DNA of 64,000 nucleotides, taken from positions 806,001-870,000 of the forward strand of contig NZ_RWBG01000001.1 of NCBI RefSeq assembly GCF_003944795.1, written 5' to 3'. The position numbers were made by a program, and so were the translations under genes. The first letter of the stretch is position 1; each line of letters opens with the position of its first letter. Of the stretch, positions 1 through 64,000 are shown piece by piece. The notes under the pieces were generated by a model. It did not search any database. It was not told the origin of the DNA and saw nothing but the letters and a program-made list of their open reading frames with translations. The DNA comes from Mangrovimonas spongiae (GTDB taxonomy: Bacteria > Bacteroidota > Bacteroidia > Flavobacteriales > Flavobacteriaceae).

Positions 1-633
1 CCAAACTACAACATTACCCATTAAAGCCATGCAAGATGGTAAGTTTCCAGCAATGGCGGTAAAGTTAAAAGGTGTTACGGCATAAGTAAATCCTTCAAGT
101 GGTCTATATTCTACACGATTCCAAGCGCCGCTTGTGCTTTCTGGTTGCTCCATGTAAATTTCGGTCATGTATTGTACATTAAAACGTAAGAAATCTACAA
201 TTTCGCAAGCTGAATCAATTTCTGCTTGGTGAATATTTTTAGACTGCGCAATCATTGTTGCGGCATTCATTTTAGCGCGGTAAGGTCCGGCGATTAGCTC
301 GGCAGCCTTTAAGAAAATACCTGCGCGTTGTTGCCAAGGCATTTTAGCCCATTTTTTTCTAGCTTCTAATGCAGTAGAAATAGCCTCTTCAACATGCGTT
401 TTTTCAGCTAAATGATACGTGCCAACAACATGTTGATGGTCGTGAGGTGGCGACATAGTTCTAGTGTTTCCTGTTTCAATGTCTTTACCGTTTATATATA
501 ATGGTACGTCAACTTTACTGTTAAACATGTTTTTGTATACCGTTAAAACTTCCTCGCGTTCTGGAGATCCAGGAGCGTAAGTTTTTACTGGTTCGTTAAC
601 TGCAATTGGTACGTTAAAAAATCCGTTTGCCAT
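1..633 (-). CDS. pruA: L-glutamate gamma-semialdehyde dehydrogenase (P5C dehydrogenase), 3' part outside window
   Basis: Enzyme of proline catabolism that oxidises glutamate-gamma-semialdehyde to glutamate with NAD+. Only the first 211 codons are in the window; the reading frame runs open off the left edge. Translating from the ATG at 633 gives MANGFFNVPIAVNEPV and then an aldehyde dehydrogenase N-terminal domain with APGSPEREEVL, MPWQQRAGIFLKAAELIAGP and the TPFNFTAIAGNLP loop typical of the P5C dehydrogenase group. The catalytic Cys and Glu lie beyond the edge, so intactness cannot be judged. A TAnnTTTG promoter motif sits about 40 bases upstream. The start is clear because no other ATG lies nearby upstream in frame. 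Confidence 0.88.
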   Translation of the reverse strand, partial: MANGFFNVPIAVNEPVKTYAPGSPEREEVLTVYKNMFNSKVDVPLYINGKDIETGNTRTMSPPHDHQHVVGTYHLAEKTHVEEAISTALEARKKWAKMPWQQRAGIFLKAAELIAGPYRAKMNAATMIAQSKNIHQAEIDSACEIVDFLRFNVQYMTEIYMEQPESTSGAWNRVEYRPLEGFTYAVTPFNFTAIAGNLPSCMALMGNVVVW

Positions 634-673
634 GAGAATTTAGATTTTATTGATTTGTAATTTTTTAGCATTG

Positions 674-681
674 CAAATTTA
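674..681 (-). promoter_or_regulatory. Putative -7 promoter element of pruA
   Basis: On the minus strand the bases read TAAATTTG, a perfect match to the Bacteroidota -7 consensus TAnnTTTG, 40 bases before the pruA start codon. No convincing -33 TTTG lies at the usual spacing of about 19 bases, so the call rests on the -7 box and its position. Confidence 0.5.
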
Positions 682-777
682 ATATTTTAAAACGGGTTTG
701 CTTGCAAATTTGATTATAAAAAGGCGTTAAATATTAGAAATTTTGTAAGTTGCCATTTTTATGTTACAATATGATTT

Positions 778-1503
778 ATGTGTACAGTTACTCTTGCCCC
801 ACAGGGCCAAAACAATTTTGTTTTAACCTCTAACCGAGATGAAGCGCCTGGGCGTGATAATTTAGCGCCAACATTCTATAAAGAAGACGGTGTTAAGTTG
901 CTATATCCTAAAGACAGTTTGGCTGGAGGTACTTGGATAGGTGCTAGCGAGAAACAACGTTTAATTTGCTTGTTAAATGGAGGGTTTAATAAACATAAAA
1001 GAAAACAAACATATGGGTTAAGTCGTGGTGTGGTTGTTAAGGATTTATTGATTTGCAAAGATTTTAAAACTGAAGTAGCTAGCTATGATTTGAATGATGT
1101 AGAGCCATTTACAATAGTTTGTGTGGAATGGATTGAAACGTTGCGTTTTTTTGAACTTGTATGGGATGGCAATAAAAAACATGTAAAAGACTTACCATTG
1201 GAGCCACATATTTGGTCGTCATCTACATTGTATACTGCGTCTATGAAGCAGGAGCGCAAATTATGGTTTGAAATGTTTAAAAATGACCATGTTTTAAATA
1301 AGTTTACACTTCTTAAATTTCATAAGCATGCTGGTGACAATAATAATGATTTTGGTGTTATAATGGACAGAGGTTTTGTAAAAACAACCAGTATTACACA
1401 AGTTGAAAAATCTAATCATTTAGTAACCATGCAATATGAAGACTTACAGAAGAATACAAGTGCATTAATTGACTTTGATTGTAACTTAATTCATGAAAAA
1501 TAA
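778..1503 (+). CDS. NRDE (TANGO2) family protein
   Basis: A 241-residue member of the NRDE/TANGO2 family. The family-defining TSNRDEAPGRD motif is at about residues 17-27, and the N-terminus is MCTV, with the Cys at position 2 that the family conserves and that has been proposed as an N-terminal-nucleophile position. No signal peptide or membrane segment is visible. Homologues have been linked to heme or lipid handling in eukaryotes; the bacterial role is unsettled, so no function is assigned. The last 11 bases overlap the start of the next gene, which suggests translational coupling. Confidence 0.8.
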   Translation: MCTVTLAPQGQNNFVLTSNRDEAPGRDNLAPTFYKEDGVKLLYPKDSLAGGTWIGASEKQRLICLLNGGFNKHKRKQTYGLSRGVVVKDLLICKDFKTEVASYDLNDVEPFTIVCVEWIETLRFFELVWDGNKKHVKDLPLEPHIWSSSTLYTASMKQERKLWFEMFKNDHVLNKFTLLKFHKHAGDNNNDFGVIMDRGFVKTTSITQVEKSNHLVTMQYEDLQKNTSALIDFDCNLIHEK

Positions 1504-2488
1504 TACAGGAATTATTTTAACCCTAGCTTATCCCGAAACTATTGTTCGGCATGCCAAAGAATGGTATTCCCCTTTTTTAAAGTATCTAGGAATAGGTAAT
1601 CAAACCCATGTAAGGGCTGGGCATGCTGCATTGGTATTAATTAACAAAGAGACAGGTGTTTTAGAATATTACGATTTTGGACGCTATGTAACACCAGATG
1701 CAACGGGCCGTGTAAGAGCAAAAGACACCGATTGCGAACTGGAAAAACCTTTAAGAGCAAAGTTGGTTGATGGTAATATTGTAAACTTAAACGATATTTT
1801 AAACTATTTAGCAACGCACCCAGAATTTACACATGGTGAAGGTACATTGTATGCATCAATTTGTAAAAAGGTAAACTATGATAAAGCAAGTGAGTTTATT
1901 AAAATTATGCAGGAAAGACAGTTTATTAGGTATGCTGCTTTTATAAAAAAAGCGACTAATTGTGCGCGGTTTGTAACAGATACTTTAATTACTTCGGTTA
2001 CTGATGACGCTGTAAAAAAGCGACTTATAAAGTTGAAAAAATTTACGCCCAGTACTGTAGGTAATGTTGTTGCTGCAAACACCGAAACATATGTGTATAA
2101 AGTTGACGAAGATGGTTGTGTTCAGGTTTTTAATGGGTCGGTTAGGCAAATTAACAAAATGTGCTTTTTAGATAGATTGAAAACACATCGTGTATCTCCT
2201 ATAGGAACATTGCAGCCAAAAGGGCAAGAGTATGTTAACAATAATGCACAATGGTTGTCTGGCATAGGGTCGGGAGCTTGGTTTGAATTACATGAAAGTG
2301 ATGTAGAGCATGAATATCGCTTTAGAAGAGTTTCTCCTAATGGAACAGTAGATGTGGATGCGATTTTTATTCAGCAAGAAGAAGGTTTTCAGTATAACGA
2401 ACCTTATGCTTTTTTGTATTCTTCTAACTGTTTATATTGTCATGTTAAGCAACGTAATACCATTTATCGTTTTGATAAAAAATCTTAA
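1493..2488 (+). CDS. Conserved protein of unknown function, possibly DUF6695 family
   Basis: A 331-residue protein coupled to the NRDE gene by an 11-base overlap. It has no signal peptide or membrane segment. Around residues 37-65 lies a conserved-looking stretch (HVRAGHAALVLINKETG, then EYYDFGRY), and a Cys is found in KKATNCARFV near residue 156. A histidine followed later by a conserved cysteine is reminiscent of NlpC/P60 or DUF4105-like cysteine hydrolases, but that is inference only. I associate the sequence with DUF6695 of Flavobacteriia from memory, without certainty. It ends in a 4-base tail-to-tail overlap with apaG. Confidence 0.6.
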   Translation: MKNNTGIILTLAYPETIVRHAKEWYSPFLKYLGIGNQTHVRAGHAALVLINKETGVLEYYDFGRYVTPDATGRVRAKDTDCELEKPLRAKLVDGNIVNLNDILNYLATHPEFTHGEGTLYASICKKVNYDKASEFIKIMQERQFIRYAAFIKKATNCARFVTDTLITSVTDDAVKKRLIKLKKFTPSTVGNVVAANTETYVYKVDEDGCVQVFNGSVRQINKMCFLDRLKTHRVSPIGTLQPKGQEYVNNNAQWLSGIGSGAWFELHESDVEHEYRFRRVSPNGTVDVDAIFIQQEEGFQYNEPYAFLYSSNCLYCHVKQRNTIYRFDKKS

Positions 2489-2871
2489 TTAAGAGCAAAA
2501 GGAGTGCTTAGCTTAAAGGAAGGAATGGTGACTTGAAACTGTTTGGTAGTGGTAAGGCTTGTCATATAATAGTAGCCGCTCATGGCGCCAAAAGGTGAGG
2601 TTAAGAGGCAGCCGGAAGTGTAAATATGAGACTCGCCAGGTTTTAAAATGGGTTTTTTTCCTACAACGCCTTCACCGGAAACAATAATTTCATTATTTAA
2701 AGCATCTTTAATAACCCAATGTCTAGCAAATAACTGTACGGTGTCTTTGCTTTGGTTTTCAATAGTTATTTCGTATTCATAGGCAAATTGAATTTTATAA
2801 TCTTTATAAAATGTGCCTTCGAATGACGTATCTACCGAAATTTTTATGCCTTTTGTAACTTGTTGAACCAT
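2485..2871 (-). CDS. apaG: ApaG family protein (Co2+/Mg2+ efflux protein ApaG)
   Basis: A 128-residue single-domain ApaG protein with an immunoglobulin-like beta fold. Visible family motifs are YEYEITIENQSKDTVQL, ARHWVIKDALN, VSGEGVVGKKPILKPGE, YTSGCLLTSPFGAMSGYY and the C-terminal FQVTIPSF. In enterobacteria apaG loss affects cobalt resistance and magnesium efflux, but the molecular role is not settled, and the PDIP38/FBxo3 homologues point to protein binding. It stands alone here: its stop codon overlaps the stop of the convergent upstream gene by four bases, and the T9SS plug gene lies 90 bases upstream on the same strand. Confidence 0.93.
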   Translation of the reverse strand: MVQQVTKGIKISVDTSFEGTFYKDYKIQFAYEYEITIENQSKDTVQLFARHWVIKDALNNEIIVSGEGVVGKKPILKPGESHIYTSGCLLTSPFGAMSGYYYMTSLTTTKQFQVTIPSFKLSTPFALN

Positions 2872-2960
2872 ATAGGGTTTGGTGTAAAATCTTTTGGTGT
2901 TTAGCTAAAATAATAAAATTTATTTATTTAATAGAATTAATGCTTTTATGCCGTTTTATG

Positions 2961-4211
2961 TTAGTTGGAAATGTTAACCGAATTAGCTTCGCCAATACCA
3001 ATTAATCTGTCGTATCTTGCGCCTAAATCGCGATAATATACCAATACTTTATAATTGTTTTCGGTTTGGTAAAAGTTTCCGCCTATGCTACCTTCTTCAA
3101 GTGTGCCATTGTTGTCTATGGTAACATATTTGTAATTATAAAACCCTTGTTTTAATAAAATACTAGCTTCGTACATGCCTTCTTTGTCATTGTAATGCAT
3201 CAGGTTGCTTTCATCTGTAGCATAATTATTAAAGTTGCCGTATACATATACATTTTTACCTTTTAATTCTTTGTTAGTAAGGAGTGCAAAATGAATCCAT
3301 GCGTAATCAGCTTCAATGTCGGTGTTTTCAACATCTATAGCAGTAATAACAAAGTTTCCATTAATATCGGGGTTGTAAGTGTATGGTCTGTCTTTTCTAA
3401 TAATATTAGCAAATAAAAAGTTATTATAAAGGTTACCAAGTTCTATGTATTGTATGCCTGTGTTGGCAGCTCTAATATCTTTGTTTTCGAAGAAAAAATA
3501 CTCATTTCCCGCCCAAAAGCTAGTTTCTTTGGTGTATTTGTATATCAATTCGTTTCCTAAAGTATATTGCGGTTTTAGTCCAGATATGGCTGTGTTTAAA
3601 TTATTGTTTTGTACAATTAAGGTTTTTACGGTTTGTGTAGGATTGTTAAACCTTAAGTTGTTAGAGTTTATGGTAATGTCCACACTTTGTTTGCCATCAA
3701 TATCTTTTACATCTCTCGATCTTTTTATACTCACGCCAACATTGGCTAAATCTTCGTAAATCATAAACTTTCTAGAGAAGACTAATTCGTCATATTCATT
3801 GAATACTTTAATCATGTAGTTTCCAGAAATTTTCAAGCCTCTGGTTCTTTGGTTGGGAATGGTTAGCTTATAATGCGAATAAATTTGATAGGTGTTAAAC
3901 GAATTCTCGTAGTTTCGAATGCGTTGGTTGTCAAAACCTTCCATGAATTCGGCCCTAGCTAATACCGATGGCGTCCAATCGTAATTATAATGCTCAATTT
4001 TGTAATAATAATCATCTTCGTTACCATTTAAGGCATCAAATTCTAATACTAAAAACTCTCCCTTTTTAAGTACAGGTAGCTGGCTTTCAGGAGTATCGCC
4101 TTTAAACGTAATGGTTTTAATATAATCTGGAGGATTAACTTCTTTAACTTGAGAAAAAAGTGTATTAAAAGTAAGAACGGTAAACGTAAAAAGAATATGT
4201 TTTAGTGTCAT
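2961..4211 (-). CDS. Type IX secretion system plug protein (DUF5103)
   Basis: A 416-residue exported protein whose signal peptide is MTLKHILFTFTVLTFNTLFS followed by a Gln. The rest is beta-rich, with YKIEHYNYDWTPSVLARAEF, FNTYQIYSHYKLTIPN and a later YVYGNFNNYATDESNLMHYN repeat-like stretch, matching the family formerly called DUF5103. A member of this family was found bound as a periplasmic plug in the SprA translocon of Flavobacterium johnsoniae. An ATG at 4211 is preferred over the TTG at 4220 because it begins the signal peptide directly. It is monocistronic and divergent from the nqr operon. Confidence 0.85.
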   Translation of the reverse strand: MTLKHILFTFTVLTFNTLFSQVKEVNPPDYIKTITFKGDTPESQLPVLKKGEFLVLEFDALNGNEDDYYYKIEHYNYDWTPSVLARAEFMEGFDNQRIRNYENSFNTYQIYSHYKLTIPNQRTRGLKISGNYMIKVFNEYDELVFSRKFMIYEDLANVGVSIKRSRDVKDIDGKQSVDITINSNNLRFNNPTQTVKTLIVQNNNLNTAISGLKPQYTLGNELIYKYTKETSFWAGNEYFFFENKDIRAANTGIQYIELGNLYNNFLFANIIRKDRPYTYNPDINGNFVITAIDVENTDIEADYAWIHFALLTNKELKGKNVYVYGNFNNYATDESNLMHYNDKEGMYEASILLKQGFYNYKYVTIDNNGTLEEGSIGGNFYQTENNYKVLVYYRDLGARYDRLIGIGEANSVNISN

Positions 4212-4336
4212 TTTATACAATCAAGGTTAGTTTGTAAATATAAGCAAATTTTATGCCTAAGGCAGATTGTTTATTTAGAATTGATATAAATAAAATACTC
4301 GTGAAGTTTCTATATTATTATTTCCTATTTACTTCG

Positions 4337-4344
4337 TAAATTTG
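4337..4344 (+). promoter_or_regulatory. Putative -7 promoter element of the nqr operon
   Basis: The bases read TAAATTTG, a perfect TAnnTTTG match, 38 bases upstream of the nqrA ATG at 4382. No clear -33 TTTG is visible at the right spacing. It is the only good match in the gap between the T9SS plug gene and nqrA. Confidence 0.5.
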
Positions 4345-4381
4345 CTGCGATTTTTTGAGAACTAATATCAAAATTAAACCT

Positions 4382-5737
4382 ATGTCAAACGACATTAAGA
4401 TTAAAAAAGGTCTGGACATCAACCTAGTTGGTGAGGCTGAAAAGACTACTGAAAATGCCATAGTTAGTAATTCCTATACTATCAGACCTGAAGATTTCCA
4501 CGGCATAACTCCAAAACTTATCGCAAAAGAAGGCACCAAGGTAAAAGCTGGCGAAACTGTATTTTACAACAAAGATGTTGAAGATATGAAGTTTGTGTCT
4601 CCTGTTGCAGGTGAAGTTGTTGAGGTAGAGCGTGGTGCAAGAAGACGAATCATGGCTATTAAAATCCAAGCCGATAAAGAACAAACTGTGTTAGATCACG
4701 GGAAGTTTGATATTGCCAAGGCCAATGCCGAAAGTATTAAGGCACATTTAATGGCTTCTGGATGTTGGGTTTTTATTAAACAACGTCCATACGATGTAAT
4801 TGCCAATCCAACAAAAACACCTAAAGCTATTTTTATTTCTGGTTATGCTTCGGCACCTTTAGCTGCAGATTACGACTATGTACTGCAAGGAAAAGAAGCC
4901 GAAATGCAAGCAGCTATCGATGCTTTAGCGAAATTAACAGACGGTAAAATTCATGTTAGTGTTGGTAAAAATGCTAATTCACCTTTGGCTGGGTTAAATG
5001 GTATTACATTACATAAAGTGTCTGGGCCGCATCCATCAGGAAATGTGGGGACGCAAATAAATAAAATAGATCCTATAAACAAAGGCGAAACGGTTTGGAC
5101 TATCAACCCGCAAGATTTAATCATTATAGGTGAATTATTGTTAACAGGTAAATTTAATGCAGAACGTATGGTAGCTATGGTAGGTTCTGAAGTTAAAAAA
5201 CCACGTTACTTTAAAACCAAAATAGGTAGCGAAGTTTCTACAATGATTTATGATAACGGTATCGAAAAAGATGCTAATGCAAGAATTATTTCTGGAAATG
5301 TTTTAACAGGAACACAAATTAAACCAGATGGTGCTTTAGGATACTACAACAATACGTTAAGTGTTATTCCAGAAGGCGATGATTACGAGTTGTTTGGTTG
5401 GAATAAACCTGTTTTTGATAAAATATCAACCTCTAGAGCCATGACATTTTCTTGGTTAAACCCAAAGAAAAAGTACGATTTAAACACAAATACTAACGGT
5501 GAACACAGAGCTTTTGTGGTAACAGGAAACTACGAAGAGGTTTTCCCATTAGATATTTACCCAATGCAAATTCTAAAAGCATGTATGTATAAAGATCTAG
5601 ATGAAATGGAAGCTTTAGGTATGTACGAAGTCGCTCCTGAAGATTTTGCGCTTACAGAATTTATTTGTGTGTCTAAACAACCACATCAAAAAATTATTAG
5701 AGAAGGTCTAGACATAATGATTAAAGAAATTGGTTAA
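4382..5737 (+). CDS. nqrA: Na+-translocating NADH:quinone reductase subunit A
   Basis: Cytoplasmic-side subunit A of the six-subunit, sodium-pumping NADH:ubiquinone oxidoreductase. The protein has 451 residues, close to the family norm. It starts MSNDIKIKKGLDINLVGEA, with the biotin/lipoyl-like barrel segment (KLIAKEGTKVKAGETVFYNK, then FVSPVAGEVVEVERGARR) near residues 45-90 and SGPHPSGNVGTQINKIDP near residue 220, all typical of NqrA. The ATG at 4382 is chosen over an upstream in-frame TTG at 4355 because homologues start at MS-K-IK-GLDI. First gene of an operon that continues with nqrB after 39 bases. Confidence 0.97.
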   Translation: MSNDIKIKKGLDINLVGEAEKTTENAIVSNSYTIRPEDFHGITPKLIAKEGTKVKAGETVFYNKDVEDMKFVSPVAGEVVEVERGARRRIMAIKIQADKEQTVLDHGKFDIAKANAESIKAHLMASGCWVFIKQRPYDVIANPTKTPKAIFISGYASAPLAADYDYVLQGKEAEMQAAIDALAKLTDGKIHVSVGKNANSPLAGLNGITLHKVSGPHPSGNVGTQINKIDPINKGETVWTINPQDLIIIGELLLTGKFNAERMVAMVGSEVKKPRYFKTKIGSEVSTMIYDNGIEKDANARIISGNVLTGTQIKPDGALGYYNNTLSVIPEGDDYELFGWNKPVFDKISTSRAMTFSWLNPKKKYDLNTNTNGEHRAFVVTGNYEEVFPLDIYPMQILKACMYKDLDEMEALGMYEVAPEDFALTEFICVSKQPHQKIIREGLDIMIKEIG

Positions 5738-5776
5738 TCGTTCATTTTAATCTTTAGAATGAAAAACTTTAAATAA

Positions 5777-7003
5777 ATGAGTTTAAAAAGTAATTTACAT
5801 AAACTAAAAGAAAAGTATAAAGGTACCAAGATGGCGCCTGCGTTTAACGCGCTTCATACGTTTTTATACTTGCCTAACGAAACCACTCACGGTGGGACGC
5901 ATATTAAAGCAGCAGACGATTTAAAGCGTACTATGAATACCGTGATTATGGCATTAGTTCCATGCTTAATTTTTGGAATGTTTAATGCCGGATATCAACA
6001 TCATTTAGCTTTAGGAGACATAGAAGCTGCCAACGGATTTTTCGGAGCCACATTTTGGACTTGGGATAACTTAGTAGTAGGACTATGGAAAGTATTACCA
6101 TTAGTTATAGTGTCTTACGGTGTTGGTTTAGCTATCGAATTTTTATTCGCTGTAATTAAAGGACACGAAGTAGAAGAAGGGTATTTAGTAACAGGAATGT
6201 TAGTGCCATTAATCGTACCAGTAGATTTACCACTTTGGATGCTTGCTGTAGCAGTAGCTTTTGGTGTTGTAATAGGGAAAGAAGTCTTTGGTGGAACAGG
6301 AATGAATATTCTTAACCCAGCTTTAACGATTCGTGCATTTTTATTCTTCGCGTATCCAACATGGATGTCTGGAGATAAAGTTTGGGTTCACGGTGCAAAA
6401 GAACGCGCTAGCGAAATTGCAGCAGGAGCCAATGTCGATGCCATTTCTGGTGAAACTATTTTAGGTAGTTTGGCTCAAGGAAAAGGAACTATGAGTCATG
6501 ATTGGTTAGATATGTTCTTCGGAATAATTCCAGGCTCAGTTGGAGAAACATCAACCATCTTAATTCTGCTAGGCGGTTTATTCTTAATTTTTACCAAAAT
6601 AGGAAGCTGGAGAATTATGCTATCATCGGTAATAGGTGCTTTAGTAATGGGCTTAATTTTTAACGGTGTTGTAGATGCTGGTTGGATAACAGAAAGCAGT
6701 AAATTTTATGGGTTAATGAATACAGAATTCTGGCACCACTTATTAATTGGTGGATTTGCATTTGGAGCTGTATTTATGGCAACCGATCCAGTAACCGCTT
6801 CACAAACCAATAAAGGAAAATGGATTTACGGATTCTTAATCGGGTTTATCTCTATTTTAATTCGCGTGTTTAATCCAGCATACCCAGAAGGTGTTATGTT
6901 AGCCATCTTATTGATGAATGTATTTGCACCAACTATAGATCACTACGTGGTACAAGGTAATGTGAAGAAAAGAATGAAACGTTTAAAAGCAAAAACAGCT
7001 TAA
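5777..7003 (+). CDS. nqrB: Na+-translocating NADH:quinone reductase subunit B
   Basis: Integral membrane subunit B with about ten transmembrane helices over 408 residues. It carries a covalently bound FMN and riboflavin. The FMN attachment motif is DAISGET at residues 221-227, with Thr227 as the likely acceptor; the usual Ala before the Thr is Glu here. The helices contain LIFGMFNAGYQ, EEGYLVTGMLVPLIVP, GKEVFGGTGMNILNPAL and FMATDPVTASQTNKGKWIYG, which are NqrB/RnfD family signatures. It lies between nqrA (39 bases) and nqrC (one base), so it is clearly cotranscribed. ApbE, encoded 5 kb downstream, would attach the FMN. Confidence 0.97.
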   Translation: MSLKSNLHKLKEKYKGTKMAPAFNALHTFLYLPNETTHGGTHIKAADDLKRTMNTVIMALVPCLIFGMFNAGYQHHLALGDIEAANGFFGATFWTWDNLVVGLWKVLPLVIVSYGVGLAIEFLFAVIKGHEVEEGYLVTGMLVPLIVPVDLPLWMLAVAVAFGVVIGKEVFGGTGMNILNPALTIRAFLFFAYPTWMSGDKVWVHGAKERASEIAAGANVDAISGETILGSLAQGKGTMSHDWLDMFFGIIPGSVGETSTILILLGGLFLIFTKIGSWRIMLSSVIGALVMGLIFNGVVDAGWITESSKFYGLMNTEFWHHLLIGGFAFGAVFMATDPVTASQTNKGKWIYGFLIGFISILIRVFNPAYPEGVMLAILLMNVFAPTIDHYVVQGNVKKRMKRLKAKTA

Positions 7004-7004
7004 A

Positions 7005-7754
7005 ATGAGTAATAAAACAGATAGCAACGTATATACCGTATTATTTGCCATAGGAATGGTAATTGTAGTAGGTGCCTTGTTAGCCTTTACAGCAGCATCG
7101 CTTAAACCTACAATTACAAAAAATGTAGAGTTGGAAAAACAACAGAACATTTTATACGCTATGGGTGTAAATGAAAACGACGAAAGTAGCGCTAATTTTG
7201 TGTCTACCGATGTCGCTCCAGAATTATTTAACAAGTACATCACCAAGCAAATTGTCATTCAAGATGGTAAGGTTACAGAAAACGATGAAGCTTACTTAAT
7301 CGACATAAAAAAAGAAAAAGCAAAAGCCAAAGGCGACGCTTCTAAAAGAAGATTACCATTATTTATTGGGGAAAAAGACGGTCAGACGTTTTATATTGCT
7401 CCAATACGCGGAAAAGGGCTTTGGGATGCTGTTTGGGCATACATAGCTATGGATGAAAACATGGTGATTCAAGGCGCGTATTTCGATCATAAAGGAGAAA
7501 CACCAGGTTTAGGTGCTAATATTAAAGAACGTTACTTTATGGACGACTTTATTGGTGAGCATTTATTAGATAGCGAGGGCAATTTTAAAGGTGTTGATAT
7601 CTCTAAAAGCAATGCCGATCCATTAAATAAAGACAAAACTGATAATGAAGTAGATGCTATCGCTGGAGCAACCATTACAGGTGATGGCGTTTCAGCAATG
7701 ATTAAAAGCGATTTGTCTTTGTATGTGCCTTATTTTAAAAACTTAAATAACTAA
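7005..7754 (+). CDS. nqrC: Na+-translocating NADH:quinone reductase subunit C
   Basis: Subunit C carries the second covalent FMN of the complex on its periplasmic domain. The 249-residue protein has one N-terminal membrane helix (VYTVLFAIGMVIVVGALLAF, residues 9-28) and a soluble FMN-binding domain ending with DAIAGATITGDGVSAMI, where Thr223 is the expected phosphoester-linked residue. GLGANIKERYF and PIRGKGLWDAVWAYIAMDE are also family signatures. The start codon follows the nqrB stop after one base, and nqrD starts four bases after its stop. Confidence 0.97.
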   Translation: MSNKTDSNVYTVLFAIGMVIVVGALLAFTAASLKPTITKNVELEKQQNILYAMGVNENDESSANFVSTDVAPELFNKYITKQIVIQDGKVTENDEAYLIDIKKEKAKAKGDASKRRLPLFIGEKDGQTFYIAPIRGKGLWDAVWAYIAMDENMVIQGAYFDHKGETPGLGANIKERYFMDDFIGEHLLDSEGNFKGVDISKSNADPLNKDKTDNEVDAIAGATITGDGVSAMIKSDLSLYVPYFKNLNN

Positions 7755-7758
7755 TCTT

Positions 7759-8403
7759 ATGGGATTACTTTCTAAAAAAGACGCAAAATTAATTACAGAC
7801 CCGTTAGCAGATAACAACCCAATTACTATTCAGGTGTTAGGAATCTGTTCGGCCTTGGCTATTACGGCACAATTAAAGGCTTCTATAGTAATGTCTTTAT
7901 CTGTATTGTTTGTAATGGGAGTAGGTAACGTGGTTATTTCATTAATCCGTAACATTATTCCATCAAAGATTAGAATTATTGTTCAATTAACTGTAGTAGC
8001 AGCTTTAGTAATTATTGTAGATCAAGTACTAAAAGCCTATGCGTATTCTTTAAGTAAAGAACTTTCGGTATTTATTGGATTAATTATTACCAACTGTATT
8101 ATTATGGGACGCTTTGAAGCCTTTGCCTTAGGTAATGGCCCATGGAAATCGTTCTTAGATGGTATAGGTAATGCTTTGGGTTATGCTGTAATTCTAGTAA
8201 TAGTAGGATTCTTTAGAGAGCTGTTAGGTTCTGGTACGTTACTAGGGTTTAAAGTTTTAGGAGATCCAATTGAAAAAACAGGCGTTTATGCTATAGGTTA
8301 CGAAAATAATGGCTTTATGCTATTATCGCCAATGGCTTTAATTGTTGTAGGAATCATTATTTGGGTACAACGTAGTAGAAACAAAGATTTAATAGAAGAC
8401 TAA
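7759..8403 (+). CDS. nqrD: Na+-translocating NADH:quinone reductase subunit D
   Basis: Membrane subunit D, 214 residues with six predicted transmembrane helices. NqrD and NqrE are inverted homologues that bind an intramembrane iron-sulfur centre between them; the conserved cysteines are visible in VLGICSALAITAQLK (residue 31) and ITNCIIMGRFEAFAL (residue 111). KDLIED forms the C-terminus. It follows nqrC by four bases. A 51-base gap with a palindromic repeat separates it from nqrE, the only spacing inside the operon that is not tight apart from nqrA-nqrB. Confidence 0.96.
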   Translation: MGLLSKKDAKLITDPLADNNPITIQVLGICSALAITAQLKASIVMSLSVLFVMGVGNVVISLIRNIIPSKIRIIVQLTVVAALVIIVDQVLKAYAYSLSKELSVFIGLIITNCIIMGRFEAFALGNGPWKSFLDGIGNALGYAVILVIVGFFRELLGSGTLLGFKVLGDPIEKTGVYAIGYENNGFMLLSPMALIVVGIIIWVQRSRNKDLIED

Positions 8404-8410
8404 AATTGGC

Positions 8411-8442
8411 TTGTCATTCTGAACTTGATTCAGAATCTCATC
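8411..8442. repeat. Palindromic intergenic repeat between nqrD and nqrE
   Basis: The arms ATTCTGAA (8416-8423) and TTCAGAAT (8429-8436) form a perfect 8-bp dyad with a 5-base loop, flanked by GTC and CTCATC. This looks like the dispersed GTCATTCTGAA...TTCAGAATCTC type of repeat often seen between genes in Flavobacteriaceae. It sits inside an operon and would be transcribed as a hairpin. Only one copy was seen in the window. Confidence 0.55.
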
Positions 8443-8454
8443 AAAATATAGAAT

Positions 8455-9174
8455 ATGGAACATTTAGAATTATTTTTCAAATCAATTTTTATAGATAACA
8501 TGGTATTTGCCACCTTCTTAGGAATGTGTTCTTACCTAGCCGTATCTAAAAAAGTAAGCACAGCCGTTGGTCTTGGTGCTGCCGTAATATTTGTATTAGC
8601 AGTAACCGTACCTGTAAACTGGTTATTAGATCAATACATCTTACAACCAGGAGCATTACAATGGTTAGGCGCAGAATATGCCGATTACGATTTAAGTTTC
8701 CTATCGTTTATCATGTTTATTGCAACTATTGCAACCATGGTACAATTAGTAGAAATTGTGGTAGAAAAATTCTCACCATCATTATATAACTCTTTAGGTA
8801 TCTTTTTACCACTTATTGCTGTAAACTGTGCCATCCTTGGTGGATCGCTATTTATGCAATCTAGAGAAATAGAAACTATTGGGTTAGCGTTTAATTATGG
8901 TATTTCTTCAGGTATTGGTTGGTTCCTAGCTATTTTAGCTATTGCTGCCATTCGTGAAAAAATACGTTATTCAAACGTTCCTGCACCGTTAAGAGGTTTA
9001 GGAATTACCTTTATTATTACTGGTTTAATGGCGATTGGATTTATGAGTTTTGGAGGCATGTTAACTGGTGGCGATGATGAAGGTAAAAAACAACCTGAAG
9101 AAACTGCAAAAGTTGAAAAGGTTAACAAAAAAGAAAACAAATTAGCTGAAAACACCACTACAATAAACGAGTAA
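8455..9174 (+). CDS. nqrE: Na+-translocating NADH:quinone reductase subunit E, with charged C-terminal extension
   Basis: Membrane subunit E, partner of NqrD around the intramembrane Fe-S centre. Six transmembrane helices span about residues 1-205, with the conserved Cys in [16 protein letters not shown] (residue 25) and in [15 protein letters not shown] (residue 123). The protein has 239 residues against about 200 in Vibrio; the extra roughly 36 residues after GGMLTGG are Lys/Glu-rich and probably disordered. It starts 51 bases after nqrD and stops one base before nqrF. Confidence 0.96.
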
Positions 9175-9175
9175 C

Positions 9176-10483
9176 ATGATATTAGCAGCAGGTACATTAG
9201 GAACAATTTTAGCAACCGTAGCCGCTTTTTTAGTGGTCACCTTACTATTGGTGGGCTTGTTATTATTCGTAAAACAAAAACTTTCTCCATCTGGTCCAGT
9301 AACCATAAAAATTAATGGCGAAAAAGAAGTTGAAGTAGCTTCTGGAGGAACCTTATTATCTACTTTAGGTAACCAAAAAATCTTTTTACCATCAGCTTGT
9401 GGTGGTGGTGGAACATGTATTCAATGTGAATGCCACGTATTAGAAGGAGGAGGCGAAGCACTTCCAACTGAAACACCTCACTTTACACGTAAAGAGTTAC
9501 AACACGGTGCGCGTTTAGCTTGCCAAGTAAAAGTAAAGCAGGATATGGAAATTACCATACCTGAAGAAGTTTTCGGAATTAAAAAATGGGAAGCCGAAGT
9601 GGTTCGTAATTACAACGTAGCTTCCTTTATTAAAGAGTTTGTTGTTCGTATTCCAGAAGATATGAACTATAAAGCTGGTGGGTATATTCAAATTGAAATC
9701 CCGCCATGTACTATCAATTATAAAGATATTGATATTACAGCACACCCAGAAGAGCATGAAACACCAGATAAATTTCAAGCAGAATGGGATAAGTTTGGTC
9801 TTTGGCCATTAGTTATGAAAAACGACGAAGTTGTTGAGCGTGCTTATTCTATGGCTTCTTACCCAGCTGAAGGTCGGGATATTATGCTTAACGTACGTAT
9901 TGCTACGCCGCCATGGGATAGAAACAAAAATGGTTGGATGGATGTTAACCCTGGAGTAGCATCGTCTTACATTTTTGCTCAAAAACCTGGTGATAAAGTA
10001 ACTATTTCTGGACCTTACGGTGAATTCTTCATCAACGAGTCTGATGCAGAAATGCTTTATGTTGGTGGTGGAGCAGGTATGGCACCAATGCGTTCGCACT
10101 TATACCACTTATTTAAAACCTTAAAAACAGGTAGAAAAGTAACGTATTGGTATGGAGGACGTTCTAAAAGAGAGCTATTCTATATTGAACACTTTAGAGA
10201 ATTAGAAAGAGACTTCCCTAACTTTAAATTCTATATGGCATTATCTGAACCATTAGAAGAAGATAACTGGAAAGTAAAAGAAAATATTGATGCACCAGGC
10301 GATGGCTTTGTAGGATTTATTCACAATTGTGTAATCGATAACTACTTAAATCATCATGACGCACCAGAAGATATTGAGTTATATTTCTGTGGCCCACCGT
10401 TAATGAACAAGGCGGTAGAGAAAATGGGACAAGATTTTGGTATCCCAGATGAAAACATTCGATTTGATGATTTTGGTGGATAA
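9176..10483 (+). CDS. nqrF: Na+-translocating NADH:quinone reductase subunit F (NADH-oxidising subunit)
   Basis: Subunit F oxidises NADH and passes electrons through FAD and a 2Fe-2S cluster. The 435-residue protein has an N-terminal membrane anchor (residues 2-30), a ferredoxin domain with the Cys cluster [18 protein letters not shown] near residues 75-90 plus ARLACQVKV near 113, and a ferredoxin-NADP reductase-like module. There the FAD motif is [10 protein letters not shown] and the NAD motifs are [15 protein letters not shown] and [16 protein letters not shown]. The C-terminus FDDFGG is that expected for NqrF. Last gene of the operon; a strong terminator follows. Confidence 0.97.
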
Positions 10484-10501
10484 ACCAAAATAGTATATAA
10501 T

Positions 10502-10534
10502 AAAAAGCCAACTTATTTTGAGTTGGCTTTTTTT
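10502..10534 (+). terminator. Rho-independent terminator of the nqr operon
   Basis: AGCCAACT (10506-10513), loop TATTTTG, AGTTGGCT (10521-10528) and a run of seven T bases. The stem is perfect and starts 22 bases after the nqrF stop. Confidence 0.9.
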
Positions 10535-10596
10535 ATTTAATGAGATTAGGGGTACAATAGTGTTTAGCAAGAACTTATTTGGCCATCATTATTCTT

Positions 10597-10656
10597 CTAA
10601 TTTGTTTTGCCTTCACTAAGAAGTAACTTGCGGATGTTTCTAAAGAGTTTAATCAT
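10597..10656 (-). pseudogene. Remnant 5' end of a second DUF6090 gene
   Basis: Downstream of the DUF6090 gene, and overlapping its last bases, a 19-codon frame on the minus strand reads MIKLFRNIRKLLLSEGKTN and then stops. This is what the start of a DUF6090 protein looks like (compare MLTFFRRLRQQLLKENRFS of the intact neighbour), but the membrane helix and everything after it are missing. DUF6090 genes often occur in tandem, so this is most simply a truncated second copy. The rest of the gap to the nqr terminator shows no further similarity. Confidence 0.5.
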
Positions 10657-11401
10657 TTTTATCTAAAGTTTGAAGGGTTTTTATGAGCGCTTCCGTTTTT
10701 TGGGAAACTTCCTCATAAATCATAATTCTTGAGCTAGAAAAGTCCAACTTTGAATTTAGTAAATTGTCAAAAACTGTGATAAACTCAACATCGTCCATAG
10801 CGTCCCAAGTTTTAGATTTGAATTTGTCATTAATTCCAAAAAAATTATACTTTTCCGGTCTTGTAGCCAAAAGATTTTGAGCATGGACATTATGTAGATA
10901 ATCTGCTAGGTATATTTCTATAATATCGTTATACTCTTCCTGTATTGCTGTAAGTTCTAGCATTAACTCTTGTACTTGTTTAGGATATAATTGTATTTCG
11001 CTCGATGCCTGTAAAGCTTTTAAGGTATTGTTGTTGTAGTTTTTTTTATTGTCTATTACCATATTAAATTCATATCGGGCAATCTGTTTCATGGTGTCTA
11101 TGGTTGCACTTTTTGACTTTAATCTTTCATGAAAACCTTTTAAGACTTCCATTTGTTTCTTAAGAAATTCTGTGTTCTTTCTAAAATCTGTAGTGTCTTG
11201 CTTTAGTTCTTTTAAAAGAGACTTGGTGTAAGCACCTCTTTTATTTAAACCCTTTCTGTGTTCATTCCAGTTATTGATTTGAAGCGCTATTAAAATACCA
11301 ATAACAACAAGCACAATTTCGCCAATGGCGTATAATAAATATTTAGAAAATCGATTCTCTTTAAGAAGCTGTTGTCTTAAACGACGAAAAAAAGTTAGCA
11401 T
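10649..11401 (-). CDS. DUF6090 family membrane-anchored protein
   Basis: A 250-residue protein of a family common and often duplicated in Flavobacteriia, of unknown function. The N-terminal MLTFFRRLRQQLL amphipathic stretch is followed by one transmembrane helix (IGEIVLVVIGILIALQI, about residues 26-43) and the signature NNWNEHRKG. The remaining 200 residues are alpha-helical and charged, likely coiled coil, presumably on the outer face of the inner membrane. It is transcribed toward the nqr operon as a single gene and separates it from the apbE unit. A truncated copy of the same family starts in its last codons. Confidence 0.8.
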   Translation of the reverse strand: MLTFFRRLRQQLLKENRFSKYLLYAIGEIVLVVIGILIALQINNWNEHRKGLNKRGAYTKSLLKELKQDTTDFRKNTEFLKKQMEVLKGFHERLKSKSATIDTMKQIARYEFNMVIDNKKNYNNNTLKALQASSEIQLYPKQVQELMLELTAIQEEYNDIIEIYLADYLHNVHAQNLLATRPEKYNFFGINDKFKSKTWDAMDDVEFITVFDNLLNSKLDFSSSRIMIYEEVSQKTEALIKTLQTLDKND

Positions 11402-11538
11402 ATACTCAACAGTTTTTTGAGTAGATGAAGTTGTTGGTTTGGGAGGTGTTAACTATTTGAAAACCAAAATATCTAAAAAAGGAATCAATAAGTTATCCTA
11501 AAAGTAATAAAAAAATTAAGTAGGCCTAAAATATGTTG

Positions 11539-11546
11539 TAGTTTTG
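11539..11546 (+). promoter_or_regulatory. Putative -7 element abutting the start codon
   Basis: TAGTTTTG matches TAnnTTTG and ends four bases before the ATG at 11551. If used, transcription would begin at or within a base or two of the start codon, giving a leaderless mRNA. No -33 element is evident. Confidence 0.4.
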
Positions 11547-11550
11547 TATT

Positions 11551-11928
11551 ATGAGCAAACCACTAACAGAGCAAGAATTACACAATTTAGCTATGAATCA
11601 TGTAGGCAAAGATCTCGAATCTAGAGGTTTTGAGTTTATTACCGTAAATAGTCAGCTTAAAAAGCATCCGCAGTTTGTGTGTATCGATAAAAAAAGTCAG
11701 TATTATTTTGTTATAGTTAAAGCAGTTATGTTGCCTAACAATCCTAATAATTACGATGTTGTTTGGATGGAAACCTTTAAAAAACATGCGCGCGATAAAG
11801 ACGCCAAAGTATTGTATGCTGGCGTAGGTTTAGGAAATCCTAACGGCCAAGAATTGCCTGTATACTTAAACGAAGAATATTTAATTGAATACAATGGTAT
11901 TCAAGTTATAGATATGAATTTAAATTAA
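11551..11928 (+). CDS. Small conserved protein coupled to apbE, function unknown
   Basis: A 125-residue cytosolic-looking protein without signal or membrane segment. The N-terminus is LTEQELHNLAMNHVGKDLES and the middle is alternating beta/alpha (QFVCIDKKSQYYFVIVKAV, then DVVWMETFKKHARDKDAKV). Its stop codon overlaps the apbE start (TAATG), so the two are translated together. I recall close homologues being labelled NADH-quinone reductase subunit F in flavobacterial annotations, but it has no Fe-S, FAD or NADH motif and true nqrF is at 9176, so that name should not be used. Context suggests a part in Nqr flavinylation or assembly, which is inference. Confidence 0.7.
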   Translation: MSKPLTEQELHNLAMNHVGKDLESRGFEFITVNSQLKKHPQFVCIDKKSQYYFVIVKAVMLPNNPNNYDVVWMETFKKHARDKDAKVLYAGVGLGNPNGQELPVYLNEEYLIEYNGIQVIDMNLN

Positions 11929-12902
11929 TGAGAAAATTAGGTTTTATACTTGTATTATTGGTTCTTGTTTCTTGTAAGAAACAACCAAAAAATACTAAAA
12001 TTTCTGGTTCTGTTTTCGGAACCTCGTATTCGGTGATTTATAATAACGAAACTAATTATAAACCACAATTTGATAGCTTATTTAGAGTGATTAATCAGTC
12101 GATGTCTACCTATATTTCAGACTCTAAAATATCGAAAATAAACCGTAATGAAACCGTAGATGTAGATCCTCATTTTACAACTGTTTTTAAACGCTCGAAA
12201 GAGATTTATCGTTTTACCGAAGGCGCTTTCGATCCAACCATTGGTGCTGTGGTTAATGCTTGGAATTTTGGCCCTAAAGGAAACATAAAACAGCTAGATA
12301 GTTTAAAAATTGATAGCCTAATGCAATCGGTGGGATTTAATAAAATGGGATTGGTTAATGGGCAAATTCAAAAACGCAAAGGAGCTTTTATCGATTTTAA
12401 TGCGATAGCTAAAGGGTATAGTGTAGATGTTATAGGTAACTTTCTGGAAGATAAAGGTGTACAAAATTATTTGGTTGAAATAGGAGGTGAAATTCGTTGT
12501 AAAGGGATTAACATGGAAAAAGAATCACCTTGGAAGGTTGGGGTAGAAAAGCCCCATTTTGATGGCACACAATCCATTTTAAAAGCGATTACATTACAAG
12601 ATGCTGCCATGGCAACTTCTGGAACGTATAGAAAGTTTAAAACCGATGAACATGGTAACAGGTACTCTCATATTATAGATACTAAAACAGGCTATCCTAG
12701 TAAAACCAATTTGTTAAGTATTTCGGTTATTGCAGGCGATTGCATGACTGCTGATGCTTATGCAACAGCTTTTAAAACGATGGGTGTTAAAAAGGTGAAA
12801 GATTTCCTCGTTTCACATAAAGAGTTGAAAGTGCTCTTGATTTTTGAAAATGATAAAGGCGAATTTGAAACCTTAAATATTAATGGGTTTCCAGATAAAT
12901 AG
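11928..12902 (+). CDS. apbE: FAD:protein FMN transferase (lipoprotein)
   Basis: Mg2+-dependent enzyme that moves FMN from FAD onto a Thr or Ser of target proteins, here expected to be NqrB and NqrC. The 324-residue protein begins with a lipoprotein signal (ILVLLVLVSC, lipid-bearing Cys at residue 16). Family motifs are SGSVFGTSYSVIY, MSTYISDSKISKIN, EGAFDPTIGAVVNAWNFGP, IDFNAIAKGYSVD, LVEIGGEIRCKG, and the C-terminal YSHIIDTKTGYP plus DCMTADAYATAFKTMG. It overlaps the preceding small gene by one base. The stop codon directly abuts the stop of the convergent methyltransferase gene. Confidence 0.95.
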   Translation: MRKLGFILVLLVLVSCKKQPKNTKISGSVFGTSYSVIYNNETNYKPQFDSLFRVINQSMSTYISDSKISKINRNETVDVDPHFTTVFKRSKEIYRFTEGAFDPTIGAVVNAWNFGPKGNIKQLDSLKIDSLMQSVGFNKMGLVNGQIQKRKGAFIDFNAIAKGYSVDVIGNFLEDKGVQNYLVEIGGEIRCKGINMEKESPWKVGVEKPHFDGTQSILKAITLQDAAMATSGTYRKFKTDEHGNRYSHIIDTKTGYPSKTNLLSISVIAGDCMTADAYATAFKTMGVKKVKDFLVSHKELKVLLIFENDKGEFETLNINGFPDK

Positions 12903-13673
12903 CTAGGTTTTTTTCTTAACCACAGGTATTATTTCACCTTCTGCCAAACGGTATTTATCAATTTCTAAAGATGTAATGGTTGCAGTATAATCCACTTCTT
13001 CAACAGTGAAACCAATGCTCCGAAGTTTATTAAAATAATCTCGTCCGTAAATCCTAACGTGATCGTATTGCCCAAATATTCTAGCACGTTCTTTTTTGTC
13101 GGTTATACTATCGTCTTCAAAAGTAACTTCTCTATTTAAATCCTGTGGAATTTGGAATATACCCCAGCCGCCAGGTTTCATTACTCGATATAACTCTTTC
13201 ATAGCTTTAGTATCGTTAGGTATGTGTTCTAAAACATGATTGCATAAAATAACATCGTAACTATTATCCTTAAAAGGTAAGTTGCAAATATCAGCTTTTA
13301 CGTCGGCTAATGGCGAATTTAAATCGGTTGTTGTATAGTCTAAGTTTTTAAGGTTTTTAAAACGTTTGTAAAAAGCCTGTTCTGGAGCAAAATGCAAAAC
13401 CTTGAGCTTATCGTTAAAAAAGGTAGTGTTGTTTTTTAAATACAGCCAAAGTAAGCGGTGGCGTTCTAAAGACAATGTAGATGGCGACAATACATTAGGG
13501 CGTTGTTTGCCGTACCCATAAGGTAAAAAGGTTTTAAAACTTTTGTTGTCGATAGGGTCGGTGTAATTATCACCTTTTAAAGCCAAAGCTACAATGGGGC
13601 GTGCTACATAACTAAGCCTAATTAAAATAGGTCTAGGAATACTATTTAGTAGTATTTTAAAAAGCTTTTTCAA
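12903..13673 (-). CDS. Class I SAM-dependent methyltransferase
   Basis: A 256-residue methyltransferase of the Methyltransf_11 type. The SAM-binding region reads LKVLHFAPEQAFYKRF (motif I, unusually without GxGxG), ADVKADICNLPFKDNSYDVILCNH (split here only by position), then VLEHIPNDTKAMKELYRVMKP and GGWGIFQIP. The start is a TTG inside the TTGA overlap with the DUF3050 stop codon, so it is translationally coupled to that gene. The substrate cannot be read from the sequence. It is the last gene of a map-DUF3050-methyltransferase unit. Confidence 0.78.
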   Translation of the reverse strand: MKKLFKILLNSIPRPILIRLSYVARPIVALALKGDNYTDPIDNKSFKTFLPYGYGKQRPNVLSPSTLSLERHRLLWLYLKNNTTFFNDKLKVLHFAPEQAFYKRFKNLKNLDYTTTDLNSPLADVKADICNLPFKDNSYDVILCNHVLEHIPNDTKAMKELYRVMKPGGWGIFQIPQDLNREVTFEDDSITDKKERARIFGQYDHVRIYGRDYFNKLRSIGFTVEEVDYTATITSLEIDKYRLAEGEIIPVVKKKT

Positions 13674-14461
13674 TACGTTTTTTCAACTTCAGTGTTTGAA
13701 ACAATTAAATTATGAATACCATCCCAAAGTTTAATGCGCTGGTTTAATGCGGCTTTTGCTGTCTCTAATACCTCTGTCCATTTTTGATTATCGGTACCAC
13801 ATAATTCTTCAACCATTTTTAATGATAGTGGTCCATGCTCATCACCATCTAATTCAATATGGCGGTTAAGGTAATAGGTTAATTTACTGTAACTGTCGTC
13901 TTTTGTTTTAGACTGATTAATAATTTGAAAAAACATATCAGGAATCACATCTTCACGACCAAAAGTAAATGCCGAGGCTATTTTGTGAGGCTCTTGTGTG
14001 TTGATAACCTGAAATGTAAAGGCAATAAAATTTGCGGTGTTACTTTCTATATTAACCGTTTCTAAAGCGTTGTTTAACGACTGTCCTTCGGAAATAAGTT
14101 TGGTAAATAGCGTAATGTTTTCAGTATTTGCACCTATTTGCTGCATGGCATCTAAATACATTTCGTAATGACTTTTAGGTTCTCCTAATTCATTAAGATC
14201 ACTTTCTTCACCTAAAACAATTTCGTTAATAAACCTTGCTGTTGCTGGATTTTTGACAGGAACCCAAGGCAGTGTAGTACATGTTAATTTGTTTTGTAAT
14301 GCTTTTAAAAGCGACATAAAATCCCAAACAGCAAAAGCATGCTGTTCCATAAAGTGTTTAATGTCGTCTAAAGAGGATAATGCACTATAAAGCTTATGGT
14401 TGTTTAGTTGTTTTCTTAAAGGGGCAAGTTCCTTTTCTATAAATGGAATGTTATAGTCCAT
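13670..14461 (-). CDS. DUF3050 domain protein (heme oxygenase-like fold)
   Basis: A 263-residue soluble protein matching the DUF3050 family, which is predicted to adopt the heme oxygenase-like all-helical fold. Characteristic stretches are IKHFMEQHAFAVWDFMSLLK (a metal-ligand-like His at about residue 38), LPWVPVKNPATARFINEIVL, GEESDLNELGEPKSHYEMYL, FTFGREDVIPDMFF and YYLNRHIELDGDEHGPLS. Regularly placed His and Glu residues would suit a diiron oxidase of the type recently found in this fold, but that is inference. It lies three bases after map and overlaps the methyltransferase gene by four bases. Confidence 0.8.
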   Translation of the reverse strand: MDYNIPFIEKELAPLRKQLNNHKLYSALSSLDDIKHFMEQHAFAVWDFMSLLKALQNKLTCTTLPWVPVKNPATARFINEIVLGEESDLNELGEPKSHYEMYLDAMQQIGANTENITLFTKLISEGQSLNNALETVNIESNTANFIAFTFQVINTQEPHKIASAFTFGREDVIPDMFFQIINQSKTKDDSYSKLTYYLNRHIELDGDEHGPLSLKMVEELCGTDNQKWTEVLETAKAALNQRIKLWDGIHNLIVSNTEVEKTY

Positions 14462-14464
14462 GTT

Positions 14465-15283
14465 TTATAGTGATAAAGCTTTTTGTCTAAACTCATCTTC
14501 TTCATTACTTTCAATACCTAGAGCATCGTATACATAGGCAAAGGTTGAAAGAATTTCTGGTTTACCATCAATTATAGCAACGTCATGTTCAAAGTGCGCG
14601 CTTGGCTTACCATCGCGAGTTACAATAGTCCAACCGTCTTTTAGCTGTTTTATTTTTTGAGTGCCAAGATTAATCATAGGTTCGATAGCTACAACTTGTC
14701 CTTCTAAGAATTTTTTGCCACGACCACGTTTTCCATAGTTTGGCATTTCTGGATCTTCATGCATTTTTTTTCCTAATCCGTGACCCACAAGCTCTCTTAC
14801 AACACCATAGCCTTGATCTTCACAATACTTTTGAATAGCATAGCCTACGTCACCAACACGGTTTCCTAGCTTAAATTCTCTAATTCCAACGTATAGTGAT
14901 TCTTTAGTGGTTTGAAGTAGTTTCTTGGTTTCTGGAGCAACGTCACCAATTTCAAAGGTGTAAGCATGATCGCCATAAAAGTCATTCATTATAGCTCCAC
15001 AATCAATAGAAACAATATCACCTTCTTCTAAAGGTCTATCGGTAGGAAGACCATGAACGACAGCTTCGTTAACACTACAAAGTAGTGTTGACGGGCAATC
15101 GTACAACCCTAAAAACCCTGGAATAGCGCCTTGCGATCTTATAAAGTCTTCGGCTAATTTGTCTAATTGATTAGTGGTTACGCCAGGTTTTACTTCTTTG
15201 GCTAACATACCTAATGTTTTAGACACGACCAAAGCACTTTGACGCATTAATTCTATTTCTTCTCTTGTTTTTACTATAATCAT
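14465..15283 (-). CDS. map: Methionine aminopeptidase, type I
   Basis: Removes the initiator methionine from new proteins using a dinuclear metal site. The 272-residue pita-bread enzyme starts MIIVKTREEIELMRQSALVV. Visible ligands and motifs are EAVVHGLPTDRPLEEGDIVS (substrate His), DCGAIMNDFYGDHAYTF (two Asp ligands), VVRELVGHGLGKKMHEDPEM (His ligand), VVAIEPMINLG (Glu) and SAHFEHDVAI (Glu). No N-terminal zinc-finger extension, hence type I. About 12 residues longer at the C-terminus than the E. coli enzyme. A TATCTTTG promoter element lies 16 bases upstream; DUF3050 follows in the same unit. Confidence 0.96.
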   Translation of the reverse strand: MIIVKTREEIELMRQSALVVSKTLGMLAKEVKPGVTTNQLDKLAEDFIRSQGAIPGFLGLYDCPSTLLCSVNEAVVHGLPTDRPLEEGDIVSIDCGAIMNDFYGDHAYTFEIGDVAPETKKLLQTTKESLYVGIREFKLGNRVGDVGYAIQKYCEDQGYGVVRELVGHGLGKKMHEDPEMPNYGKRGRGKKFLEGQVVAIEPMINLGTQKIKQLKDGWTIVTRDGKPSAHFEHDVAIIDGKPEILSTFAYVYDALGIESNEEDEFRQKALSL

Positions 15284-15299
15284 ACTCTTAAAATATGTG

Positions 15300-15307
15300 C
15301 AAAGATA
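15300..15307 (-). promoter_or_regulatory. Putative -7 promoter element of map
   Basis: On the minus strand TATCTTTG matches the TAnnTTTG consensus and lies 16 bases before the map ATG at 15283, implying a very short leader. Confidence 0.5.
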
Positions 15308-15408
15308 CTTAAAAATATACGAGTTAAATTATTATGTTGTAATATGATTTTTGACAGTTTTTATTACAACTATTATTCTGAAATTTGCACTAACAAAACA
15401 CTAATATT

Positions 15409-16677
15409 ATGTACACACCTGTTACAGCAGAAAAAGCATTGGAAATTGTAAAATCTAATGATAAAGTTTATTTACAAGCAGCAGCTGCTGCTCCTCAAGT
15501 TTTAATTAACGCCTTAACTAATCGCCATAAAGAGCTACGAAATGTAGAAATTTGCCAACTACATACCGAAGGCGATGCACCTTATGCTAATCCAGAGTTA
15601 CGCGATAGTTTTCATGTTAATTCCTTTTTTATAGGTAAAAATGTGCGTCATACTTTAAAAGCTGGTAACGGATCGTACACCCCAGTTTTTTTAAGTGAGT
15701 TACCATTACTTTTTAAACGTAATATTATTGATTTGCAAGTAGCTTTAATACACGTATCTGTACCAGACAGACACGGGTATTGTTCGTTAGGCGTATCGGT
15801 TGAAGCGACGTTAGCGGCTATTGAAAATGCTAATTATGTTATTGCCCAAGTTAACAAGCAAATGCCAAGAACTCATGGTGCCGGGATAATCCATGTTTCA
15901 GAAATAGATGCTTTTGTAGAATGCGATGAACCGCTACCAGAGCACACGATGTCTAGCCCAACTGAAACAGAGCAAATAATTGGCGATTATGTGGCTAGTT
16001 TAATAGAAGATAAAAGTACCCTGCAAATGGGGATAGGAAGTATTCCTAACGCGGTCTTGTCAAGATTAACAAACCATAAAGATTTAGGGTTGCATACCGA
16101 AATGTTTTCAGATGGGGTGATTGACTTAATTTTAAAAGATGTTATTAACGGGAATTACAAAAGTATTAATAGAGGACGTGCGTTGAGTACTTTTTTAATG
16201 GGATCTAAGCGTTTATATGATTATGTAGATGATAACCCTTTTATAGAAATGCGTGCCTCAAATTATACTAATGATGTGTCTATTATAAAACAAAACCCTA
16301 GAATGGTTGCGATTAACTCGGCTATAGAGGTTGATGTTACTGGACAAGTTTGTGCCGACTCTATAGGGTCTAATATGTATTCTGGTGTTGGTGGCCAAAT
16401 GGATTTTATTCGTGGAGCTTCTTTAAGTGAGGGCGGAAAAGCCATTATAGCATTACCATCTATTACTAAAAAAGGTATTAGTAGGATTGTACCATCGTTA
16501 AAGCCTGGAGCAGGTGTAGTTACCACACGGTCGCATGTACATTATGTAGTTACCGAATATGGTATTGCAAATTTATATGGTAAAACCATTCAAGAACGTG
16601 TTAAGGCATTAGTTAATATTGCGCATCCCGACCATAGAGAAGAGATTGATAAAGCCTATTTTAATATGATTAAATAA
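15409..16677 (+). CDS. Acetyl-CoA hydrolase/transferase family protein (CoA-transferase)
   Basis: A 422-residue class I CoA-transferase of the acetyl-CoA hydrolase / 4-hydroxybutyrate CoA-transferase family, moving CoA between acetate and another acid through a glutamyl-CoA intermediate. Motifs: LQMGIGSIPNAVLSRLTNHK, GLHTEMFSDGVIDLI with the Glu expected to be catalytic, MYSGVGGQMDFIRGASLSEG, and the C-terminal VVTEYGIANLYGKTIQERVK. The actual acid partner (succinate, butyrate or hydroxybutyrate) cannot be decided. It is a single gene, divergent from map; its stop is one base from the stop of the convergent HAD gene. Confidence 0.88.
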   Translation: MYTPVTAEKALEIVKSNDKVYLQAAAAAPQVLINALTNRHKELRNVEICQLHTEGDAPYANPELRDSFHVNSFFIGKNVRHTLKAGNGSYTPVFLSELPLLFKRNIIDLQVALIHVSVPDRHGYCSLGVSVEATLAAIENANYVIAQVNKQMPRTHGAGIIHVSEIDAFVECDEPLPEHTMSSPTETEQIIGDYVASLIEDKSTLQMGIGSIPNAVLSRLTNHKDLGLHTEMFSDGVIDLILKDVINGNYKSINRGRALSTFLMGSKRLYDYVDDNPFIEMRASNYTNDVSIIKQNPRMVAINSAIEVDVTGQVCADSIGSNMYSGVGGQMDFIRGASLSEGGKAIIALPSITKKGISRIVPSLKPGAGVVTTRSHVHYVVTEYGIANLYGKTIQERVKALVNIAHPDHREEIDKAYFNMIK

Positions 16678-16678
16678 C

Positions 16679-17089
16679 CTAAGATTTTAAAAAACCAAAG
16701 AGTCCTTTTTTACGACGTTTAGGAATATTGGGTGTTTCCTTGGTAATAGTCTGGTAAACTTCACCCCAGCCAATAAAGCCTCCAATATTTCTATCGTCTA
16801 TAAAAAGATCAGCGTGAATTTTTCTACTCCTCTTACCATCAAGTTTTTCTTCAGGAAAACTCTTGTTTACAGCGTAGAAAGTAATTCCATTTTCCTTACA
16901 AAAAGCAACAGCTTCTTCTAATCTAATACCACTTCTGTAGGTCCATAAGATAAGTCTGTGTCCATCCTGCTGAAGTCGTTTTAAGGTTTCAAAGGCAAAA
17001 AGCTTAGGTTTTCCTATTTTAGGATAGGCATCGTCTACTATGGTACCATCAAAATCAACAGCAATAATTAACTTATCTTGAAAATTCAT
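16679..17089 (-). CDS. BT0820-type HAD phosphohydrolase
   Basis: A small 136-residue haloacid dehalogenase-fold phosphatase with motif I AVDFDGTIVDD (nucleophile Asp at about residue 11), motif II LILWTYRSG and motif IV LFIDDRNIGGFIGW. There is no cap domain, so the substrate may be large or a polymer end; it is not known. The arrangement LFIDDRNIGG is the hallmark of the BT0820 group common in Bacteroidota. The gene stands between the CoA-transferase and gpmI, 36 bases downstream of gpmI on the same strand, so it may be transcribed with it. Confidence 0.82.
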   Translation of the reverse strand: MNFQDKLIIAVDFDGTIVDDAYPKIGKPKLFAFETLKRLQQDGHRLILWTYRSGIRLEEAVAFCKENGITFYAVNKSFPEEKLDGKRSRKIHADLFIDDRNIGGFIGWGEVYQTITKETPNIPKRRKKGLFGFLKS

Positions 17090-17124
17090 ACATCTTGTCT
17101 GTTATTAATAATATAGTAAAAAAG

Positions 17125-18642
17125 TTAGACTAAGCTATGTTGTGTCATTGTTTTAGGTTGTTCAATACCTAAAAGATGAAGAATAGTAGGCGCAATATCT
17201 CCTAAAATACCATCTTTAATAGGTAATTTGTCTTTGTCTATTAAAATAACAGGAACAGGGTTTGTGGTGTGCGATGTGTTTGGCGATCCATCTGGATTAA
17301 CCATCGTTTCGCAATTACCATGATCTGCAATTAAAATAGTTGTGTAATTGTTGTCTAAAGCCGTTGTTACCACATCCTTTACACACTCGTCTACCGCTTC
17401 ACAGGCTTTTATGGCAGCTTCCATAACACCTGTATGACCAACCATATCACCATTTGCAAAATTTAAACACACAAAATCGGTGTCTCCTTTTTGTAGTTCT
17501 GGAATTAACGCATCGCGTAGTTCGTAGGCGCTCATTTCTGGTTGTAAATCGTAAGTTGCTACTTTGGGCGAATTTCGTAAAATTCGGGTTTCTCCTTTAA
17601 AAGGGGTTTCGCGACCTCCAGAAAAGAAAAAGGTAACATGTGGATACTTTTCGGTCTCCGCTATTCTAATTTGTGTTTTATTATTTTTCTCAAGTACTTC
17701 TCCTAAAGTTTCTTTTAGATTTTCTTTATCAAACACCACATGAATGTCTTTAAAGGAATCGTCGTAGTTAGTCATGGTTACATAATGCAAATCGAGCTTA
17801 TGCATGTTTTGTTCATGGAAATCTTTTTGACATAACGCTTGGGTTAATTGGCGACCTCTATCAGTTCTAAAATTGAAGAAAATAACAACGTCACCATTCT
17901 TAATTGTTGCAATAGGACTATCGTTGTTATCTGTCATGACGATGGGTTTTATAAATTCATCTGTGACATCATTTTCATAACTTTGATCGATAGATTTCAA
18001 CACATCTTTTGATGTTGAACCATTGCCGTTTACTAAGGCATCGTAAGCTAGTTTAACGCGTTCCCAACGGTTGTCTCTATCCATAGCATAGTAACGACCT
18101 GTTACCGTTGCTAGTTGGGTATTGGTGTTTTCTATATGTTGTTCTAATTCTGTAATAAAACCATAACCCGATTTAGGGTCAACATCGCGACCATCTGTAA
18201 AGGCATGAACATAAGAGTTTGCAACACCATATTGATTGGCAGCATCTATTAACCCCAACAAATGATTAATATGCGAATGAACGCCACCATCGCTAACTAG
18301 TCCTAAAAAGTGAACAGGTTTATTGTTTGTTTTTGCGTATTCAAAAGCGTTTTTAATGGCAGTTTCATCACCTAAGGTATTGTTTTTAACAGCTAGGTTA
18401 ATTTTAACAAGATCTTGATAAACAATACGTCCCGCACCTAAATTCATATGACCAACTTCGCTATTTCCCATTTGGCCTTCAGGTAGGCCAACATGCAACC
18501 CATCGGTCCTTAAATTGGCATTAGGGTAATCTTTATATAATGAATCTATAAAAGGGGTGTTGGCATTGTCTATAGCAGAAACTTTTGGGTCTGGAGATTT
18601 TCCCCAACCATCCAAAATCATTAAAATTACTTTCTTATTCAT
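17125..18642 (-). CDS. gpmI: 2,3-bisphosphoglycerate-independent phosphoglycerate mutase
   Basis: Glycolytic enzyme interconverting 3- and 2-phosphoglycerate by means of a phosphoserine intermediate and two Mn2+ ions. The 505-residue length is standard. Motifs: MILDGWGKSPD (metal Asp), EGQMGNSEVGHMNLGAGRIV with the phosphorylated Ser at about residue 62, HAFTDGRDVDPKSG, FNFRTDRGRQLTQAL, FANGDMVGHTGVMEA and ILIADHGNCETM. The alkaline phosphatase-like domain is complete. A TATCTTTG element lies 20 bases upstream of the ATG. Confidence 0.97.
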   Translation of the reverse strand: MNKKVILMILDGWGKSPDPKVSAIDNANTPFIDSLYKDYPNANLRTDGLHVGLPEGQMGNSEVGHMNLGAGRIVYQDLVKINLAVKNNTLGDETAIKNAFEYAKTNNKPVHFLGLVSDGGVHSHINHLLGLIDAANQYGVANSYVHAFTDGRDVDPKSGYGFITELEQHIENTNTQLATVTGRYYAMDRDNRWERVKLAYDALVNGNGSTSKDVLKSIDQSYENDVTDEFIKPIVMTDNNDSPIATIKNGDVVIFFNFRTDRGRQLTQALCQKDFHEQNMHKLDLHYVTMTNYDDSFKDIHVVFDKENLKETLGEVLEKNNKTQIRIAETEKYPHVTFFFSGGRETPFKGETRILRNSPKVATYDLQPEMSAYELRDALIPELQKGDTDFVCLNFANGDMVGHTGVMEAAIKACEAVDECVKDVVTTALDNNYTTILIADHGNCETMVNPDGSPNTSHTTNPVPVILIDKDKLPIKDGILGDIAPTILHLLGIEQPKTMTQHSLV

Positions 18643-18661
18643 GTTACTTGCTTTAAGTTAT

Positions 18662-18669
18662 CAAAGATA
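18662..18669 (-). promoter_or_regulatory. Putative -7 promoter element of gpmI
   Basis: TATCTTTG on the minus strand, a TAnnTTTG match ending 19 bases before the gpmI start codon. Confidence 0.45.
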
Positions 18670-18780
18670 AAAGTTTATAAGTTCTAACTTAAAAATCATA
18701 CTATAAAATAAAAATGATTAATCAAGTTTTATGCTTTTTTTGTCTGTAAGTTAATTAATAATAGGGTTTTATTAAGGTGT

Positions 18781-18816
18781 TAACATATTTGTTCGCAGAA
18801 CGTTAAATATATGTTA
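18781..18816. repeat. Nested dyad symmetry between gpmI and the ankyrin gene
   Basis: TAACATAT (18781-18788) and ATATGTTA (18809-18816) form a perfect 8-bp inverted repeat; nested in it GTTC-GCA-GAAC (18791-18801) forms a second short dyad. In this 261-base AT-rich gap between divergent genes the arrangement resembles an operator, but short AT-rich dyads arise easily by chance. Confidence 0.3.
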
Positions 18817-18903
18817 TAAGATTTTTTTTGTGTAACAGATTGAAAAAATAGTCGTCTCTTTAGTGTAATCAAAAATCAATCAATTAATTTAAATTCTTTC
18901 ATC

Positions 18904-19293
18904 ATGAAAAAAACAACAGTCATTTTAGCACTTGCATTAGGAGTATCTTTTGGATATACTCATGCAAACAACGATCTTAATCCTTCAAGTACTATTGAAG
19001 TTATCTCATCACCATCTATTAGTCCTTTTTGTACATCTGTTGCAAAAGGCGATATAGTTACTGTTAAAAAACTTATTGAACTTGGCGTAGATGTAAACGA
19101 AAAGTCAAATGGTATGACACCAGCTATGTATGCAGCAAGGTATAATAGGGTAGAAATTTTAGAGCTTTTAATTAAAGAAGGTGCTGATTTAAAGTCTAAA
19201 TGTAAGAAAGGGCATACGGCTTTAAAGTATGCAGAACTTTCTAATGCTAAAGAAGCACAAGCGTTAATTAAAAGCACATTAAAGAAGAAGTAA
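18904..19293 (+). CDS. Exported ankyrin-repeat protein
   Basis: A 129-residue protein with a Sec signal peptide (KKTTVILALALGVSFGYTHA) and then about 85 residues forming two to three ankyrin repeats: CTSVAKGDIVTVKKLIELG, MTPAMYAARYNRVEILELLI and HTALKYAELSNAKEAQALIK. Ankyrin repeats bind other proteins; the partner is unknown. No other domain is present. It is a single-gene unit closed by a bidirectional terminator shared with the convergent M48 peptidase gene. Confidence 0.85.
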   Translation: MKKTTVILALALGVSFGYTHANNDLNPSSTIEVISSPSISPFCTSVAKGDIVTVKKLIELGVDVNEKSNGMTPAMYAARYNRVEILELLIKEGADLKSKCKKGHTALKYAELSNAKEAQALIKSTLKKK

Positions 19294-19326
19294 ACAGTAG
19301 TTTATTTTCAAGTTGGTTAGTTAGTT

Positions 19327-19357
19327 AAAAAGGTCTCTACTCTAGAGACCTTTTTTT
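19327..19357. terminator. Bidirectional terminator between ankyrin and M48 genes
   Basis: GGTCTCT (19332-19338), loop ACTCT, AGAGACC (19344-19350), with five A bases before and seven T bases after, so it can act in both directions between two convergent genes. It touches the stop codon of the M48 gene. Confidence 0.88.
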
Positions 19358-20120
19358 AGTTTTTATATTTTTCTATGGCTTCTAGAATATGTTCAATTCT
19401 ATTTTCAGGATCTGGATGTGTACTTTGAAATTCAGGAACACGGTTAGGGCCTGCTGCAGTTTTTAAAATTTCCATCACTCCAATCATTTCTTTAGGGTTA
19501 TAACCAGCTTTTATCATAAACTTAACGCCTAAATCATCACTTTCTAATTCATCATCACGGCCATTAGCTAATAACGTATTTTGACCAATAGATTGTACAA
19601 ACCCACCCATATCGGCACCCACAGAAGCTCCCATAGTAATGGTTTTCCAAAAATTAGATTCGCTTATACGTTCGTTAGAATGTTTTCCTAAAACGTGTCC
19701 TATTTCATGACCTAATACGCCAGCTAATTGATCTTCATTTTCAAGTTTAGAAAATAATGCATACGTAATAAAAACCTGCCCGCCAGGCAAAGCAAAAGCA
19801 TTTATCGTATTTGGGTCTGCTAGTAAATGAAAGTCGTACTTATAAGGAGTTTCATTAGCAATGCTACTATTAACAAGTTTCATCCCTACTTGATCTACAA
19901 AGGCTTGATATTCTTTGTTTGGATATAACCCGCCATGTTGTTGTGCCATTTGAGGGGCGCTTTCTAAACCAATGGCAATTTCCTGATCTGGAGAAAGCGT
20001 AATGGTTTGTGTGCGTCCTGTGTATGGATTAACTTCTTGTTGGCTACATTTCCTAAGGTAAGCAAACGCTACTATAGCAACCCCAATTAATAACCTTATT
20101 TTAAAGTTTTTACTTCGCAT
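19356..20120 (-). CDS. M48 family metallopeptidase, exported
   Basis: A 254-residue zinc peptidase of the M48 (BepA/LoiP/Oma1-like) group that acts in the periplasm in envelope quality control in known members. The N-terminus has one hydrophobic segment (IRLLIGVAIVAFAYLRKCS), with a Cys that could be lipidated although the lipobox is poor. The zinc motif HEIGHVLGKHS is near residue 140, and the third ligand Glu lies in ESDDLGVKFMIKAGYNP. FALPGGQVFITYAL and QSTHPDPENRIEHI are also M48 signatures. Single gene. Confidence 0.9.
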   Translation of the reverse strand: MRSKNFKIRLLIGVAIVAFAYLRKCSQQEVNPYTGRTQTITLSPDQEIAIGLESAPQMAQQHGGLYPNKEYQAFVDQVGMKLVNSSIANETPYKYDFHLLADPNTINAFALPGGQVFITYALFSKLENEDQLAGVLGHEIGHVLGKHSNERISESNFWKTITMGASVGADMGGFVQSIGQNTLLANGRDDELESDDLGVKFMIKAGYNPKEMIGVMEILKTAAGPNRVPEFQSTHPDPENRIEHILEAIEKYKN

Positions 20121-20169
20121 GGTAGTAGATGATTAGAAACTTAAATTTACTAAAGTAATTTTTAAAATG

Positions 20170-20619
20170 TTAGTTTATTTTTCTAAACATGGTAAAATGA
20201 TTTCCGATAAGAGGTATAGAAAATGGTTCGCCTAAAACTTGAAATTGGTTTCTTTTGTAAAAAGAAAGAGCTATTTCTCTAGCATTACACCATACAATTT
20301 CACAATGTAATTCAGTTAGTTTTTTAATGCTAGCATCAATAAGGTATTTGCCTAAACCTTGTCCTTGATAGGGTTTTAAAATAGCCATCCCCCTTAATTG
20401 ATATTGGGATCTTTCTTGTATTTGCTTATTAGAGTTACGCATAAGGCTAACCACGCCAATAAGTTGCTCTTGATGAAAAAGCCCTAAATGATATGTGGTG
20501 TCTAAATTATCACCTTCAAAAACACAGTCGGTTATTGGTCGCCCTGGTCGTAAAACAGGATGTCTAACATCATAAGTGTCTTTTGCTGAAATGATTTTTA
20601 TAGAATAGGTGTTATCCAA
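20170..20619 (-). CDS. GNAT family N-acetyltransferase
   Basis: A 149-residue acetyl-CoA-dependent N-acetyltransferase. The acetyl-CoA pyrophosphate loop is visible in RGMAILKPYQGQGLGKYLID (the Q/R-x-x-G-x-G/A signature, about residues 72-91), followed by IVWCNAREIALSFYKRNQF typical of motif B. The start is TTG at 20619, since the first in-frame Met lies far inside the domain. The substrate is unknown. It is 49 bases upstream of the M48 gene on the same strand. Confidence 0.82.
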   Translation of the reverse strand: MDNTYSIKIISAKDTYDVRHPVLRPGRPITDCVFEGDNLDTTYHLGLFHQEQLIGVVSLMRNSNKQIQERSQYQLRGMAILKPYQGQGLGKYLIDASIKKLTELHCEIVWCNAREIALSFYKRNQFQVLGEPFSIPLIGNHFTMFRKIN

Positions 20620-20670
20620 TATTAAAAAGTAATAAAAAGATTAATAGGTTTAATTTGCTAAAAAAAGATT

Positions 20671-20700
20671 TTTGCTACAATAAATCTTTAACTATATTTG
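20671..20700 (+). promoter_or_regulatory. Promoter of tRNA-Gly (-33 and -7 boxes)
   Basis: TTTG at 20671-20674 and TATATTTG at 20693-20700 are 18 bases apart, matching the Bacteroidota -33 TTTG / -7 TAnnTTTG promoter. The tRNA begins 11 bases after the -7 box. It is the best complete promoter in the window. Confidence 0.75.
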
Positions 20701-20711
20701 CATCCACGATT

Positions 20712-20784
20712 GCGGGAGTAGCTCAGTTGGTAGAGCGTCAGCCTTCCAAGCTGAATGTCGCCGGTTCGAACCCGGTCTCCCGCT
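20712..20784 (+). tRNA. tRNA-Gly (anticodon TCC)
   Basis: A 73-nt cloverleaf: acceptor stem GCGGGAG (20712-20718) pairs with CTCCCGC (20777-20783), followed by T as discriminator; D arm GCTCAGTTGGTAGAGC; anticodon loop CTTCCAA with TCC at 20745-20747; T arm CCGGTTCGAACCCGG. CCA is not encoded. It reads GGA and, by wobble, other Gly codons. It has its own promoter and terminator. Confidence 0.97.
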
Positions 20785-20785
20785 C

Positions 20786-20818
20786 AAAAAAGCTTCACTT
20801 TTATAGTGAAGCTTTTTT
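20786..20818. terminator. Bidirectional terminator shared by tRNA-Gly and pepE
   Basis: A 14-bp perfect stem, AAAAAAGCTTCACT (20786-20799) and AGTGAAGCTTTTTT (20805-20818), with a 5-base loop. It starts one base after the tRNA and its last bases overlap the stop codon of the convergent pepE gene. Confidence 0.92.
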
Positions 20819-21524
20819 ATTTTAAATTACTTAGGTTTGTACCTGTTTCAACTTCATAAGGTGGTTTGTTATACTCGAAAATCCGTGCTTGTAATTCACC
20901 TTTTAGTATAATTGTTTTATCTGCAATTTCTAGCCAACTCCCTTCACGTAAGCCTACAACGGGTTGTGTGTTAAACTTATGAAACTCTTTTAGTCGTGTT
21001 TCACGAGTTTCTCCCATATGTTTGCTGTTGGGTAATGGATCTAGGTAATGCGGATTAATATTAAACGACACCAGCCCAAGTGTTTTAAAACTTGGCGGAT
21101 ATACTATGGGCATATCGTTTGTGGTATTCATAGTAAGCCCTCCAATATTGCTTCCTGCACTCGTGCCAAAATATTTTGTGCCGTTAAGTATACTGTTTTT
21201 TAAGGGGGTAATAATATTGTTTTTATAAAGTTGTTGTACCAATAAAAAGGTGTTGCCACCACCCGTAAAAATGGCTTTAGCATTACTTATAGCTTCTACT
21301 GGGTTGTCAAATTGATGTAATCCAATAATGGTTCTATTTATTTTTTTAAAAGCTTCTTGTGCTTTTTTTGTATATTCATTATGCGTAATGCCACCTGGTC
21401 TAGCGTAAGGTATAAAAATAATGTCTTCTATATCATTAAAAAAGATGTCAAGTTCTGGTAAAATATAATCTAAATAGTCACTGCCATGAATGGTTGATGT
21501 ACTTGCAAGAATAATATGTTTCAT
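20817..21524 (-). CDS. pepE: Peptidase E (alpha-aspartyl dipeptidase), S51 family
   Basis: A 235-residue cytosolic serine peptidase of family S51 that hydrolyses dipeptides with N-terminal Asp. The nucleophile elbow is TKYFGTSAGSNIGG with the Ser in SAG, preceded by FTGGGNTFLLVQQLYKN; a His is found in FNINPHYLDPLP and a charged partner in GLREGSWLEI. The ATG at 21524 (MKHIILAST) is preferred over the longer frame starting at 21560, because homologues begin with this first beta strand. The stop codon sits in the tail of the terminator shared with tRNA-Gly. Confidence 0.9.
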   Translation of the reverse strand: MKHIILASTSTIHGSDYLDYILPELDIFFNDIEDIIFIPYARPGGITHNEYTKKAQEAFKKINRTIIGLHQFDNPVEAISNAKAIFTGGGNTFLLVQQLYKNNIITPLKNSILNGTKYFGTSAGSNIGGLTMNTTNDMPIVYPPSFKTLGLVSFNINPHYLDPLPNSKHMGETRETRLKEFHKFNTQPVVGLREGSWLEIADKTIILKGELQARIFEYNKPPYEVETGTNLSNLK

Positions 21525-21633
21525 AATGTAGCTTTTTGTAAAAGTAATTAAAGCTATCATTTAACAAAAGTTTATTAAACCCTTCCGAAGACATTAAGAT
21601 ATGAAGTTCTTACTTTATACCAGCTAAAAACCA

Positions 21634-22443
21634 ATGATTTTGAAACACATATTACTTTTTACATTTTTGTTACTTACCGCATTAGTGTTTTCTCAAAACA
21701 GTAGAATAGAGATAGAGGGTGTTATTGTATCTAATCATAACGATGTAGAAGGTGTTACCGTTTATAATTTAACCACACAAAAAGGTACAATAACAAAAGC
21801 CAATGGTCATTTTTCTTTGCAGGTAGCAGAACATGATATATTAGAAATATCGGCATTGCAGTTTCTTCCACAAACCGTTAGAGTGACAAAGCAAACCATA
21901 GAAACAGGTATATTAAGAATTTTGCTAACGGAAAAAGTAAATAGTTTAGATGAAGTTCTTGTGTTCTCGTCAGATTTAACAGGATTGTTAGATGTAGATG
22001 TAGAGAATGTAGAAGAGATTGAAGTCAATCCTTTAGCAAACATGTCTTTGGGCGATATTAAGAATATGAATTTTGAAATAGACCATTTAACCAAAGTCGA
22101 TAATCAACTTATGAAGCAAGGGCAGTTTTACAACGGGGTAGATTTTGCCGCTTTATTAAGTTTATTTTTTAAACGAAAAAAGAAACCAATAAAAAACTAT
22201 CGTACCTATGAGCCTAAAAAAATAAGCTACCCTAAAGACATTTCTAATAAATACTCCAACCAATTTATAGCCAATCAATTTGGTGTTCCCAAAGACGAAG
22301 TAGAAGCTTTTTACGCATTTTGTTATAGAAAGGGGTTTGATGACACATTATTATTACCCAAAAATGAAGTGTATTTACTAGAGTATTTTTCGAAGATGAG
22401 CCAAAAATATGTATCCGAAAATAACACCGTTGGAAAAGACTAA
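21634..22443 (+). CDS. CarboxypepD_reg-like domain protein (first of an overlapping pair)
   Basis: A 269-residue exported protein: a signal peptide (HILLFTFLLLTALVFSQ) is followed by a carboxypeptidase regulatory-like beta-sandwich, RIEIEGVIVSNHNDVEGVTV to LRILLTEKVNSLDEVLVF, about residues 22-110. The second half is helical and basic (FFKRKKKPIKNYRTY, KEVEAFYAFCYRKGF-like). The layout resembles the N-terminal carrier domain of SusC/TonB receptors but without any barrel. Function unknown. The last 35 bases overlap the following paralogous gene in another frame. First of four genes on this strand that end in an M1 peptidase. Confidence 0.75.
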   Translation: MILKHILLFTFLLLTALVFSQNSRIEIEGVIVSNHNDVEGVTVYNLTTQKGTITKANGHFSLQVAEHDILEISALQFLPQTVRVTKQTIETGILRILLTEKVNSLDEVLVFSSDLTGLLDVDVENVEEIEVNPLANMSLGDIKNMNFEIDHLTKVDNQLMKQGQFYNGVDFAALLSLFFKRKKKPIKNYRTYEPKKISYPKDISNKYSNQFIANQFGVPKDEVEAFYAFCYRKGFDDTLLLPKNEVYLLEYFSKMSQKYVSENNTVGKD

Positions 22444-23191
22444 GCCGCTCGTTTTTTTAAGTTGTTTTTTCTCAGTTTTATGTTCTTTCGCACAAGGCAT
22501 AGAGCTTAAAGGAAAACTTGTTTCAAATTTAAATGTGGAGAATATTCATATTATAAATCAAACATCACATACATTTTCGGTAGCCAATAAATTTGGTGAG
22601 TTTGTAATTCCAGCTCGTAAAAACGATACTTTAAAAATCACCTCAATTCAACATAAACCTAAAGAAATTGTTGTTACAGAATCTATATATACAGAACGCT
22701 TTGTTGAGGTTTTTTTAGAGCCTTTAACATATGATTTAGACGCTGTAACCGTTGGTAAAATACTAACAGGTGATTTGCTAAAAGATGTAGAACGTGTAGA
22801 AGGACAACCCGTAACGGCAAAAATGTTAGGTATTCCTAGTTATCAAGGCAAGCCACTTACGCATAACGAAAGAGTGTTGAATGAAGCGACAACAGGAGGA
22901 GGAATAATTCCGTTAAATCCTATTTTAAATGGAATTTCAGGAAGAACCAAAAAGCTAAAAAAACGCGTAACATTAGAACGTCGCGACGAACTCCTTAGAA
23001 AAGTAAGAGAACGGTTGGAAGACGAGTTTTTTCAAATGGCATCGTTAAAAAAAGCCTCAAGAACCGATTTTTTCTATTTTTGTGCCGAAGATCCAAACTT
23101 TACAGCACGTTGTAAAAACACAAACGATTTAGAAATTTTAACCTTTTTGCAGGAAAAACTTCAGCAATACAAAAGAAATTTAAAACAGTAA
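22409..23191 (+). CDS. CarboxypepD_reg-like domain protein (second of an overlapping pair)
   Basis: A 260-residue paralogue of the preceding protein. A signal peptide (KPLVFLSCFFSVLCSFAQ) follows about 12 charged residues, then the regulatory-like domain IELKGKLVSNLNVENIHI to FVEVFLEPLTYDLDAVTVGK. The C-terminal half is helical and basic (SGRTKKLKKRVTLERRDELL) and ends with FFYFCAEDPNFTARC, equivalent to AFYAFCYRKGF in the first paralogue. The ATG at 22409 lies inside the upstream gene; a shorter start is possible only by losing the signal peptide. Its role is unknown. Confidence 0.75.
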   Translation: MYPKITPLEKTKPLVFLSCFFSVLCSFAQGIELKGKLVSNLNVENIHIINQTSHTFSVANKFGEFVIPARKNDTLKITSIQHKPKEIVVTESIYTERFVEVFLEPLTYDLDAVTVGKILTGDLLKDVERVEGQPVTAKMLGIPSYQGKPLTHNERVLNEATTGGGIIPLNPILNGISGRTKKLKKRVTLERRDELLRKVRERLEDEFFQMASLKKASRTDFFYFCAEDPNFTARCKNTNDLEILTFLQEKLQQYKRNLKQ

Positions 23192-23247
23192 ACACGTTAT
23201 TTGGAACGTTTTTTGACCACGTAATTATAACGTTTCAAAACTTGAAT

Positions 23248-23760
23248 ATGAAAACATACATTAAATACATAAGTTTACCATTGCTGTTCGTTTTTTTAGC
23301 TTTTGGAATGCACAAATACTATGTAAGTGTTACCCAAATAGAATACGTAAAAGAACAATCATCAGTACAAATAATTACCCGCATTTTTATCGACGATTTA
23401 GAAAACGTACTAAAAAAGCGTTATGATGAAAATATTATTTTAAAATATAAAGATGAATCTGGAAAAGTAAACGATTACATAGCGCGTTACCTAAAAAGCA
23501 AAATAAGTATTAAAATTAATGGTGAAGAACAAATTATAAACTTTATAGGAAAAGAGTACGATGTCGATATTGCTATCTGTTATCTTGAAATAGAAGGGAT
23601 TAAGAATATAAAAACCTTCGAGATTTCTAATGAGGTTTTATTTGATATGTTTAAAGAACAGAAAAACGTTATACGAACAAACATTAATTCTAAAAATAAG
23701 AGTTTTATACTTATAAAAGAAAATGATAAAGCTATGTTAAACTTTAACGAAAAACCATAG
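23248..23760 (+). CDS. DUF6702 family exported protein
   Basis: A 170-residue protein with an N-terminal signal or anchor (YISLPLLFVFLAFGMHKYYV) followed by VSVTQIEYVKEQSSVQIITR and IFIDDLENVLKKRYDENIIL, the pattern of DUF6702, whose members usually precede a large M1 peptidase gene in Flavobacteriia. The ATG at 23248 is preferred to the TTG at 23242. Function unknown; the constant link with the peptidase gene 61 bases downstream suggests a shared envelope task. Confidence 0.78.
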   Translation: MKTYIKYISLPLLFVFLAFGMHKYYVSVTQIEYVKEQSSVQIITRIFIDDLENVLKKRYDENIILKYKDESGKVNDYIARYLKSKISIKINGEEQIINFIGKEYDVDIAICYLEIEGIKNIKTFEISNEVLFDMFKEQKNVIRTNINSKNKSFILIKENDKAMLNFNEKP

Positions 23761-23821
23761 CTAAATCTTGAAAAATCACTACTTTTCCAAATCAATTTTT
23801 TTTACTAACAAACTTTCAAAA

Positions 23822-26122
23822 ATGAAGATTTTTAAGAGCTTATTCCTCTCAATTATGTTTTTGTCGGCAGCTACTTTTGCCCAAGAACAGGAAGCCCAGG
23901 AAATAAAACAAGGGCACACAAATAATAACAAGTTTAAACAAATGTACGATGAGTTTTCCACACCAAACATGTATCGTGCAGCTTCTGGTGCTCCAGGTCA
24001 TGCGTATTACCAACAACAAGCAGACTATAAAATGGATATCGAGTTAGACGATAAAAACGCTCGACTTTATGGTAATGAAACCATTACCTATACCAATAAC
24101 TCACCAGATCAATTAAACTATTTATGGGTGCAATTAGATCAAAACATGAGAGCGAAAGACTCTAAAACGCCACTTATTGAAGGTAGCGGTGTTGCCCCAG
24201 CAAATCAAGCATCTTCATTTGCAAATAATTATATGACCGAACCTTTTGATGGTGGTTTTAACATTCAAGAAGTAAAAGCAGATGGTAAAAATTTACCACA
24301 CATGATTAACAGAACTATGATGCGTGTTGAGCTTCCAGAACCATTAGAATCTGGAGATAGTTTTGAGTTCTCAATTAAATGGTGGTATAACATTAACGAC
24401 CACGTTAATGGTCGTGGACGTTCTGGGTATGAATATTTTCCAGAAGACGGTAATAGAGCTTATGTAATTGCGCAGTTTTACCCAAGAATGGCGGTCTATA
24501 ACGACGTTGAAGGATGGCAGAATTCTCAATTCTGGGGTCGCGATGAATTTGCATTACCATTTGGTAATTTTGAAGTAAATATTACTGTTCCTGCAGATCA
24601 TATATTAGATGCTACAGGGAAGTTAACCAACCGTAAAGAAGTCTTCTCAAAAGACATGATGAAACGTTACGAAAAGGCTAAAAAATCTTATGACGAACCT
24701 GTTCTAATTGTAACTCAAGACGAAGCAGAAAAAGCAGAAAAAGGATTTTCAAACGATACAAAAACATGGAAGTTCTATGCCGAAAATGTTCGTGATTATG
24801 GTTTTGCGACATCACGTAAGTTTATCTGGGATATGATGGCCGTTAAAATAGGTAATAAAGATGCTATGGCGGTGTCTTTATACCCAAAAGAAGGAAATCC
24901 ACTATGGGAAGAATGGTCTACAAAAGCGGTTGCAAGTACGTTAAAATCGTATTCAAGAATGACCTTTGATTATCCATACCATAAAGCCATTTCTGTGCAT
25001 GCCAAAAATCAAGGTATGGAATATCCTATGATTTGCTGGAATTATGGCCGTCCAGATAAAGACGGTAATTATAGCGACAGAACAAAATACGGCATGATGA
25101 GTGTTATTATACATGAAGTTGGGCATAACTTTTTCCCAATGATTGTGAATAGCGATGAGCGTCAATGGACCTGGATGGACGAAGGCTTAAACACCTTTGT
25201 ACAATATGTAGCAGAGCAAGATTTTGGTAAATGGTATCCAGATGCTTTATCAGAAGGACACGATACGTATCCGTCACGTCGTGGGCCAGCAGCCAAAATT
25301 GTCCCTTACATGGGCGGCGATCAAAATTATATCGCACCAATTATGACCAAAGGACTTAATACCTATCAATTTGGAAACAATGCCTACGGAAAGCCAGCAA
25401 CAGCATTAAATATTTTGCGCGAAACGGTTATGGGTGAAGAATTATTCGATTACGCTTTTAGAGAGTATTCACAACGTTGGATGTTTAAACACCCAACACC
25501 AGAAGATTTCTTTAGAACCATGGAAGATGCTTCGGCATTCGATTTAGATTGGTTTTGGAGAGGTTGGTTCTATACAACAGATTGGGTAGATATAGGAGTA
25601 AAAGACGTTAAAAAATATTATGTGTCTTCAGAGCCTAACGAATATGTGAAAAATATTGTTAAGCAACGTGGTATGAAAATGAGCGATTTACCACCTTTAG
25701 TATATATGGTGGAAGATGGTAGCGAGGAATATAAGGAAAGTATGAAAGACCAAGATTTAATGGATATTCCTACAGTTAAGGAGTATGTTATGGATAACTT
25801 TTCTGAAGAAGAACAAAGAAACATCAAGCAGCCTAAGTACTTCTATAATGTAACATTTGAAAAACCAGGAGGTTTAGTCATGCCAATAATTGTAGAATAT
25901 TCATATGCCGATGGCACTTCAAAAACCGAGCATTATCCAGCACAAATATGGCGTTATAACGATAATGAGGTAAGTAAAGCTATAGCATCAGACAAAGAGA
26001 TTATAGGGATAACGGTTGATCCTAATTTAGAAACAGCCGATGTAGATACCGCAAACAATTCTTGGCCTAAACAAGAGCAACAAAGTGCTTTTGATAAGTT
26101 TAAAGAAAAAGTAAAAGATTAA
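23822..26122 (+). CDS. M1 family metallopeptidase (aminopeptidase N-like), exported
   Basis: A 766-residue exported zinc peptidase. After a signal peptide (FKSLFLSIMFLSAATFAQ) comes the N-terminal beta domain (YKMDIELDDKNARLYGNETI), then the catalytic domain with GMEYPMICWN in place of GAMEN and the zinc site HEVGHNFFPMIVNSDERQWT (His431, His435), with the third ligand in WMDEGLNTFVQY. The C-terminal part (after about residue 600) has SWPKQEQQ near its end. The ATG at 23822 starts the signal peptide; an in-frame TTG at 23768 would bury it. Likely digests peptides in the periplasm or at the surface. A terminator follows. Confidence 0.92.
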   Translation: MKIFKSLFLSIMFLSAATFAQEQEAQEIKQGHTNNNKFKQMYDEFSTPNMYRAASGAPGHAYYQQQADYKMDIELDDKNARLYGNETITYTNNSPDQLNYLWVQLDQNMRAKDSKTPLIEGSGVAPANQASSFANNYMTEPFDGGFNIQEVKADGKNLPHMINRTMMRVELPEPLESGDSFEFSIKWWYNINDHVNGRGRSGYEYFPEDGNRAYVIAQFYPRMAVYNDVEGWQNSQFWGRDEFALPFGNFEVNITVPADHILDATGKLTNRKEVFSKDMMKRYEKAKKSYDEPVLIVTQDEAEKAEKGFSNDTKTWKFYAENVRDYGFATSRKFIWDMMAVKIGNKDAMAVSLYPKEGNPLWEEWSTKAVASTLKSYSRMTFDYPYHKAISVHAKNQGMEYPMICWNYGRPDKDGNYSDRTKYGMMSVIIHEVGHNFFPMIVNSDERQWTWMDEGLNTFVQYVAEQDFGKWYPDALSEGHDTYPSRRGPAAKIVPYMGGDQNYIAPIMTKGLNTYQFGNNAYGKPATALNILRETVMGEELFDYAFREYSQRWMFKHPTPEDFFRTMEDASAFDLDWFWRGWFYTTDWVDIGVKDVKKYYVSSEPNEYVKNIVKQRGMKMSDLPPLVYMVEDGSEEYKESMKDQDLMDIPTVKEYVMDNFSEEEQRNIKQPKYFYNVTFEKPGGLVMPIIVEYSYADGTSKTEHYPAQIWRYNDNEVSKAIASDKEIIGITVDPNLETADVDTANNSWPKQEQQSAFDKFKEKVKD

Positions 26123-26132
26123 ATAAATTTTT

Positions 26133-26160
26133 AAAAGCCGATTTTTTTAAATCGGCTTTT
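26133..26160 (+). terminator. Terminator after the M1 peptidase gene
   Basis: A perfect 12-bp stem AAAAGCCGATTT (26133-26144) and AAATCGGCTTTT (26149-26160) with a 4-base loop and further T bases, 10 bases after the stop codon. Confidence 0.88.
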
Positions 26161-26187
26161 TTATTCTGTTATAATAGCAACACTTAC

Positions 26188-26195
26188 TATATTTG
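26188..26195 (+). promoter_or_regulatory. Putative -7 element abutting the tatA start
   Basis: TATATTTG, a perfect TAnnTTTG match that ends four bases before the GTG start at 26200, implying a leaderless transcript. No clear -33 box. Confidence 0.42.
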
Positions 26196-26199
26196 CATT

Positions 26200-26487
26200 G
26201 TGATACAAGAAGCAACATTTTTATTTATTGGAACTACAGAGGTGGTCTTTATCCTTTTTATTGTAGTTATGGTCTTTGGTGCCGATAAAATTCCAGAGAT
26301 CGCCAAAGGTATGGGAAAAGGTTTACGAATGCTTCGTGATGCTTCAAACGATATAAAATCTGAAATTACCAAAAGTGCCGAAAAAAACGGTATTGATACT
26401 AGTATTACGAAAGATGTTCAAGACGAACTCAACAAAGTAAAAGACGATCTTGAAGATTTTACAGGTTCTGTAAGACGAAAGATGTAA
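26200..26487 (+). CDS. tatA: Twin-arginine translocase subunit TatA/TatB family
   Basis: A 95-residue pore subunit of the Tat system, which exports folded proteins. One N-terminal membrane helix (VVFILFIVVMVFGADKIPEI) is followed by the short amphipathic helix AKGMGKGLRMLRDASNDI and a charged tail with coiled-coil potential. FGADKIPEIAKGMGKG is the Tat hinge signature (usually FGxKKIPE). The GTG at 26200 is the only start that keeps the whole helix. tatC is not in the window. Single-gene unit between the M1 terminator and the convergent redoxin gene. Confidence 0.9.
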   Translation: MIQEATFLFIGTTEVVFILFIVVMVFGADKIPEIAKGMGKGLRMLRDASNDIKSEITKSAEKNGIDTSITKDVQDELNKVKDDLEDFTGSVRRKM

Positions 26488-26494
26488 CCATAAA

Positions 26495-26926
26495 TTACGC
26501 TAAACTTTCCAAAGCATAAAGCAGTCTATTTTCAGCATTAGCTTGCGAGCCAAAAATAGAGCGATACAGTATATTATTTTTATCTATAATTAACCATTGT
26601 GGTGTGCCTTCACTATTAAAAGCATCATAAATACTATGATTTTCATCCAAATAAATAGGGAAAGGTAACTCTTTAGTGGTGAAAATACTTTTTATGTCCT
26701 CTTCAGTGGTTTTCTCATTATTAAAATTAGAATGAATACCAATTACGGTTATATTAGGAAACATGTTTTGAAGCTTGTAAGCTAACGGTATAGCACGTCC
26801 TGTACAGCCCAAACATTGATTGTTGTAGAGTAAAAGCAACAAGTTTTGCTCTTGATAAGCAGAAAGAAGATCTATACTAGTATGTTCAAAATCTTGAACA
26901 ATAATGGAATTAATTTTAGATGTCAT
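26495..26926 (-). CDS. Thioredoxin-fold redoxin (TlpA/AhpC-like)
   Basis: A 143-residue cytosolic thioredoxin-fold protein. The redox motif is YNNQCLGCTGRAIPLAYKLQ (C-L-G-C at about residues 38-41), and the cis-Pro loop is SEGTPQWLIIDKNNILYRSI near residue 110. No signal peptide, unlike many TlpA proteins. It lies two bases after the O-methyltransferase stop, at the end of the minus-strand kynurenine cluster, so it is probably cotranscribed with it. The partner is unknown; thiol protection of the iron dioxygenase is conceivable but is only inference. Confidence 0.72.
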   Translation of the reverse strand: MTSKINSIIVQDFEHTSIDLLSAYQEQNLLLLLYNNQCLGCTGRAIPLAYKLQNMFPNITVIGIHSNFNNEKTTEEDIKSIFTTKELPFPIYLDENHSIYDAFNSEGTPQWLIIDKNNILYRSIFGSQANAENRLLYALESLA

Positions 26927-26928
26927 GA

Positions 26929-27573
26929 CTAAATTTTCCTGCTTATTGTTAAACCGTCCCTAATGGGTAATAATACAGTTTCTACTCTTGCATCTTCTTT
27001 TAAAAGCTTGTTGTATTCGATAAGCGCAGGCGTAGAGGTGTCTTCTTTTTTAAATGTTGAATGCAGAACCTTGCCGCTCCAAAGGACGTTGTCCGATAAA
27101 ATAATGCCGCCAGGGTTTAATTTATCCATAATAATCTTGAAGTAGTTGGCATAATTTTCTTTATCGGCATCAATAAACACCAAGTCAAAAGTTGTATTTA
27201 ATTCAGGAATAATATTTAAGGCATTACCTAAATGTTGATGAATTTGATGGCCTCGTACAGATTTATCAAAATATTTTCGTTGAAAATCGACAAGCTCTTC
27301 GTTAACATCAATAGTATGCAGTGCCCCTTCTTTTTGCATGCCTTCTAAAAGACATAAAGCAGAGTAGCCTGTGTAGGTGCCAATTTCTAGAATCGTTTTT
27401 GGATTAACTATTTTTGAAATCATACTCAATACACGACCTTGATAATGTCCGCTCAACATACGTGGTTGCAGGATTTTTTGATAGGTTTCTCTATGTAGTT
27501 CCTGCAAAAGTTGTGGCTCGTTCTCAGAATGTGCCACTACATAATCGTCTAATTCCTCTGGAAAAAAGTGCAT
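26929..27573 (-). CDS. O-methyltransferase family 3 (COMT/TrmR-like)
   Basis: A 214-residue class I SAM methyltransferase of the catechol-O-methyltransferase-like family 3. Motif I is TILEIGTYTGYSALCLLEGM, followed by LHTIDVNEELVDFQRKYF, FDLVFIDADKENYANYF (metal Asp) and GGIILSDNVLWSGKVL (Asp-Asn metal ligands). Such proteins methylate catechols, or, as with TrmR/YrrM of Bacillus, 5-hydroxyuridine in tRNA. Its ATG overlaps the ACMSD stop codon by one base, so it is translationally coupled to the kynurenine genes. That context makes a hydroxylated kynurenine-pathway aromatic a possible substrate, but the tRNA role is equally plausible. Confidence 0.82.
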   Translation of the reverse strand: MHFFPEELDDYVVAHSENEPQLLQELHRETYQKILQPRMLSGHYQGRVLSMISKIVNPKTILEIGTYTGYSALCLLEGMQKEGALHTIDVNEELVDFQRKYFDKSVRGHQIHQHLGNALNIIPELNTTFDLVFIDADKENYANYFKIIMDKLNPGGIILSDNVLWSGKVLHSTFKKEDTSTPALIEYNKLLKEDARVETVLLPIRDGLTISRKI

Positions 27574-28658
27574 TACCCTAAAATTTTGTTTACTAGATCT
27601 TGTTTGCCTTTGTCATCATCACCATAAAGCCATTGTAATACGTTATCTTCCCACATGGCGTCTTTCTCGGTTTCAGTTATAATGTCGCGTTCTATGGCTA
27701 AATCTAAAATTTTTCCAGGGTAAGACGATTGCGGCAAACTTTCCATTTCACCTAATGGGTACGGATCATCTAAACCAATTAAAACTTGTTTAGAGCCTTG
27801 ATTCTTTATAAGCAAGTCTAAAGAATTAGTGTCGTGGACTAAAGTGTCAAAAAAGATGTTTTTATGGCCAACAGCCTTTCTTGGGTGCACTTTGCCTTCA
27901 AACAAATCGTGGCGCCCATCAAACCCTTGAATACGTCTTCCTAGGTTAATTTGTGCTAATTGACCACCGTGAGCAAAACATACACGCATGTTAGGGTATT
28001 TTTCGTAATACCCATTTAAGGTTAAAAAGTGATACGCATCGGCGCATTGTGCTAGCATCCAAATTAAATGAAAGCGCCAAGCCGTGTTTTCCAATTTAAT
28101 GAACTTTTCGCCATCATAGGGGTGAATTTCAACAGCTAAGTTATACTTGTCTGCTAGTTCAAAAATAGGCTCGTTTTCTTCGTCAAAAATGCAACGCCAT
28201 GTACCAATAGTGTCCATGTAATGTGTTGGTAAACATAATAAACGCATGCCTAACTCTTCAACACAGCGCTCTATTTCCCAACACGCACCACGTACAAACC
28301 CAGGATGGACAACAAACCCACAGGTAAACTTCCCTGGGTTTTCAGCTTGAATACGACCGTTAAAATCATTCTGAAAACGCAAGGCTTGTTTCATTTCTTC
28401 CAAACGCAAACCATTACCATAAAGCTGCGATAAGTTTAAAACCACTGCATGGTCAATCTTAAAACGCTCCATCCAAGCGAGTTTTTCATTCAAAAAGAAA
28501 CTAGAATCCGTGATGGGTCTATTCCAATCTTTTTGAAGCATAAATTTTCGGTCTTTATCAACCCAGAAAATCCCTTTATCCTTCATAAATTGAGGGATTT
28601 CCTCTGGATAAGGTAATAAATGCGAATGACCATTTATACGTAATTTGCGCTTTTCCAT
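27573..28658 (-). CDS. 2-amino-3-carboxymuconate-6-semialdehyde decarboxylase (ACMSD)
   Basis: Zinc-dependent amidohydrolase-fold decarboxylase that converts ACMS to 2-aminomuconate semialdehyde, diverting it from quinolinate and NAD formation. The 361-residue sequence shows the metal ligands in NGHSHLLP (residues 9-16), AVEIHPYDGE, VCFAHGGQLAQ and the Asp in VLIGLDDPYPLGEMES, which matches the ACMSD motif around the active-site Asp. MRLLCLPTHYMDT is also typical. It lies 83 bases downstream of the dioxygenase that makes its substrate. A related amidohydrolase such as a salicylate or aminomuconate enzyme is less likely given this context. Confidence 0.87.
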   Translation of the reverse strand: MEKRKLRINGHSHLLPYPEEIPQFMKDKGIFWVDKDRKFMLQKDWNRPITDSSFFLNEKLAWMERFKIDHAVVLNLSQLYGNGLRLEEMKQALRFQNDFNGRIQAENPGKFTCGFVVHPGFVRGACWEIERCVEELGMRLLCLPTHYMDTIGTWRCIFDEENEPIFELADKYNLAVEIHPYDGEKFIKLENTAWRFHLIWMLAQCADAYHFLTLNGYYEKYPNMRVCFAHGGQLAQINLGRRIQGFDGRHDLFEGKVHPRKAVGHKNIFFDTLVHDTNSLDLLIKNQGSKQVLIGLDDPYPLGEMESLPQSSYPGKILDLAIERDIITETEKDAMWEDNVLQWLYGDDDKGKQDLVNKILG

Positions 28659-28741
28659 ATAAGTTATTACTAGCTTTTAGATCTTATCTAAGATTAAACC
28701 TTAATGCATTAATATTTTAATTTAATAGAGTTTACTACTCA

Positions 28742-29263
28742 CTACTTCTTAGGTGGCTGCATAACGTGACCACAAGACGTGCAAGTGCGTTTTTCTTCGT
28801 TACTGTAATATTTATCAAAAATCACAGGCATATCGGTTTCTATATTATCCAACGGAAATTCCTCACGATACAACAGCTCATTGCAATTCTCACAATACCA
28901 CTCTAAGGCATCGTTTACTCCATCTGGGCGTGGATATTCTATTACTAAACCAACAGTGTCTGCTTGACGTTGTGGAGAATGTGGGACTTTAGGAGGTAGT
29001 AAATAAATATCCCCTTCCTTAATATGAACATCTTCGGGTTTGCCGTTGTTCATAATTTTAAGCACCATATCGCCTTCCAGCTGATAGAAAAACTCCGGTG
29101 TTTCGTTGTAATGATAATCTTTTCGGCTATTTGGGCCGCCAACAACCATAACAATATAATCACCATTTGGCCAAACACATTTGTTGCCAACAGGCGGTTT
29201 TAATAAATGGCGATTTTCATCAATCCATTCTTTAAAATTCAAAGGGGTTACTAAATTGCTCAT
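28742..29263 (-). CDS. nbaC: 3-hydroxyanthranilate 3,4-dioxygenase
   Basis: Non-heme Fe(II) cupin dioxygenase that opens the ring of 3-hydroxyanthranilate to ACMS. The 173-residue protein shows iron ligands in KDYHYNETPEFFYQLEGDMV (His and Glu) and LLPPKVPHSPQRQ (second His). The bacterial-type C-terminal rubredoxin-like site is present: CENCNEL at about residue 127 and CTSCGHVM at about residue 163. Translation begins at ATG 29263. The space upstream to the SDR gene holds a structured GC-rich element. The product feeds ACMSD. Confidence 0.94.
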   Translation of the reverse strand: MSNLVTPLNFKEWIDENRHLLKPPVGNKCVWPNGDYIVMVVGGPNSRKDYHYNETPEFFYQLEGDMVLKIMNNGKPEDVHIKEGDIYLLPPKVPHSPQRQADTVGLVIEYPRPDGVNDALEWYCENCNELLYREEFPLDNIETDMPVIFDKYYSNEEKRTCTSCGHVMQPPKK

Positions 29264-29279
29264 AAACTACATGTTTTTT

Positions 29280-29342
29280 GGGCGTGTCCCTTTCGGGTCG
29301 GGCTTTTCGCGCTACACGGTAGCTCGCTTCAATCCCTCACGC
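29280..29342. ncRNA. GC-rich structured element, putative RNA motif or small repeat
   Basis: A 63-base island of 63% GC in an AT-rich gap between the SDR and dioxygenase genes. The ends GCGTG (29282-29286) and CACGC (29338-29342) are inverted repeats. Inside, CCC-TTTC-GGG (29288-29297) and GCTAC-ACG-GTAGC (29311-29323) can form hairpins, so the whole can fold as a multi-branched RNA. I recall similar GGGCGTG...CCCTCACGC elements scattered in flavobacterial genomes; the Rfam family Flavo-1 is worth comparing, but I cannot confirm identity. One copy in the window, no ORF. Confidence 0.5.
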
Positions 29343-29358
29343 AGATTTTGTTATAAAG

Positions 29359-30141
29359 TTACAAAGATTTTGTTCGTCCACCATCAACAGGAAGGTTAAT
29401 TCCGTTAATGTAACTGGCGCGCTCGCTTGCTAAAAAAGTAATGGCATCGGCCAATTCTTCAGGTTTAGCAAAACGTTTTGCTGGAACGGCTTGTTTCATC
29501 GCGTTAGCAGCCTCATCTTTGGTTTTTCCAGTCTTAGCCGATTTGTTTTTTATAATTTCCGTTAAACGTTCGGTTCCTGTGGCTCCAGGCAATACATTAT
29601 TCACTGTTATACCAAACTGTCCCAATTCGTTAGCTAAAGTTTTACTCCAATTGGCCACAGCACCACGAATGGTATTACTTACACCAAGACCGTCTAAAGG
29701 TTGTTTAACCGAAGTGGAAATGACATTAACAATACGTCCGTAGCCTTCATCTTTCATAAAAGGGACTAGTGTTTGCGCTAAAACATGATTACATTTTAAA
29801 TGTTGTGTGAAGGCATTTTGGAACTCCTCTAATTTAGCATTAAAAATTGGTCCACCAGCAGGTCCACCGGTGTTGTTAACCAAAATATGAAACCCGTGGT
29901 TGTTGGCAATAAAGTCTGCAACTTTTTGTTGTAAGTCTTCTGGATTAGAAAAATCGGCTACAATGTAGCTGTGGTTTTCAGGGTGAGGTAATTCTGTTAA
30001 AACAGCTTTTAGTTTGTCTTCGTTTCTTGCTATAAGGGTTACGTTTGTACCTTCACTGGCCAAAGCTATTGCTGTCGCTTTTCCTATACCTGCAGTACTC
30101 CCGCAAACCAAAGCGTATTTATTGTTTAAGTTTAAATTCAT
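29359..30141 (-). CDS. Atypical short-chain dehydrogenase/reductase (catalytic Tyr/Lys missing)
   Basis: A 260-residue Rossmann-fold protein of the SDR superfamily, in the kynurenine cluster. The nucleotide motif is ALVCGSTAGIGKATAIALAS, and LVNNTGGPAGGP stands for the NNAG motif. The catalytic YxxxK is replaced: after the Ser in VNVISTSVKQPL the sequence reads GVSNTIRGAVANWSK, so Asn and Arg occupy the Tyr and Lys positions. This matches a known SDR subgroup resembling 3-oxoacyl-ACP reductases without a full tetrad. Whether it reduces anything is unknown. It lies between the semialdehyde dehydrogenase (96 bases upstream) and the dioxygenase. Confidence 0.85.
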   Translation of the reverse strand: MNLNLNNKYALVCGSTAGIGKATAIALASEGTNVTLIARNEDKLKAVLTELPHPENHSYIVADFSNPEDLQQKVADFIANNHGFHILVNNTGGPAGGPIFNAKLEEFQNAFTQHLKCNHVLAQTLVPFMKDEGYGRIVNVISTSVKQPLDGLGVSNTIRGAVANWSKTLANELGQFGITVNNVLPGATGTERLTEIIKNKSAKTGKTKDEAANAMKQAVPAKRFAKPEELADAITFLASERASYINGINLPVDGGRTKSL

Positions 30142-30160
30142 ATTATTTAGATATAAGGTT

Positions 30161-30230
30161 CAAGAATTAAGAGCCAAGATTCAGAACATTTCTTTTTTGT
30201 CTTGGTTGTTTGCTTTAATAATCTTGATTC
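30161..30230. repeat. Degenerate CAAGA/TCTTG repeats between ALDH and SDR genes
   Basis: The gap carries CAAGA (30161), GCCAAGA (30173-30179), GTCTTGG (30199-30205) and ATCTTGATTC (30221-30230), an imperfect head-to-head set of short repeats. Similar low-complexity runs appear in the next gap upstream (31690-31746), so they are probably related decay products or slippage repeats. Confidence 0.4.
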
Positions 30231-30237
30231 TTTTTAT

Positions 30238-31677
30238 TTAATATTTTATACACACATTTTTAGGTTCGGTAAAAAAGCGTAAAGCCTCAAAACCACCTTC
30301 ACGACCAACGCCAGAGGCTTTCATTCCACCAAAAGGTGTTCGTAAATCGCGCATTAACCATGTGTTTACCCAAACAATACCAGCTTGTATTTGGTGGCTC
30401 ATACGCATGGTGCGTTTTAAATCGTTTGTCCATAATGTGGCTGATAACCCATATTTTACTTTATTGGCCATTTGTAGCACATCGTCTTCAGTTTTAAACG
30501 GCATTATGGTAACCACTGGGCCAAAAATTTCTTCCTGGTTTACGCGACACTCATCTGTTGGAACTTCAATAACGGTTGGTTCTAAATAATAGCCGTTTTC
30601 AAAACCTGTTACGGTAACCTGGTTTCCGCCACATAATATTTTGCCGTTTTCTTCTTTGGCAATTTTTATATAATCCATTACTTTTTCTAGGTGCGGTTTT
30701 GATACCAAAGCACCAATATTAGTATCGTTTTTAGATGGATGACCAACTTTGAGTTGCTTTACTTTTTTAACAAAATCGGTTTTGAACTTCTCATAGATGG
30801 AAGCTTCCACAAAAATACGACTGCCACATAAACAAATTTGACCTTGATTGGCGAACGATGATTTTACGGTTGTTTTCAGCATATCGTCATAATCGCAATC
30901 TGCAAAAATGATGTTAGGATTTTTGCCGCCTAATTCCAAAGACAGTTTTTTAAACATTGGCGCAGCAGTTCTAGCAATATGAGCTCCTGTTGCCGTTCCA
31001 CCAGTAAACGAAATGGCTTTAATATCTGGGTGTTCAATTATGGCTTGTCCTGTCGAGGTTCCTAAACCATGAACAATGTTTAAAACGCCTTTTGGTAGCC
31101 CCGCTTCGTTACAGATCTCACCTAATAAGTAAGCCGTCATTGGCGTGACTTCGCTTGGTTTGGCAACAACACAGTTTCCTGCCGCTATGGCTGGAGCAAT
31201 CTTCCAAGTAAATAAATAGAGTGGAAGATTCCAAGGTGAGATACAACCAACCACACCAATGGATTGACGTAAGGTGTAGTTTATGGCGTTCATACCAACG
31301 CTTTCGTGACTCTCACTAGCAAACTGTGTAATGGCATTGGCAAAAAAACGAAAGTTACTTGACGCACGTGGAATATCGATAGCTTTGGCTAAACTAATAG
31401 GTTTGCCATTGTCTTGACTTTCGGCTTTGGCTAATTTGTCGAGGTTGGCTTCAATGCCTTCAGAAATTTTAAGTAAAATACGACTGCGTTCTTCCAAAGT
31501 AGTTCGCGACCAACTAGGAAAAGCTGATTTTGCAGCAATGTAAGCATTTTCAACATCCGCTTTTGAAGAGTTGGGAATTTGTCCATATATGTCGCCATTG
31601 GCAGGACAAAAATTATCTATCCATTCGTTTGAAGATGGATTGTGAAAATTGCCATTAATGTAGTTTTTTATGTTCAT
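30238..31677 (-). CDS. 2-aminomuconate-semialdehyde dehydrogenase (aldehyde dehydrogenase family)
   Basis: NAD-dependent aldehyde dehydrogenase of 479 residues. Signatures: GVVGCISPWNLPLYLFTWKI, EVTPMTAYLLGEICNEAGLP, SFTGGTATGAHIARTAA, the general-base Glu in KLSLELGGKNPNII and the nucleophile Cys in FANQGQICLCGSRIF. Context assigns it to oxidation of 2-aminomuconate 6-semialdehyde, the step after ACMSD; the family also contains hydroxymuconic semialdehyde dehydrogenases. The ATG at 31677 (MNIKNYINGNFHNP) is preferred to an upstream in-frame start at 31698. The next gene upstream is the aminomuconate deaminase. Confidence 0.9.
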   Translation of the reverse strand: MNIKNYINGNFHNPSSNEWIDNFCPANGDIYGQIPNSSKADVENAYIAAKSAFPSWSRTTLEERSRILLKISEGIEANLDKLAKAESQDNGKPISLAKAIDIPRASSNFRFFANAITQFASESHESVGMNAINYTLRQSIGVVGCISPWNLPLYLFTWKIAPAIAAGNCVVAKPSEVTPMTAYLLGEICNEAGLPKGVLNIVHGLGTSTGQAIIEHPDIKAISFTGGTATGAHIARTAAPMFKKLSLELGGKNPNIIFADCDYDDMLKTTVKSSFANQGQICLCGSRIFVEASIYEKFKTDFVKKVKQLKVGHPSKNDTNIGALVSKPHLEKVMDYIKIAKEENGKILCGGNQVTVTGFENGYYLEPTVIEVPTDECRVNQEEIFGPVVTIMPFKTEDDVLQMANKVKYGLSATLWTNDLKRTMRMSHQIQAGIVWVNTWLMRDLRTPFGGMKASGVGREGGFEALRFFTEPKNVCIKY

Positions 31678-31689
31678 ATTTTTAGATGA

Positions 31690-31746
31690 TAGAACCAAGA
31701 GACAGGAGCCAAGACAACTTGGTCTGATGTCTTGCTTCTTATGTCT
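31690..31746. repeat. Degenerate AAGA/TCTTG repeats between deaminase and ALDH genes
   Basis: AACCAAGA, GAGCCAAGAC (31706-31715), then GTCTTGCTTCTT (31729-31740) and TTCTTGCTTCTTG running into the stop of the deaminase gene. The two halves are rough reverse complements. Same type as the repeats at 30161-30230. Confidence 0.4.
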
Positions 31747-32184
31747 TTATTCTTGCTTCTTGTAAGCCATTACTTTTATTTCTACCAACAAATCGGGATG
31801 CGGTAATTGATGAACAGCAACTGTTGTTCTTGTTGGGCCAGTAGCTTTCTCAAAAAATTCAGCGTAAGCTTTGTTGTAGCCGGCAAAGTCGTTCATGTTG
31901 ACTAAAAAAGTAGTAACATCTACAACATCTTTTAGACTAGCACCAACCGTTTGCAGGTTTTTGTCGATATTTTTTAAAACTTCTCTGGTTTGTACTTCAA
32001 TATCTAGTACTTTAGTATTCATTTCGTCAATCAACTCCACACCAGCAATAGTATTGTCTGCTCTACGTGAACTCGTTCCCGATACGAAAATGAAATCCCC
32101 TACAACTTTTACGTGTGGATAAGCGCCTCGTGGAGTTACTTTAGTTCCTGCAGAGGCAGAAGTATCATTTTTTTTATTGCTCAT
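31747..32184 (-). CDS. 2-aminomuconate deaminase (RidA family)
   Basis: A 145-residue RidA (YjgF) family protein. It hydrolyses 2-aminomuconate to 4-oxalocrotonate plus ammonia if it is, as context indicates, the AmnD/NbaF type of the kynurenine pathway. Motifs: [60 protein letters not shown] and the C-terminal [20 protein letters not shown] with the RidA Arg. The ATG at 32184 (MSNKKNDTS) is preferred to a longer frame. The long 5' gap contains a hairpin and a tandem repeat. A general RidA enamine deaminase is the alternative. Confidence 0.85.
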
Positions 32185-32201
32185 ATTTTTTCTTTTATTC
32201 T

Positions 32202-32229
32202 GTTCATTTTGTCTTGATACAAAACGAAC
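32202..32229. repeat. 11-bp stem-loop upstream of the aminomuconate deaminase gene
   Basis: GTTCATTTTGT (32202-32212) and ACAAAACGAAC (32219-32229) pair over 11 positions with one G-U wobble and a 6-base loop. The loop CTTGAT and flanking AAAAAA resemble hairpin repeats seen before genes in many flavobacterial genomes. It would lie in the leader of the deaminase mRNA, or could end transcription from kmo, although no T run follows on that strand. Confidence 0.5.
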
Positions 32230-32370
32230 CAAAAAATCATATCAAAATAAGGAAATTGCTGAAAAAGCATCATTCGCTTTCAAAATTACGTGCTTAAAGC
32301 TTCGCTTTGCAGCTACATTTTTTCGCTCATTATTTCTGAATTTTGATGTTCAATTCTTCAATTGATTTAT

Positions 32371-32398
32371 ATTTCTCATTTCTCATTTCTCATTTCTC
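32371..32398. repeat. Tandem repeat (ATTTCTC) x4
   Basis: Four perfect copies of the heptamer ATTTCTC lie eight bases after the kmo stop codon, followed by a degenerate copy. The 222-base gap 32185-32406 holds this array and the hairpin at 32202-32229, and otherwise only AT-rich sequence. A 7-base unit is prone to slippage. Confidence 0.85.
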
Positions 32399-32406
32399 AC
32401 TTCCCA

Positions 32407-33804
32407 CTACTTCAACCCAGCGATTCTGTCATCCTCAAGGATGTTTTCGGTTTCGATTGTCACTTTCTCTAAATTAGATTTTAAGTCGTCGTTTATGTTT
32501 AAGGTGCCATCAGCTAACATATTTAAAATAGCCTTGTCTTGAGCGCGACCACGAAGCATAGCATCACGATAGCCAATATTTTCATTAAAGGTTACCAAGG
32601 AATATTTTGATGAATATTCATTTGGAAAGTCCTTTTCAAAAGCCATTTCAAGGTTTCGTTTTTCCCTAAAATTAGGGTGGTTAACATGACCTTTCATTTC
32701 GTAGAAATTGTCAATTGCTAAATCGGCAATGGCGTCAGTGTCTTTCTTTCTATTGGCTTCGTAAGTTTTAAAAATGGTTTCCCAATCTTGATGGCCTTCA
32801 TCTAACACTTTATCAAACTCGGTAACATCTTCAAACGAGGCATTCATGCCTTGGCCATAAAAAGGTACAATGGCGTGAGCGGCATCGCCCATTAATAAGG
32901 TATTACCTTTGTAATGCCAAGGTGAACATTTTACAGTGCCTAATGGTGATGTTGGGTTTTCAAAGAAATCTTCTACTAAGTTAGGCATTAGCTCTAAGGC
33001 GTCTTTAAAGTATTTTTCAAAGAATTCCAACACCCGTTCTTTAGTCGTTAAATTGTTAAAATTGTATTCGCCTTCATCAAAACTTAAAAACAGTGTAACC
33101 GTAAAACTACCGTCTAAATTAGGTAGTGCGATAAGCATAAATGCTTCGCGTCCCCAAATATGAAGGGCGTTTTTAAAGGTTTTGTAACTGCCGTTTTCTC
33201 CAGGGAGAATACTAAGTTCTTTATAACCGTGAGATAACCAGTCCTGCGAAAAGCTAAAGAGGAACTTTTTGCCTAAATAATAACTTTTACGAAGTGCAGA
33301 ACCAGCTCCATCTGTGGCAAAAATAACGTCGGCGTCTTCTATAAATTCCTTTTTAGTGTCGTAGTCTTTGAAAAGTGCTGTGGTTTTTTCAAAATCAACT
33401 GACAGGCATTTTTTATTGAAATGAATGTTGACGTTATCGTGCTTTTCGGCTTCGGTGAGTAATAATTCGTTTAAACCACCACGAGAGATAGAGTTGATAT
33501 ATTCGTTTTCACGACCGCTGTATGGCGCTAAAACGGTGTTGCCTTCTACATCGTGAAGCATTCGTCCTTTCATTGGAATACAAAGTGGCATGACTTTATC
33601 TAAAATGCCAACCAGATTCATAGCTTTAATACCACGATCTGAAAATGCTAAGTTTATGGATCGACCAGCACTAATATCTACTTTTCGCATATCTGGACGT
33701 TTTTCCATAACGGTTACATTGTAGCCGCGTTGCCCTAAGCGTAAGGCTAGGAGAGAACCACAAAGTCCTGCACCAATAATAAGTATGTTCTGTTGTTTAG
33801 TCAT
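32407..33804 (-). CDS. kmo: Kynurenine 3-monooxygenase
   Basis: FAD- and NADPH-dependent hydroxylase making 3-hydroxykynurenine. The 465-residue flavoprotein has the FAD motif ILIIGAGLCGSLLALRLGQR at the N-terminus, then ISAGRSINLAFSDRGIKAMN (the KMO fingerprint), VIFATDGAGSALRKSYY, and the second FAD motif LLMGDAAHAIVPFYGQGMNA near residue 310. The C-terminal 100 residues correspond to the helical membrane-association region of eukaryotic KMO but without a clear helix anchor. Its first eight bases overlap the end of kynU, so the two are coupled. Confidence 0.95.
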   Translation of the reverse strand: MTKQQNILIIGAGLCGSLLALRLGQRGYNVTVMEKRPDMRKVDISAGRSINLAFSDRGIKAMNLVGILDKVMPLCIPMKGRMLHDVEGNTVLAPYSGRENEYINSISRGGLNELLLTEAEKHDNVNIHFNKKCLSVDFEKTTALFKDYDTKKEFIEDADVIFATDGAGSALRKSYYLGKKFLFSFSQDWLSHGYKELSILPGENGSYKTFKNALHIWGREAFMLIALPNLDGSFTVTLFLSFDEGEYNFNNLTTKERVLEFFEKYFKDALELMPNLVEDFFENPTSPLGTVKCSPWHYKGNTLLMGDAAHAIVPFYGQGMNASFEDVTEFDKVLDEGHQDWETIFKTYEANRKKDTDAIADLAIDNFYEMKGHVNHPNFREKRNLEMAFEKDFPNEYSSKYSLVTFNENIGYRDAMLRGRAQDKAILNMLADGTLNINDDLKSNLEKVTIETENILEDDRIAGLK

Positions 33805-35065
33805 TTAATATTTCTTTCAAGCGTTCAACCATTTTATATACATCTTCATAACTGTTATAAAGCGGAACAGGCGCACAACGAATGACATCGGGTTCACGCC
33901 AATCGGCAATAACACCAGAGGCCGTGAGTTTATCAAATAAAGCTTTGTCGGCATTTTTAACTTGAATAGACAATTGGCAACCACGTTCTTCTGGGTTTTC
34001 TGGTGTGATAATACGGATAGTGTCTTCGCCTAATTGTTTTAGTAGATATTCAAAATATCCCGTTAATTTTCTAGATTTTTTGGTTAGAGCTTCCATACCG
34101 ACTTCGCCAAAAATATCTAAAGAGGCTCTGATAGCAGCTAACGATAAAATAGGTGGGTTGCTTAATTGCCAACCTTCGGCACCTGGAAGGACATCAAATT
34201 CGTGACGCATATTAAAACGTGTTTGCTTGTTGTGGCTCCACCAACCTGTAAAACGGTTTAAAGTTTTGTCGTGAGCGTGACGTTCGTGAACAAAGGCACC
34301 AGCTAAACTTCCTGGTCCAGAGTTTAAGTATTTGTACGAACACCAAACGGCAAAATCGGCTCCAGAATCGTGAAGGTTTAACTGTACGTTTCCAGCACCG
34401 TGAGCACAATCAAAACCAACGATACAACCGTGTTTATGACCTAGGTTTGTAATGCGTTTCATGTCAAAAAATTGCCCTGTGTAGTAATTGGTGTTTCCAA
34501 CCATAATTAGTGCAATTTCATCACCTTGTTGTTCTAAAATGGCTTCAAGGTCTTCGTAGTGGTATAGTTCTTCATTTTTTCTAGGTTTCCAAAGAATAAG
34601 CCCTTCGTTATCGTCAAATCCGTGGTGACGTAATTGGGATTCTACGGCATATTTATCAGATGGAAACGCATCGGCTTCAATAACAATTTTATAGCGCTTG
34701 GGTGTAGGTTTATAAAACGATACCATCATAAAATGAAGGTTGGCCGTAAGGGTATTCATTGTAACGACTTCAATAGGTTTGGCACCAACTACTTTAGCCA
34801 TGTTTTCGGTAAGAAATTCGTGATAAGGTAACCACGGGTTTTTGGCTTCGGTATGGCCTTCTACACCCAAATTTGCCCAATCGTCTAGTTCTTGATCGAT
34901 ATAGTCTTTGGTGGCTTTTGGTTGTAAGCCTAAAGAATTTCCACAGAGATAAACTAGCTCATTTCCATTGTTGTCTTTTGGAATATGAAACTTACTGCGG
35001 TACGCCTTTAACGGATCGTTTTGGTCCATTTCTTTAGCGAAATCAAGACCTGTTTTATAGTTCAA
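33797..35065 (-). CDS. kynU: Kynureninase
   Basis: PLP enzyme cleaving 3-hydroxykynurenine (or kynurenine) to 3-hydroxyanthranilate (or anthranilate) and alanine. Motifs: LVYLCGNSLGLQPKATKDYI, VVTMNTLTANLHFMMVSFYK, VGFDCAHGAGNVQLNLHDSG and the PLP Lys in AVWCSYKYLNSGPGSLAGAF. GCQLSIQV is near the C-terminus. Three starts are possible: TTG 35101, TTG 35065, ATG 35029. I chose 35065 (422 residues, MNYKTGLDFAKEMDQ), since a TACATTTG promoter box at 35091-35098 would place the mRNA start downstream of 35101 and relatives start with a similar MNY sequence. First gene of the cluster. Confidence 0.9.
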   Translation of the reverse strand: MNYKTGLDFAKEMDQNDPLKAYRSKFHIPKDNNGNELVYLCGNSLGLQPKATKDYIDQELDDWANLGVEGHTEAKNPWLPYHEFLTENMAKVVGAKPIEVVTMNTLTANLHFMMVSFYKPTPKRYKIVIEADAFPSDKYAVESQLRHHGFDDNEGLILWKPRKNEELYHYEDLEAILEQQGDEIALIMVGNTNYYTGQFFDMKRITNLGHKHGCIVGFDCAHGAGNVQLNLHDSGADFAVWCSYKYLNSGPGSLAGAFVHERHAHDKTLNRFTGWWSHNKQTRFNMRHEFDVLPGAEGWQLSNPPILSLAAIRASLDIFGEVGMEALTKKSRKLTGYFEYLLKQLGEDTIRIITPENPEERGCQLSIQVKNADKALFDKLTASGVIADWREPDVIRCAPVPLYNSYEDVYKMVERLKEILND

Positions 35066-35090
35066 TGTGCGGTGTTTTTTTGAATTTTCC

Positions 35091-35098
35091 CAAATGTA
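35091..35098 (-). promoter_or_regulatory. Putative -7 promoter element of the kynurenine cluster
   Basis: TACATTTG on the minus strand matches TAnnTTTG and lies 25 bases before the favoured kynU start at 35065. A TTTG at 35109-35112 is too close to be its -33 box. If real, it rules out the TTG start at 35101. Confidence 0.4.
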
Positions 35099-35181
35099 CA
35101 AATTATAACAAAAGAAAAGAAACGGTAAATGGTTGATAATTTCTGATGGAATTTTTTTCTATATTTAATAAAAATAAAATT

Positions 35182-35601
35182 ATGGATAAGACAAAAGAAT
35201 ATTCAAACGGAGAAGTTACTATTGTTTGGGCGTCTGAAAAATGTATTCATTCAGCCATTTGTGTTAAAGGGTTGCCGAGTGTTTTTCAACCAAAAGAACG
35301 TCCTTGGATAAAAATTGATGCCGCTTCTACAGAGGAATTAGTAGATCAAGTAAAGAAATGTCCTTCTGGTGCATTAAGTTTTTTTATGAATGGAAATAAC
35401 GACAAGACAAAACAGGCTCTAGAAACTAAAGTTGAGGTTCTAGAAAACGGACCGCTTTTAGTTTATGGAACATTGAAAGTCACGGATAAAGATGGCCAAG
35501 AAGAAACTAAAAATAAAACGACTGCTTTTTGTAGGTGTGGCGCCTCTAATAATAAGCCTTATTGTGATGGAACTCACGTTAAAAACAATTTTAAAGGGTA
35601 G
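35182..35601 (+). CDS. Fused Fer4_19 plus CDGSH iron-sulfur protein
   Basis: A 139-residue protein combining two Fe-S modules. Residues 5-70 match the divergent mono-cluster ferredoxin domain Fer4_19, with the cysteines in WASEKCIHSAICVKG and QVKKCPSGALSFFM. Residues 95-139 carry the CDGSH signature FCRCGASNNKPYCDGTHV, whose three Cys and one His hold a labile 2Fe-2S cluster. The function is unknown beyond electron or cluster handling. The ATG at 35182 is preferred to the frame starting at 35146. Divergent from kynU; a methyltransferase gene follows after five bases. Confidence 0.88.
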   Translation: MDKTKEYSNGEVTIVWASEKCIHSAICVKGLPSVFQPKERPWIKIDAASTEELVDQVKKCPSGALSFFMNGNNDKTKQALETKVEVLENGPLLVYGTLKVTDKDGQEETKNKTTAFCRCGASNNKPYCDGTHVKNNFKG

Positions 35602-35606
35602 GTAAA

Positions 35607-36416
35607 ATGGCAGATAGCGTTAAACAAGCTAATTATTTTAAGACTAATCAAGCCACCTGGAACGAGAAGGTGAAAGTTCACGCCGAAAGCGATATGTATA
35701 ATTTAAAAGCTTTTAAGAAGGGTAAGACGTCTTTAATGCCTTATGAATTAGATGCACTAGGTGATGTTTCAGGGAAACGTTTATTGCATTTGCAGTGTCA
35801 TTTTGGCCAAGATACGTTAAGTTGGAGTAGGAAAGGCGCCAAATGTATTGGCGTGGATTTGAGTGATGAAGGTATTACGTTGGCAAAAAAGCTTAATGAC
35901 GAATTACAATTAGATGCCGAATTTGTGTGTTGTAATGTGTTGGATACATCAAAGTATTTAGATGCTGAGTTTGACATTGTTTTTACCAGCTATGGCGTGA
36001 TAGGTTGGTTGCCCAATTTGAAACCTTGGGGTAAAATGATTGCCGAACGCTTAACTTCTGGAGGCGTTTTTTATATGGTCGAGTTTCATCCTATTGTCTG
36101 GATGTTTGATTATTTAGGTGAAACGCCAACTTTAAAATATGGCTATATGCAGGATGATGTGATTTATGAAGAATATGAAGGTACTTATGCTAATGCTAAC
36201 TCAAAAATAATAAGTAAAGAATACGGTTGGAATCATGGATTAAGCGAAGTGGTTAATGCATTAACCGAAGCAGGTTTGCATGTAGATTATTTAAATGAAT
36301 ATGATGAAAGTCCTTATAATGTGCTTCCAGATTTGATTAAAACCCAATCTGAAATGTATGTTACTAAAGACAAATTATATCCTTTGATTTTTGATATAAA
36401 AGCAACGAAACCTTAG
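35607..36416 (+). CDS. Class I SAM-dependent methyltransferase
   Basis: A 269-residue methyltransferase with motif I RLLHLQCHFGQDTLSWSRKG, motif II KCIGVDLSDEGITLAKKL and motif IV FDIVFTSYGVIGWLPNLKPW. The lines HPIVWMFDY and KEYGWNHGLSEVVNALTEAG are typical of a common family of small-molecule methyltransferases in Bacteroidota whose substrate is not known. A GGTAGG sequence just before the ATG could serve as a ribosome-binding site, which is rare here. Five bases after the CDGSH gene; its end overlaps msrA tail to tail by four bases. Confidence 0.82.
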   Translation: MADSVKQANYFKTNQATWNEKVKVHAESDMYNLKAFKKGKTSLMPYELDALGDVSGKRLLHLQCHFGQDTLSWSRKGAKCIGVDLSDEGITLAKKLNDELQLDAEFVCCNVLDTSKYLDAEFDIVFTSYGVIGWLPNLKPWGKMIAERLTSGGVFYMVEFHPIVWMFDYLGETPTLKYGYMQDDVIYEEYEGTYANANSKIISKEYGWNHGLSEVVNALTEAGLHVDYLNEYDESPYNVLPDLIKTQSEMYVTKDKLYPLIFDIKATKP

Positions 36417-37099
36417 TTTTTGTTTAGGTCTTTAATAACATCATTTACCTCTTTTTTTACCAACAACGGGCAGGTTTTGTATAATTTATCTAAGCGCTTG
36501 TTAGATACATTTCTTACATACGGATGATTAGGATTCCTAGCTTCAAAGTTTTGGTGGTATGCTTCGGCTTCCCAGAATTTTTGGAACGGCATAATTTCGG
36601 CGGCAATATTACTACCTATTTTTTTGGCCCATTTAGATTTTTTGGCTTCAGCAATTTGTTTTTGTTCCTCATTTTGGTAAAAAATAATGGAACGATATTG
36701 CGATCCCCAATCTGGTCCTTGACCATTTATTTGGGTTGGGTCTTGCGTGCTAAAATAAACTTCGACTAAATCTGAAAAACTCACCACATTGGGGTCGTAA
36801 ATGACTTCTACGGCTTCGGCGTGACCAGTGCGTCCTGTATTACTTGAGTTGTATGTTGGATTTTCTGTATGACCGCCAGAATAACCTGAAATAGCATCAT
36901 CTACACCAATAACGCTTTGGTAAATGGCCTCAACACACCAAAAGCAACCACTAGCAAAGTAGGCTTTTGTTTTACCATCTTGTAACGGAACCTCTATAGG
37001 TTTTGTGTTTGCCATAGCTTGTTGTTTTTTATTGTTTTGGGCGTTGTTGTTGCAACTAAATAAAAGCGTGAAAATGATTAAGGAAGCAGCTTGTTTCAT
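36413..37099 (-). CDS. msrA: Peptide-methionine (S)-S-oxide reductase, lipoprotein
   Basis: Reduces methionine-S-sulfoxide in proteins, here in the envelope. The 228-residue form has a lipoprotein signal (QAASLIIFTLLFSCNNNAQ) and the catalytic motif ASGCFWCVEAIYQSVIGVD, followed by SGYSGGHTENPTYNSSNTGR, TGHAEAVEVIYDP and EAYHQNFEARNPNHPY. The ATG at 37099 is chosen over 37126, as it begins the signal sequence. No MsrB domain is fused. It is terminated by overlap with the convergent methyltransferase gene rather than by an obvious hairpin. Confidence 0.94.
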   Translation of the reverse strand: MKQAASLIIFTLLFSCNNNAQNNKKQQAMANTKPIEVPLQDGKTKAYFASGCFWCVEAIYQSVIGVDDAISGYSGGHTENPTYNSSNTGRTGHAEAVEVIYDPNVVSFSDLVEVYFSTQDPTQINGQGPDWGSQYRSIIFYQNEEQKQIAEAKKSKWAKKIGSNIAAEIMPFQKFWEAEAYHQNFEARNPNHPYVRNVSNKRLDKLYKTCPLLVKKEVNDVIKDLNKN

Positions 37100-37162
37100 A
37101 ATATCTTTTTTAAGTAGTCGAAACAAAAGAGAGAACCTTATAATAACAAGATATTTTTTTAT

Positions 37163-37192
37163 AAAAAAAAAGCCCTTGCATGAGCAAGAGCT
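37163..37192 (-). terminator. Terminator of the coiled-coil/Nif3 unit
   Basis: Read on the minus strand: AGCTCTTGC, loop TCAT, GCAAGGGCT and a run of eight T bases. The 9-bp stem has one G-U pair. It lies 27 bases after the stop of the coiled-coil gene. Confidence 0.85.
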
Positions 37193-37218
37193 TATAGTTT
37201 ATAATGTGAAATTATGAC

Positions 37219-37998
37219 TTATAGCTTAGCAAAAAGCTTGTCCATTTTTTCTTTTTCTTCTTCGGCTAATTGTGCGTCTACTAAGATACGTCCACTATGC
37301 TCATCGGTAATAATGCGTTTTCTTGTTGCAATTTCCATTTGAATTTGTGGTGGAATAGTAAAGAAAGATCCACCAGAAGCTCCTCTTTCAATAGGTACAA
37401 CCGCTAAACCATTTTTTACATTTGTTCGTATTCTTGTGTAAGCTTTTACAAGTCTTTCTTCGATGTTTTTCTTGTAATCCTCAGATTTATCGATTAAAGC
37501 TTTTTCTTCTTTTTCGGTTTCAGCTAAAATGGCATCTAATTCACCTTTTTTGTGTTTTAGATGTTTTTGACGCTCTTTAAGCTTGTCTTTAGTTTCAGAA
37601 ATGACTTCTTTCTTTTGTTCGATTTGCGCCTTAAACTCTTTAATGTTCTTTTCAGCTAATTGAATTTCTAGTTCTTGGAATTCAACCTCTTTAGTAAGCG
37701 AGTTATGTTCTCTGTTATTTCTAACATTTTTTTGTTGCTCACTGTACTTTTTAATTAGTGCTTTAGATTCTTCAATTAAGTTTTTCTTGTCACTAATTTG
37801 ATTGTTGATAGACTCTAAGCTAGAGTCTAATTTCTCTAACCTTGTGTTAAGACCTTCGACTTCGTCTTCTAAATCACGAACTTCTAGAGGAAGTTCCCCA
37901 CGAACATTTCTTATTTCATCAATGCGAGAGTCGATTAGTTGCAAATCGTAAAGAGCTCTTAAACGCTCTTCTACAGTTAGTTCTTTCTTTTTTGCCAT
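37219..37998 (-). CDS. Zinc-ribbon family coiled-coil protein lacking the zinc cysteines
   Basis: A 259-residue protein of the family usually annotated C4-type zinc ribbon protein (CT398-like). Residues 25-180 form a long two-stranded coiled coil (EDEVEGLNTRLEKLDSSLES and onward). In most relatives the C-terminal domain has two CxxC pairs; here it reads ERGASGGSFFTIPPQIQMEI and ITDEHSGRILVD, so all four cysteines are replaced and zinc cannot be bound in that way. The fold is otherwise recognisable. It is four bases downstream of the Nif3-like gene and cotranscribed. Function unknown. Confidence 0.85.
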   Translation of the reverse strand: MAKKKELTVEERLRALYDLQLIDSRIDEIRNVRGELPLEVRDLEDEVEGLNTRLEKLDSSLESINNQISDKKNLIEESKALIKKYSEQQKNVRNNREHNSLTKEVEFQELEIQLAEKNIKEFKAQIEQKKEVISETKDKLKERQKHLKHKKGELDAILAETEKEEKALIDKSEDYKKNIEERLVKAYTRIRTNVKNGLAVVPIERGASGGSFFTIPPQIQMEIATRKRIITDEHSGRILVDAQLAEEEKEKMDKLFAKL

Positions 37999-38001
37999 AC
38001 T

Positions 38002-39096
38002 TTAAAAATAATTTACCGGATTGGTATTGGTCTTTGATAAAACGACTGCAAAATTAGTAATTTTTTTTGTAAGATAGGCAGTTAGAAGGTTTTTTGTGAA
38101 CTGTTCGCTTTCAAAATGGCCTATATCGGCTAAAAGAATCTGGTTGTTTGCCGAAAAAAAGTCATGATATTTTAAATCGGCTGTAATATAAGCATCTGCT
38201 TTTTGTGCTTTGGCAGCGTTAATAGCAAAGCTCCCTGAGCCGCCTAATACAGCTACTTTTTTTATAGGTTTGCCTAAAAAAGCACTATGTCTTATGCACT
38301 CGGTTTTCATGTTTGTTTTTACAAAATCTAGAAAATTGCTTTCAGACATTTCTTTTTTTAATTCGCCTATCATACCTATACCAATTTCTTGGTTTTTATT
38401 GTCTAATGTTACAATGTCGTAAGCCACTTCTTCGTAAGAATGTGAATTAAATAGAGCTTTTAGGATTTGATTTTGTTTGTGTTTTTCGAAAATAACAGTT
38501 ATTTGGGTTTCGGCTTCGGTATGTGTTTCATTTTTGTTTCCAATGGTTGGATTAGCGTTGTCATTTCCCATAAATGTACCATAGCCTTCTATATTAAAAC
38601 TGCAATTGCTATAATTGCCTATGCTTCCTGCGCCAGCTGCAAAAAGCGCATTTCTAACTTTTGAAATTTCGGCATTTGGAACAAATGTGGTTAGTTTTTT
38701 TATAGTGCTTTTTTGCGGGATTAAGATTTGCTTGTTTGTAAGACCAAGCTTTTCGCTTATCATGTGATTGACTCCTAACAAAGCGTTATCTAATGCAGTG
38801 TGAATAGCATAAATGGCAATGTTGTTTTTTATGGCTTTTAATACGGTTCTTTCTACATAGTCTTTGCCTGTTAAACTTTTTAGACCTTTAAAAATAATGG
38901 GGTGGAAGCTTACAATTAAATTACAATTGTTTTCAATGGCTTCCTCAACAACATCTTCAAGTGTGTCTAGTGTAACTAAAACGCCTGTTAGGGGTTTGGT
39001 TTTATCGCCTACTAATAATCCAACGTTATCAAAATCTTCGGCATAATTAAGTGGGGCTAATTCTTCTAAATAATTAATGACATCTTGAATAATCAT
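38002..39096 (-). CDS. Nif3-like dinuclear metal centre protein
   Basis: A 364-residue NIF3/YbgI/YqfO family protein, a toroidal hexamer with a two-metal site. Motifs: YAEDFDNVGLLVGD (N-terminal), NLIVSFHPIIFKGLKSLTGK with metal His, AIYAIHTALDNALLGVNHMI with the second His and Asp, and at the C-terminus KVAVLGGSGSFAINAAK, ADAYITADLKYHDFF and LADIGHFESEQFT. The roughly 120-residue middle insertion with EVAYDIVTL is the PII-like domain of the longer YqfO type. Biochemical role unsettled (GTP cyclohydrolase I-like labels are unproven). The coiled-coil gene follows after four bases. Confidence 0.93.
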   Translation of the reverse strand: MIIQDVINYLEELAPLNYAEDFDNVGLLVGDKTKPLTGVLVTLDTLEDVVEEAIENNCNLIVSFHPIIFKGLKSLTGKDYVERTVLKAIKNNIAIYAIHTALDNALLGVNHMISEKLGLTNKQILIPQKSTIKKLTTFVPNAEISKVRNALFAAGAGSIGNYSNCSFNIEGYGTFMGNDNANPTIGNKNETHTEAETQITVIFEKHKQNQILKALFNSHSYEEVAYDIVTLDNKNQEIGIGMIGELKKEMSESNFLDFVKTNMKTECIRHSAFLGKPIKKVAVLGGSGSFAINAAKAQKADAYITADLKYHDFFSANNQILLADIGHFESEQFTKNLLTAYLTKKITNFAVVLSKTNTNPVNYF

Positions 39097-39149
39097 AAAG
39101 TTTTAGGTTTGGATTTAAAAACAAATATAAAATATTTACTTTCGTTACT

Positions 39150-40157
39150 ATGAAATTACTACGCATACTTCTGTTTCCTATTGTGCCCATTTATTATTTG
39201 GTGACTTGGTTTAGAAATTTGTTTTACGATTTAGGTTGGAAGACATCCACTTCTTTTTCATTTCCTGTGATTTGTGTAGGCAATTTAAGTACAGGAGGAA
39301 CCGGGAAAACCCCTATGATAGAGTATTTAGTAAGCTTGTTAAAGCAAGATTACGAGCTAGCTACTTTAAGTAGAGGTTATGGTAGAAAAACCAAAGGTTT
39401 TAGGTTGGCTGGTAAGGAAGATACAGCTGAAACTTTAGGCGATGAACCTTTTCAGTTTTATAATAAATTTAAAGAATTTATTAGTGTTGCTGTAGATAGT
39501 AATCGTGTTCGCGGTATAAACGAATTGCTTTCGTTGCAACATCCAGATGTTGTTTTATTAGACGATGCGTTTCAACATAGAAAGGTAAAAGCAGGATTAA
39601 ATATTTTGTTAACTACTTATAACGATTTATATATTAATGATTTTGTCTTGCCAACAGGAAATTTGCGTGAGCCTAAAACAGGAGCAAAACGGGCCGATAT
39701 AATTGTTGTGACTAAATGTCCTGATAATCTTTTAGAAGAAGAGCGAAGGCGTATTGTGGGTATGTTACAACCAAAAGCACATCAACAGGTGTTTTTTAGT
39801 TATATAACTTACTCTAAACACGTTTTTACAGAAGTGAATAAGCTACCTCTAGCTGAGTTAAAACCGTTTACTTTGGTAACTGGAATAGCCAACCCTAAGC
39901 CGCTTTTAAACGTTCTTAATGAAAAAGGATTACATTTTAATCACATGCAGTTTAAAGATCACCATGCTTTTAGTGACAAGGATATTACAAAGATTACAAC
40001 AAATAATAAGGTAATTGTTACTACCGAAAAAGATTATATGCGATTGTTGGAATTTAAGGCGCTAAAAAGTAAATTGTTTTATTTGCCTATTGAAATAGGT
40101 TTTTATGATACAGCTAATTTTAACAAAGTTATTAAGTCCTTTATTAAGGCGTTTTAA
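39150..40157 (+). CDS. lpxK: Tetraacyldisaccharide 4'-kinase
   Basis: Inner-membrane kinase that phosphorylates the 4' position of the lipid A precursor. The 335-residue protein has an N-terminal membrane-associated helix (LLFPIVPIYYLVTWF), the P-loop VGNLSTGGTGKTPMIEYL at about residues 44-61, RGYGRKTKGFRLAG, DDAFQHRKVKAGLNILLTTY with catalytic Asp, and NLREPKTGAKRADIIVVTKC. A near-consensus TACTTTCG lies five bases upstream of the ATG. Its stop codon is directly followed by the stop of the convergent kinase gene. Confidence 0.95.
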   Translation: MKLLRILLFPIVPIYYLVTWFRNLFYDLGWKTSTSFSFPVICVGNLSTGGTGKTPMIEYLVSLLKQDYELATLSRGYGRKTKGFRLAGKEDTAETLGDEPFQFYNKFKEFISVAVDSNRVRGINELLSLQHPDVVLLDDAFQHRKVKAGLNILLTTYNDLYINDFVLPTGNLREPKTGAKRADIIVVTKCPDNLLEEERRRIVGMLQPKAHQQVFFSYITYSKHVFTEVNKLPLAELKPFTLVTGIANPKPLLNVLNEKGLHFNHMQFKDHHAFSDKDITKITTNNKVIVTTEKDYMRLLEFKALKSKLFYLPIEIGFYDTANFNKVIKSFIKAF

Positions 40158-42398
40158 TTAGCTAGTTTTTTGTTGAGGCTCTCCCATTAGGGCATTAAAA
40201 AGTTTTTTCTCAAAGTCTTCTTGCTTAAAAGGCTTAGAGATAATATCATCAAAGCCAGCTTCATCAAATTCATGCATTTTGTCTTCAAGGGTTACGGCTG
40301 TTAGAGCAAAAATGGTAATTTCTTTGTTAAACCCACGTATTATTTTTGTGGCTTCAAGTCCGCTAATTCCTGGCATGTGAATATCCATTAACACGACATC
40401 GTATGCTTTGTCTTTAACACTTTCAACAGCGGCTTCACCATGATCAACAACATCACATTTAAGTTTCATTTTGTTAAGGATTTTCTTAGTAATCATTTGG
40501 TTGATTTTGTTATCCTCAACAACAAGAATATTAATGTTTTCTAGATCAATCTCGCTAATGTCATTAAAATAGCTTTTCTTTTCTTCAACAACTTCTTCTT
40601 TTTCGGTATACTTTAATGGAATTTCAAAAATAAAATTAGAGCCTTTGCCTAGTTCACTTTCTAGGTATATTTTACCTTTTAAAATTTTAACTAATCCTTT
40701 TACAATGGAAAGTCCTAAGCCGGTTCCGCCATATTTTCTGTTAATTTGAATAGAGCCTTGCGAGAAGCTATCAAACAATTGTTCTTGTTTCTCTTTACTT
40801 ATACCAATACCGTTGTCTTTTATTTCAAATCTTAGATTAAAAATTTCGCTGTCTTGGCTTAGTTTACTCACTTTAACCCAAATATCACCATCTTTAGTAA
40901 ACTTAATAGAGTTTCCTACTAGGTTTATTAATATTTGCGAAATCTTAATTTGATCGGCAACAAAGTTTTCTGGTAAGTTTTCTTCATATTCAAAATGAAG
41001 TTTGGTATTGTTATCGTTCGCCGAGTTTTTTAATGCCGCAATAACATTGGTAATCTTTTTCTTTAAGTTAAAAGGTTCGGGTTCAATATCAACTTTATTG
41101 GCTTCAATTTTATTAATTTGAAGGATATCGTTTATAAAAGTTAATAAGTAATCTCCAGAGAATTTTAAAGATTTTAAATGCTGAATTTGTTCTGGTTTTG
41201 GGTTTTCCTCTAACAGCATATTGGTTAAACCTGTTACAGCATAAAGCGGTGTTCTTAACTCGTGTGTTACGGTAGATAAGAAGTTGGCTTTGGTTTTTGA
41301 GGCTAGTTCTGCTTTTTCTTTAGAGACAATAAGCTCACTGTTTTTCTTGTGAAGCATATTGTTGGTTTTTAACCTAATATTGTTGTTTTTGTATAATGAT
41401 AGAGTAAGTAGCGATAAAATGGTAATTAACGCAATACTTAAAATGGTTGTTAGCTTGCTTAAATCGTTTGCAGCTTTTTGCTCTTCTAAGTCGGCCGATT
41501 GTTCTTTTTGATATTCGGTTTGATTATCTGTTAATAATTGAATACGCTTTTCGTTGGATAGATTATTACGTTTAACTTCTAATAGCGAATCGGAGATGGA
41601 TACATATTTCTTTAAAAAGCTATTGGCTTTTTTGTATTCGCCATTTAGTTGATGTAAATCGCTTAAAATTAAATACCCGTCGTTTAAAACATTCACAAAA
41701 TTATTGTTTTTTGCAATGGAGAGCCCTTCGCTAGCTTCAGAAAGCGCATCGTTTTTAAGGTTGAGTTTATAAAGCGCATACCCTAAATTTATTTTGGCAC
41801 TACTTAATACTTTGTCTAATTCATACCTATTAGCAAGAACAACAGATTTTTGTAATTTCGATTTGGCTTCGGAATATTCCTCTAAAGCTATATGTGTTTT
41901 TCCTTCATTAAGTAATACTTCGGCGACATAATTATTTAAGTTAGCTTGTTCGAATAAAGAATGGGACGAGGTGTAATATTCTAAGGCTTTATTGAATTCT
42001 TTTTTAGAATAGTAAACGTTTCCTAAAATTTTATAGGTTTCGGCCAAGTTAGTTTCATCTTTAGCCAAACGCTGAATTTTATTAGCTTTAATAAGTGATT
42101 TTATAGCTTCGTTAGGTTCTTCTGTTATAAATTGAAGTTTGCCAATTTTAGAATATATAATACCTAAGCTTTTTTTGTTATCTATCTTTTGAGCAAGTTT
42201 TAAAGCTTCGTCTAATTCATTCTTCGCTTGAAAATAATTATGACTTTCAATATCAAATTGGGCTTGATTTATTCTATAGTCAATATTGTTTTGAATGGTT
42301 TCTGGATCATCACCAACAGTTTCTTGTGCGAATGCGCCAAAACTCATTAAAATAATAAGAAGCGTATAAGTATGTTTTAAAATTTGGGACATATTCAT
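40158..42398 (-). CDS. TPR-containing hybrid sensor histidine kinase/response regulator
   Basis: A 746-residue two-component protein. After a signal peptide (LKHTYTLLIILMSFGAFAQ) the periplasmic part has six or so TPR repeats, residues 35-270 (YKILGNVYYSKKEFNKALEY is one). A coiled segment and one membrane helix (TTILSIALITILSLLTLSLY) lead to HisKA with VTHELRTPLYAV (His379), HATPase with NLVGNSIKFTKDG, DNGIGISKEKQEQLF and GGTGLGLSIVKGL, and a REC domain with VVEDNKINQMITKKIL and phospho-acceptor Asp672 in VVLMDIHMPG. No DNA-binding domain, so output passes to another protein. The start at 42398 or 42392 is uncertain; the longest frame begins at 42416. Confidence 0.9.
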   Translation of the reverse strand: MNMSQILKHTYTLLIILMSFGAFAQETVGDDPETIQNNIDYRINQAQFDIESHNYFQAKNELDEALKLAQKIDNKKSLGIIYSKIGKLQFITEEPNEAIKSLIKANKIQRLAKDETNLAETYKILGNVYYSKKEFNKALEYYTSSHSLFEQANLNNYVAEVLLNEGKTHIALEEYSEAKSKLQKSVVLANRYELDKVLSSAKINLGYALYKLNLKNDALSEASEGLSIAKNNNFVNVLNDGYLILSDLHQLNGEYKKANSFLKKYVSISDSLLEVKRNNLSNEKRIQLLTDNQTEYQKEQSADLEEQKAANDLSKLTTILSIALITILSLLTLSLYKNNNIRLKTNNMLHKKNSELIVSKEKAELASKTKANFLSTVTHELRTPLYAVTGLTNMLLEENPKPEQIQHLKSLKFSGDYLLTFINDILQINKIEANKVDIEPEPFNLKKKITNVIAALKNSANDNNTKLHFEYEENLPENFVADQIKISQILINLVGNSIKFTKDGDIWVKVSKLSQDSEIFNLRFEIKDNGIGISKEKQEQLFDSFSQGSIQINRKYGGTGLGLSIVKGLVKILKGKIYLESELGKGSNFIFEIPLKYTEKEEVVEEKKSYFNDISEIDLENINILVVEDNKINQMITKKILNKMKLKCDVVDHGEAAVESVKDKAYDVVLMDIHMPGISGLEATKIIRGFNKEITIFALTAVTLEDKMHEFDEAGFDDIISKPFKQEDFEKKLFNALMGEPQQKTS

Positions 42399-42440
42399 AG
42401 TCTCTGTTACAGGCAAATATAAATATTTATTCGATAAAAG

Positions 42441-43439
42441 TTACGATTTAATCGATAAATTGCATATTAAGTCTAAAATTCTAGAAGAATAGCCTGTTTC
42501 GTTATCGTACCAACCAATAATTTTTACCATATTTCCAATTACCGATGTCATTTCAGCATCAAATATACAAGAATTCGTATTTCCCACAATATCAATAGAT
42601 ACGATTGGGTCTTCTGTATATTGCAGAATATGTTTGTAAGCATTTTCAGAAGCTTCTTTAAAAGCTTTATTTATCTCTTCGATACTTACGGTTCTTTTCA
42701 CATTAAATGTAATATCGGTTAAAGAGCCATTAGGAACCGGAACACGAATACCACAGCCACCTATAACACTAGCTAATTCTGGAAATATTTTGGTTAAAGC
42801 TTTGGCTGCTCCAGTGGTTGTAGGTACAATAGATTGTCCTGCTGCTCTAGCACGACGAAGATCGCGATGCGGTTGATCGTGTAAACTTTGGTCGGTAGTA
42901 TAGGAGTGTACCGTTGTAATATAGGCTTGGTCAATACCACATAAATCATTAATGATGTTAATCATTGGTGCGGCATTATTGGTTGTGCATGAGGCATTGG
43001 AAACCATGGTTTCGGTACCGTCTAGAATATTGTCATTTACACCAAGAACAACCATTTTAATATCATCGTCTGTTGGAGGAACGCTTAAAATAACTTGTTT
43101 AGCACCATTGTTTAAATGATGTTGTAAGCTAGATTTGTCTTTAAATTTACCTGTAGATTCTACAACAATATCAACATTGTTGGGCGCCCAATTTATTTTA
43201 CGAGGATGATTGTGGCTTGATAATGGAATGGATATTCCATCCACTAAAATGGCATTTTTGGTATAAGAAACATCCATGTTTAAAACACCGTGAATACTAT
43301 CGTATTTTAATAAATGGCTTAAAGTTTTAGCATCAGCTAAATCGTTTATAGCAACAATCTCTATAGCAGGATGGTTTAAGGCAAGTCTAAATAAGCGTCG
43401 ACCAATTCTTCCAAATCCATTAATCCCAACCCGAATCAT
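42441..43439 (-). CDS. gap: Glyceraldehyde-3-phosphate dehydrogenase, type I
   Basis: NAD-dependent glycolytic dehydrogenase of 332 residues. Motifs: IRVGINGFGRIGRRLFRLAL, VVESTGKFKDK, the catalytic VSNASCTTNNAAPMINI with Cys at about residue 149, HSYTTDQSLHDQPHRDLRRA with catalytic His, and WYDNETGYSSRILDL. It overlaps lipA by one base, so it is the second gene of a lipA-gap unit and not part of a glycolytic operon. Flavobacteria often carry a second gap gene; whether this one is glycolytic or gluconeogenic cannot be told. Confidence 0.95.
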   Translation of the reverse strand: MIRVGINGFGRIGRRLFRLALNHPAIEIVAINDLADAKTLSHLLKYDSIHGVLNMDVSYTKNAILVDGISIPLSSHNHPRKINWAPNNVDIVVESTGKFKDKSSLQHHLNNGAKQVILSVPPTDDDIKMVVLGVNDNILDGTETMVSNASCTTNNAAPMINIINDLCGIDQAYITTVHSYTTDQSLHDQPHRDLRRARAAGQSIVPTTTGAAKALTKIFPELASVIGGCGIRVPVPNGSLTDITFNVKRTVSIEEINKAFKEASENAYKHILQYTEDPIVSIDIVGNTNSCIFDAEMTSVIGNMVKIIGWYDNETGYSSRILDLICNLSIKS

Positions 43440-44314
43440 TAGTTGATGTGTTTTTGAGCTTTGTACGAAGATCTTACCAGAGCACTGCTTTCTACGTGAC
43501 GGAAACCAAGCTCTAAACCAATCTCTTTATATTCTTGAAATTCATCAGGTAGAATAAAACGCTTAACCGGCAAATGTTTTTTACTTGGCTGTAAATATTG
43601 ACCGATAGTAACAACATCCACATCGTTTTCTCTTAAATCGTGTAGCGTTTCAATAACTTCTTCGCGTTTTTCACCTAAACCTAACATAATACCAGATTTT
43701 GTACGACGTTGGCCTTGGCTTTTTAAGTATTTTAAGACACCTAAACTTCTATCGTATTTTGCTTGAATACGCACATCGCGAGTTAAACGACGAACAGTTT
43801 CAATATTATGAGACACCACTTCTGGAGCAACATTAATAACTCTATCTATATGGCGTTCTACCCCTTGAAAGTCTGGGATAAGAGTTTCTAAGGTGGTTTC
43901 TGGGTTCATACGGCGAACAGCTTTTACGGTTTCGGCCCACATAATGCTTCCCATATCTTTTAAATCATCACGGTCAACACTAGTTAAAACCGCGTGTTTT
44001 ATTTTCATAATTTTTATAGAACGCGCTACTTTTTCTGGTTCATCCCAATCTACCGTTTCAGGTCTTCCCGTTTTTACACCGCAAAAGCCACAACTTCTTG
44101 TACATACATTTCCTAAAATCATAAACGTTGCAGTGCCTTCACCCCAACATTCACCCATATTTGGGCAGCTTCCCGAAGTGCAAATGGTGTTAAGGTTGTA
44201 CTTGTCTACTAAACCACGTAGCTCTGTGTATTTTTTCCCCGTAGGAAGTTTTACGCGAAGCCATTTCGGCTTGCGTTCTTTTGGTAATATATTGGATGCA
44301 GTTTTTGTTTCCAT
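43439..44314 (-). CDS. lipA: Lipoyl synthase
   Basis: Radical SAM enzyme inserting two sulfurs into octanoyl groups to form lipoate, which the glycine cleavage and 2-oxoacid dehydrogenase complexes need. The 291-residue protein has both clusters: the auxiliary one in CTSGSCPNMGECWGEGTATF and the radical SAM one in VCTRSCGFCGVKTGRP. The C-terminal SSALVRSSYKAQKH supplies the Ser ligand. ATG at 44314; a TATCTTTG promoter box lies 17 bases upstream. gap is translated with it. Confidence 0.97.
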   Translation of the reverse strand: METKTASNILPKERKPKWLRVKLPTGKKYTELRGLVDKYNLNTICTSGSCPNMGECWGEGTATFMILGNVCTRSCGFCGVKTGRPETVDWDEPEKVARSIKIMKIKHAVLTSVDRDDLKDMGSIMWAETVKAVRRMNPETTLETLIPDFQGVERHIDRVINVAPEVVSHNIETVRRLTRDVRIQAKYDRSLGVLKYLKSQGQRRTKSGIMLGLGEKREEVIETLHDLRENDVDVVTIGQYLQPSKKHLPVKRFILPDEFQEYKEIGLELGFRHVESSALVRSSYKAQKHIN

Positions 44315-44331
44315 AAACTAAATTCAGCCCA

Positions 44332-44339
44332 CAAAGATA
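44332..44339 (-). promoter_or_regulatory. Putative -7 promoter element of lipA-gap
   Basis: TATCTTTG on the minus strand, a TAnnTTTG match ending 17 bases before the lipA start. Confidence 0.5.
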
Positions 44340-44362
44340 CAAAGTATATCCTTAAAACTATG

Positions 44363-45577
44363 CTAAATGGTTGTTAAGTACCAAATACTAAAACCAATCA
44401 AAAATATGATGCTTAGCCAGCTAAACATATGCATTGTTTTTGAAGGTCGCCAAGCTTGTGGTGTGTGTTTGCTACTAATAACCTTGTAATTTAAAATAGC
44501 ATAGAAAGGTGCTGTTAAAAACGATAATATTGTAGCGATTTCAATAAGTGTACCCATTTCAGAAAGAAATAAGAAGAAAATAGCTAAGGTGCCAATGGTT
44601 AACAATAATATCCAAAATAGATACCCTTTTTTGTGGTTCTTGTTAAAGAGTAGCGAGGTGGTTTTATCCATGGCTCTTGGTGAAGCGTCTAAGGTTGTTA
44701 AGGTGGTGCTAAACATGGTTGTAAAAGCGGCAATACCAATAAGCCAATACGCCCAATTACCAAGACTGTCTGTGTACATTGTGATGAGTTGATTGGAAAA
44801 TACTGCTGCCGAACTACTAAAGCTTACGTTAGATTGATGCATAACTAAAGCACCTAAAGCAAGAAAACACAGCCCGATTACAATAGTGCTTAAAAAACCC
44901 ACATTAAAATCGAATAATGCCGTTTTAGGCTCTAAAGAAGCATCTATTTTTTTCTTTTCTAGCGACCATAACGAATGCCATACCGAGATATCTAAAGGCG
45001 CTGGCATCCAACCCATAAAAGCGATTAAAAAAGCAATGCCAACCGTATCGTTAGGAATAATTTGAGAGAAAGACAGTATTTCGTTTGTGTTTGAAGTAGC
45101 CATTACAACTGCAGCTATGGTGCTTATGGTTAGAGTGATGACAATGACTTTCATTAAGTTGTCTAAAAATGCATATCGTCCTTTAAGCAAGATGCCCAAA
45201 CAAATAGCAAGGATTATTAATGTCCAATATTCAATAGGCCAATCTATTCCAAACAACGTTTTTCCTAAGCCAGCGGTAACAATAGTAACTGCCGTTTGAA
45301 TGGTAAACATTGTAGCGAATGTGATAATAAAATAAGCTATTAAAACACCATTACCTAATTTTTTGTAGCCGTCTAAAAGACTTTCTCCAGTTGCTGTTGC
45401 ATAGCGCGGCCCAAATTGAAAAAACGGATATTTTATGATGTTTATTAATAGTAATGCCCAGATTAACCCAAAACCAAAGTCGGCACCAGCTCTTGTAGAT
45501 TGTACCAAGTGCGATACGCCAATAGCGGCACCAGCAAACAGCAAACCAGGACCTAAAGATTTAAACCGAAGTATCAT
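44363..45577 (-). CDS. Non-canonical Nramp family membrane transporter
   Basis: A 404-residue membrane protein with about eleven helices, of the Nramp (LeuT-like) family. It aligns well in helix 1, GPGLLFAGAAIGVSHLVQST, but the metal-binding DPGN is replaced by GVSH; in helix 6 the canonical MPHN becomes MPAP in AFMGWMPAPLDISVWHSLW. The typical Mn2+/Fe2+ coordination is therefore not preserved, and the substrate is uncertain (another ion, or transport without the classic site). It overlaps the sigma factor gene upstream by four bases. Confidence 0.85.
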   Translation of the reverse strand: MILRFKSLGPGLLFAGAAIGVSHLVQSTRAGADFGFGLIWALLLINIIKYPFFQFGPRYATATGESLLDGYKKLGNGVLIAYFIITFATMFTIQTAVTIVTAGLGKTLFGIDWPIEYWTLIILAICLGILLKGRYAFLDNLMKVIVITLTISTIAAVVMATSNTNEILSFSQIIPNDTVGIAFLIAFMGWMPAPLDISVWHSLWSLEKKKIDASLEPKTALFDFNVGFLSTIVIGLCFLALGALVMHQSNVSFSSSAAVFSNQLITMYTDSLGNWAYWLIGIAAFTTMFSTTLTTLDASPRAMDKTTSLLFNKNHKKGYLFWILLLTIGTLAIFFLFLSEMGTLIEIATILSFLTAPFYAILNYKVISSKHTPQAWRPSKTMHMFSWLSIIFLIGFSIWYLTTI

Positions 45578-46122
45578 TTTTTCTTAATAATTTCAGCTAA
45601 AAGTTTTTTAGCCCGAAGCAGCTTTACTTTTACATTGTTGATGGGTTCGTCAAGTTCTTTGGAAATTTCCTTGTAGCTTAATTCTTGAAAATACCTAAGA
45701 TTAATAACTTTCTGGTAATGTGGTTTTAGTTTTTTTATGTCGCGAAGTAACTTAGCTAAATTTTGCTCTTTGATAAGTTTATCTTCGGCTGTTGGAGACT
45801 CGTCGGCAACGGCAAAATACTCATCTTCTACATGTTTGTTTGCAGTGCTTTCAACAGAAGATTTTTGCTTTCTCAACAAATCAATATGAATGTTTTTTGA
45901 AATGGCAATTAGCCACGTCTTAAAAACATAATTATCATTATAGGTGTCTATTTTATCAAAAGCTTTTGAAAAGGTTTGAATGGTGATATCTTCGGCATCA
46001 TTTTCATTTTGAGTGCGCTTTAATTGAAAGCCATAAACATCGTTCCAATAAGTGTCTAACAAGTAGTTAAATGCTATTTGGTCGTTCTTTTTTGCTTTTT
46101 CAATAGCGTCTTTTATTTCCAA
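45574..46122 (-). CDS. ECF-type RNA polymerase sigma factor without adjacent anti-sigma
   Basis: A 182-residue sigma-70 family factor with region 2 (FNYLLDTYWNDVYGFQLKRT, then NDAEDITIQTFSKAFDKIDT and FKTWLIAISKNIHIDLLRKQ) and region 4 (YQKVINLRYFQELSYKEISK, then LDEPINNVKVKLLRAKKLL). It starts with a TTG whose first bases overlap the glycosyltransferase end by ten bases, and its stop overlaps the transporter start by four. No anti-sigma gene is next to it, unlike the pair at 48-49.6 kb. The target regulon is unknown. Confidence 0.9.
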   Translation of the reverse strand: MEIKDAIEKAKKNDQIAFNYLLDTYWNDVYGFQLKRTQNENDAEDITIQTFSKAFDKIDTYNDNYVFKTWLIAISKNIHIDLLRKQKSSVESTANKHVEDEYFAVADESPTAEDKLIKEQNLAKLLRDIKKLKPHYQKVINLRYFQELSYKEISKELDEPINNVKVKLLRAKKLLAEIIKKK

Positions 46123-47225
46123 TGATGTGGTTTTGAGATAAGATTTTTTATAAAGATAACCATTTGCATACTAATTAAAAACAATTCTAGAACAGGTAGT
46201 ATAGCTAGAAGCCCTTTCTCATCTAGCTTTTTAGATGTTTTTCCTAATATTAAATAGAGTGTCATTAACCTAAACATAACTAACGATAGGACAATAGGCC
46301 AATTAAAAGTTGTTAGTAATAAAGCAATGGCCAGTCCCCAAAATAAGAATTGCGATGCATAGAATGTAGATAGTAAAACCTTATGTTTTAATTTATAGCG
46401 ATGTGCTGTGCTAATGTGTCGTCTTTTTTGTAAAACCCAATCTTTATAGGTGGTTTTTGGTAGCGATTCTGTAAAACTCGTTTTTGTTACGCAAATGGCT
46501 GTGTTTTTTCCAGAAGCAATTTCGTTTATAAACAAATCGTCATCGCCAGAATTAATATCAATATGATTCATAAATCCTCGTGCATCGTAAAAGGTTTCGC
46601 TTCGGTAGGCTAAATTCCTGCCAACAGCCATATAAGGTATACCAAGACTTGCATAAGAAAAATATTGCGTAGCGGTAAGTAAGGTTTCAAACCTAATTAG
46701 CATATTTAAAAAAGAGCCTTTTATACGTTTATAAGCGCCGTAGCCAATAACGATGGTTTTTGCATTGCTAAAATGCGAACTCATATCGCTTATCCATTTG
46801 TTGGATACAGGTTTGCAGTCGGCATCTGTAAAAAGTAATGTGTTGTTTTTTGCAGCTTTAATACCCAATGTTAAGGCGTATTTTTTGTTGGCCCAAAACG
46901 CTTCAATGTTTCTAACATTTACAATTTTAATGTTGTTGTATTGTTTTTCGAATTGTTCCATAACATCAAGGGTGTGATCTCTGGAACTATCATTAATTAA
47001 AATGACCTCGAAATTTGGGTAATCTTGCTCTAGGATTGAAGGAAGAAAATTTTGAAGGTTCTTTGCTTCGTTTTTGGCACAAATAATAACCGAAACAGGA
47101 GTGGTTTTTGGTTTTTTATGCTTAATTTTTTCAAAGGCAAACTTTGAAAAAATCCCTAAATAAAATACAGTTTGTATGCATACTACTACAATAAAACTGT
47201 AGAATACGATATCTATAAACTGCAT
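46113..47225 (-). CDS. Family 2 glycosyltransferase, membrane-bound
   Basis: A 370-residue processive-type GT2 with one N-terminal helix (IVFYSFIVVVCIQTVFYLGI), a GT-A catalytic domain and two to three helices at the C-terminus. Catalytic motifs: PVSVIICAKNEAKNLQNFLP, VILINDSSRDHTLDVMEQFE, TLLFTDADCKPVSNKWISDM (DxD as DAD), GDDDLFINEI and the acceptor QKRRH, equivalent to QxxRW. It probably glycosylates a lipid or exports a polysaccharide at the inner membrane. First gene of the overlapping unit with the ECF sigma factor and the Nramp-like gene. Confidence 0.87.
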   Translation of the reverse strand: MQFIDIVFYSFIVVVCIQTVFYLGIFSKFAFEKIKHKKPKTTPVSVIICAKNEAKNLQNFLPSILEQDYPNFEVILINDSSRDHTLDVMEQFEKQYNNIKIVNVRNIEAFWANKKYALTLGIKAAKNNTLLFTDADCKPVSNKWISDMSSHFSNAKTIVIGYGAYKRIKGSFLNMLIRFETLLTATQYFSYASLGIPYMAVGRNLAYRSETFYDARGFMNHIDINSGDDDLFINEIASGKNTAICVTKTSFTESLPKTTYKDWVLQKRRHISTAHRYKLKHKVLLSTFYASQFLFWGLAIALLLTTFNWPIVLSLVMFRLMTLYLILGKTSKKLDEKGLLAILPVLELFLISMQMVIFIKNLISKPHHWK

Positions 47226-47231
47226 TAAAGC

Positions 47232-47435
47232 CTATGAGTGTTGAGGTTCGTTACAAGAGTCGAATTGATCTGGAGTTTTTCCACAGAATCCACAAGCGTC
47301 ACCATCTTTGTTAAGCATCGGGTTTTGGCTAGCACAAGTCCCAGCAAATTTACCATCTTTTTTTGCCCATATTTTAATGGCAATACCAGCAACTCCAAGC
47401 CCTAATAAAAGTAATGTAATTAATAAAAGTTTCAT
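47232..47435 (-). CDS. Small membrane protein with C-terminal cysteine motif
   Basis: A 67-residue protein: one N-terminal transmembrane helix (LLLITLLLLGLGVAGIAI) followed by a short soluble tail with five cysteines, FAGTCASQNPMLNKDGDACG, then FCGKTPDQFDSC. The pattern suggests metal or Fe-S binding or disulfides at the membrane surface; the family is widespread in Flavobacteriia but uncharacterised. The ATG at 47435 begins the helix; the longer frame to 47489 has no support. A TACCTTTG promoter motif lies 15 bases upstream. Confidence 0.7.
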   Translation of the reverse strand: MKLLLITLLLLGLGVAGIAIKIWAKKDGKFAGTCASQNPMLNKDGDACGFCGKTPDQFDSCNEPQHS

Positions 47436-47450
47436 AAAAGAAATTTTAGG

Positions 47451-47458
47451 CAAAGGTA
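47451..47458 (-). promoter_or_regulatory. Putative -7 element of the small membrane protein gene
   Basis: TACCTTTG on the minus strand, a TAnnTTTG match 15 bases before the ATG at 47435. It also argues against the longer frame starting at 47489. Confidence 0.42.
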
Positions 47459-47578
47459 CAATATTTACAGTTGAAAAACATAAATACATTAATAGTATTT
47501 ATAAGTGTAGAAGGATTAAAGTGTGACTTATTGCAATATTCTGTATCTTAGAAGTATACAATCTTAACTTTTCACATT

Positions 47579-48268
47579 ATGAAAAAATTATTAGCTGAAT
47601 TTTTTGGAACCTTTTGGTTAGTTTTTGGTGGTTGCGGAAGTGCCATATTTGCAGCAGCTTTTCCAGAATTAGGCATTGGCTTTGCAGGAGTAGCATTGGC
47701 TTTTGGTTTAACAGTTTTAACTATGGCTTTTGCCGTTGGGCATATTTCTGGCGGACATTTTAATCCTGCAGTAAGTTTAGGACTTTGGGCTGGGGGTAGA
47801 TTTCCTATGAAAGAACTACCAGGTTATATTATAGCACAATTAATTGGTGCTATTTTGGCCGCAAGTGCATTGTATCTTATTGTTTCTGGAGTAGATGGCT
47901 TTGAAAGTGTTGGTGGATTTGCTTCTAATGGCTATGGTGAGTTGTCGCCAGGAGGCTATTCGTTAACCTCTGCTTTTGTAGCTGAATTTATTTTAACAGC
48001 GTTCTTTTTACTTGTAATTTTAGGAAGTACAAGCGACAAGGCTCCAAAAGGATTTGCGCCAATTGCCATAGGATTAAGTCTAACCGTAATTCATTTGGTT
48101 TGTATTCCTGTTACAAATACTTCTGTAAATCCTGCAAGATCTACCAGTCAGGCGTTATTTGCAGAAGGTGCTTATTTAAGTCAAGTTTGGCTGTTTTGGT
48201 TAGCTCCCATTGCTGGTGCTATCGTAGCTGGAGTAATAGGAAAATTTCTTTATGGAAATAACGATTAG
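47579..48268 (+). CDS. aqpZ: Aquaporin Z
   Basis: Water channel with six helices and two half-helices over 229 residues. Both NPA boxes are intact: [20 protein letters not shown] near residue 62 and [20 protein letters not shown] near residue 183. The selectivity-filter Arg follows the second NPA, and the first box lies after a His-rich turn, as in water-specific AqpZ proteins rather than glycerol facilitators. Single gene with its own terminator; likely helps with osmotic change. Confidence 0.95.
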
Positions 48269-48272
48269 TTAT

Positions 48273-48307
48273 AAAAAAAAGCTGAGTTTTTTTGACTCAG
48301 CTTTTTT
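48273..48307. terminator. Bidirectional terminator between aqpZ and the anti-sigma gene
   Basis: GCTGAGT (48281-48287), loop of seven bases, ACTCAGC (48295-48301), with eight A bases before and six T bases after. It serves the convergent aqpZ and anti-sigma genes. Confidence 0.88.
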
Positions 48308-48310
48308 GTA

Positions 48311-49108
48311 TTATTTTTTCTGAAGTGAAATCTCGGCGACTTCATTTTCGACAGTAACATCGTTAGAATTTTCTTTGTCCTCTATGGTAATAGACAATCC
48401 TAAAGCATCTTCCATGTAGGGGATTGTTTTAAGTTTTCTATCGGCTTCATCTAAAATACCTAAGTTAACCATTCTGTCCTGTACTTCGGCCCAAATTTGA
48501 TAGGTTTGGTTTTCTGGAAGTTTAGGTAGCGAAACTACATCAATCATCGATGTTTTTTCCTTAGGGTTAATGTAGGCTACTGTTTTTAAGTTTTTAGCTC
48601 TATCATTTCCACGCAACACATATTTTTCGGTGTCAGGGTTATTCAGTTTCATAAACTGACGCATTAAATCGTCTAACTTGCTATTGTTGTTTTCAATATC
48701 GTTACGTAAATCAAATATTTCATCAACAACTACTTGGTTTTCGTGTTTTAAAGCTTGATTTTGCTGATAAAGTGTGTAAGATAGTGTGGCAAAAGCAATA
48801 GTTGCAACACTGGCAGCTATAGAATATTGAAACCACTTTTTGGAGGGTTTCTTTTTAGTAGCTAAGGTTTTAACAGGCTTTGTGTCTAACTCATTTAAAA
48901 CATTGTTTAAAATGGTTTTTGGTGCATCAACGGCATTGTACTTGGCCATAATTTCCAAGTTGTCTTGTAATGTGTTGTATGCTTGTTCTACTTCTGGATA
49001 TTTCGAAATATAAGTTTCAACCATTTCTGTTTCGGCAGAAGTAGTGTCACCTAAAAGATATTTTTCTAATAGGTCAGAATTTAAAAAAGTAGTTATTTTA
49101 TCATTCAT
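48311..49108 (-). CDS. Anti-sigma factor, RskA-like
   Basis: A 265-residue regulator that likely holds the sigma factor encoded just upstream. The N-terminal cytoplasmic part (SDLLEKYLLGDTTSAETEMV) is the anti-sigma-K-like helical domain without a zinc-binding HxxxCxxC motif. One membrane helix (FQYSIAASVATIAFATLSYT) is at about residues 87-106, then a coiled region (LKHENQVVVDEIFDLRNDIE) and the RskA domain with LPKLPENQTYQIWAEVQDRM and ALGLSITIEDK. It starts eight bases after the sigma stop. Confidence 0.85.
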   Translation of the reverse strand: MNDKITTFLNSDLLEKYLLGDTTSAETEMVETYISKYPEVEQAYNTLQDNLEIMAKYNAVDAPKTILNNVLNELDTKPVKTLATKKKPSKKWFQYSIAASVATIAFATLSYTLYQQNQALKHENQVVVDEIFDLRNDIENNNSKLDDLMRQFMKLNNPDTEKYVLRGNDRAKNLKTVAYINPKEKTSMIDVVSLPKLPENQTYQIWAEVQDRMVNLGILDEADRKLKTIPYMEDALGLSITIEDKENSNDVTVENEVAEISLQKK

Positions 49109-49116
49109 GACGCTTT

Positions 49117-49650
49117 TTATTCTGGATCGTAAATTTTTCTTAATTCACGAAGTCCAATTTTTAATCTTGATTTTATAGTACCCAACGGAATGTCTAGTTC
49201 GTCGCTGGCTTCTTGCTGTGTCATCCCTTCAAAAAACAAGGCTTCAAGTACAATTTGATACTTTTTGTCCAAGGTTTTTAAATGGGTTTTTAGGTCCATA
49301 ACATCTTGATTTATACTCTTGGATGTCAATTTATATACGTTTGAAACCTCAATTTGGATCTCTTTACTTTGTTTATTTGCTTTCGAACGTATTTTATCTA
49401 TGGCTGTATTGTAGGTAATTCTATATAACCAAGTAAATAATTTAGCTTTTTTAGGGTTGTAGGATTGGGGCTTTCTCCAAACTTTTATTAAGCTTTCTTG
49501 AAGGACATCTTGGGCAAGGTCTTCGTCTTTTAGTACTTTCATGGCGACCCCCAGAAGTGCATCGGCGTAGTTTTCGTATAATAACGTGATGGCTCTTTTG
49601 TCGCTTTGTGCTAAAAGGTCAATAATTTCTTTTTCTATTGAAGTCCTCAA
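49117..49650 (-). CDS. ECF-type RNA polymerase sigma factor
   Basis: A 177-residue ECF sigma factor with region 2 (ALLGVAMKVLKDEDLAQDVL, QESLIKVWRKPQSYNPKKAK, LFTWLYRITYNTAIDKIRSK) and region 4 (KYQIVLEALFFEGMTQQEAS, DELDIPLGTIKSRLKIGLRE). It resembles the SigK-type factors paired with RskA anti-sigma proteins and stands directly upstream of such a gene. Translation starts at a TTG, as no ATG precedes region 2. Confidence 0.92.
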   Translation of the reverse strand: MRTSIEKEIIDLLAQSDKRAITLLYENYADALLGVAMKVLKDEDLAQDVLQESLIKVWRKPQSYNPKKAKLFTWLYRITYNTAIDKIRSKANKQSKEIQIEVSNVYKLTSKSINQDVMDLKTHLKTLDKKYQIVLEALFFEGMTQQEASDELDIPLGTIKSRLKIGLRELRKIYDPE

Positions 49651-49696
49651 ATGGTTAACTGTTTCGTTTAAGTTAGAAAGCCAAAGTTATATATTT

Positions 49697-50710
49697 TTAA
49701 ATAATATTGACTTCAGTTTCAATATCAATATTAAAAATTCGTTTAACGGTTTTTTGAATTAACCTTGCAAGATGTAATATGTCTTTTCCATTTGCATTAC
49801 CATAATTAACAAGAACCAGGGCTTGTTTTTTATGTACACCGTAGTTGCCAAAGGTTTTTCCTTTAAAGCCGGACTGCTCGATTAACCAACCGGCAGGGAT
49901 TTTAATTTCATTTTCAGAAATTTTGTAAAAAGGTACGTTTGGAAAGTTGTTTTGTAAGGTGTTAAAATGTGGTTTTGTAATAATAGGATTTTTAAAAAAA
50001 CTACCACTATTACCAATTTCTTTAGGGTTTGGTAATTTACTTTCTCGAATAGCAATAACAGCTTTCGAAACATGAGATATTGTAGGTTTTTTTACATCCA
50101 TTTTCTCTAGTTGAGCTGTAATAGCGCCATAGCCTGTATGAAGGTTGTGTTTGCTTTTCGTTAACGAGAAACAAACGCTAGTAATAATATATTTTCCTTT
50201 GGCATTTTGTTTGAAAACAGATTCGCGATACCCAAAATTGCAATCTGATTTTGAGAAAGTAACCATTTTTTGTGTGGCTATTTCTATAGCATTACAAGAC
50301 ACAAAAACGTCTTTTAGTTCTACACCATAAGCGCCGATGTTTTGTATTGGAGCGGTGCCTACATTACCTGGGATTAGAGATAGATTTTCAATTCCACCAA
50401 AGTTATTTTTTAAGCACCAAAGTACAAACTCATGCCAGTTTTCTCCTGCATGAGCTTGTATGGTGACGTGTGTGTCGTTTTCTGAAATAACTTCAATACC
50501 TTTTATATTAATGTGTAAAACTAAAGCGTCTATATCTTTGGTGAGTAGCATGTTGCTGCCGCCACCAAGAATAAAGAGCTTTTCTTTTGGAAATTTGTTT
50601 AAGGCTGTTTTTAAATCATCAATAGTATTGATTTCTAAAAACGTTTTAGCTTTTACATCAATGCCAAAAGTATTGTAGGGCTTAAGAGATATGTTTTCTC
50701 TAATGTCCAT
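49697..50710 (-). CDS. murB: UDP-N-acetylmuramate dehydrogenase
   Basis: FAD enzyme reducing UDP-GlcNAc-enolpyruvate to UDP-MurNAc in peptidoglycan synthesis. The 337-residue type I (E. coli-like) form starts LKPYNTFGIDVKAKTF, has FILGGGSNMLLTKDIDALVL and SLIPGNVGTAPIQNIGAYGV as FAD site, the catalytic Ser in EIGNSGSFFKNPIITKPHF and the catalytic Glu in the C-terminal DIETEVNII. The first base of the start codon is shared with the preceding aminotransferase stop. Confidence 0.96.
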   Translation of the reverse strand: MDIRENISLKPYNTFGIDVKAKTFLEINTIDDLKTALNKFPKEKLFILGGGSNMLLTKDIDALVLHINIKGIEVISENDTHVTIQAHAGENWHEFVLWCLKNNFGGIENLSLIPGNVGTAPIQNIGAYGVELKDVFVSCNAIEIATQKMVTFSKSDCNFGYRESVFKQNAKGKYIITSVCFSLTKSKHNLHTGYGAITAQLEKMDVKKPTISHVSKAVIAIRESKLPNPKEIGNSGSFFKNPIITKPHFNTLQNNFPNVPFYKISENEIKIPAGWLIEQSGFKGKTFGNYGVHKKQALVLVNYGNANGKDILHLARLIQKTVKRIFNIDIETEVNII

Positions 50711-51903
50711 TAAGATTTTTTATAAACTTTTAGGGCTTCACTTAAAATATGAACGGCTTTAATTAAGCTTTCTTTTTTTAATACGTAAGCAATTCTAATT
50801 TGGTTTTTTCCAACGCCTTTTGTTGAGTAAAAACCTGCTGCTGGAGCAACCATAACTGTTTCACCGTCAATATCAAAATGTTCTAAAAGCCATTGTGCAA
50901 AGTGATCGGCATCTTCAATGGGAAGTTCTGCAATACAGTAAAAAGCACCTTTAGGCTTAGCAACTTGAACACCATCTATTTTTTCTAATTCTCGGATTAG
51001 TGTGTTGCGTCTATCTACATATTCTTCAATAACATTATCAAAGTAGCTTTGTGGGGTTTGCAGTGCAGCTTCACTAGCAATTTGGGCTAATGTTGGAGGG
51101 CTTAACCTTGCTTGGGCAAATTTTAATGCCGTAGAAATAATCTCTTTATTTCTAGAGACCAAACAGCCTATTCTAGCACCGCACATACTGTATCTTTTAG
51201 AAACAGAATCTATCATAATAGCATGATCTTTAATGCTGTCCTCTTGCATGATAGAGTAGTGTTCGTAACCATCATAAATAAACTCACGATATACTTCATC
51301 TGCGATTAAAAATAAATCGTGTTTTTTTACTAATGCAGCTAATTTTTGTATTTCTTCTTTTGAATAAAGGTATCCGGTAGGGTTTCCAGGATTACAAATA
51401 AGAATAGCTTTGGTTTTAGGAGTAATAAGTTGCTCGAACTCTTCAATTGGAGGCAATGCGAAGTTATCTTCAATTTTAGAGATTACTGGAACAATGTTTA
51501 CGCCAGAGGCTGTAGAAAACCCATTGTAGTTGGCGTAAAATGGTTCTGGAATTATTACTTCATCATCAACATCCATAATGCTTCCAAAAGCGAATAATAG
51601 GGCTTCGCTACCCCCAGTTGTTACAATAATATCATCTTTATCAACTTCAATATTTTGATTGTGGTAATAGTTCGCAATTTTTGTACGATAGCCATCGGAA
51701 CCTTCAGACCTGGTATAGGCTAAAATATCTAAGGAGTGAACTTTTACAGCATCAAGTGCTATTTCTGGTGTTTTTATGTCGGGCTGCCCAATGTTTAAGT
51801 GGTAAACAGTTTTACCTTCTTGATAAGCTTTTTCTGCATAAGGCACCAATTTTCTAATTGGCGATTGCGGCATATCTTGCCCTTTTTTTGATATTGTTGG
51901 CAT
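50710..51903 (-). CDS. Class I/II PLP-dependent aminotransferase
   Basis: A 397-residue fold-type I aminotransferase of the aspartate/aromatic group. Signatures: KTVYHLNIGQPDIKTPEIAL, VTTGGSEALLFAFGSIMDVD, AILICNPGNPTGYLYSKEEI, FLIADEVYREFIYDGYEH, and the PLP Lys in MIDSVSKRYSMCGARIGCLV. The Arg in NQIRIAYVLKKE binds the substrate carboxylate. The true amino acid partner is not deducible. One-base overlap with murB suggests cotranscription. Confidence 0.9.
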   Translation of the reverse strand: MPTISKKGQDMPQSPIRKLVPYAEKAYQEGKTVYHLNIGQPDIKTPEIALDAVKVHSLDILAYTRSEGSDGYRTKIANYYHNQNIEVDKDDIIVTTGGSEALLFAFGSIMDVDDEVIIPEPFYANYNGFSTASGVNIVPVISKIEDNFALPPIEEFEQLITPKTKAILICNPGNPTGYLYSKEEIQKLAALVKKHDLFLIADEVYREFIYDGYEHYSIMQEDSIKDHAIMIDSVSKRYSMCGARIGCLVSRNKEIISTALKFAQARLSPPTLAQIASEAALQTPQSYFDNVIEEYVDRRNTLIRELEKIDGVQVAKPKGAFYCIAELPIEDADHFAQWLLEHFDIDGETVMVAPAAGFYSTKGVGKNQIRIAYVLKKESLIKAVHILSEALKVYKKS

Positions 51904-52024
51904 GTCTTTTTATTTGTCTGCAAATGTCTGAAAATTATCTTAAAGTTTTTTTAAAAAGGACTGTTAAAAAGCCATCTTAATGTAAAGATTTGTAACTTGA
52001 TATAGTATTGATTATTAGTTTTTT

Positions 52025-53347
52025 GTGAGAAGTGTTTTAATGATACTATTTTTTTTGATAGGTGTGAGCGTAAACGTTCATGCACAAGATGGTTTTGTTA
52101 TGAATGGAAAACGCTCAAAAAAGATCCATTTTAAGCTAATTAATAATCTTATTGTTGTTCCAGTAGAAGTTAATGGTGTAGAATTATCTTTTTTATTAGA
52201 TACAGGCGTTAATAAGTCGATTGTTTTTAATTTTTTGAATTTAAAAGATTCACTTCAAATTAAAGAATCGGAAAAAATATTTTTACGAGGCTTAGGAGAA
52301 GGGCTACAAGTAGAAGCTTTAAGGTCTCAAGGAAATGTGATAAGAATTGGCGAAACGGTTAATTTAAATCAAGAATTATTTATTGTTTACGACACCAATT
52401 TAAGTTTTGCGCCACGTTTGGGGGTAGCCGTTCACGGTATTATAGGATACGATTTTTTTAAGAATTTTATAGTAGAGATTAATTATAGCAGATCTTTTTT
52501 AAGGGTATATAATCCTAATTTGTATTCTCCAAAAGTATGCCGAAATTGTAAAGAGCTAGATGTAACTTTTTATAAAAACAAACCGTATCTAAAAGCACAG
52601 GTTACTATTTTAGGTGAAAAAATACCGGTTAATTTACTTATTGATTCTGGTGGAAGCGATGCCTTGTGGTTATTTAAAGAAGATAGTTTGGGGATTGTGC
52701 CTAACGACATGTTTTTTAAAGACTTTTTAGGTTATGGGTTAAACGGAAGTGTTTATGGTAAGCGTTCCAAGGTTGATGCTTTCTCTGTAGCAGGATTTCA
52801 ATTTAAAAATACCAATGTGTCTTTCCCAGATTCTTTGTCTATATCTAATGCTAGGCAATATAAAGATAGAAACGGCAGTGTTGCTGGTAATGTTTTAAAA
52901 CGTTTTAATATGTTTATCGATTATCCTAATGAAAGATTAATCCTAAAAAAGAACAAATATTTTAATGAAGATTTTAGGTATAACAGAGCTGGATTAGAGA
53001 TAGAACAAAACGGGATGATGCTTGTTGTAGAAGAACAACTTAGTCTAAGAAGTGGTCAATTAATAAAGTTTGGAAATCAAACTATAACAACCAATCCTGA
53101 ATATAAGATAGGCTTAAAACCGGCTTTTGAAGTCGTAGAGCTTAGAAAAGGTTCACCAGCTGAAAGTGCAGGCGTAATTTTAGGAGATATTATTTTAGAA
53201 ATTAATGGAAAATCTGCTGGAAAACTATCGTTACAACGAATTGTAAAACAGTTTTATGGTAATTCAGGGAAAGTAATAAAACTGCTTTTAGATAGAGATG
53301 GAAAAACTATTGAAGTCACTTTTAAATTAGAAAGTATGTTTGATTAA
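52025..53347 (+). CDS. Exported retropepsin-like aspartyl protease with PDZ domain
   Basis: A 440-residue protein: signal peptide (LMILFFLIGVSVNVHAQ), two retropepsin-like aspartyl domains in tandem with SFLLDTGVNKSIVF at about residue 58 and VNLLIDSGGSDALWLFKEDS near residue 205, and a C-terminal PDZ domain, LRKGSPAESAGVILGDIILE (about residues 375-435). The active-site motifs DTG and DSG are both kept, so it may work as a pseudodimer in one chain. GTG at 52025 is taken as start; an ATG at 52040 is possible. Probably a periplasmic protease. Confidence 0.87.
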   Translation: MRSVLMILFFLIGVSVNVHAQDGFVMNGKRSKKIHFKLINNLIVVPVEVNGVELSFLLDTGVNKSIVFNFLNLKDSLQIKESEKIFLRGLGEGLQVEALRSQGNVIRIGETVNLNQELFIVYDTNLSFAPRLGVAVHGIIGYDFFKNFIVEINYSRSFLRVYNPNLYSPKVCRNCKELDVTFYKNKPYLKAQVTILGEKIPVNLLIDSGGSDALWLFKEDSLGIVPNDMFFKDFLGYGLNGSVYGKRSKVDAFSVAGFQFKNTNVSFPDSLSISNARQYKDRNGSVAGNVLKRFNMFIDYPNERLILKKNKYFNEDFRYNRAGLEIEQNGMMLVVEEQLSLRSGQLIKFGNQTITTNPEYKIGLKPAFEVVELRKGSPAESAGVILGDIILEINGKSAGKLSLQRIVKQFYGNSGKVIKLLLDRDGKTIEVTFKLESMFD

Positions 53348-53350
53348 AAA

Positions 53351-53377
53351 AAAAGCCCTGAATAATTCAGGGCTTTT
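53351..53377. terminator. Bidirectional terminator between protease and DUF1573 genes
   Basis: A perfect 12-bp stem AAAAGCCCTGAA (53351-53362) and TTCAGGGCTTTT (53366-53377) with a 3-base loop. The T run is longer in the minus direction (nine bases including flank), so it serves the DUF1573 gene best. Confidence 0.88.
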
Positions 53378-53383
53378 ACATTT

Positions 53384-53809
53384 TTATTTTTCCATCACAC
53401 TTTTCTGTTTCTTTTCCAGAACACTTGTTTTATTAGGATCAATAACTTCTCCTTTAATTTTAAGTGCAACAGTAGGCGTTTCTGCGTTAGATGTTACTGT
53501 AATGGTTTTTCTAATCGGCATCACACGATTAGTGTCATATTTTACTTTTATTTCGCCTGTTTTTCCAGGTAAAATAGGCCCTTTAGGTTTTTCCGGAACA
53601 GTACAACCACAACTAGACTTTACATTAGAAATTACTAATGGCGCATTTCCTGTATTTGTAAATTCAAAAACACGAACACCATCAGCACCTTTTTTAATTG
53701 TGCCATAGTCAATAACATCGGTTTTAAACTCGATTTTAGCAACTTTATCTTGTGCTGTAGCAGTAAAGCTTAATAAGCCAATAAATAATATTGTAATTAA
53801 ATTTTTCAT
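53384..53809 (-). CDS. DUF1573 family exported protein
   Basis: A 141-residue exported protein: signal peptide (LITILFIGLLSFTATAQ), then one Ig-like beta domain with FKTDVIDYGTIKKGADGVRV, FTNTGNAPLVISNVKSSCGC and VPEKPKGPILPGKTGEIKV, the DUF1573 pattern including the paired Cys of SSCGCT. The C-terminal tail is charged. The function is unknown; the family is widespread in Bacteroidota and related to ASPM/SPD-2/Hydin-type domains. Single gene. Confidence 0.9.
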   Translation of the reverse strand: MKNLITILFIGLLSFTATAQDKVAKIEFKTDVIDYGTIKKGADGVRVFEFTNTGNAPLVISNVKSSCGCTVPEKPKGPILPGKTGEIKVKYDTNRVMPIRKTITVTSNAETPTVALKIKGEVIDPNKTSVLEKKQKSVMEK

Positions 53810-53947
53810 AATATTTATATTTAATTGAACGGTAAACTTACTTACTTTTCAGTCCTCATGCAAAAAAAATAGACGTAATGCATGTTAAAAAAAGCTAATC
53901 ACTCAAGTATCAACTCCTAAATCTTTTTACAGAAACCAAATTATAAG

Positions 53948-53955
53948 TACTTTTG
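53948..53955 (+). promoter_or_regulatory. Putative -7 promoter element of valS
   Basis: TACTTTTG matches TAnnTTTG and lies 30 bases before the valS ATG at 53986. A TTG at 53953 that would lengthen the frame falls inside this box, which supports the ATG as the start. Confidence 0.5.
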
Positions 53956-53985
53956 CACATTGTATTTCAAAAACTATTCCAAAGT

Positions 53986-56613
53986 ATGAGTATTCCATCA
54001 AAATATGATGCTAATCAAGTAGAAAGTAAATGGTATGATTACTGGATGAAACATGAGTATTTTCATTCAACACCAGATAAACGTGAGCCATATACCATTG
54101 TAATTCCGCCTCCAAACGTAACAGGGGTTTTACATATGGGACATATGCTAAACAACACCATTCAAGATGTGTTAATTCGTCGTGCACGTTTACAAGGGAA
54201 AAATGCATGTTGGGTGCCAGGTACAGATCATGCCTCGATAGCTACTGAGGCTAAAGTTGTAGCAAAACTTAAGGAACAAGGCGTTGATAAAAACGATTTA
54301 ACCCGCGATGAGTTTTTAAAGCACGCTTGGGATTGGACACATGAATATGGTGGCGTTATTTTAGATCAATTAAAAAAGCTAGGCTGTTCTTGCGATTGGG
54401 ATAGAACGAAGTTTACAATGGATGACGATATGTCGGAAAGTGTAACCAAAGTATTCATCGATTTATATAATAAAGGCTTAATATATCGAGGTTACCGCAT
54501 GGTAAACTGGGATCCTGAAGCCAAAACAACCTTGTCCGACGAAGAGGTGATTTATGAAGAAAAACAAGGTCTTCTTTATTATTTAAAATATAAAATTGAA
54601 GGTAGTGATGAGACTGTAACTATTGCAACCACACGTCCTGAAACCATTTTAGGCGATACCGCTATTTGTATTAACCCTAATGATGAGCGTTTTACTCACT
54701 TAAAAGGTAAAAAAGCCATTGTACCGCTGTGCGATCGTGTTATCCCTATTATTGAAGATGAGTACGTAGATCTTGAATTTGGTACAGGATGTTTAAAAGT
54801 TACGCCCGCTCATGATGAGAATGATAAAATGTTAGGCGATAAACATAATCTTGAGGTCGTTGATATTTTTAATGACGATGCTACGCTGAATAGTTTTGGA
54901 TTGCATTATGAAGGTAAAGATCGTTTTGTTGTACGTAAAGAAATTTCAAAAGAATTAGAAGAAAAAGGGTTTTTGGTAAAAACAGAAACTCATATTAATA
55001 AAGTAGGAACTTCCGAAAGAACCAAAGCCGTTATCGAGCCACGATTAAGCGACCAGTGGTTCTTAAAAATGGAAGACCTAGTAAAACCAGCTATTAAAGC
55101 GGTTTTAGAAACCGAAGAGGTTAAATTATTCCCTAAAAAGTTCGAAAACACCTATCGCCATTGGATGGAAAACATTCGCGATTGGAATATTTCACGACAA
55201 TTATATTGGGGACATCAAATACCAGCTTTCTATTACGGCGACGGTAAAGACGATTTTGTTGTTGCTGAAAGTATTGAAGAAGCTCATAGTTTAATCGAAG
55301 AAAAAGGCATTATAATAGATCGCGAAGATATACGTCAAGATCAGGATGCTTTAGACACATGGTTCTCATCTTGGTTATGGCCAATGAGTGTGTTCGATGG
55401 CATTCGCAACCCAGAAAATGACGAGTTTAAATACTATTATCCAACCAACGACTTGGTAACTGGACCAGATATTCTGTTCTTTTGGGTAGCACGAATGATT
55501 ATTGCAGGTTACGAATATACAGGCGAGCGCCCATTCGAAAACGTGTATTTAACAGGACTGGTACGCGATAAGCAACGCCGTAAAATGAGTAAATCGTTAG
55601 GTAACTCGCCAGATGCTTTAAAACTTATTGAAGAATTTGGCGCCGATGGTGTTCGTGTAGGTTTATTATTAAGTTCAGCGGCAGGTAACGATTTATTGTT
55701 CGACGAAGGGTTATGCCAACAAGGTAAAAACTTTGGAAACAAAATTTGGAATGCCTTTAGGTTAATCAATGGTTGGGAAGTAAGCGAAACAATCGAACAG
55801 CCAGAATCTAGTAAAATAGCTATCGAGTGGTTCGAAAACAAGTTTCAGCAAACCTTAGCCGAGATTGAAGATCATTTCTCAAAATACCGCTTAAGTGATG
55901 CCTTAATGGCAACGTACAAGCTAATTTGGGACGATTTTTGTTCGTGGCTATTAGAGATGATAAAACCATCATACGGCGAGCCAATCGATGAAAAAACATT
56001 ACAACAAGTTATTGCGCTTTTCGAAGATAACTTACGCATTCTGCATCCGTTTATGCCATTTTTAACCGAAGAAATTTGGCAATTTATTTCAGAAAGAACT
56101 CCAGAAGAAGCTTTAATTGTAGCTCAATGGCCAAAATCAAAATCAATAAATGAAAGTTTAATTTCAGAATTTGAAATCGCTCAAGACGTCGTATCTGGAA
56201 TTCGAACTATTCGTAAAGAAAAAAATATAGCCTTTAAAGATGCGATTGCTTTTTCAGTTATAAACAATGAAAACGTTAAACCAACATTCGATACTGTAAT
56301 TAAAAAGTTAGGAAATTTAGAAGCTATTAATTACGTTACAGAAGCTGTCGAAGGTGCATTGACTTTTAGAGTAAAGTCCAACGAGTATTTTATTCCTATG
56401 GCTGGCGCGATTGATGTGGAAGCTGAAATAGAAAAACTTACCGAAGAGTTAAACTATACCGAAGGCTTTTTAAAATCTGTTCAGAAAAAACTATCCAACG
56501 AGCGTTTTGTAAATAATGCTCCAGAGCAAGTGGTAGCCAACGAAAAGAAAAAAGAAGCTGATGCTTTGGCAAAAATTGAAACGCTAAAAGCAAGTTTAAC
56601 ATCGTTAAAATAA
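53986..56613 (+). CDS. valS: Valine--tRNA ligase
   Basis: Class I aminoacyl-tRNA synthetase of 875 residues. The HIGH motif is in [20 protein letters not shown] near residue 45, KMSKS is at residues 533-537 ([20 protein letters not shown]), and the editing domain holds [20 protein letters not shown] and [15 protein letters not shown]. The C-terminal coiled-coil arm ([20 protein letters not shown]) binds tRNA-Val. The ATG at 53986 ([17 protein letters not shown]) is typical of the family. The nuclease gene follows after one base. Confidence 0.97.
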
Positions 56614-56614
56614 T

Positions 56615-57421
56615 ATGAGTAAACGAACCATATATTCCATAGTCGCTATTGTTATTGTGTGTGGGATATATGTGTTCGAAACTTACCTTAATACTAAAGA
56701 GCAAGATGCTATTATTAGTAAGGGAAAGATAGAAAAAGATCTTACTAATTTATTTTTTTTACCAACAAGTACAACCGGGCAAATAGTACATCATGATGGC
56801 TATTCGTTATCATATAGCGAACCTCATGAACAACCAGAATGGGTAGCTTACGAGCTTAAAGAAAGCCAGTTGGTAAATACCAATTTTAAACGGCCTTATT
56901 TTGAAATTGACGACGCTGTAAAAACAGGCGCAGCTCATTGGAGTAATTATAAAAAATCTGGTTATGATCGTGGACATTTATGTCCTGCCGCCGATAGAGA
57001 ATTTAACTACGATTTGTATGTAGAAACCTTTCTAACAAGTAATATTTCACCACAAAAACATGATTTTAACTCTGGAGTTTGGAATAGATTAGAACAAAAA
57101 ATACGGTATTGGGCAAAACGCTATGATGGCGTTTATGTTATTACGGGTGGTGTTTTAAAAGGAAATATGAAAGTGATTGGAGACGAACGTGTTTCGGTGC
57201 CTAACCAATTTTATAAAATTGTGATGGATTATAATGATGGTAATCCTAAGGCTTTGGCTTTTTTAATGCCTCATCACAATTCTGCTAAACCGTTGTATCA
57301 TTTTGTGGTGTCTATCGATTCGCTTGAAAATTTAACAGGAATTGACTTTTTCTCAGAATTAGACGATGTTTTAGAAAATAAACTAGAAGCTTCCAGCAGT
57401 TATAAGAATTGGCATTTTTAG
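56615..57421 (+). CDS. DNA/RNA non-specific endonuclease, membrane-anchored
   Basis: A 268-residue endonuclease of the beta-beta-alpha-metal NUC1 family. An N-terminal helix (TIYSIVAIVIVCGIYVFETY) acts as signal or anchor. The active site is GYDRGHLCPAADREFNYDLY, with catalytic His in DRGH at about residue 123, and the metal Asn lies in HDFNSGVWNRLEQKIRYWAK. VPNQFYKIVMDY and ALAFLMPHHN are further family marks. It acts outside the cytoplasm, probably to use external DNA or RNA for nutrients. One base after valS, so probably cotranscribed. Confidence 0.92.
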   Translation: MSKRTIYSIVAIVIVCGIYVFETYLNTKEQDAIISKGKIEKDLTNLFFLPTSTTGQIVHHDGYSLSYSEPHEQPEWVAYELKESQLVNTNFKRPYFEIDDAVKTGAAHWSNYKKSGYDRGHLCPAADREFNYDLYVETFLTSNISPQKHDFNSGVWNRLEQKIRYWAKRYDGVYVITGGVLKGNMKVIGDERVSVPNQFYKIVMDYNDGNPKALAFLMPHHNSAKPLYHFVVSIDSLENLTGIDFFSELDDVLENKLEASSSYKNWHF

Positions 57422-57424
57422 TCT

Positions 57425-57455
57425 CAGTTTTCAGTCTACAGTCGCAGTTTTCAGT
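57425..57455. repeat. Two copies of CAGTTTTCAGT with 20-base period
   Basis: CAGTTTTCAGT occurs at 57425-57435 and again at 57445-57455. Each is preceded by GTC plus T or G. Part of the repeat-rich 186-base gap between the nuclease and the convergent glycosyltransferase gene. Confidence 0.7.
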
Positions 57456-57481
57456 TATAAAAAATGAATTTAAAATTGTCA

Positions 57482-57510
57482 CGTCACTGCGAATGAAATG
57501 AAGCAGTCTC
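57482..57510. repeat. Dispersed repeat of the CGTCA-TGCGA ... GAAGCA-TCTC type
   Basis: CGTCACTGCGAATG at 57482 and GAAGCAGTCTC ending at 57510 resemble a short repeat widespread between genes in bacterial genomes of this phylum (consensus near CGTCATTGCGAG ... GAAGCAATCTC). A further fragment, TGTCAGGTCGAG (57587-57598), looks like another family. The remainder of the 57422-57607 gap shows no gene. Confidence 0.5.
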
Positions 57511-57607
57511 AATCTTCTAATGCTAAGTATTTAGAAGCAGTTTCGTTTTTTTAGAATTATCACAGTTTTTTGGACGTTTTATGTTGTGTCAGGTCGAGAA
57601 CTAATAA

Positions 57608-58450
57608 TCATTTTCCAAGCATACCTCTCCAGCGTAAATTCCTAATAAATTTGCCTTCCTCTTTAGTCACAATAAATGGTATTTTGTTTTGTTTTGCTGT
57701 GTGAAACCCTAAAAGGTAGTTTTTAAAGGTGTTAAAGCTACGTTTTTTGTATCCCATTTTTAAAGCAGCAATACAGGTGATTATAAACCCATAACGCATT
57801 TTATATAAAGCTTCGCCTTGCAAGTGTTTTGAGGTTTCGTTGTAAGTGTTTCCTGTAGGTTTTAAGTGTTTAACGTGTAGCAACTTATCTACAACTACTT
57901 CCCAACCATGATATTTAGCGAGCAATGTATCTACGGTATCCCAACCAATCGATTTTTTTAATCCGCCAATAGCTTTAAAACAAGCTTTACGATAGGCTTT
58001 AAAAGGGCCGCGTACATGTGTTTTTTTGGCAATATTTTCGTAAACCCAAGCATTATTCTTTTTTATGTAAGCCAATCCGCCAACAATTCCTGCTTTTTGG
58101 TTTTCTGTGAAAATTTCGGATAGTCGTTCTAGGTAGTTAGGAGGTAAAATAATATCGGCATCGAACTTGCAAATCACATCGTAATTGTCGTCTAAAGTTT
58201 CAAAACCTTTATAAAAAGCATTAATAACTTTAGAACCGGGAATATGTTGGTTGGTCGATGTGGTATTGATTGACGATATCCAATCGTGTTTTTTTGTGAA
58301 AGTTTCTACAATGTTTTGCGTATTGTCGGTCGAGTTATCGTTAACCACCACTAAGCGCCTAGGTAGTTTTGTTTGACAGACTACAGATGAAAGCATTTCT
58401 GATATAAATCGTGCTTCGTTATGCGCTGGTATGACAATGTAGAAATTCAT
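57608..58450 (-). CDS. Family 2 glycosyltransferase, soluble
   Basis: A 280-residue GT-A glycosyltransferase. Motifs: FYIVIPAHNEARFISEMLSS (N-terminal nucleotide-sugar site), RLVVVNDNSTDNTQNIVETF, DVICKFDADIILPPNYLERL with the DxD motif as DAD, and GGLKKSIGWDTVDTLLAKYH in the acceptor region. There are no transmembrane helices. Donor and acceptor are not known. It is the third gene of a unit with a methyltransferase (32 bases upstream) and a ketosynthase III, so lipid-linked or secondary metabolite glycosylation is plausible. Confidence 0.85.
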   Translation of the reverse strand: MNFYIVIPAHNEARFISEMLSSVVCQTKLPRRLVVVNDNSTDNTQNIVETFTKKHDWISSINTTSTNQHIPGSKVINAFYKGFETLDDNYDVICKFDADIILPPNYLERLSEIFTENQKAGIVGGLAYIKKNNAWVYENIAKKTHVRGPFKAYRKACFKAIGGLKKSIGWDTVDTLLAKYHGWEVVVDKLLHVKHLKPTGNTYNETSKHLQGEALYKMRYGFIITCIAALKMGYKKRSFNTFKNYLLGFHTAKQNKIPFIVTKEEGKFIRNLRWRGMLGK

Positions 58451-58482
58451 ATGTTAAAATTTCAATACTAAAATATCGAATT

Positions 58483-59010
58483 TTAATTCTTAACTCTTTC
58501 AGCGTACACAATATAATATCGTGGTGTAAACCAACGCAAAATAGGGCGGATGCCAATTTTTTTGGTTGGGTTAGTCCACTTTTTACGGTCAATTATTTTC
58601 CAGCCAGCTTTTTCTAATAACCAATCAAACTGCCAGTCTTCAAACTCATGAAAATGTCGGTCACGTATATCTGTTTTACTCCTGTAGGCTGAAGCAAACC
58701 ATAACCGCATAGGAATGCTAGCGACTAATTTGTTTGCTTTAATCGATTTTAAAACTGTGTATGGCGATAATAAATGCTCGAAAATTTCAAATGCAGTTAT
58801 TACATCGGCTTCCGATTTTTCAATGGTTGAGGTGTTTTCATCCAAATCTTCTCCTTGAGTGTTTTTAACTTTAAAGCCTTCAGAAGTCATAATTTTAGAA
58901 AACGGATTCTCAACACCTAAATCTAAAATAGATTCGTTGATTGAAATGTGTTTTTTTAAAAATGAAAGTGTGTGTTTATAGCGTTTATTCGGAAAGTTAT
59001 TCTCGTACAT
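58483..59010 (-). CDS. Class I SAM-dependent methyltransferase, small
   Basis: A 175-residue methyltransferase-like protein. Motif I is degenerate (NESILDLGVENPFSKIMTSE); motif IV appears in ADVITAFEIFEHLLSPYTVL, typical of Methyltransf_11/23-type proteins. The end (PTKKIGIRPILRWFTPRYYI) is basic and aromatic. It is shorter than most methyltransferases of this type, but I see no frameshift. It follows the ketosynthase gene by four bases; the two are clearly cotranscribed. The substrate may be a polyketide or lipid made by it, which is inference. Confidence 0.75.
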   Translation of the reverse strand: MYENNFPNKRYKHTLSFLKKHISINESILDLGVENPFSKIMTSEGFKVKNTQGEDLDENTSTIEKSEADVITAFEIFEHLLSPYTVLKSIKANKLVASIPMRLWFASAYRSKTDIRDRHFHEFEDWQFDWLLEKAGWKIIDRKKWTNPTKKIGIRPILRWFTPRYYIVYAERVKN

Positions 59011-59014
59011 GTTG

Positions 59015-60073
59015 TTAATATCTGTAAGTAATGGCGTTTATGTGCATGCCTGCACCAACACTTGCAAATATAATAACATCGCCTTTTGAAAGAGAATGGT
59101 TTTCTAATTTATTGTGTTTTACCAAATCAAACAATGTAGGAACAGTAGCAACAGAGCTATTACCAAGCTTATGAATACTCATTGGAGTGACATGTTCTGG
59201 TTCTGGTGTCCGATAAAGGCGGTAAAAGCGTTTAATAATGGCTTCGTCCATTTTTTCGTTAGCTTGATGGATAAATATTTTCTTAACGTCTTTTATATCA
59301 ACGCCACTATTATCTAAGCAAGTTTTCATAGCTTTAGGAACTTGATTTAAAGCAAACTCATAAATTTTGCGTCCTTGCATTTTAATAAATCGGGTATCCG
59401 AAGGTAATTCTTGGTTGTTAGATTTTCCAAAGTACAAGTAATATGCTTCGTCGTAGGTGTAACTTGCTGTTTCGTGGGCTAAAATACCGCTATCGTTATT
59501 AGTTTGTTCGATAACTGTTGCACCGGCACCATCGGAAAAAATCATAGAATCACGGTCGTATTTATCTACTACTCGCGATAGCGTTTCGGTACCTACAACC
59601 AAACATTTTTTAGCCATACCTGCTTTTATAAAGGCTTGGGCTTGTATAACGCCTTCTACCCAACCAGGACAACCAAAAAGGATGTCATAAGCCACACATT
59701 TAGGGTTTTTTATACGAAGTGAATGTTTAATTCTTGCAGCTAAGCCAGGTAAAATATCACTTTGTATTGTATTGTGTTTTACATCGCCAAAATTATGAGC
59801 AACTATAATGTAGTCTAGTGTTTCTGGGTCGATATTGGCATCGTTTATAGCTTTTTCAGCAGCAAATGCTCCAATGTCAGAAGAAGAAAGGTGGTCTTGA
59901 ACATATCTGCGTTCTGAAATTCCAGTAATGGCTTCAAATTTTTCAACAATAACTTCGTTTGTTGAATTTATTGTTGAACCATCTGTATTTAAGAAGGTGT
60001 GATTGTTAAAACTATTGTTTTTTTCAATAGTTTCTGGAATGTAGCTTCCAGTTCCTGTTATAGTAATGCCCAT
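59015..60073 (-). CDS. 3-oxoacyl-ACP synthase III family protein (FabH/DarB-like)
   Basis: A 352-residue thiolase-fold condensing enzyme. The N-terminus is MGITITGTGSYIPETIEKNN; the active-site Cys is in YDILFGCPGWVEGVIQAQAF near residue 128, the His in KIFIHQANEKMDEAI and the Asn in HKLGNSSVATVPTLFDLV, so the catalytic triad is complete. GDVKHNTIQSDI and TETLSRVVDKYDRDSMIFSD separate it from canonical FabH (about 320 residues), and point to a specialised KAS III such as DarB of dialkylresorcinol/flexirubin synthesis, which I cannot confirm. First gene of an operon with a methyltransferase and glycosyltransferase. Confidence 0.87.
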   Translation of the reverse strand: MGITITGTGSYIPETIEKNNSFNNHTFLNTDGSTINSTNEVIVEKFEAITGISERRYVQDHLSSSDIGAFAAEKAINDANIDPETLDYIIVAHNFGDVKHNTIQSDILPGLAARIKHSLRIKNPKCVAYDILFGCPGWVEGVIQAQAFIKAGMAKKCLVVGTETLSRVVDKYDRDSMIFSDGAGATVIEQTNNDSGILAHETASYTYDEAYYLYFGKSNNQELPSDTRFIKMQGRKIYEFALNQVPKAMKTCLDNSGVDIKDVKKIFIHQANEKMDEAIIKRFYRLYRTPEPEHVTPMSIHKLGNSSVATVPTLFDLVKHNKLENHSLSKGDVIIFASVGAGMHINAITYRY

Positions 60074-60078
60074 AAAAA

Positions 60079-60137
60079 AGTTCGCTTTTAATCATTGCAA
60101 TGTAACTAATATAATTACCAATAATTAAAAGCGAACT
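60079..60137. repeat. 14-bp perfect inverted repeat before the ketosynthase gene
   Basis: AGTTCGCTTTTAAT (60079-60092) and ATTAAAAGCGAACT (60124-60137) are perfect reverse complements separated by 31 bases. The first arm ends six bases from the ketosynthase ATG. Could be an operator, a translational-control hairpin in the leader, or the terminator of gcvP, though neither arm is followed by a T run. Confidence 0.6.
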
Positions 60138-60175
60138 ATAAATTATAAAACTTTTACGATGTTCAAACTGTTAAA

Positions 60176-63025
60176 TTAGGCTTCCATATAGTCTTCAATA
60201 GGCGCGCAAGTACAGATTAAGTTACGGTCTCCGTAAGCATCATTAACACGACGTACTGATGGCCAAAATTTATTGTCTTTAACATAATTTAACGGGTAAG
60301 CAGCTTTTTCTCTACTATAAGGAAAGTGCCATTCTTCTGCAGTTAACATTTCTAATGTATGTGGTGCATTTTTAAGCACATTGTTAGTGTCTTCTTTCGA
60401 TGTTATATCTATTTCTTCTTTAATAGAAATCATAGCATCGCAGAAACGGTCTAACTCTTCTTTACTTTCACTTTCTGTAGGTTCAATCATTAAGGTTCCT
60501 GCAACTGGGAAAGATACCGTTGGTGCATGAAAACCATAATCAATTAAACGTTTAGCAATATCGGTAACTTCTATACCGTTGGCTTTAAATGGTCGACAAT
60601 CCACAATCATTTCGTGTGCAGCGCGTCCCATTTCACCAGAATATAATGTTTCAAAGTGTCCTTGAAGACGCTCTTTCATATAGTTGGCATTTAAGATAGC
60701 AGCTTTGGTAGCGTCTGTAACCCCTTTGGTTCCTAGCATTTTAATATAGCCATACGATATTAAGCATACTAAAGCAGATCCGTAAGGTGCGGCAGAAATA
60801 GCATCGATAGCTTGGTCGCCGCCAGTTTTTACAATAGGATTTCCAGGTAAAAATGGCACTAATTGTTTCGCAACACAAATAGGGCCAACACCAGGTCCAC
60901 CGCCACCATGAGGAATGGCAAATGTTTTATGTAAGTTTAAGTGACAAACATCGGCACCAATTTTCCCTGGATTAGTTAGTCCTACTTGGGCATTCATATT
61001 GGCACCATCCATGTAAACTTGTCCGCCGTTATCATGAATAATCTGTGTGATTTCTTTTATAGCCGATTCGTAAACACCATGTGTTGATGGATAAGTGACC
61101 ATTAAACAAGATAGGTTGTCTTTGTGTAGTTCGGCTTTTTCGCGTAAGTCATCTACATCTATATTACCTTTTTCTGTAGATTTTGTTACCACCACTTTCA
61201 TGCCTGCCATAACTGCAGATGCTGGGTTTGTTCCGTGAGCTGAAGCTGGAATTAAGCAAATATTCCTATGTCCTTCACCGCGTGATTCGTGGTATGCCTT
61301 AATAACCATTAATCCTGCAAATTCACCTTGTGCACCAGAGTTTGGTTGTAATGATGTTGCAGCAAAACCAGTAATTTCAGTTAATTGGTCTTCTAATTCT
61401 TTTAAAACGGTTAGGTAACCTTTGGCTTGTTTTGCAGGAACAAAAGGATGTACGTTTGCCCACTTAAAAATACTTAAAGGAAGCATTTCAGCAGCGGCAT
61501 TTAATTTCATAGTACAAGAACCTAACGAAATCATCGAGTGGTTTAATGACAAATCTTTGCGTTCTAATTTCTTGATATAACGCATCAACTCGGTTTCAGA
61601 GTGGTATTTGTTGAAAACCTCTTCGGTTAAAAATGTTGTTTTCCTTTGTAAGTTTTCTGAAATAGCGTTTTCTTGAGGAATATCGTCTATAGTGAATGCT
61701 TCTTTGTTAGCAATTTCAGAAAAGACTAAGATTAAATAATTTAAATCGCGAACAGTAGTAGTTTCGTTAATAGAAATAGTTACTGTTTCCTCATCTGGAT
61801 AGTGGAAATTAACTTTCATTTTCTTAGCTAATTTCTTCACTTTTTTGGCTTTTGTCTTTATTTGAAGCGTATCGAAAAACTCGGTGTTTACTTGCTTAAA
61901 CCCTAGTTGCTTTAAGGCATTAGATAGCAATACTGTAGCGCTGTGTACGCGGTTAGCAATAAACTCAAGTCCTTTTGGTCCGTGATAAACAGCGTACATT
62001 CCAGCCATAACAGCTAAAAGTACTTGGGCGGTACAAATGTTTGATGTAGCGCGATCGCGTTTTATATGTTGCTCGCGTGTTTGTAAAGCCATACGCAAAG
62101 CACGATTGCCATCCATATCTTTAGTTACACCAATTATTCGGCCTGGAATTTCACGTTTATAAGCTTCTTTTGTTGCAAAATAAGCAGCGTGAGGTCCGCC
62201 GTAACCCATAGGGATACCAAAACGTTGTGTGGTTCCAATAACTACATCGGCACCAAATTTTCCTGGAGCTTCTAGTTTAACTAAGCTTAAAATATCGGCA
62301 GCAACAGCTACTTTTATATTGTTGGTGTTAGCCTTTTCTATGAATGATTTTATATCGGTTACTTGACCGTATTTTCCAGGGTATTGAAGTATAGCTCCAA
62401 AGAATTCAGAAGAAAAATTAAAATCATGTTCTTTTCCTATAACTAATTCAATACCTATAGGTAGCGCTCTAGATTTAAGAAGGGAAAGGGTTTGTGGCAA
62501 AATGTCTTCGGAAACAAAAAACTTGTTAATGCCAGCTTTTTTTTGTGCTCTTTCTCGAACAGCAAATAATAAACTCATGGCCTCAGCAGCAGCTGTACTT
62601 TCATCTAAAAGCGAGGCGTTAGCGAGTTCCATTCCTGTAAGATCGGCAATCATGGTTTGGAAGTTTAAAAGAGCTTCCAAGCGTCCTTGGGCAATTTCGG
62701 CTTGATAAGGTGTGTAAGCCGTGTACCAACCTGGATTTTCCAAAATGTTACGTTGAATAACAGCAGGTAAAATGGTTGGGTGATAGCCTAAACCAATATA
62801 GGTTTTATAAACTTTGTTCTTTTTTGATAAGTTATGAATATGAACCAGATATTCTTGTTCGCTCATGGCTTCGTCAAGATTAAGAGGTTCTTCAAGTTTT
62901 ATACCATCTGGAAGAGTTTCAAAAATAAGTTGTTCTAGAGAGTCTACACCAATGGTGTTTAACATCTCTTTTTGTTCCTGTTGATCTGGGCCAATATGGC
63001 GCAGTGCAAAAGACGTTGTATTCAT
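60176..63025 (-). CDS. gcvP: Aminomethyl-transferring glycine dehydrogenase (P protein)
   Basis: PLP decarboxylase of the glycine cleavage system, transferring an aminomethyl group to lipoylated H protein. The 949-residue protein is the fused single-chain form (both halves in one polypeptide). Motifs: [72 protein letters not shown] in the N-half, and in the C-half [20 protein letters not shown] and the PLP Lys in [20 protein letters not shown]. gcvT and gcvH are not in the window. A TAATTTTG box lies 26 bases upstream of the ATG. Confidence 0.97.
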
Positions 63026-63051
63026 TAAAATTATAGTTGCGTTTAAAGCTG

Positions 63052-63059
63052 CAAAATTA
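63052..63059 (-). promoter_or_regulatory. Putative -7 promoter element of gcvP
   Basis: TAATTTTG on the minus strand matches TAnnTTTG and lies 26 bases before the gcvP start. No glycine riboswitch-like structure was seen in the 120-base gap. Confidence 0.48.
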
Positions 63060-63133
63060 CGGAATAATTCAGGGTTTTTTGTTAAAGAGAACTAAAGTTT
63101 TTAACCAAAAATAGTGGTTATTAACACATTGCT

Positions 63134-63141
63134 TATTTTTG
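63134..63141 (+). promoter_or_regulatory. Putative -7 element abutting the UbiA-like gene
   Basis: TATTTTTG matches TAnnTTTG and ends four bases before the ATG at 63146, again implying a leaderless transcript. No -33 box is evident. Confidence 0.42.
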
Positions 63142-63145
63142 TGGT

Positions 63146-63976
63146 ATGCAGTTGGCAAAAAATCTTTTTAACTTTTATCTTAATAGTAGTATTCACGTGG
63201 CTTTAAGTGTGTTGGCGTTGTCGTGGATTACGACTATTGAATTTGATTTCTCCTTTGATAAAAATGTGATGAGCTTTATTTTTTTTGCGTCGATTACAGG
63301 CTATAATTTTGTGAAGTATTTTGGGTTAGCAAAATTTCATCATAGAAGTTTGGCAAAATGGCTTAGAGTCATACAGGTTTTTTCGTTGTTGTGCTTTGTA
63401 GCCATGATTGTTTTTTTCTTTACATTAAAGCAAAGTACATGGTGGTATATTTTAGGAATGGCTGCGGTTACTTTTTTATATGCGATACCTTTTATACCTC
63501 GAAAATATGTGTTTGATTCTCATAATAATTTGCGAGATATTGGTGGTATAAAAGTTTATATTATAGCTTTTGTTTGGGCTATTGTAACGGTATGCTTGCC
63601 TTTAGTGAACGGTGGTTATGAGGTGAGTTTTGATGTGTTAATTACGGTATTGCAACGGTTTGTGTTTGTGTTGGTGCTTATGTTGCCTTTTGAAATTAGA
63701 GATTTACAATATGATAGTTTAAAATTGGCAACTATTCCGCAGAAAATAGGTGTAAAGCGAACAAAAATTTTAGGAAGTTTAGGGTTAGTTGTGTTTTGTT
63801 TGCTGGAATTAATGAAAGATGATGTTCAAAGAGGTTTTTTAACATCTACAGTTGTTATTTCAATTATAATACTGTTGTTTTTATGGTTTTCAACACAAAA
63901 GCAAAAGGTTTATTATTGTGCGTTTTGGGTAGAGGCTATTCCTATATTTTGGTTACTGTTATTGCTGCTTTTTTAA
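63146..63976 (+). CDS. UbiA-like prenyltransferase family membrane protein
   Basis: A 276-residue membrane protein with about eight helices. Two charged loops resemble the UbiA prenyl-diphosphate sites: KYVFDSHNNLRDIGGIKVYI near residue 125 (Asp-rich, but not the classic NDxxDxxxD) and LPFEIRDLQYDSLKLATIPQ followed by KIGVKRTKILG near residue 190, which matches the second UbiA motif DxxxD...G. A UbiA-like transferase of unknown acceptor is likely; a degenerate relative cannot be excluded. Upstream of it is the putative leaderless promoter. It lies near the right edge and is complete. Confidence 0.7.
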   Translation: MQLAKNLFNFYLNSSIHVALSVLALSWITTIEFDFSFDKNVMSFIFFASITGYNFVKYFGLAKFHHRSLAKWLRVIQVFSLLCFVAMIVFFFTLKQSTWWYILGMAAVTFLYAIPFIPRKYVFDSHNNLRDIGGIKVYIIAFVWAIVTVCLPLVNGGYEVSFDVLITVLQRFVFVLVLMLPFEIRDLQYDSLKLATIPQKIGVKRTKILGSLGLVVFCLLELMKDDVQRGFLTSTVVISIIILLFLWFSTQKQKVYYCAFWVEAIPIFWLLLLLLF

Positions 63977-64000
63977 TTCCTGTTTAAACTGTTTTTGTAA

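Follow-up and report, generated by a model that had tools for sequence, protein, structure and literature searches.

A dispersed Flavo-1-like hairpin repeat with a variable inner part, and its copy before the 3-hydroxyanthranilate 3,4-dioxygenase gene of flavobacteria

Introduction

The described family closest to the element reported here is Flavo-1 (Rfam RF01705), which appears in a table of Weinberg et al. 2010 (PMC2864571) and is listed among the sRNAs in a review (PMC9029176). In Flavobacterium psychrophilum, Flavo-1 matches lie in several 5' regions, in sense or antisense orientation alike, with many of them outside transcribed regions and giving no clue to function (PMC9723704); the accessible parts of these three sources offer no function for the family. 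RF01705 also occurs in PMC3765529 and PMC7682815. As for dispersed palindromic repeats, REP/RAYT systems, and MITEs in this group, REPs have been counted in two Flavobacterium species (PMC12306157, whose accessible sections do not name Flavo-1), and the full unit presented below is not described in the titles or abstract openings of the open-access papers listed.

Here, we analyse one such element, located in a kynurenine operon directly upstream of the gene for 3-hydroxyanthranilate 3,4-dioxygenase (HAO). New with respect to the above are the full unit, its variable inner hairpin, the missing link to a RAYT, and a copy before HAO that is constant in orientation and distance.

Results

A Folded Element in the Gap between SDR and HAO

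The window, that is, the whole stretch of 64,000 nucleotides that was analysed (G000:C1:806001-870000, G000 being its source genome), carries on the minus strand a gene for an SDR-family oxidoreductase (29359–30141; PF13561, PF00106) followed by that for HAO (28742–29263; NF009763 at 274.9 bits, cut-off 220; PF06052). The SDR stop ends at 29359 and HAO starts at 29263, so that the gap between them spans 95 bases (29264–29358), as anticipated in the original prediction. The foldable GC-rich block predicted in this gap, with a length of 63 bases, corresponded to a match of 62 nt (29281–29342, minus strand, GC 0.63) to R1, a covariance model built from 20 hand-picked full copies whose E-values are rough. 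Up to an E-value of 1 it was the window's only R1 match, and its 78.7 bits are not independent of the model, as the window copy is among those 20. The element lies in sense with the operon, 16 nt downstream of the SDR stop codon and 17 nt upstream of the HAO start codon, with both genes on the same strand. The sequence TAACTTTATA (29352–29361, minus strand), overlapping the SDR stop, resembles the Bacteroidetes -7 box (TAnnTTTG) and may be part of a promoter; a TAA-CTTTA-like tail of this kind was present in 37 of the 72 loci where the SDR stop could be read.

A scan of the window at Rfam gathering scores detected only a tRNA. When 301 bases were scanned permissively, matches to isrJ (E 9.2, outside the element) and ALIL (E 2.3, overlapping its end) were obtained in addition to the Flavo-1 match described below, and both were taken as chance.

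Structure and Covariation of the Unit

On the minus strand, an outer stem, P1, closes over two arms: P2, formed by a core and an inner hairpin, and P3. P1 is formed by GCGTG (29338–29342) pairing with CACGC (29282–29286), with changes on both sides at four of its five pairs among 67 distinct copies. The core of P2 consists of GGG-A-TT-GAA-GC (29326–29336) and GC-GAA-AA-G-CCC (29300–29310), supported by covariation and by the sub-threshold alignment to Flavo-1. It encloses the variable part of the unit, here the hairpin GCTAC-CGT-GTAGC (29311–29325), named module C, which is found also at other loci and in other genomes, with relatives carrying module A or B in the same slot. Folding and covariation place P3, CCC-GAAA-GGG, at 29288–29297. 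All the stems named in the original prediction (GCGTG/CACGC, CCC-TTTC-GGG, and GCTAC-ACG-GTAGC) were thus present, but the Flavo-1-like P2 core had been missed.

The minus strand of the element, which has mRNA sense, folds at -21.6 kcal/mol (z -2.61; 2 of 200 shuffles equal or better), whereas the plus strand folds at -18.0 kcal/mol (z -0.37; 67 of 200), so that the proposed folding on either strand has to be qualified. For the full 95-base gap on the minus strand, z was only -1.25, with 19 of 200 shuffles equal or better. Folding of the single sequence is thus only modestly unusual by itself, and it is the covariation among relatives that lifts the structure beyond chance. In a first alignment, made of the 20 hand-picked copies and not fitted to the model, 92.3% of the cells pair (68.3% in P3, because its length varies), and covariation reached 0.252 versus 0.079 after shuffling, with none of 500 shuffles reaching the observed value. 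Among the 67 distinct copies, whose alignment was fitted to R1 so that its counts lean towards the model, changes on both sides were found at 12 of 15 pairs, and covariation was 0.383 versus 0.109 in the shuffled sets (0 of 500 as high) and at most 0.085 in slid controls. Covariation was also strong in a third alignment with the 28 R1 matches of the HAO loci, 25 of them directly before HAO. The compensatory changes sought on the basis of the original prediction are therefore abundant in the three alignments.

In the copy at L020 (1529–1590, minus strand), the non-canonical A-G pair of P2 is reversed to G-A (GGGG-TT ... AA-ACCC), so that both bases differ at a position without Watson-Crick pairing; the same was seen by eye in L132, L368, L373, and L385.

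Relation to Flavo-1 and Inner Modules

In the permissive scan of 301 bases, the window copy matched Flavo-1 on the minus strand at 20.9 bits (E 0.04), below the cut-off of 42. The alignment spans model positions 1 to 76, with the core P2 stem and the conserved internal loop present. Regarding the proposed membership in Flavo-1, kinship was confirmed by sister copies that pass the cut-off, but the window copy itself does not. In G251 (Algibacter), 9 of 20 full copies passed, 10 more matched below the cut-off (E up to 0.01), and one gave no match; all nine passing copies were classed as module A (GCATCC...GATATAGC or close to it). Four of 16 copies scanned from the four genomes of the genus passed as well, with one more at 41.6 bits, and the HAO-site copies of L125–L128, L021, and L047, all of module C, showed no Flavo-1 match at E up to 0.1.

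At least four types of inner hairpin (A to D) were distinguished. Other copies carry modules B (TTGGAGCTC...GAGCGACTACC) and D (AAAGCCCACAG...GAGGACTTG), and the window copy belongs to module C (CTACCGTGTAG). These assignments were made by regular expression, and L340 is counted as A though its inner part is closer to D. Given the module C of the window copy and the bias of the passing copies towards module A, the curated model therefore covers the core and mainly one kind of inner hairpin, the real unit being larger and modular. At C5:145115 of the own genome, a Flavo-1 match over the cut-off was found without a full-unit R1 match and, by eye, without P1 or P3.

Dispersal across Genomes

A plain DNA search of the own genome gave only partial second copies, of 30 and 37 bases (E below 0.01). 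With 121 bases as query, 17 of 40 genomes gave matches, including the own one and some that matched through flanking coding sequence only, and the same site was recovered in the other three genomes of the genus. Searching with R1 bore out the predicted small dispersed repeat, with 8 matches at E 0.01 in the own genome and 7, 8, and 3 in the other three of the genus. At E 1e-4, at least one match (up to 23) was present in 81 of 198 genomes of a class sample, and 17 of 118 genomes of a phylum sample were positive, one of these (G344) lying outside the class. In 12 genomes chosen through their HAO loci, from 1 to 101 matches were found at E 0.01, two of the genomes holding 60 and 101.

The copies are dispersed with their borders at P1: the unit is common to twelve copies of G186, while their flanks mostly differ from P1 outward, and three of them share a short upstream stretch. 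No consistent target-site duplication was seen in the flanks read by eye, and no empty site matched cleanly to a filled one. The genomic context was analysed for 122 non-HAO copies, corresponding to 61 of the 68 matches of one set (seven omitted: five HAO copies and two at contig edges) and to all 61 of another, taking as neighbours ORFs of at least 100 codons. Both neighbours were in sense in 30 cases and both antisense in 29, with 28 divergent, 20 convergent, 10 at an edge, and 5 inside such an ORF. The 3' end lay within 40 nt before a sense start in 12 copies, and the 5' end within 40 nt before an antisense start in 11. Copies away from HAO are thus mostly intergenic hairpins found in both orientations, a trait shared with REP elements, and have no orientation preference.

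Y1_Tnp genes, encoding the Y1 tyrosine transposases (RAYT) that mobilise REP elements, occur in 142 of the 198 genomes of the class sample. No Y1_Tnp gene was detected in the four genomes of the genus or in the copy-bearing genomes G048 (22 copies), G054 (9), G172 (7), and G000 (8), and none of 30 fetched Y1_Tnp loci, a part of all Y1_Tnp genes, had a copy of the element within about 1.5 kb. Because of this absence from the genus and from copy-rich genomes, and of the unflanked loci, a REP/RAYT system is unlikely to be the partner of the element. A candidate autonomous parent in G005, where copies near contig ends looked like a longer insert in the inner hairpin, was dropped after reading those ends: the copies at L029, L037, and L043 have similar short ACAACTTTTGG-like ends, perhaps an assembly or linker artefact, and no gene was noticed in them by reading.

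Two further contexts were recorded. At L141 (1501–1583), L142 (1501–1583), L035 (1390–1525), and L132 (1501–1598), the element lies in sense at a conserved site flanked by genes of 195 and 373 codons, probably leuD and leuB, with module B in three of the four genomes and module A in one (L132). In G002, an S15-Flavobacteria ribosomal leader of Rfam (L129, 1917–2008, minus strand, 48.5 bits) is found near a full element.

The Slot Upstream of HAO

In the best 80 of 567 HAO orthologue loci, that is, the nearest part of the larger set, R1 gave 28 matches over both strands (657 kb), 25 of them directly before HAO and all 25 in sense. A set of 86 loci, made of these 80 plus the window, L018–L021, and L024, was classed by pattern, in sense orientation only: the element was present in 32, a different block in 12, and neither of them in 42. 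Within the 80 loci, the pattern counts 26 copies, 25 of which are found by R1 (L103 was missed), and L108 is omitted from alignment A5. By module, the 32 copies comprised 12 of A, 9 of B, 9 of C, and 2 degenerate ones (L080 and L103), counted as present. The distance from the end of P1 to the HAO ATG ranged from 12 to 19 nt in these loci (mean 15.7, SD 1.4), with 15 nt in 19 of the 32; in the window, this A-rich spacer has 18 nt (29264–29281, minus strand). The distance to the SDR stop varied from 14 to 141 nt in the 27 loci where it was measurable. Both the position and the orientation of the HAO copies relative to their gene are therefore fixed across species, in contrast to the dispersed ones.

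On the HAO protein tree, presence of the element changes at least 20 times and the module at least 14 times; these are minimum counts on a weak tree (13 of 83 inner branches starred) that may contain gene transfer. Close relatives differ in the inner hairpin at the same site: the supported clade that holds the window (six rows, 98*) includes two members with module B and four with module C, and their SDR-stop distances are 74–80 nt in the former and 14–16 nt in the others. In addition, the stem variant AGG/CCT of P2 was found in 16 of the 32 HAO copies (eight of module A, six of module B, and both degenerate ones) versus 17 of 181 background copies (Fisher p 3.6e-7, an optimistic value as the rows are related). 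The only AGG copy among 20 sampled in G251 is that of HAO (L338), and in G246 the HAO copy is one of two among nine, whereas in G250 the variant occurs in four of seven copies, the HAO copy included, and thus does not single it out. On balance, the data favour a shared ancestry of many HAO copies, whose inner hairpin changed afterwards, over a fresh insertion each time.

In the HAO slot of Aestuariibaculum marinum (L075, 3876–3986), the copy carries extra DNA in the P2 arm, beside the hairpin of module C. The different block that precedes HAO at L048 (253–317) was also found, with 60–70 nt, in L052, L057, L061, L073, L082, L083, L087, L090, L097, L108, and L120. It consists of a hairpin ACTCAAAT-CCCG-ATTTGAGT, a second hairpin CTCCC/GGGAG, and then, 6–10 nt before the ATG, a GGG with the potential to pair with the CCC loop, and it corresponded to no Rfam family at gathering score. 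The block is dispersed too, with 1–18 matches, many of them weak, in 11 of 14 genomes. As at least ten inverted pairs were found, with starts 51–141 nt apart, and the copies of the HAO slot carry a promoter-like stretch, it looks like a promoter-carrying MITE. Separately, the TAA-CTTTA-like sequence at the SDR stop was present in 27 of 35 loci whose slot is empty and in 6 of 8 that carry module C. At loci with module A it was seen in 2 of 12, at those with module B in 2 of 7, and at those with the other block in none of 10, as if a putative basal promoter had been replaced on the arrival of other leaders.

Signals at the RNA or DNA Level

Across 211 distinct copies, the cells of P1 and P2 comprised 2485 Watson-Crick, 13 G-U, 3 A-C, and 26 other ones, compared with 4 G-U among 81 pairs in a control of eight tRNAs from the loci. 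Wobble steps are thus nearly absent from the changes in the stems, which would be expected of a palindrome kept at the DNA level or rewritten from other copies. As a proof of DNA-level structure this scarcity was rejected and is kept only as a hint, since the control is small and Watson-Crick pairs are favoured when copies are searched for with a covariance model. In three sets of copies, folding was better for the sense strand than for its complement (64 of 67, 50 of 60, and 25 of 28), as would suit a single strand of sense polarity at work as either RNA or DNA. This preference could mean RNA function everywhere, although inheritance of the loops from a common ancestor would have the same effect.

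Discussion

The original prediction was right on what the block is, and its interpretation as a whole is partly supported: a general role as cis-regulatory RNA is argued against by the lack of orientation preference elsewhere, and a leader role of the HAO copy is plausible from its constant orientation and spacing. We favour, with a probability of around 0.62, that the element is a hairpin repeat of the Flavo-1 type, dispersed and non-autonomous, whose copy before HAO would be an old resident possibly co-opted as a 5' leader. The full unit consists of the outer stem P1, the core arm P2 (the part modelled as Flavo-1 in Rfam) with its variable inner hairpin, and the second hairpin P3, and its copies would spread or be rewritten as a folded single strand, presumably through a trans-acting enzyme of the host or of a mobile element. 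That many HAO copies share an outer-stem variant suggests that the one in the window is a long-standing resident. With its constant orientation and with about 15 nt between it and the start codon, it may now form the 5' leader of the HAO message, and this leader would fold upstream of the A-rich initiation site, insulating or stabilising it. Given the minimum of 20 changes in presence and 14 in module on the HAO tree, this reading has to assume numerous losses, exchanges, or regains at the slot.

The position at HAO would also be expected if Flavo-1 elements, the window copy included, were cis-acting RNA regulators with a 5' leader as their general role. The conserved purine-rich internal loop together with the covariation, the better folding of the sense strand in 139 of 155 copies, and the copies between the 195-codon and 373-codon genes of four genomes, all in sense, are in agreement with such regulators. 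However, placement near a start away from HAO is divided between 12 sense and 11 antisense copies (within 40 nt), the F. psychrophilum matches are sense or antisense alike and many of them untranscribed, as far as the accessible part of PMC9723704 goes, and G-U pairs make up just 13 of 2498 paired cells, so we regard a general regulatory role as unlikely. A free-standing small RNA gene, as implied by the Rfam type of Flavo-1 ("Gene; sRNA") and by its listing in the accessible part of an sRNA review (PMC9029176), would hardly be squeezed 16 nt after a stop and 17 nt before the next start on the same strand, nor be expected in up to 101 copies per genome with differing inner parts; of all the alternatives, it is the one to which we give least credit.

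Regarding how the element came to the slot, functionless elements could have been inserted repeatedly at a hot spot before HAO. The second, different dispersed block found there at 12 of 86 loci and the 14 or more changes of module on the HAO tree are what a hot spot would produce, but the sense orientation of all 25 matches in the slot, the narrow range of distances to the ATG, and the AGG stem variant, shared at HAO and rarer elsewhere, make this quite improbable. Short, dispersed, mostly intergenic hairpins in a class where 142 of 198 genomes encode Y1_Tnp also bring to mind REP elements mobilised by a RAYT; yet with Y1_Tnp found in none of the four genomes of the genus, nor in G048, G054, G172, or G000, and with no copy near any of the 30 fetched loci, a RAYT as the mobiliser seems very improbable to us.

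Our preferred reading, a non-autonomous dispersed repeat with an old resident before HAO, might be extended in a more speculative way. Flavo-1 would then be the folded single-stranded body of a system of DNA rewriting or mobility of Bacteroidota, in which the frame is kept, the inner cassettes are swapped, and the HAO site has been domesticated as an RNA leader; we put this forward tentatively, as a possibility on the doubtful side. Flavo-1 is widespread in flavobacteria, and the full unit, together with an inner part that varies among copies at one site, stems changing nearly free of G-U steps, and an improbable RAYT partner, turns an orphan RNA label into the question of what moves or rewrites the element. 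In this regard, the HAO slot constitutes a natural experiment, with relatives that carry the element, a different block, or nothing.

Among known systems, the element shares with Flavo-1 (RF01705), also from Bacteroidetes, an identical core, GATTGAAGC...GCGAAAAGC, with identical pairs, whereas the Rfam model leaves P1 and P3 unpaired and favours inner module A. Like the REP/BIME repeats of proteobacteria with their RAYT, it occurs as short intergenic hairpins in up to about 100 copies and with no orientation preference, but it differs from them in its three-stem unit with a variable inner hairpin and in that no RAYT association was found. Finally, it resembles MITEs in being non-autonomous and dispersed and in having inverted ends; in contrast to these, no parent transposon was found, and it is a unit of about 60–165 bp whose ends are merely a 5-bp stem.
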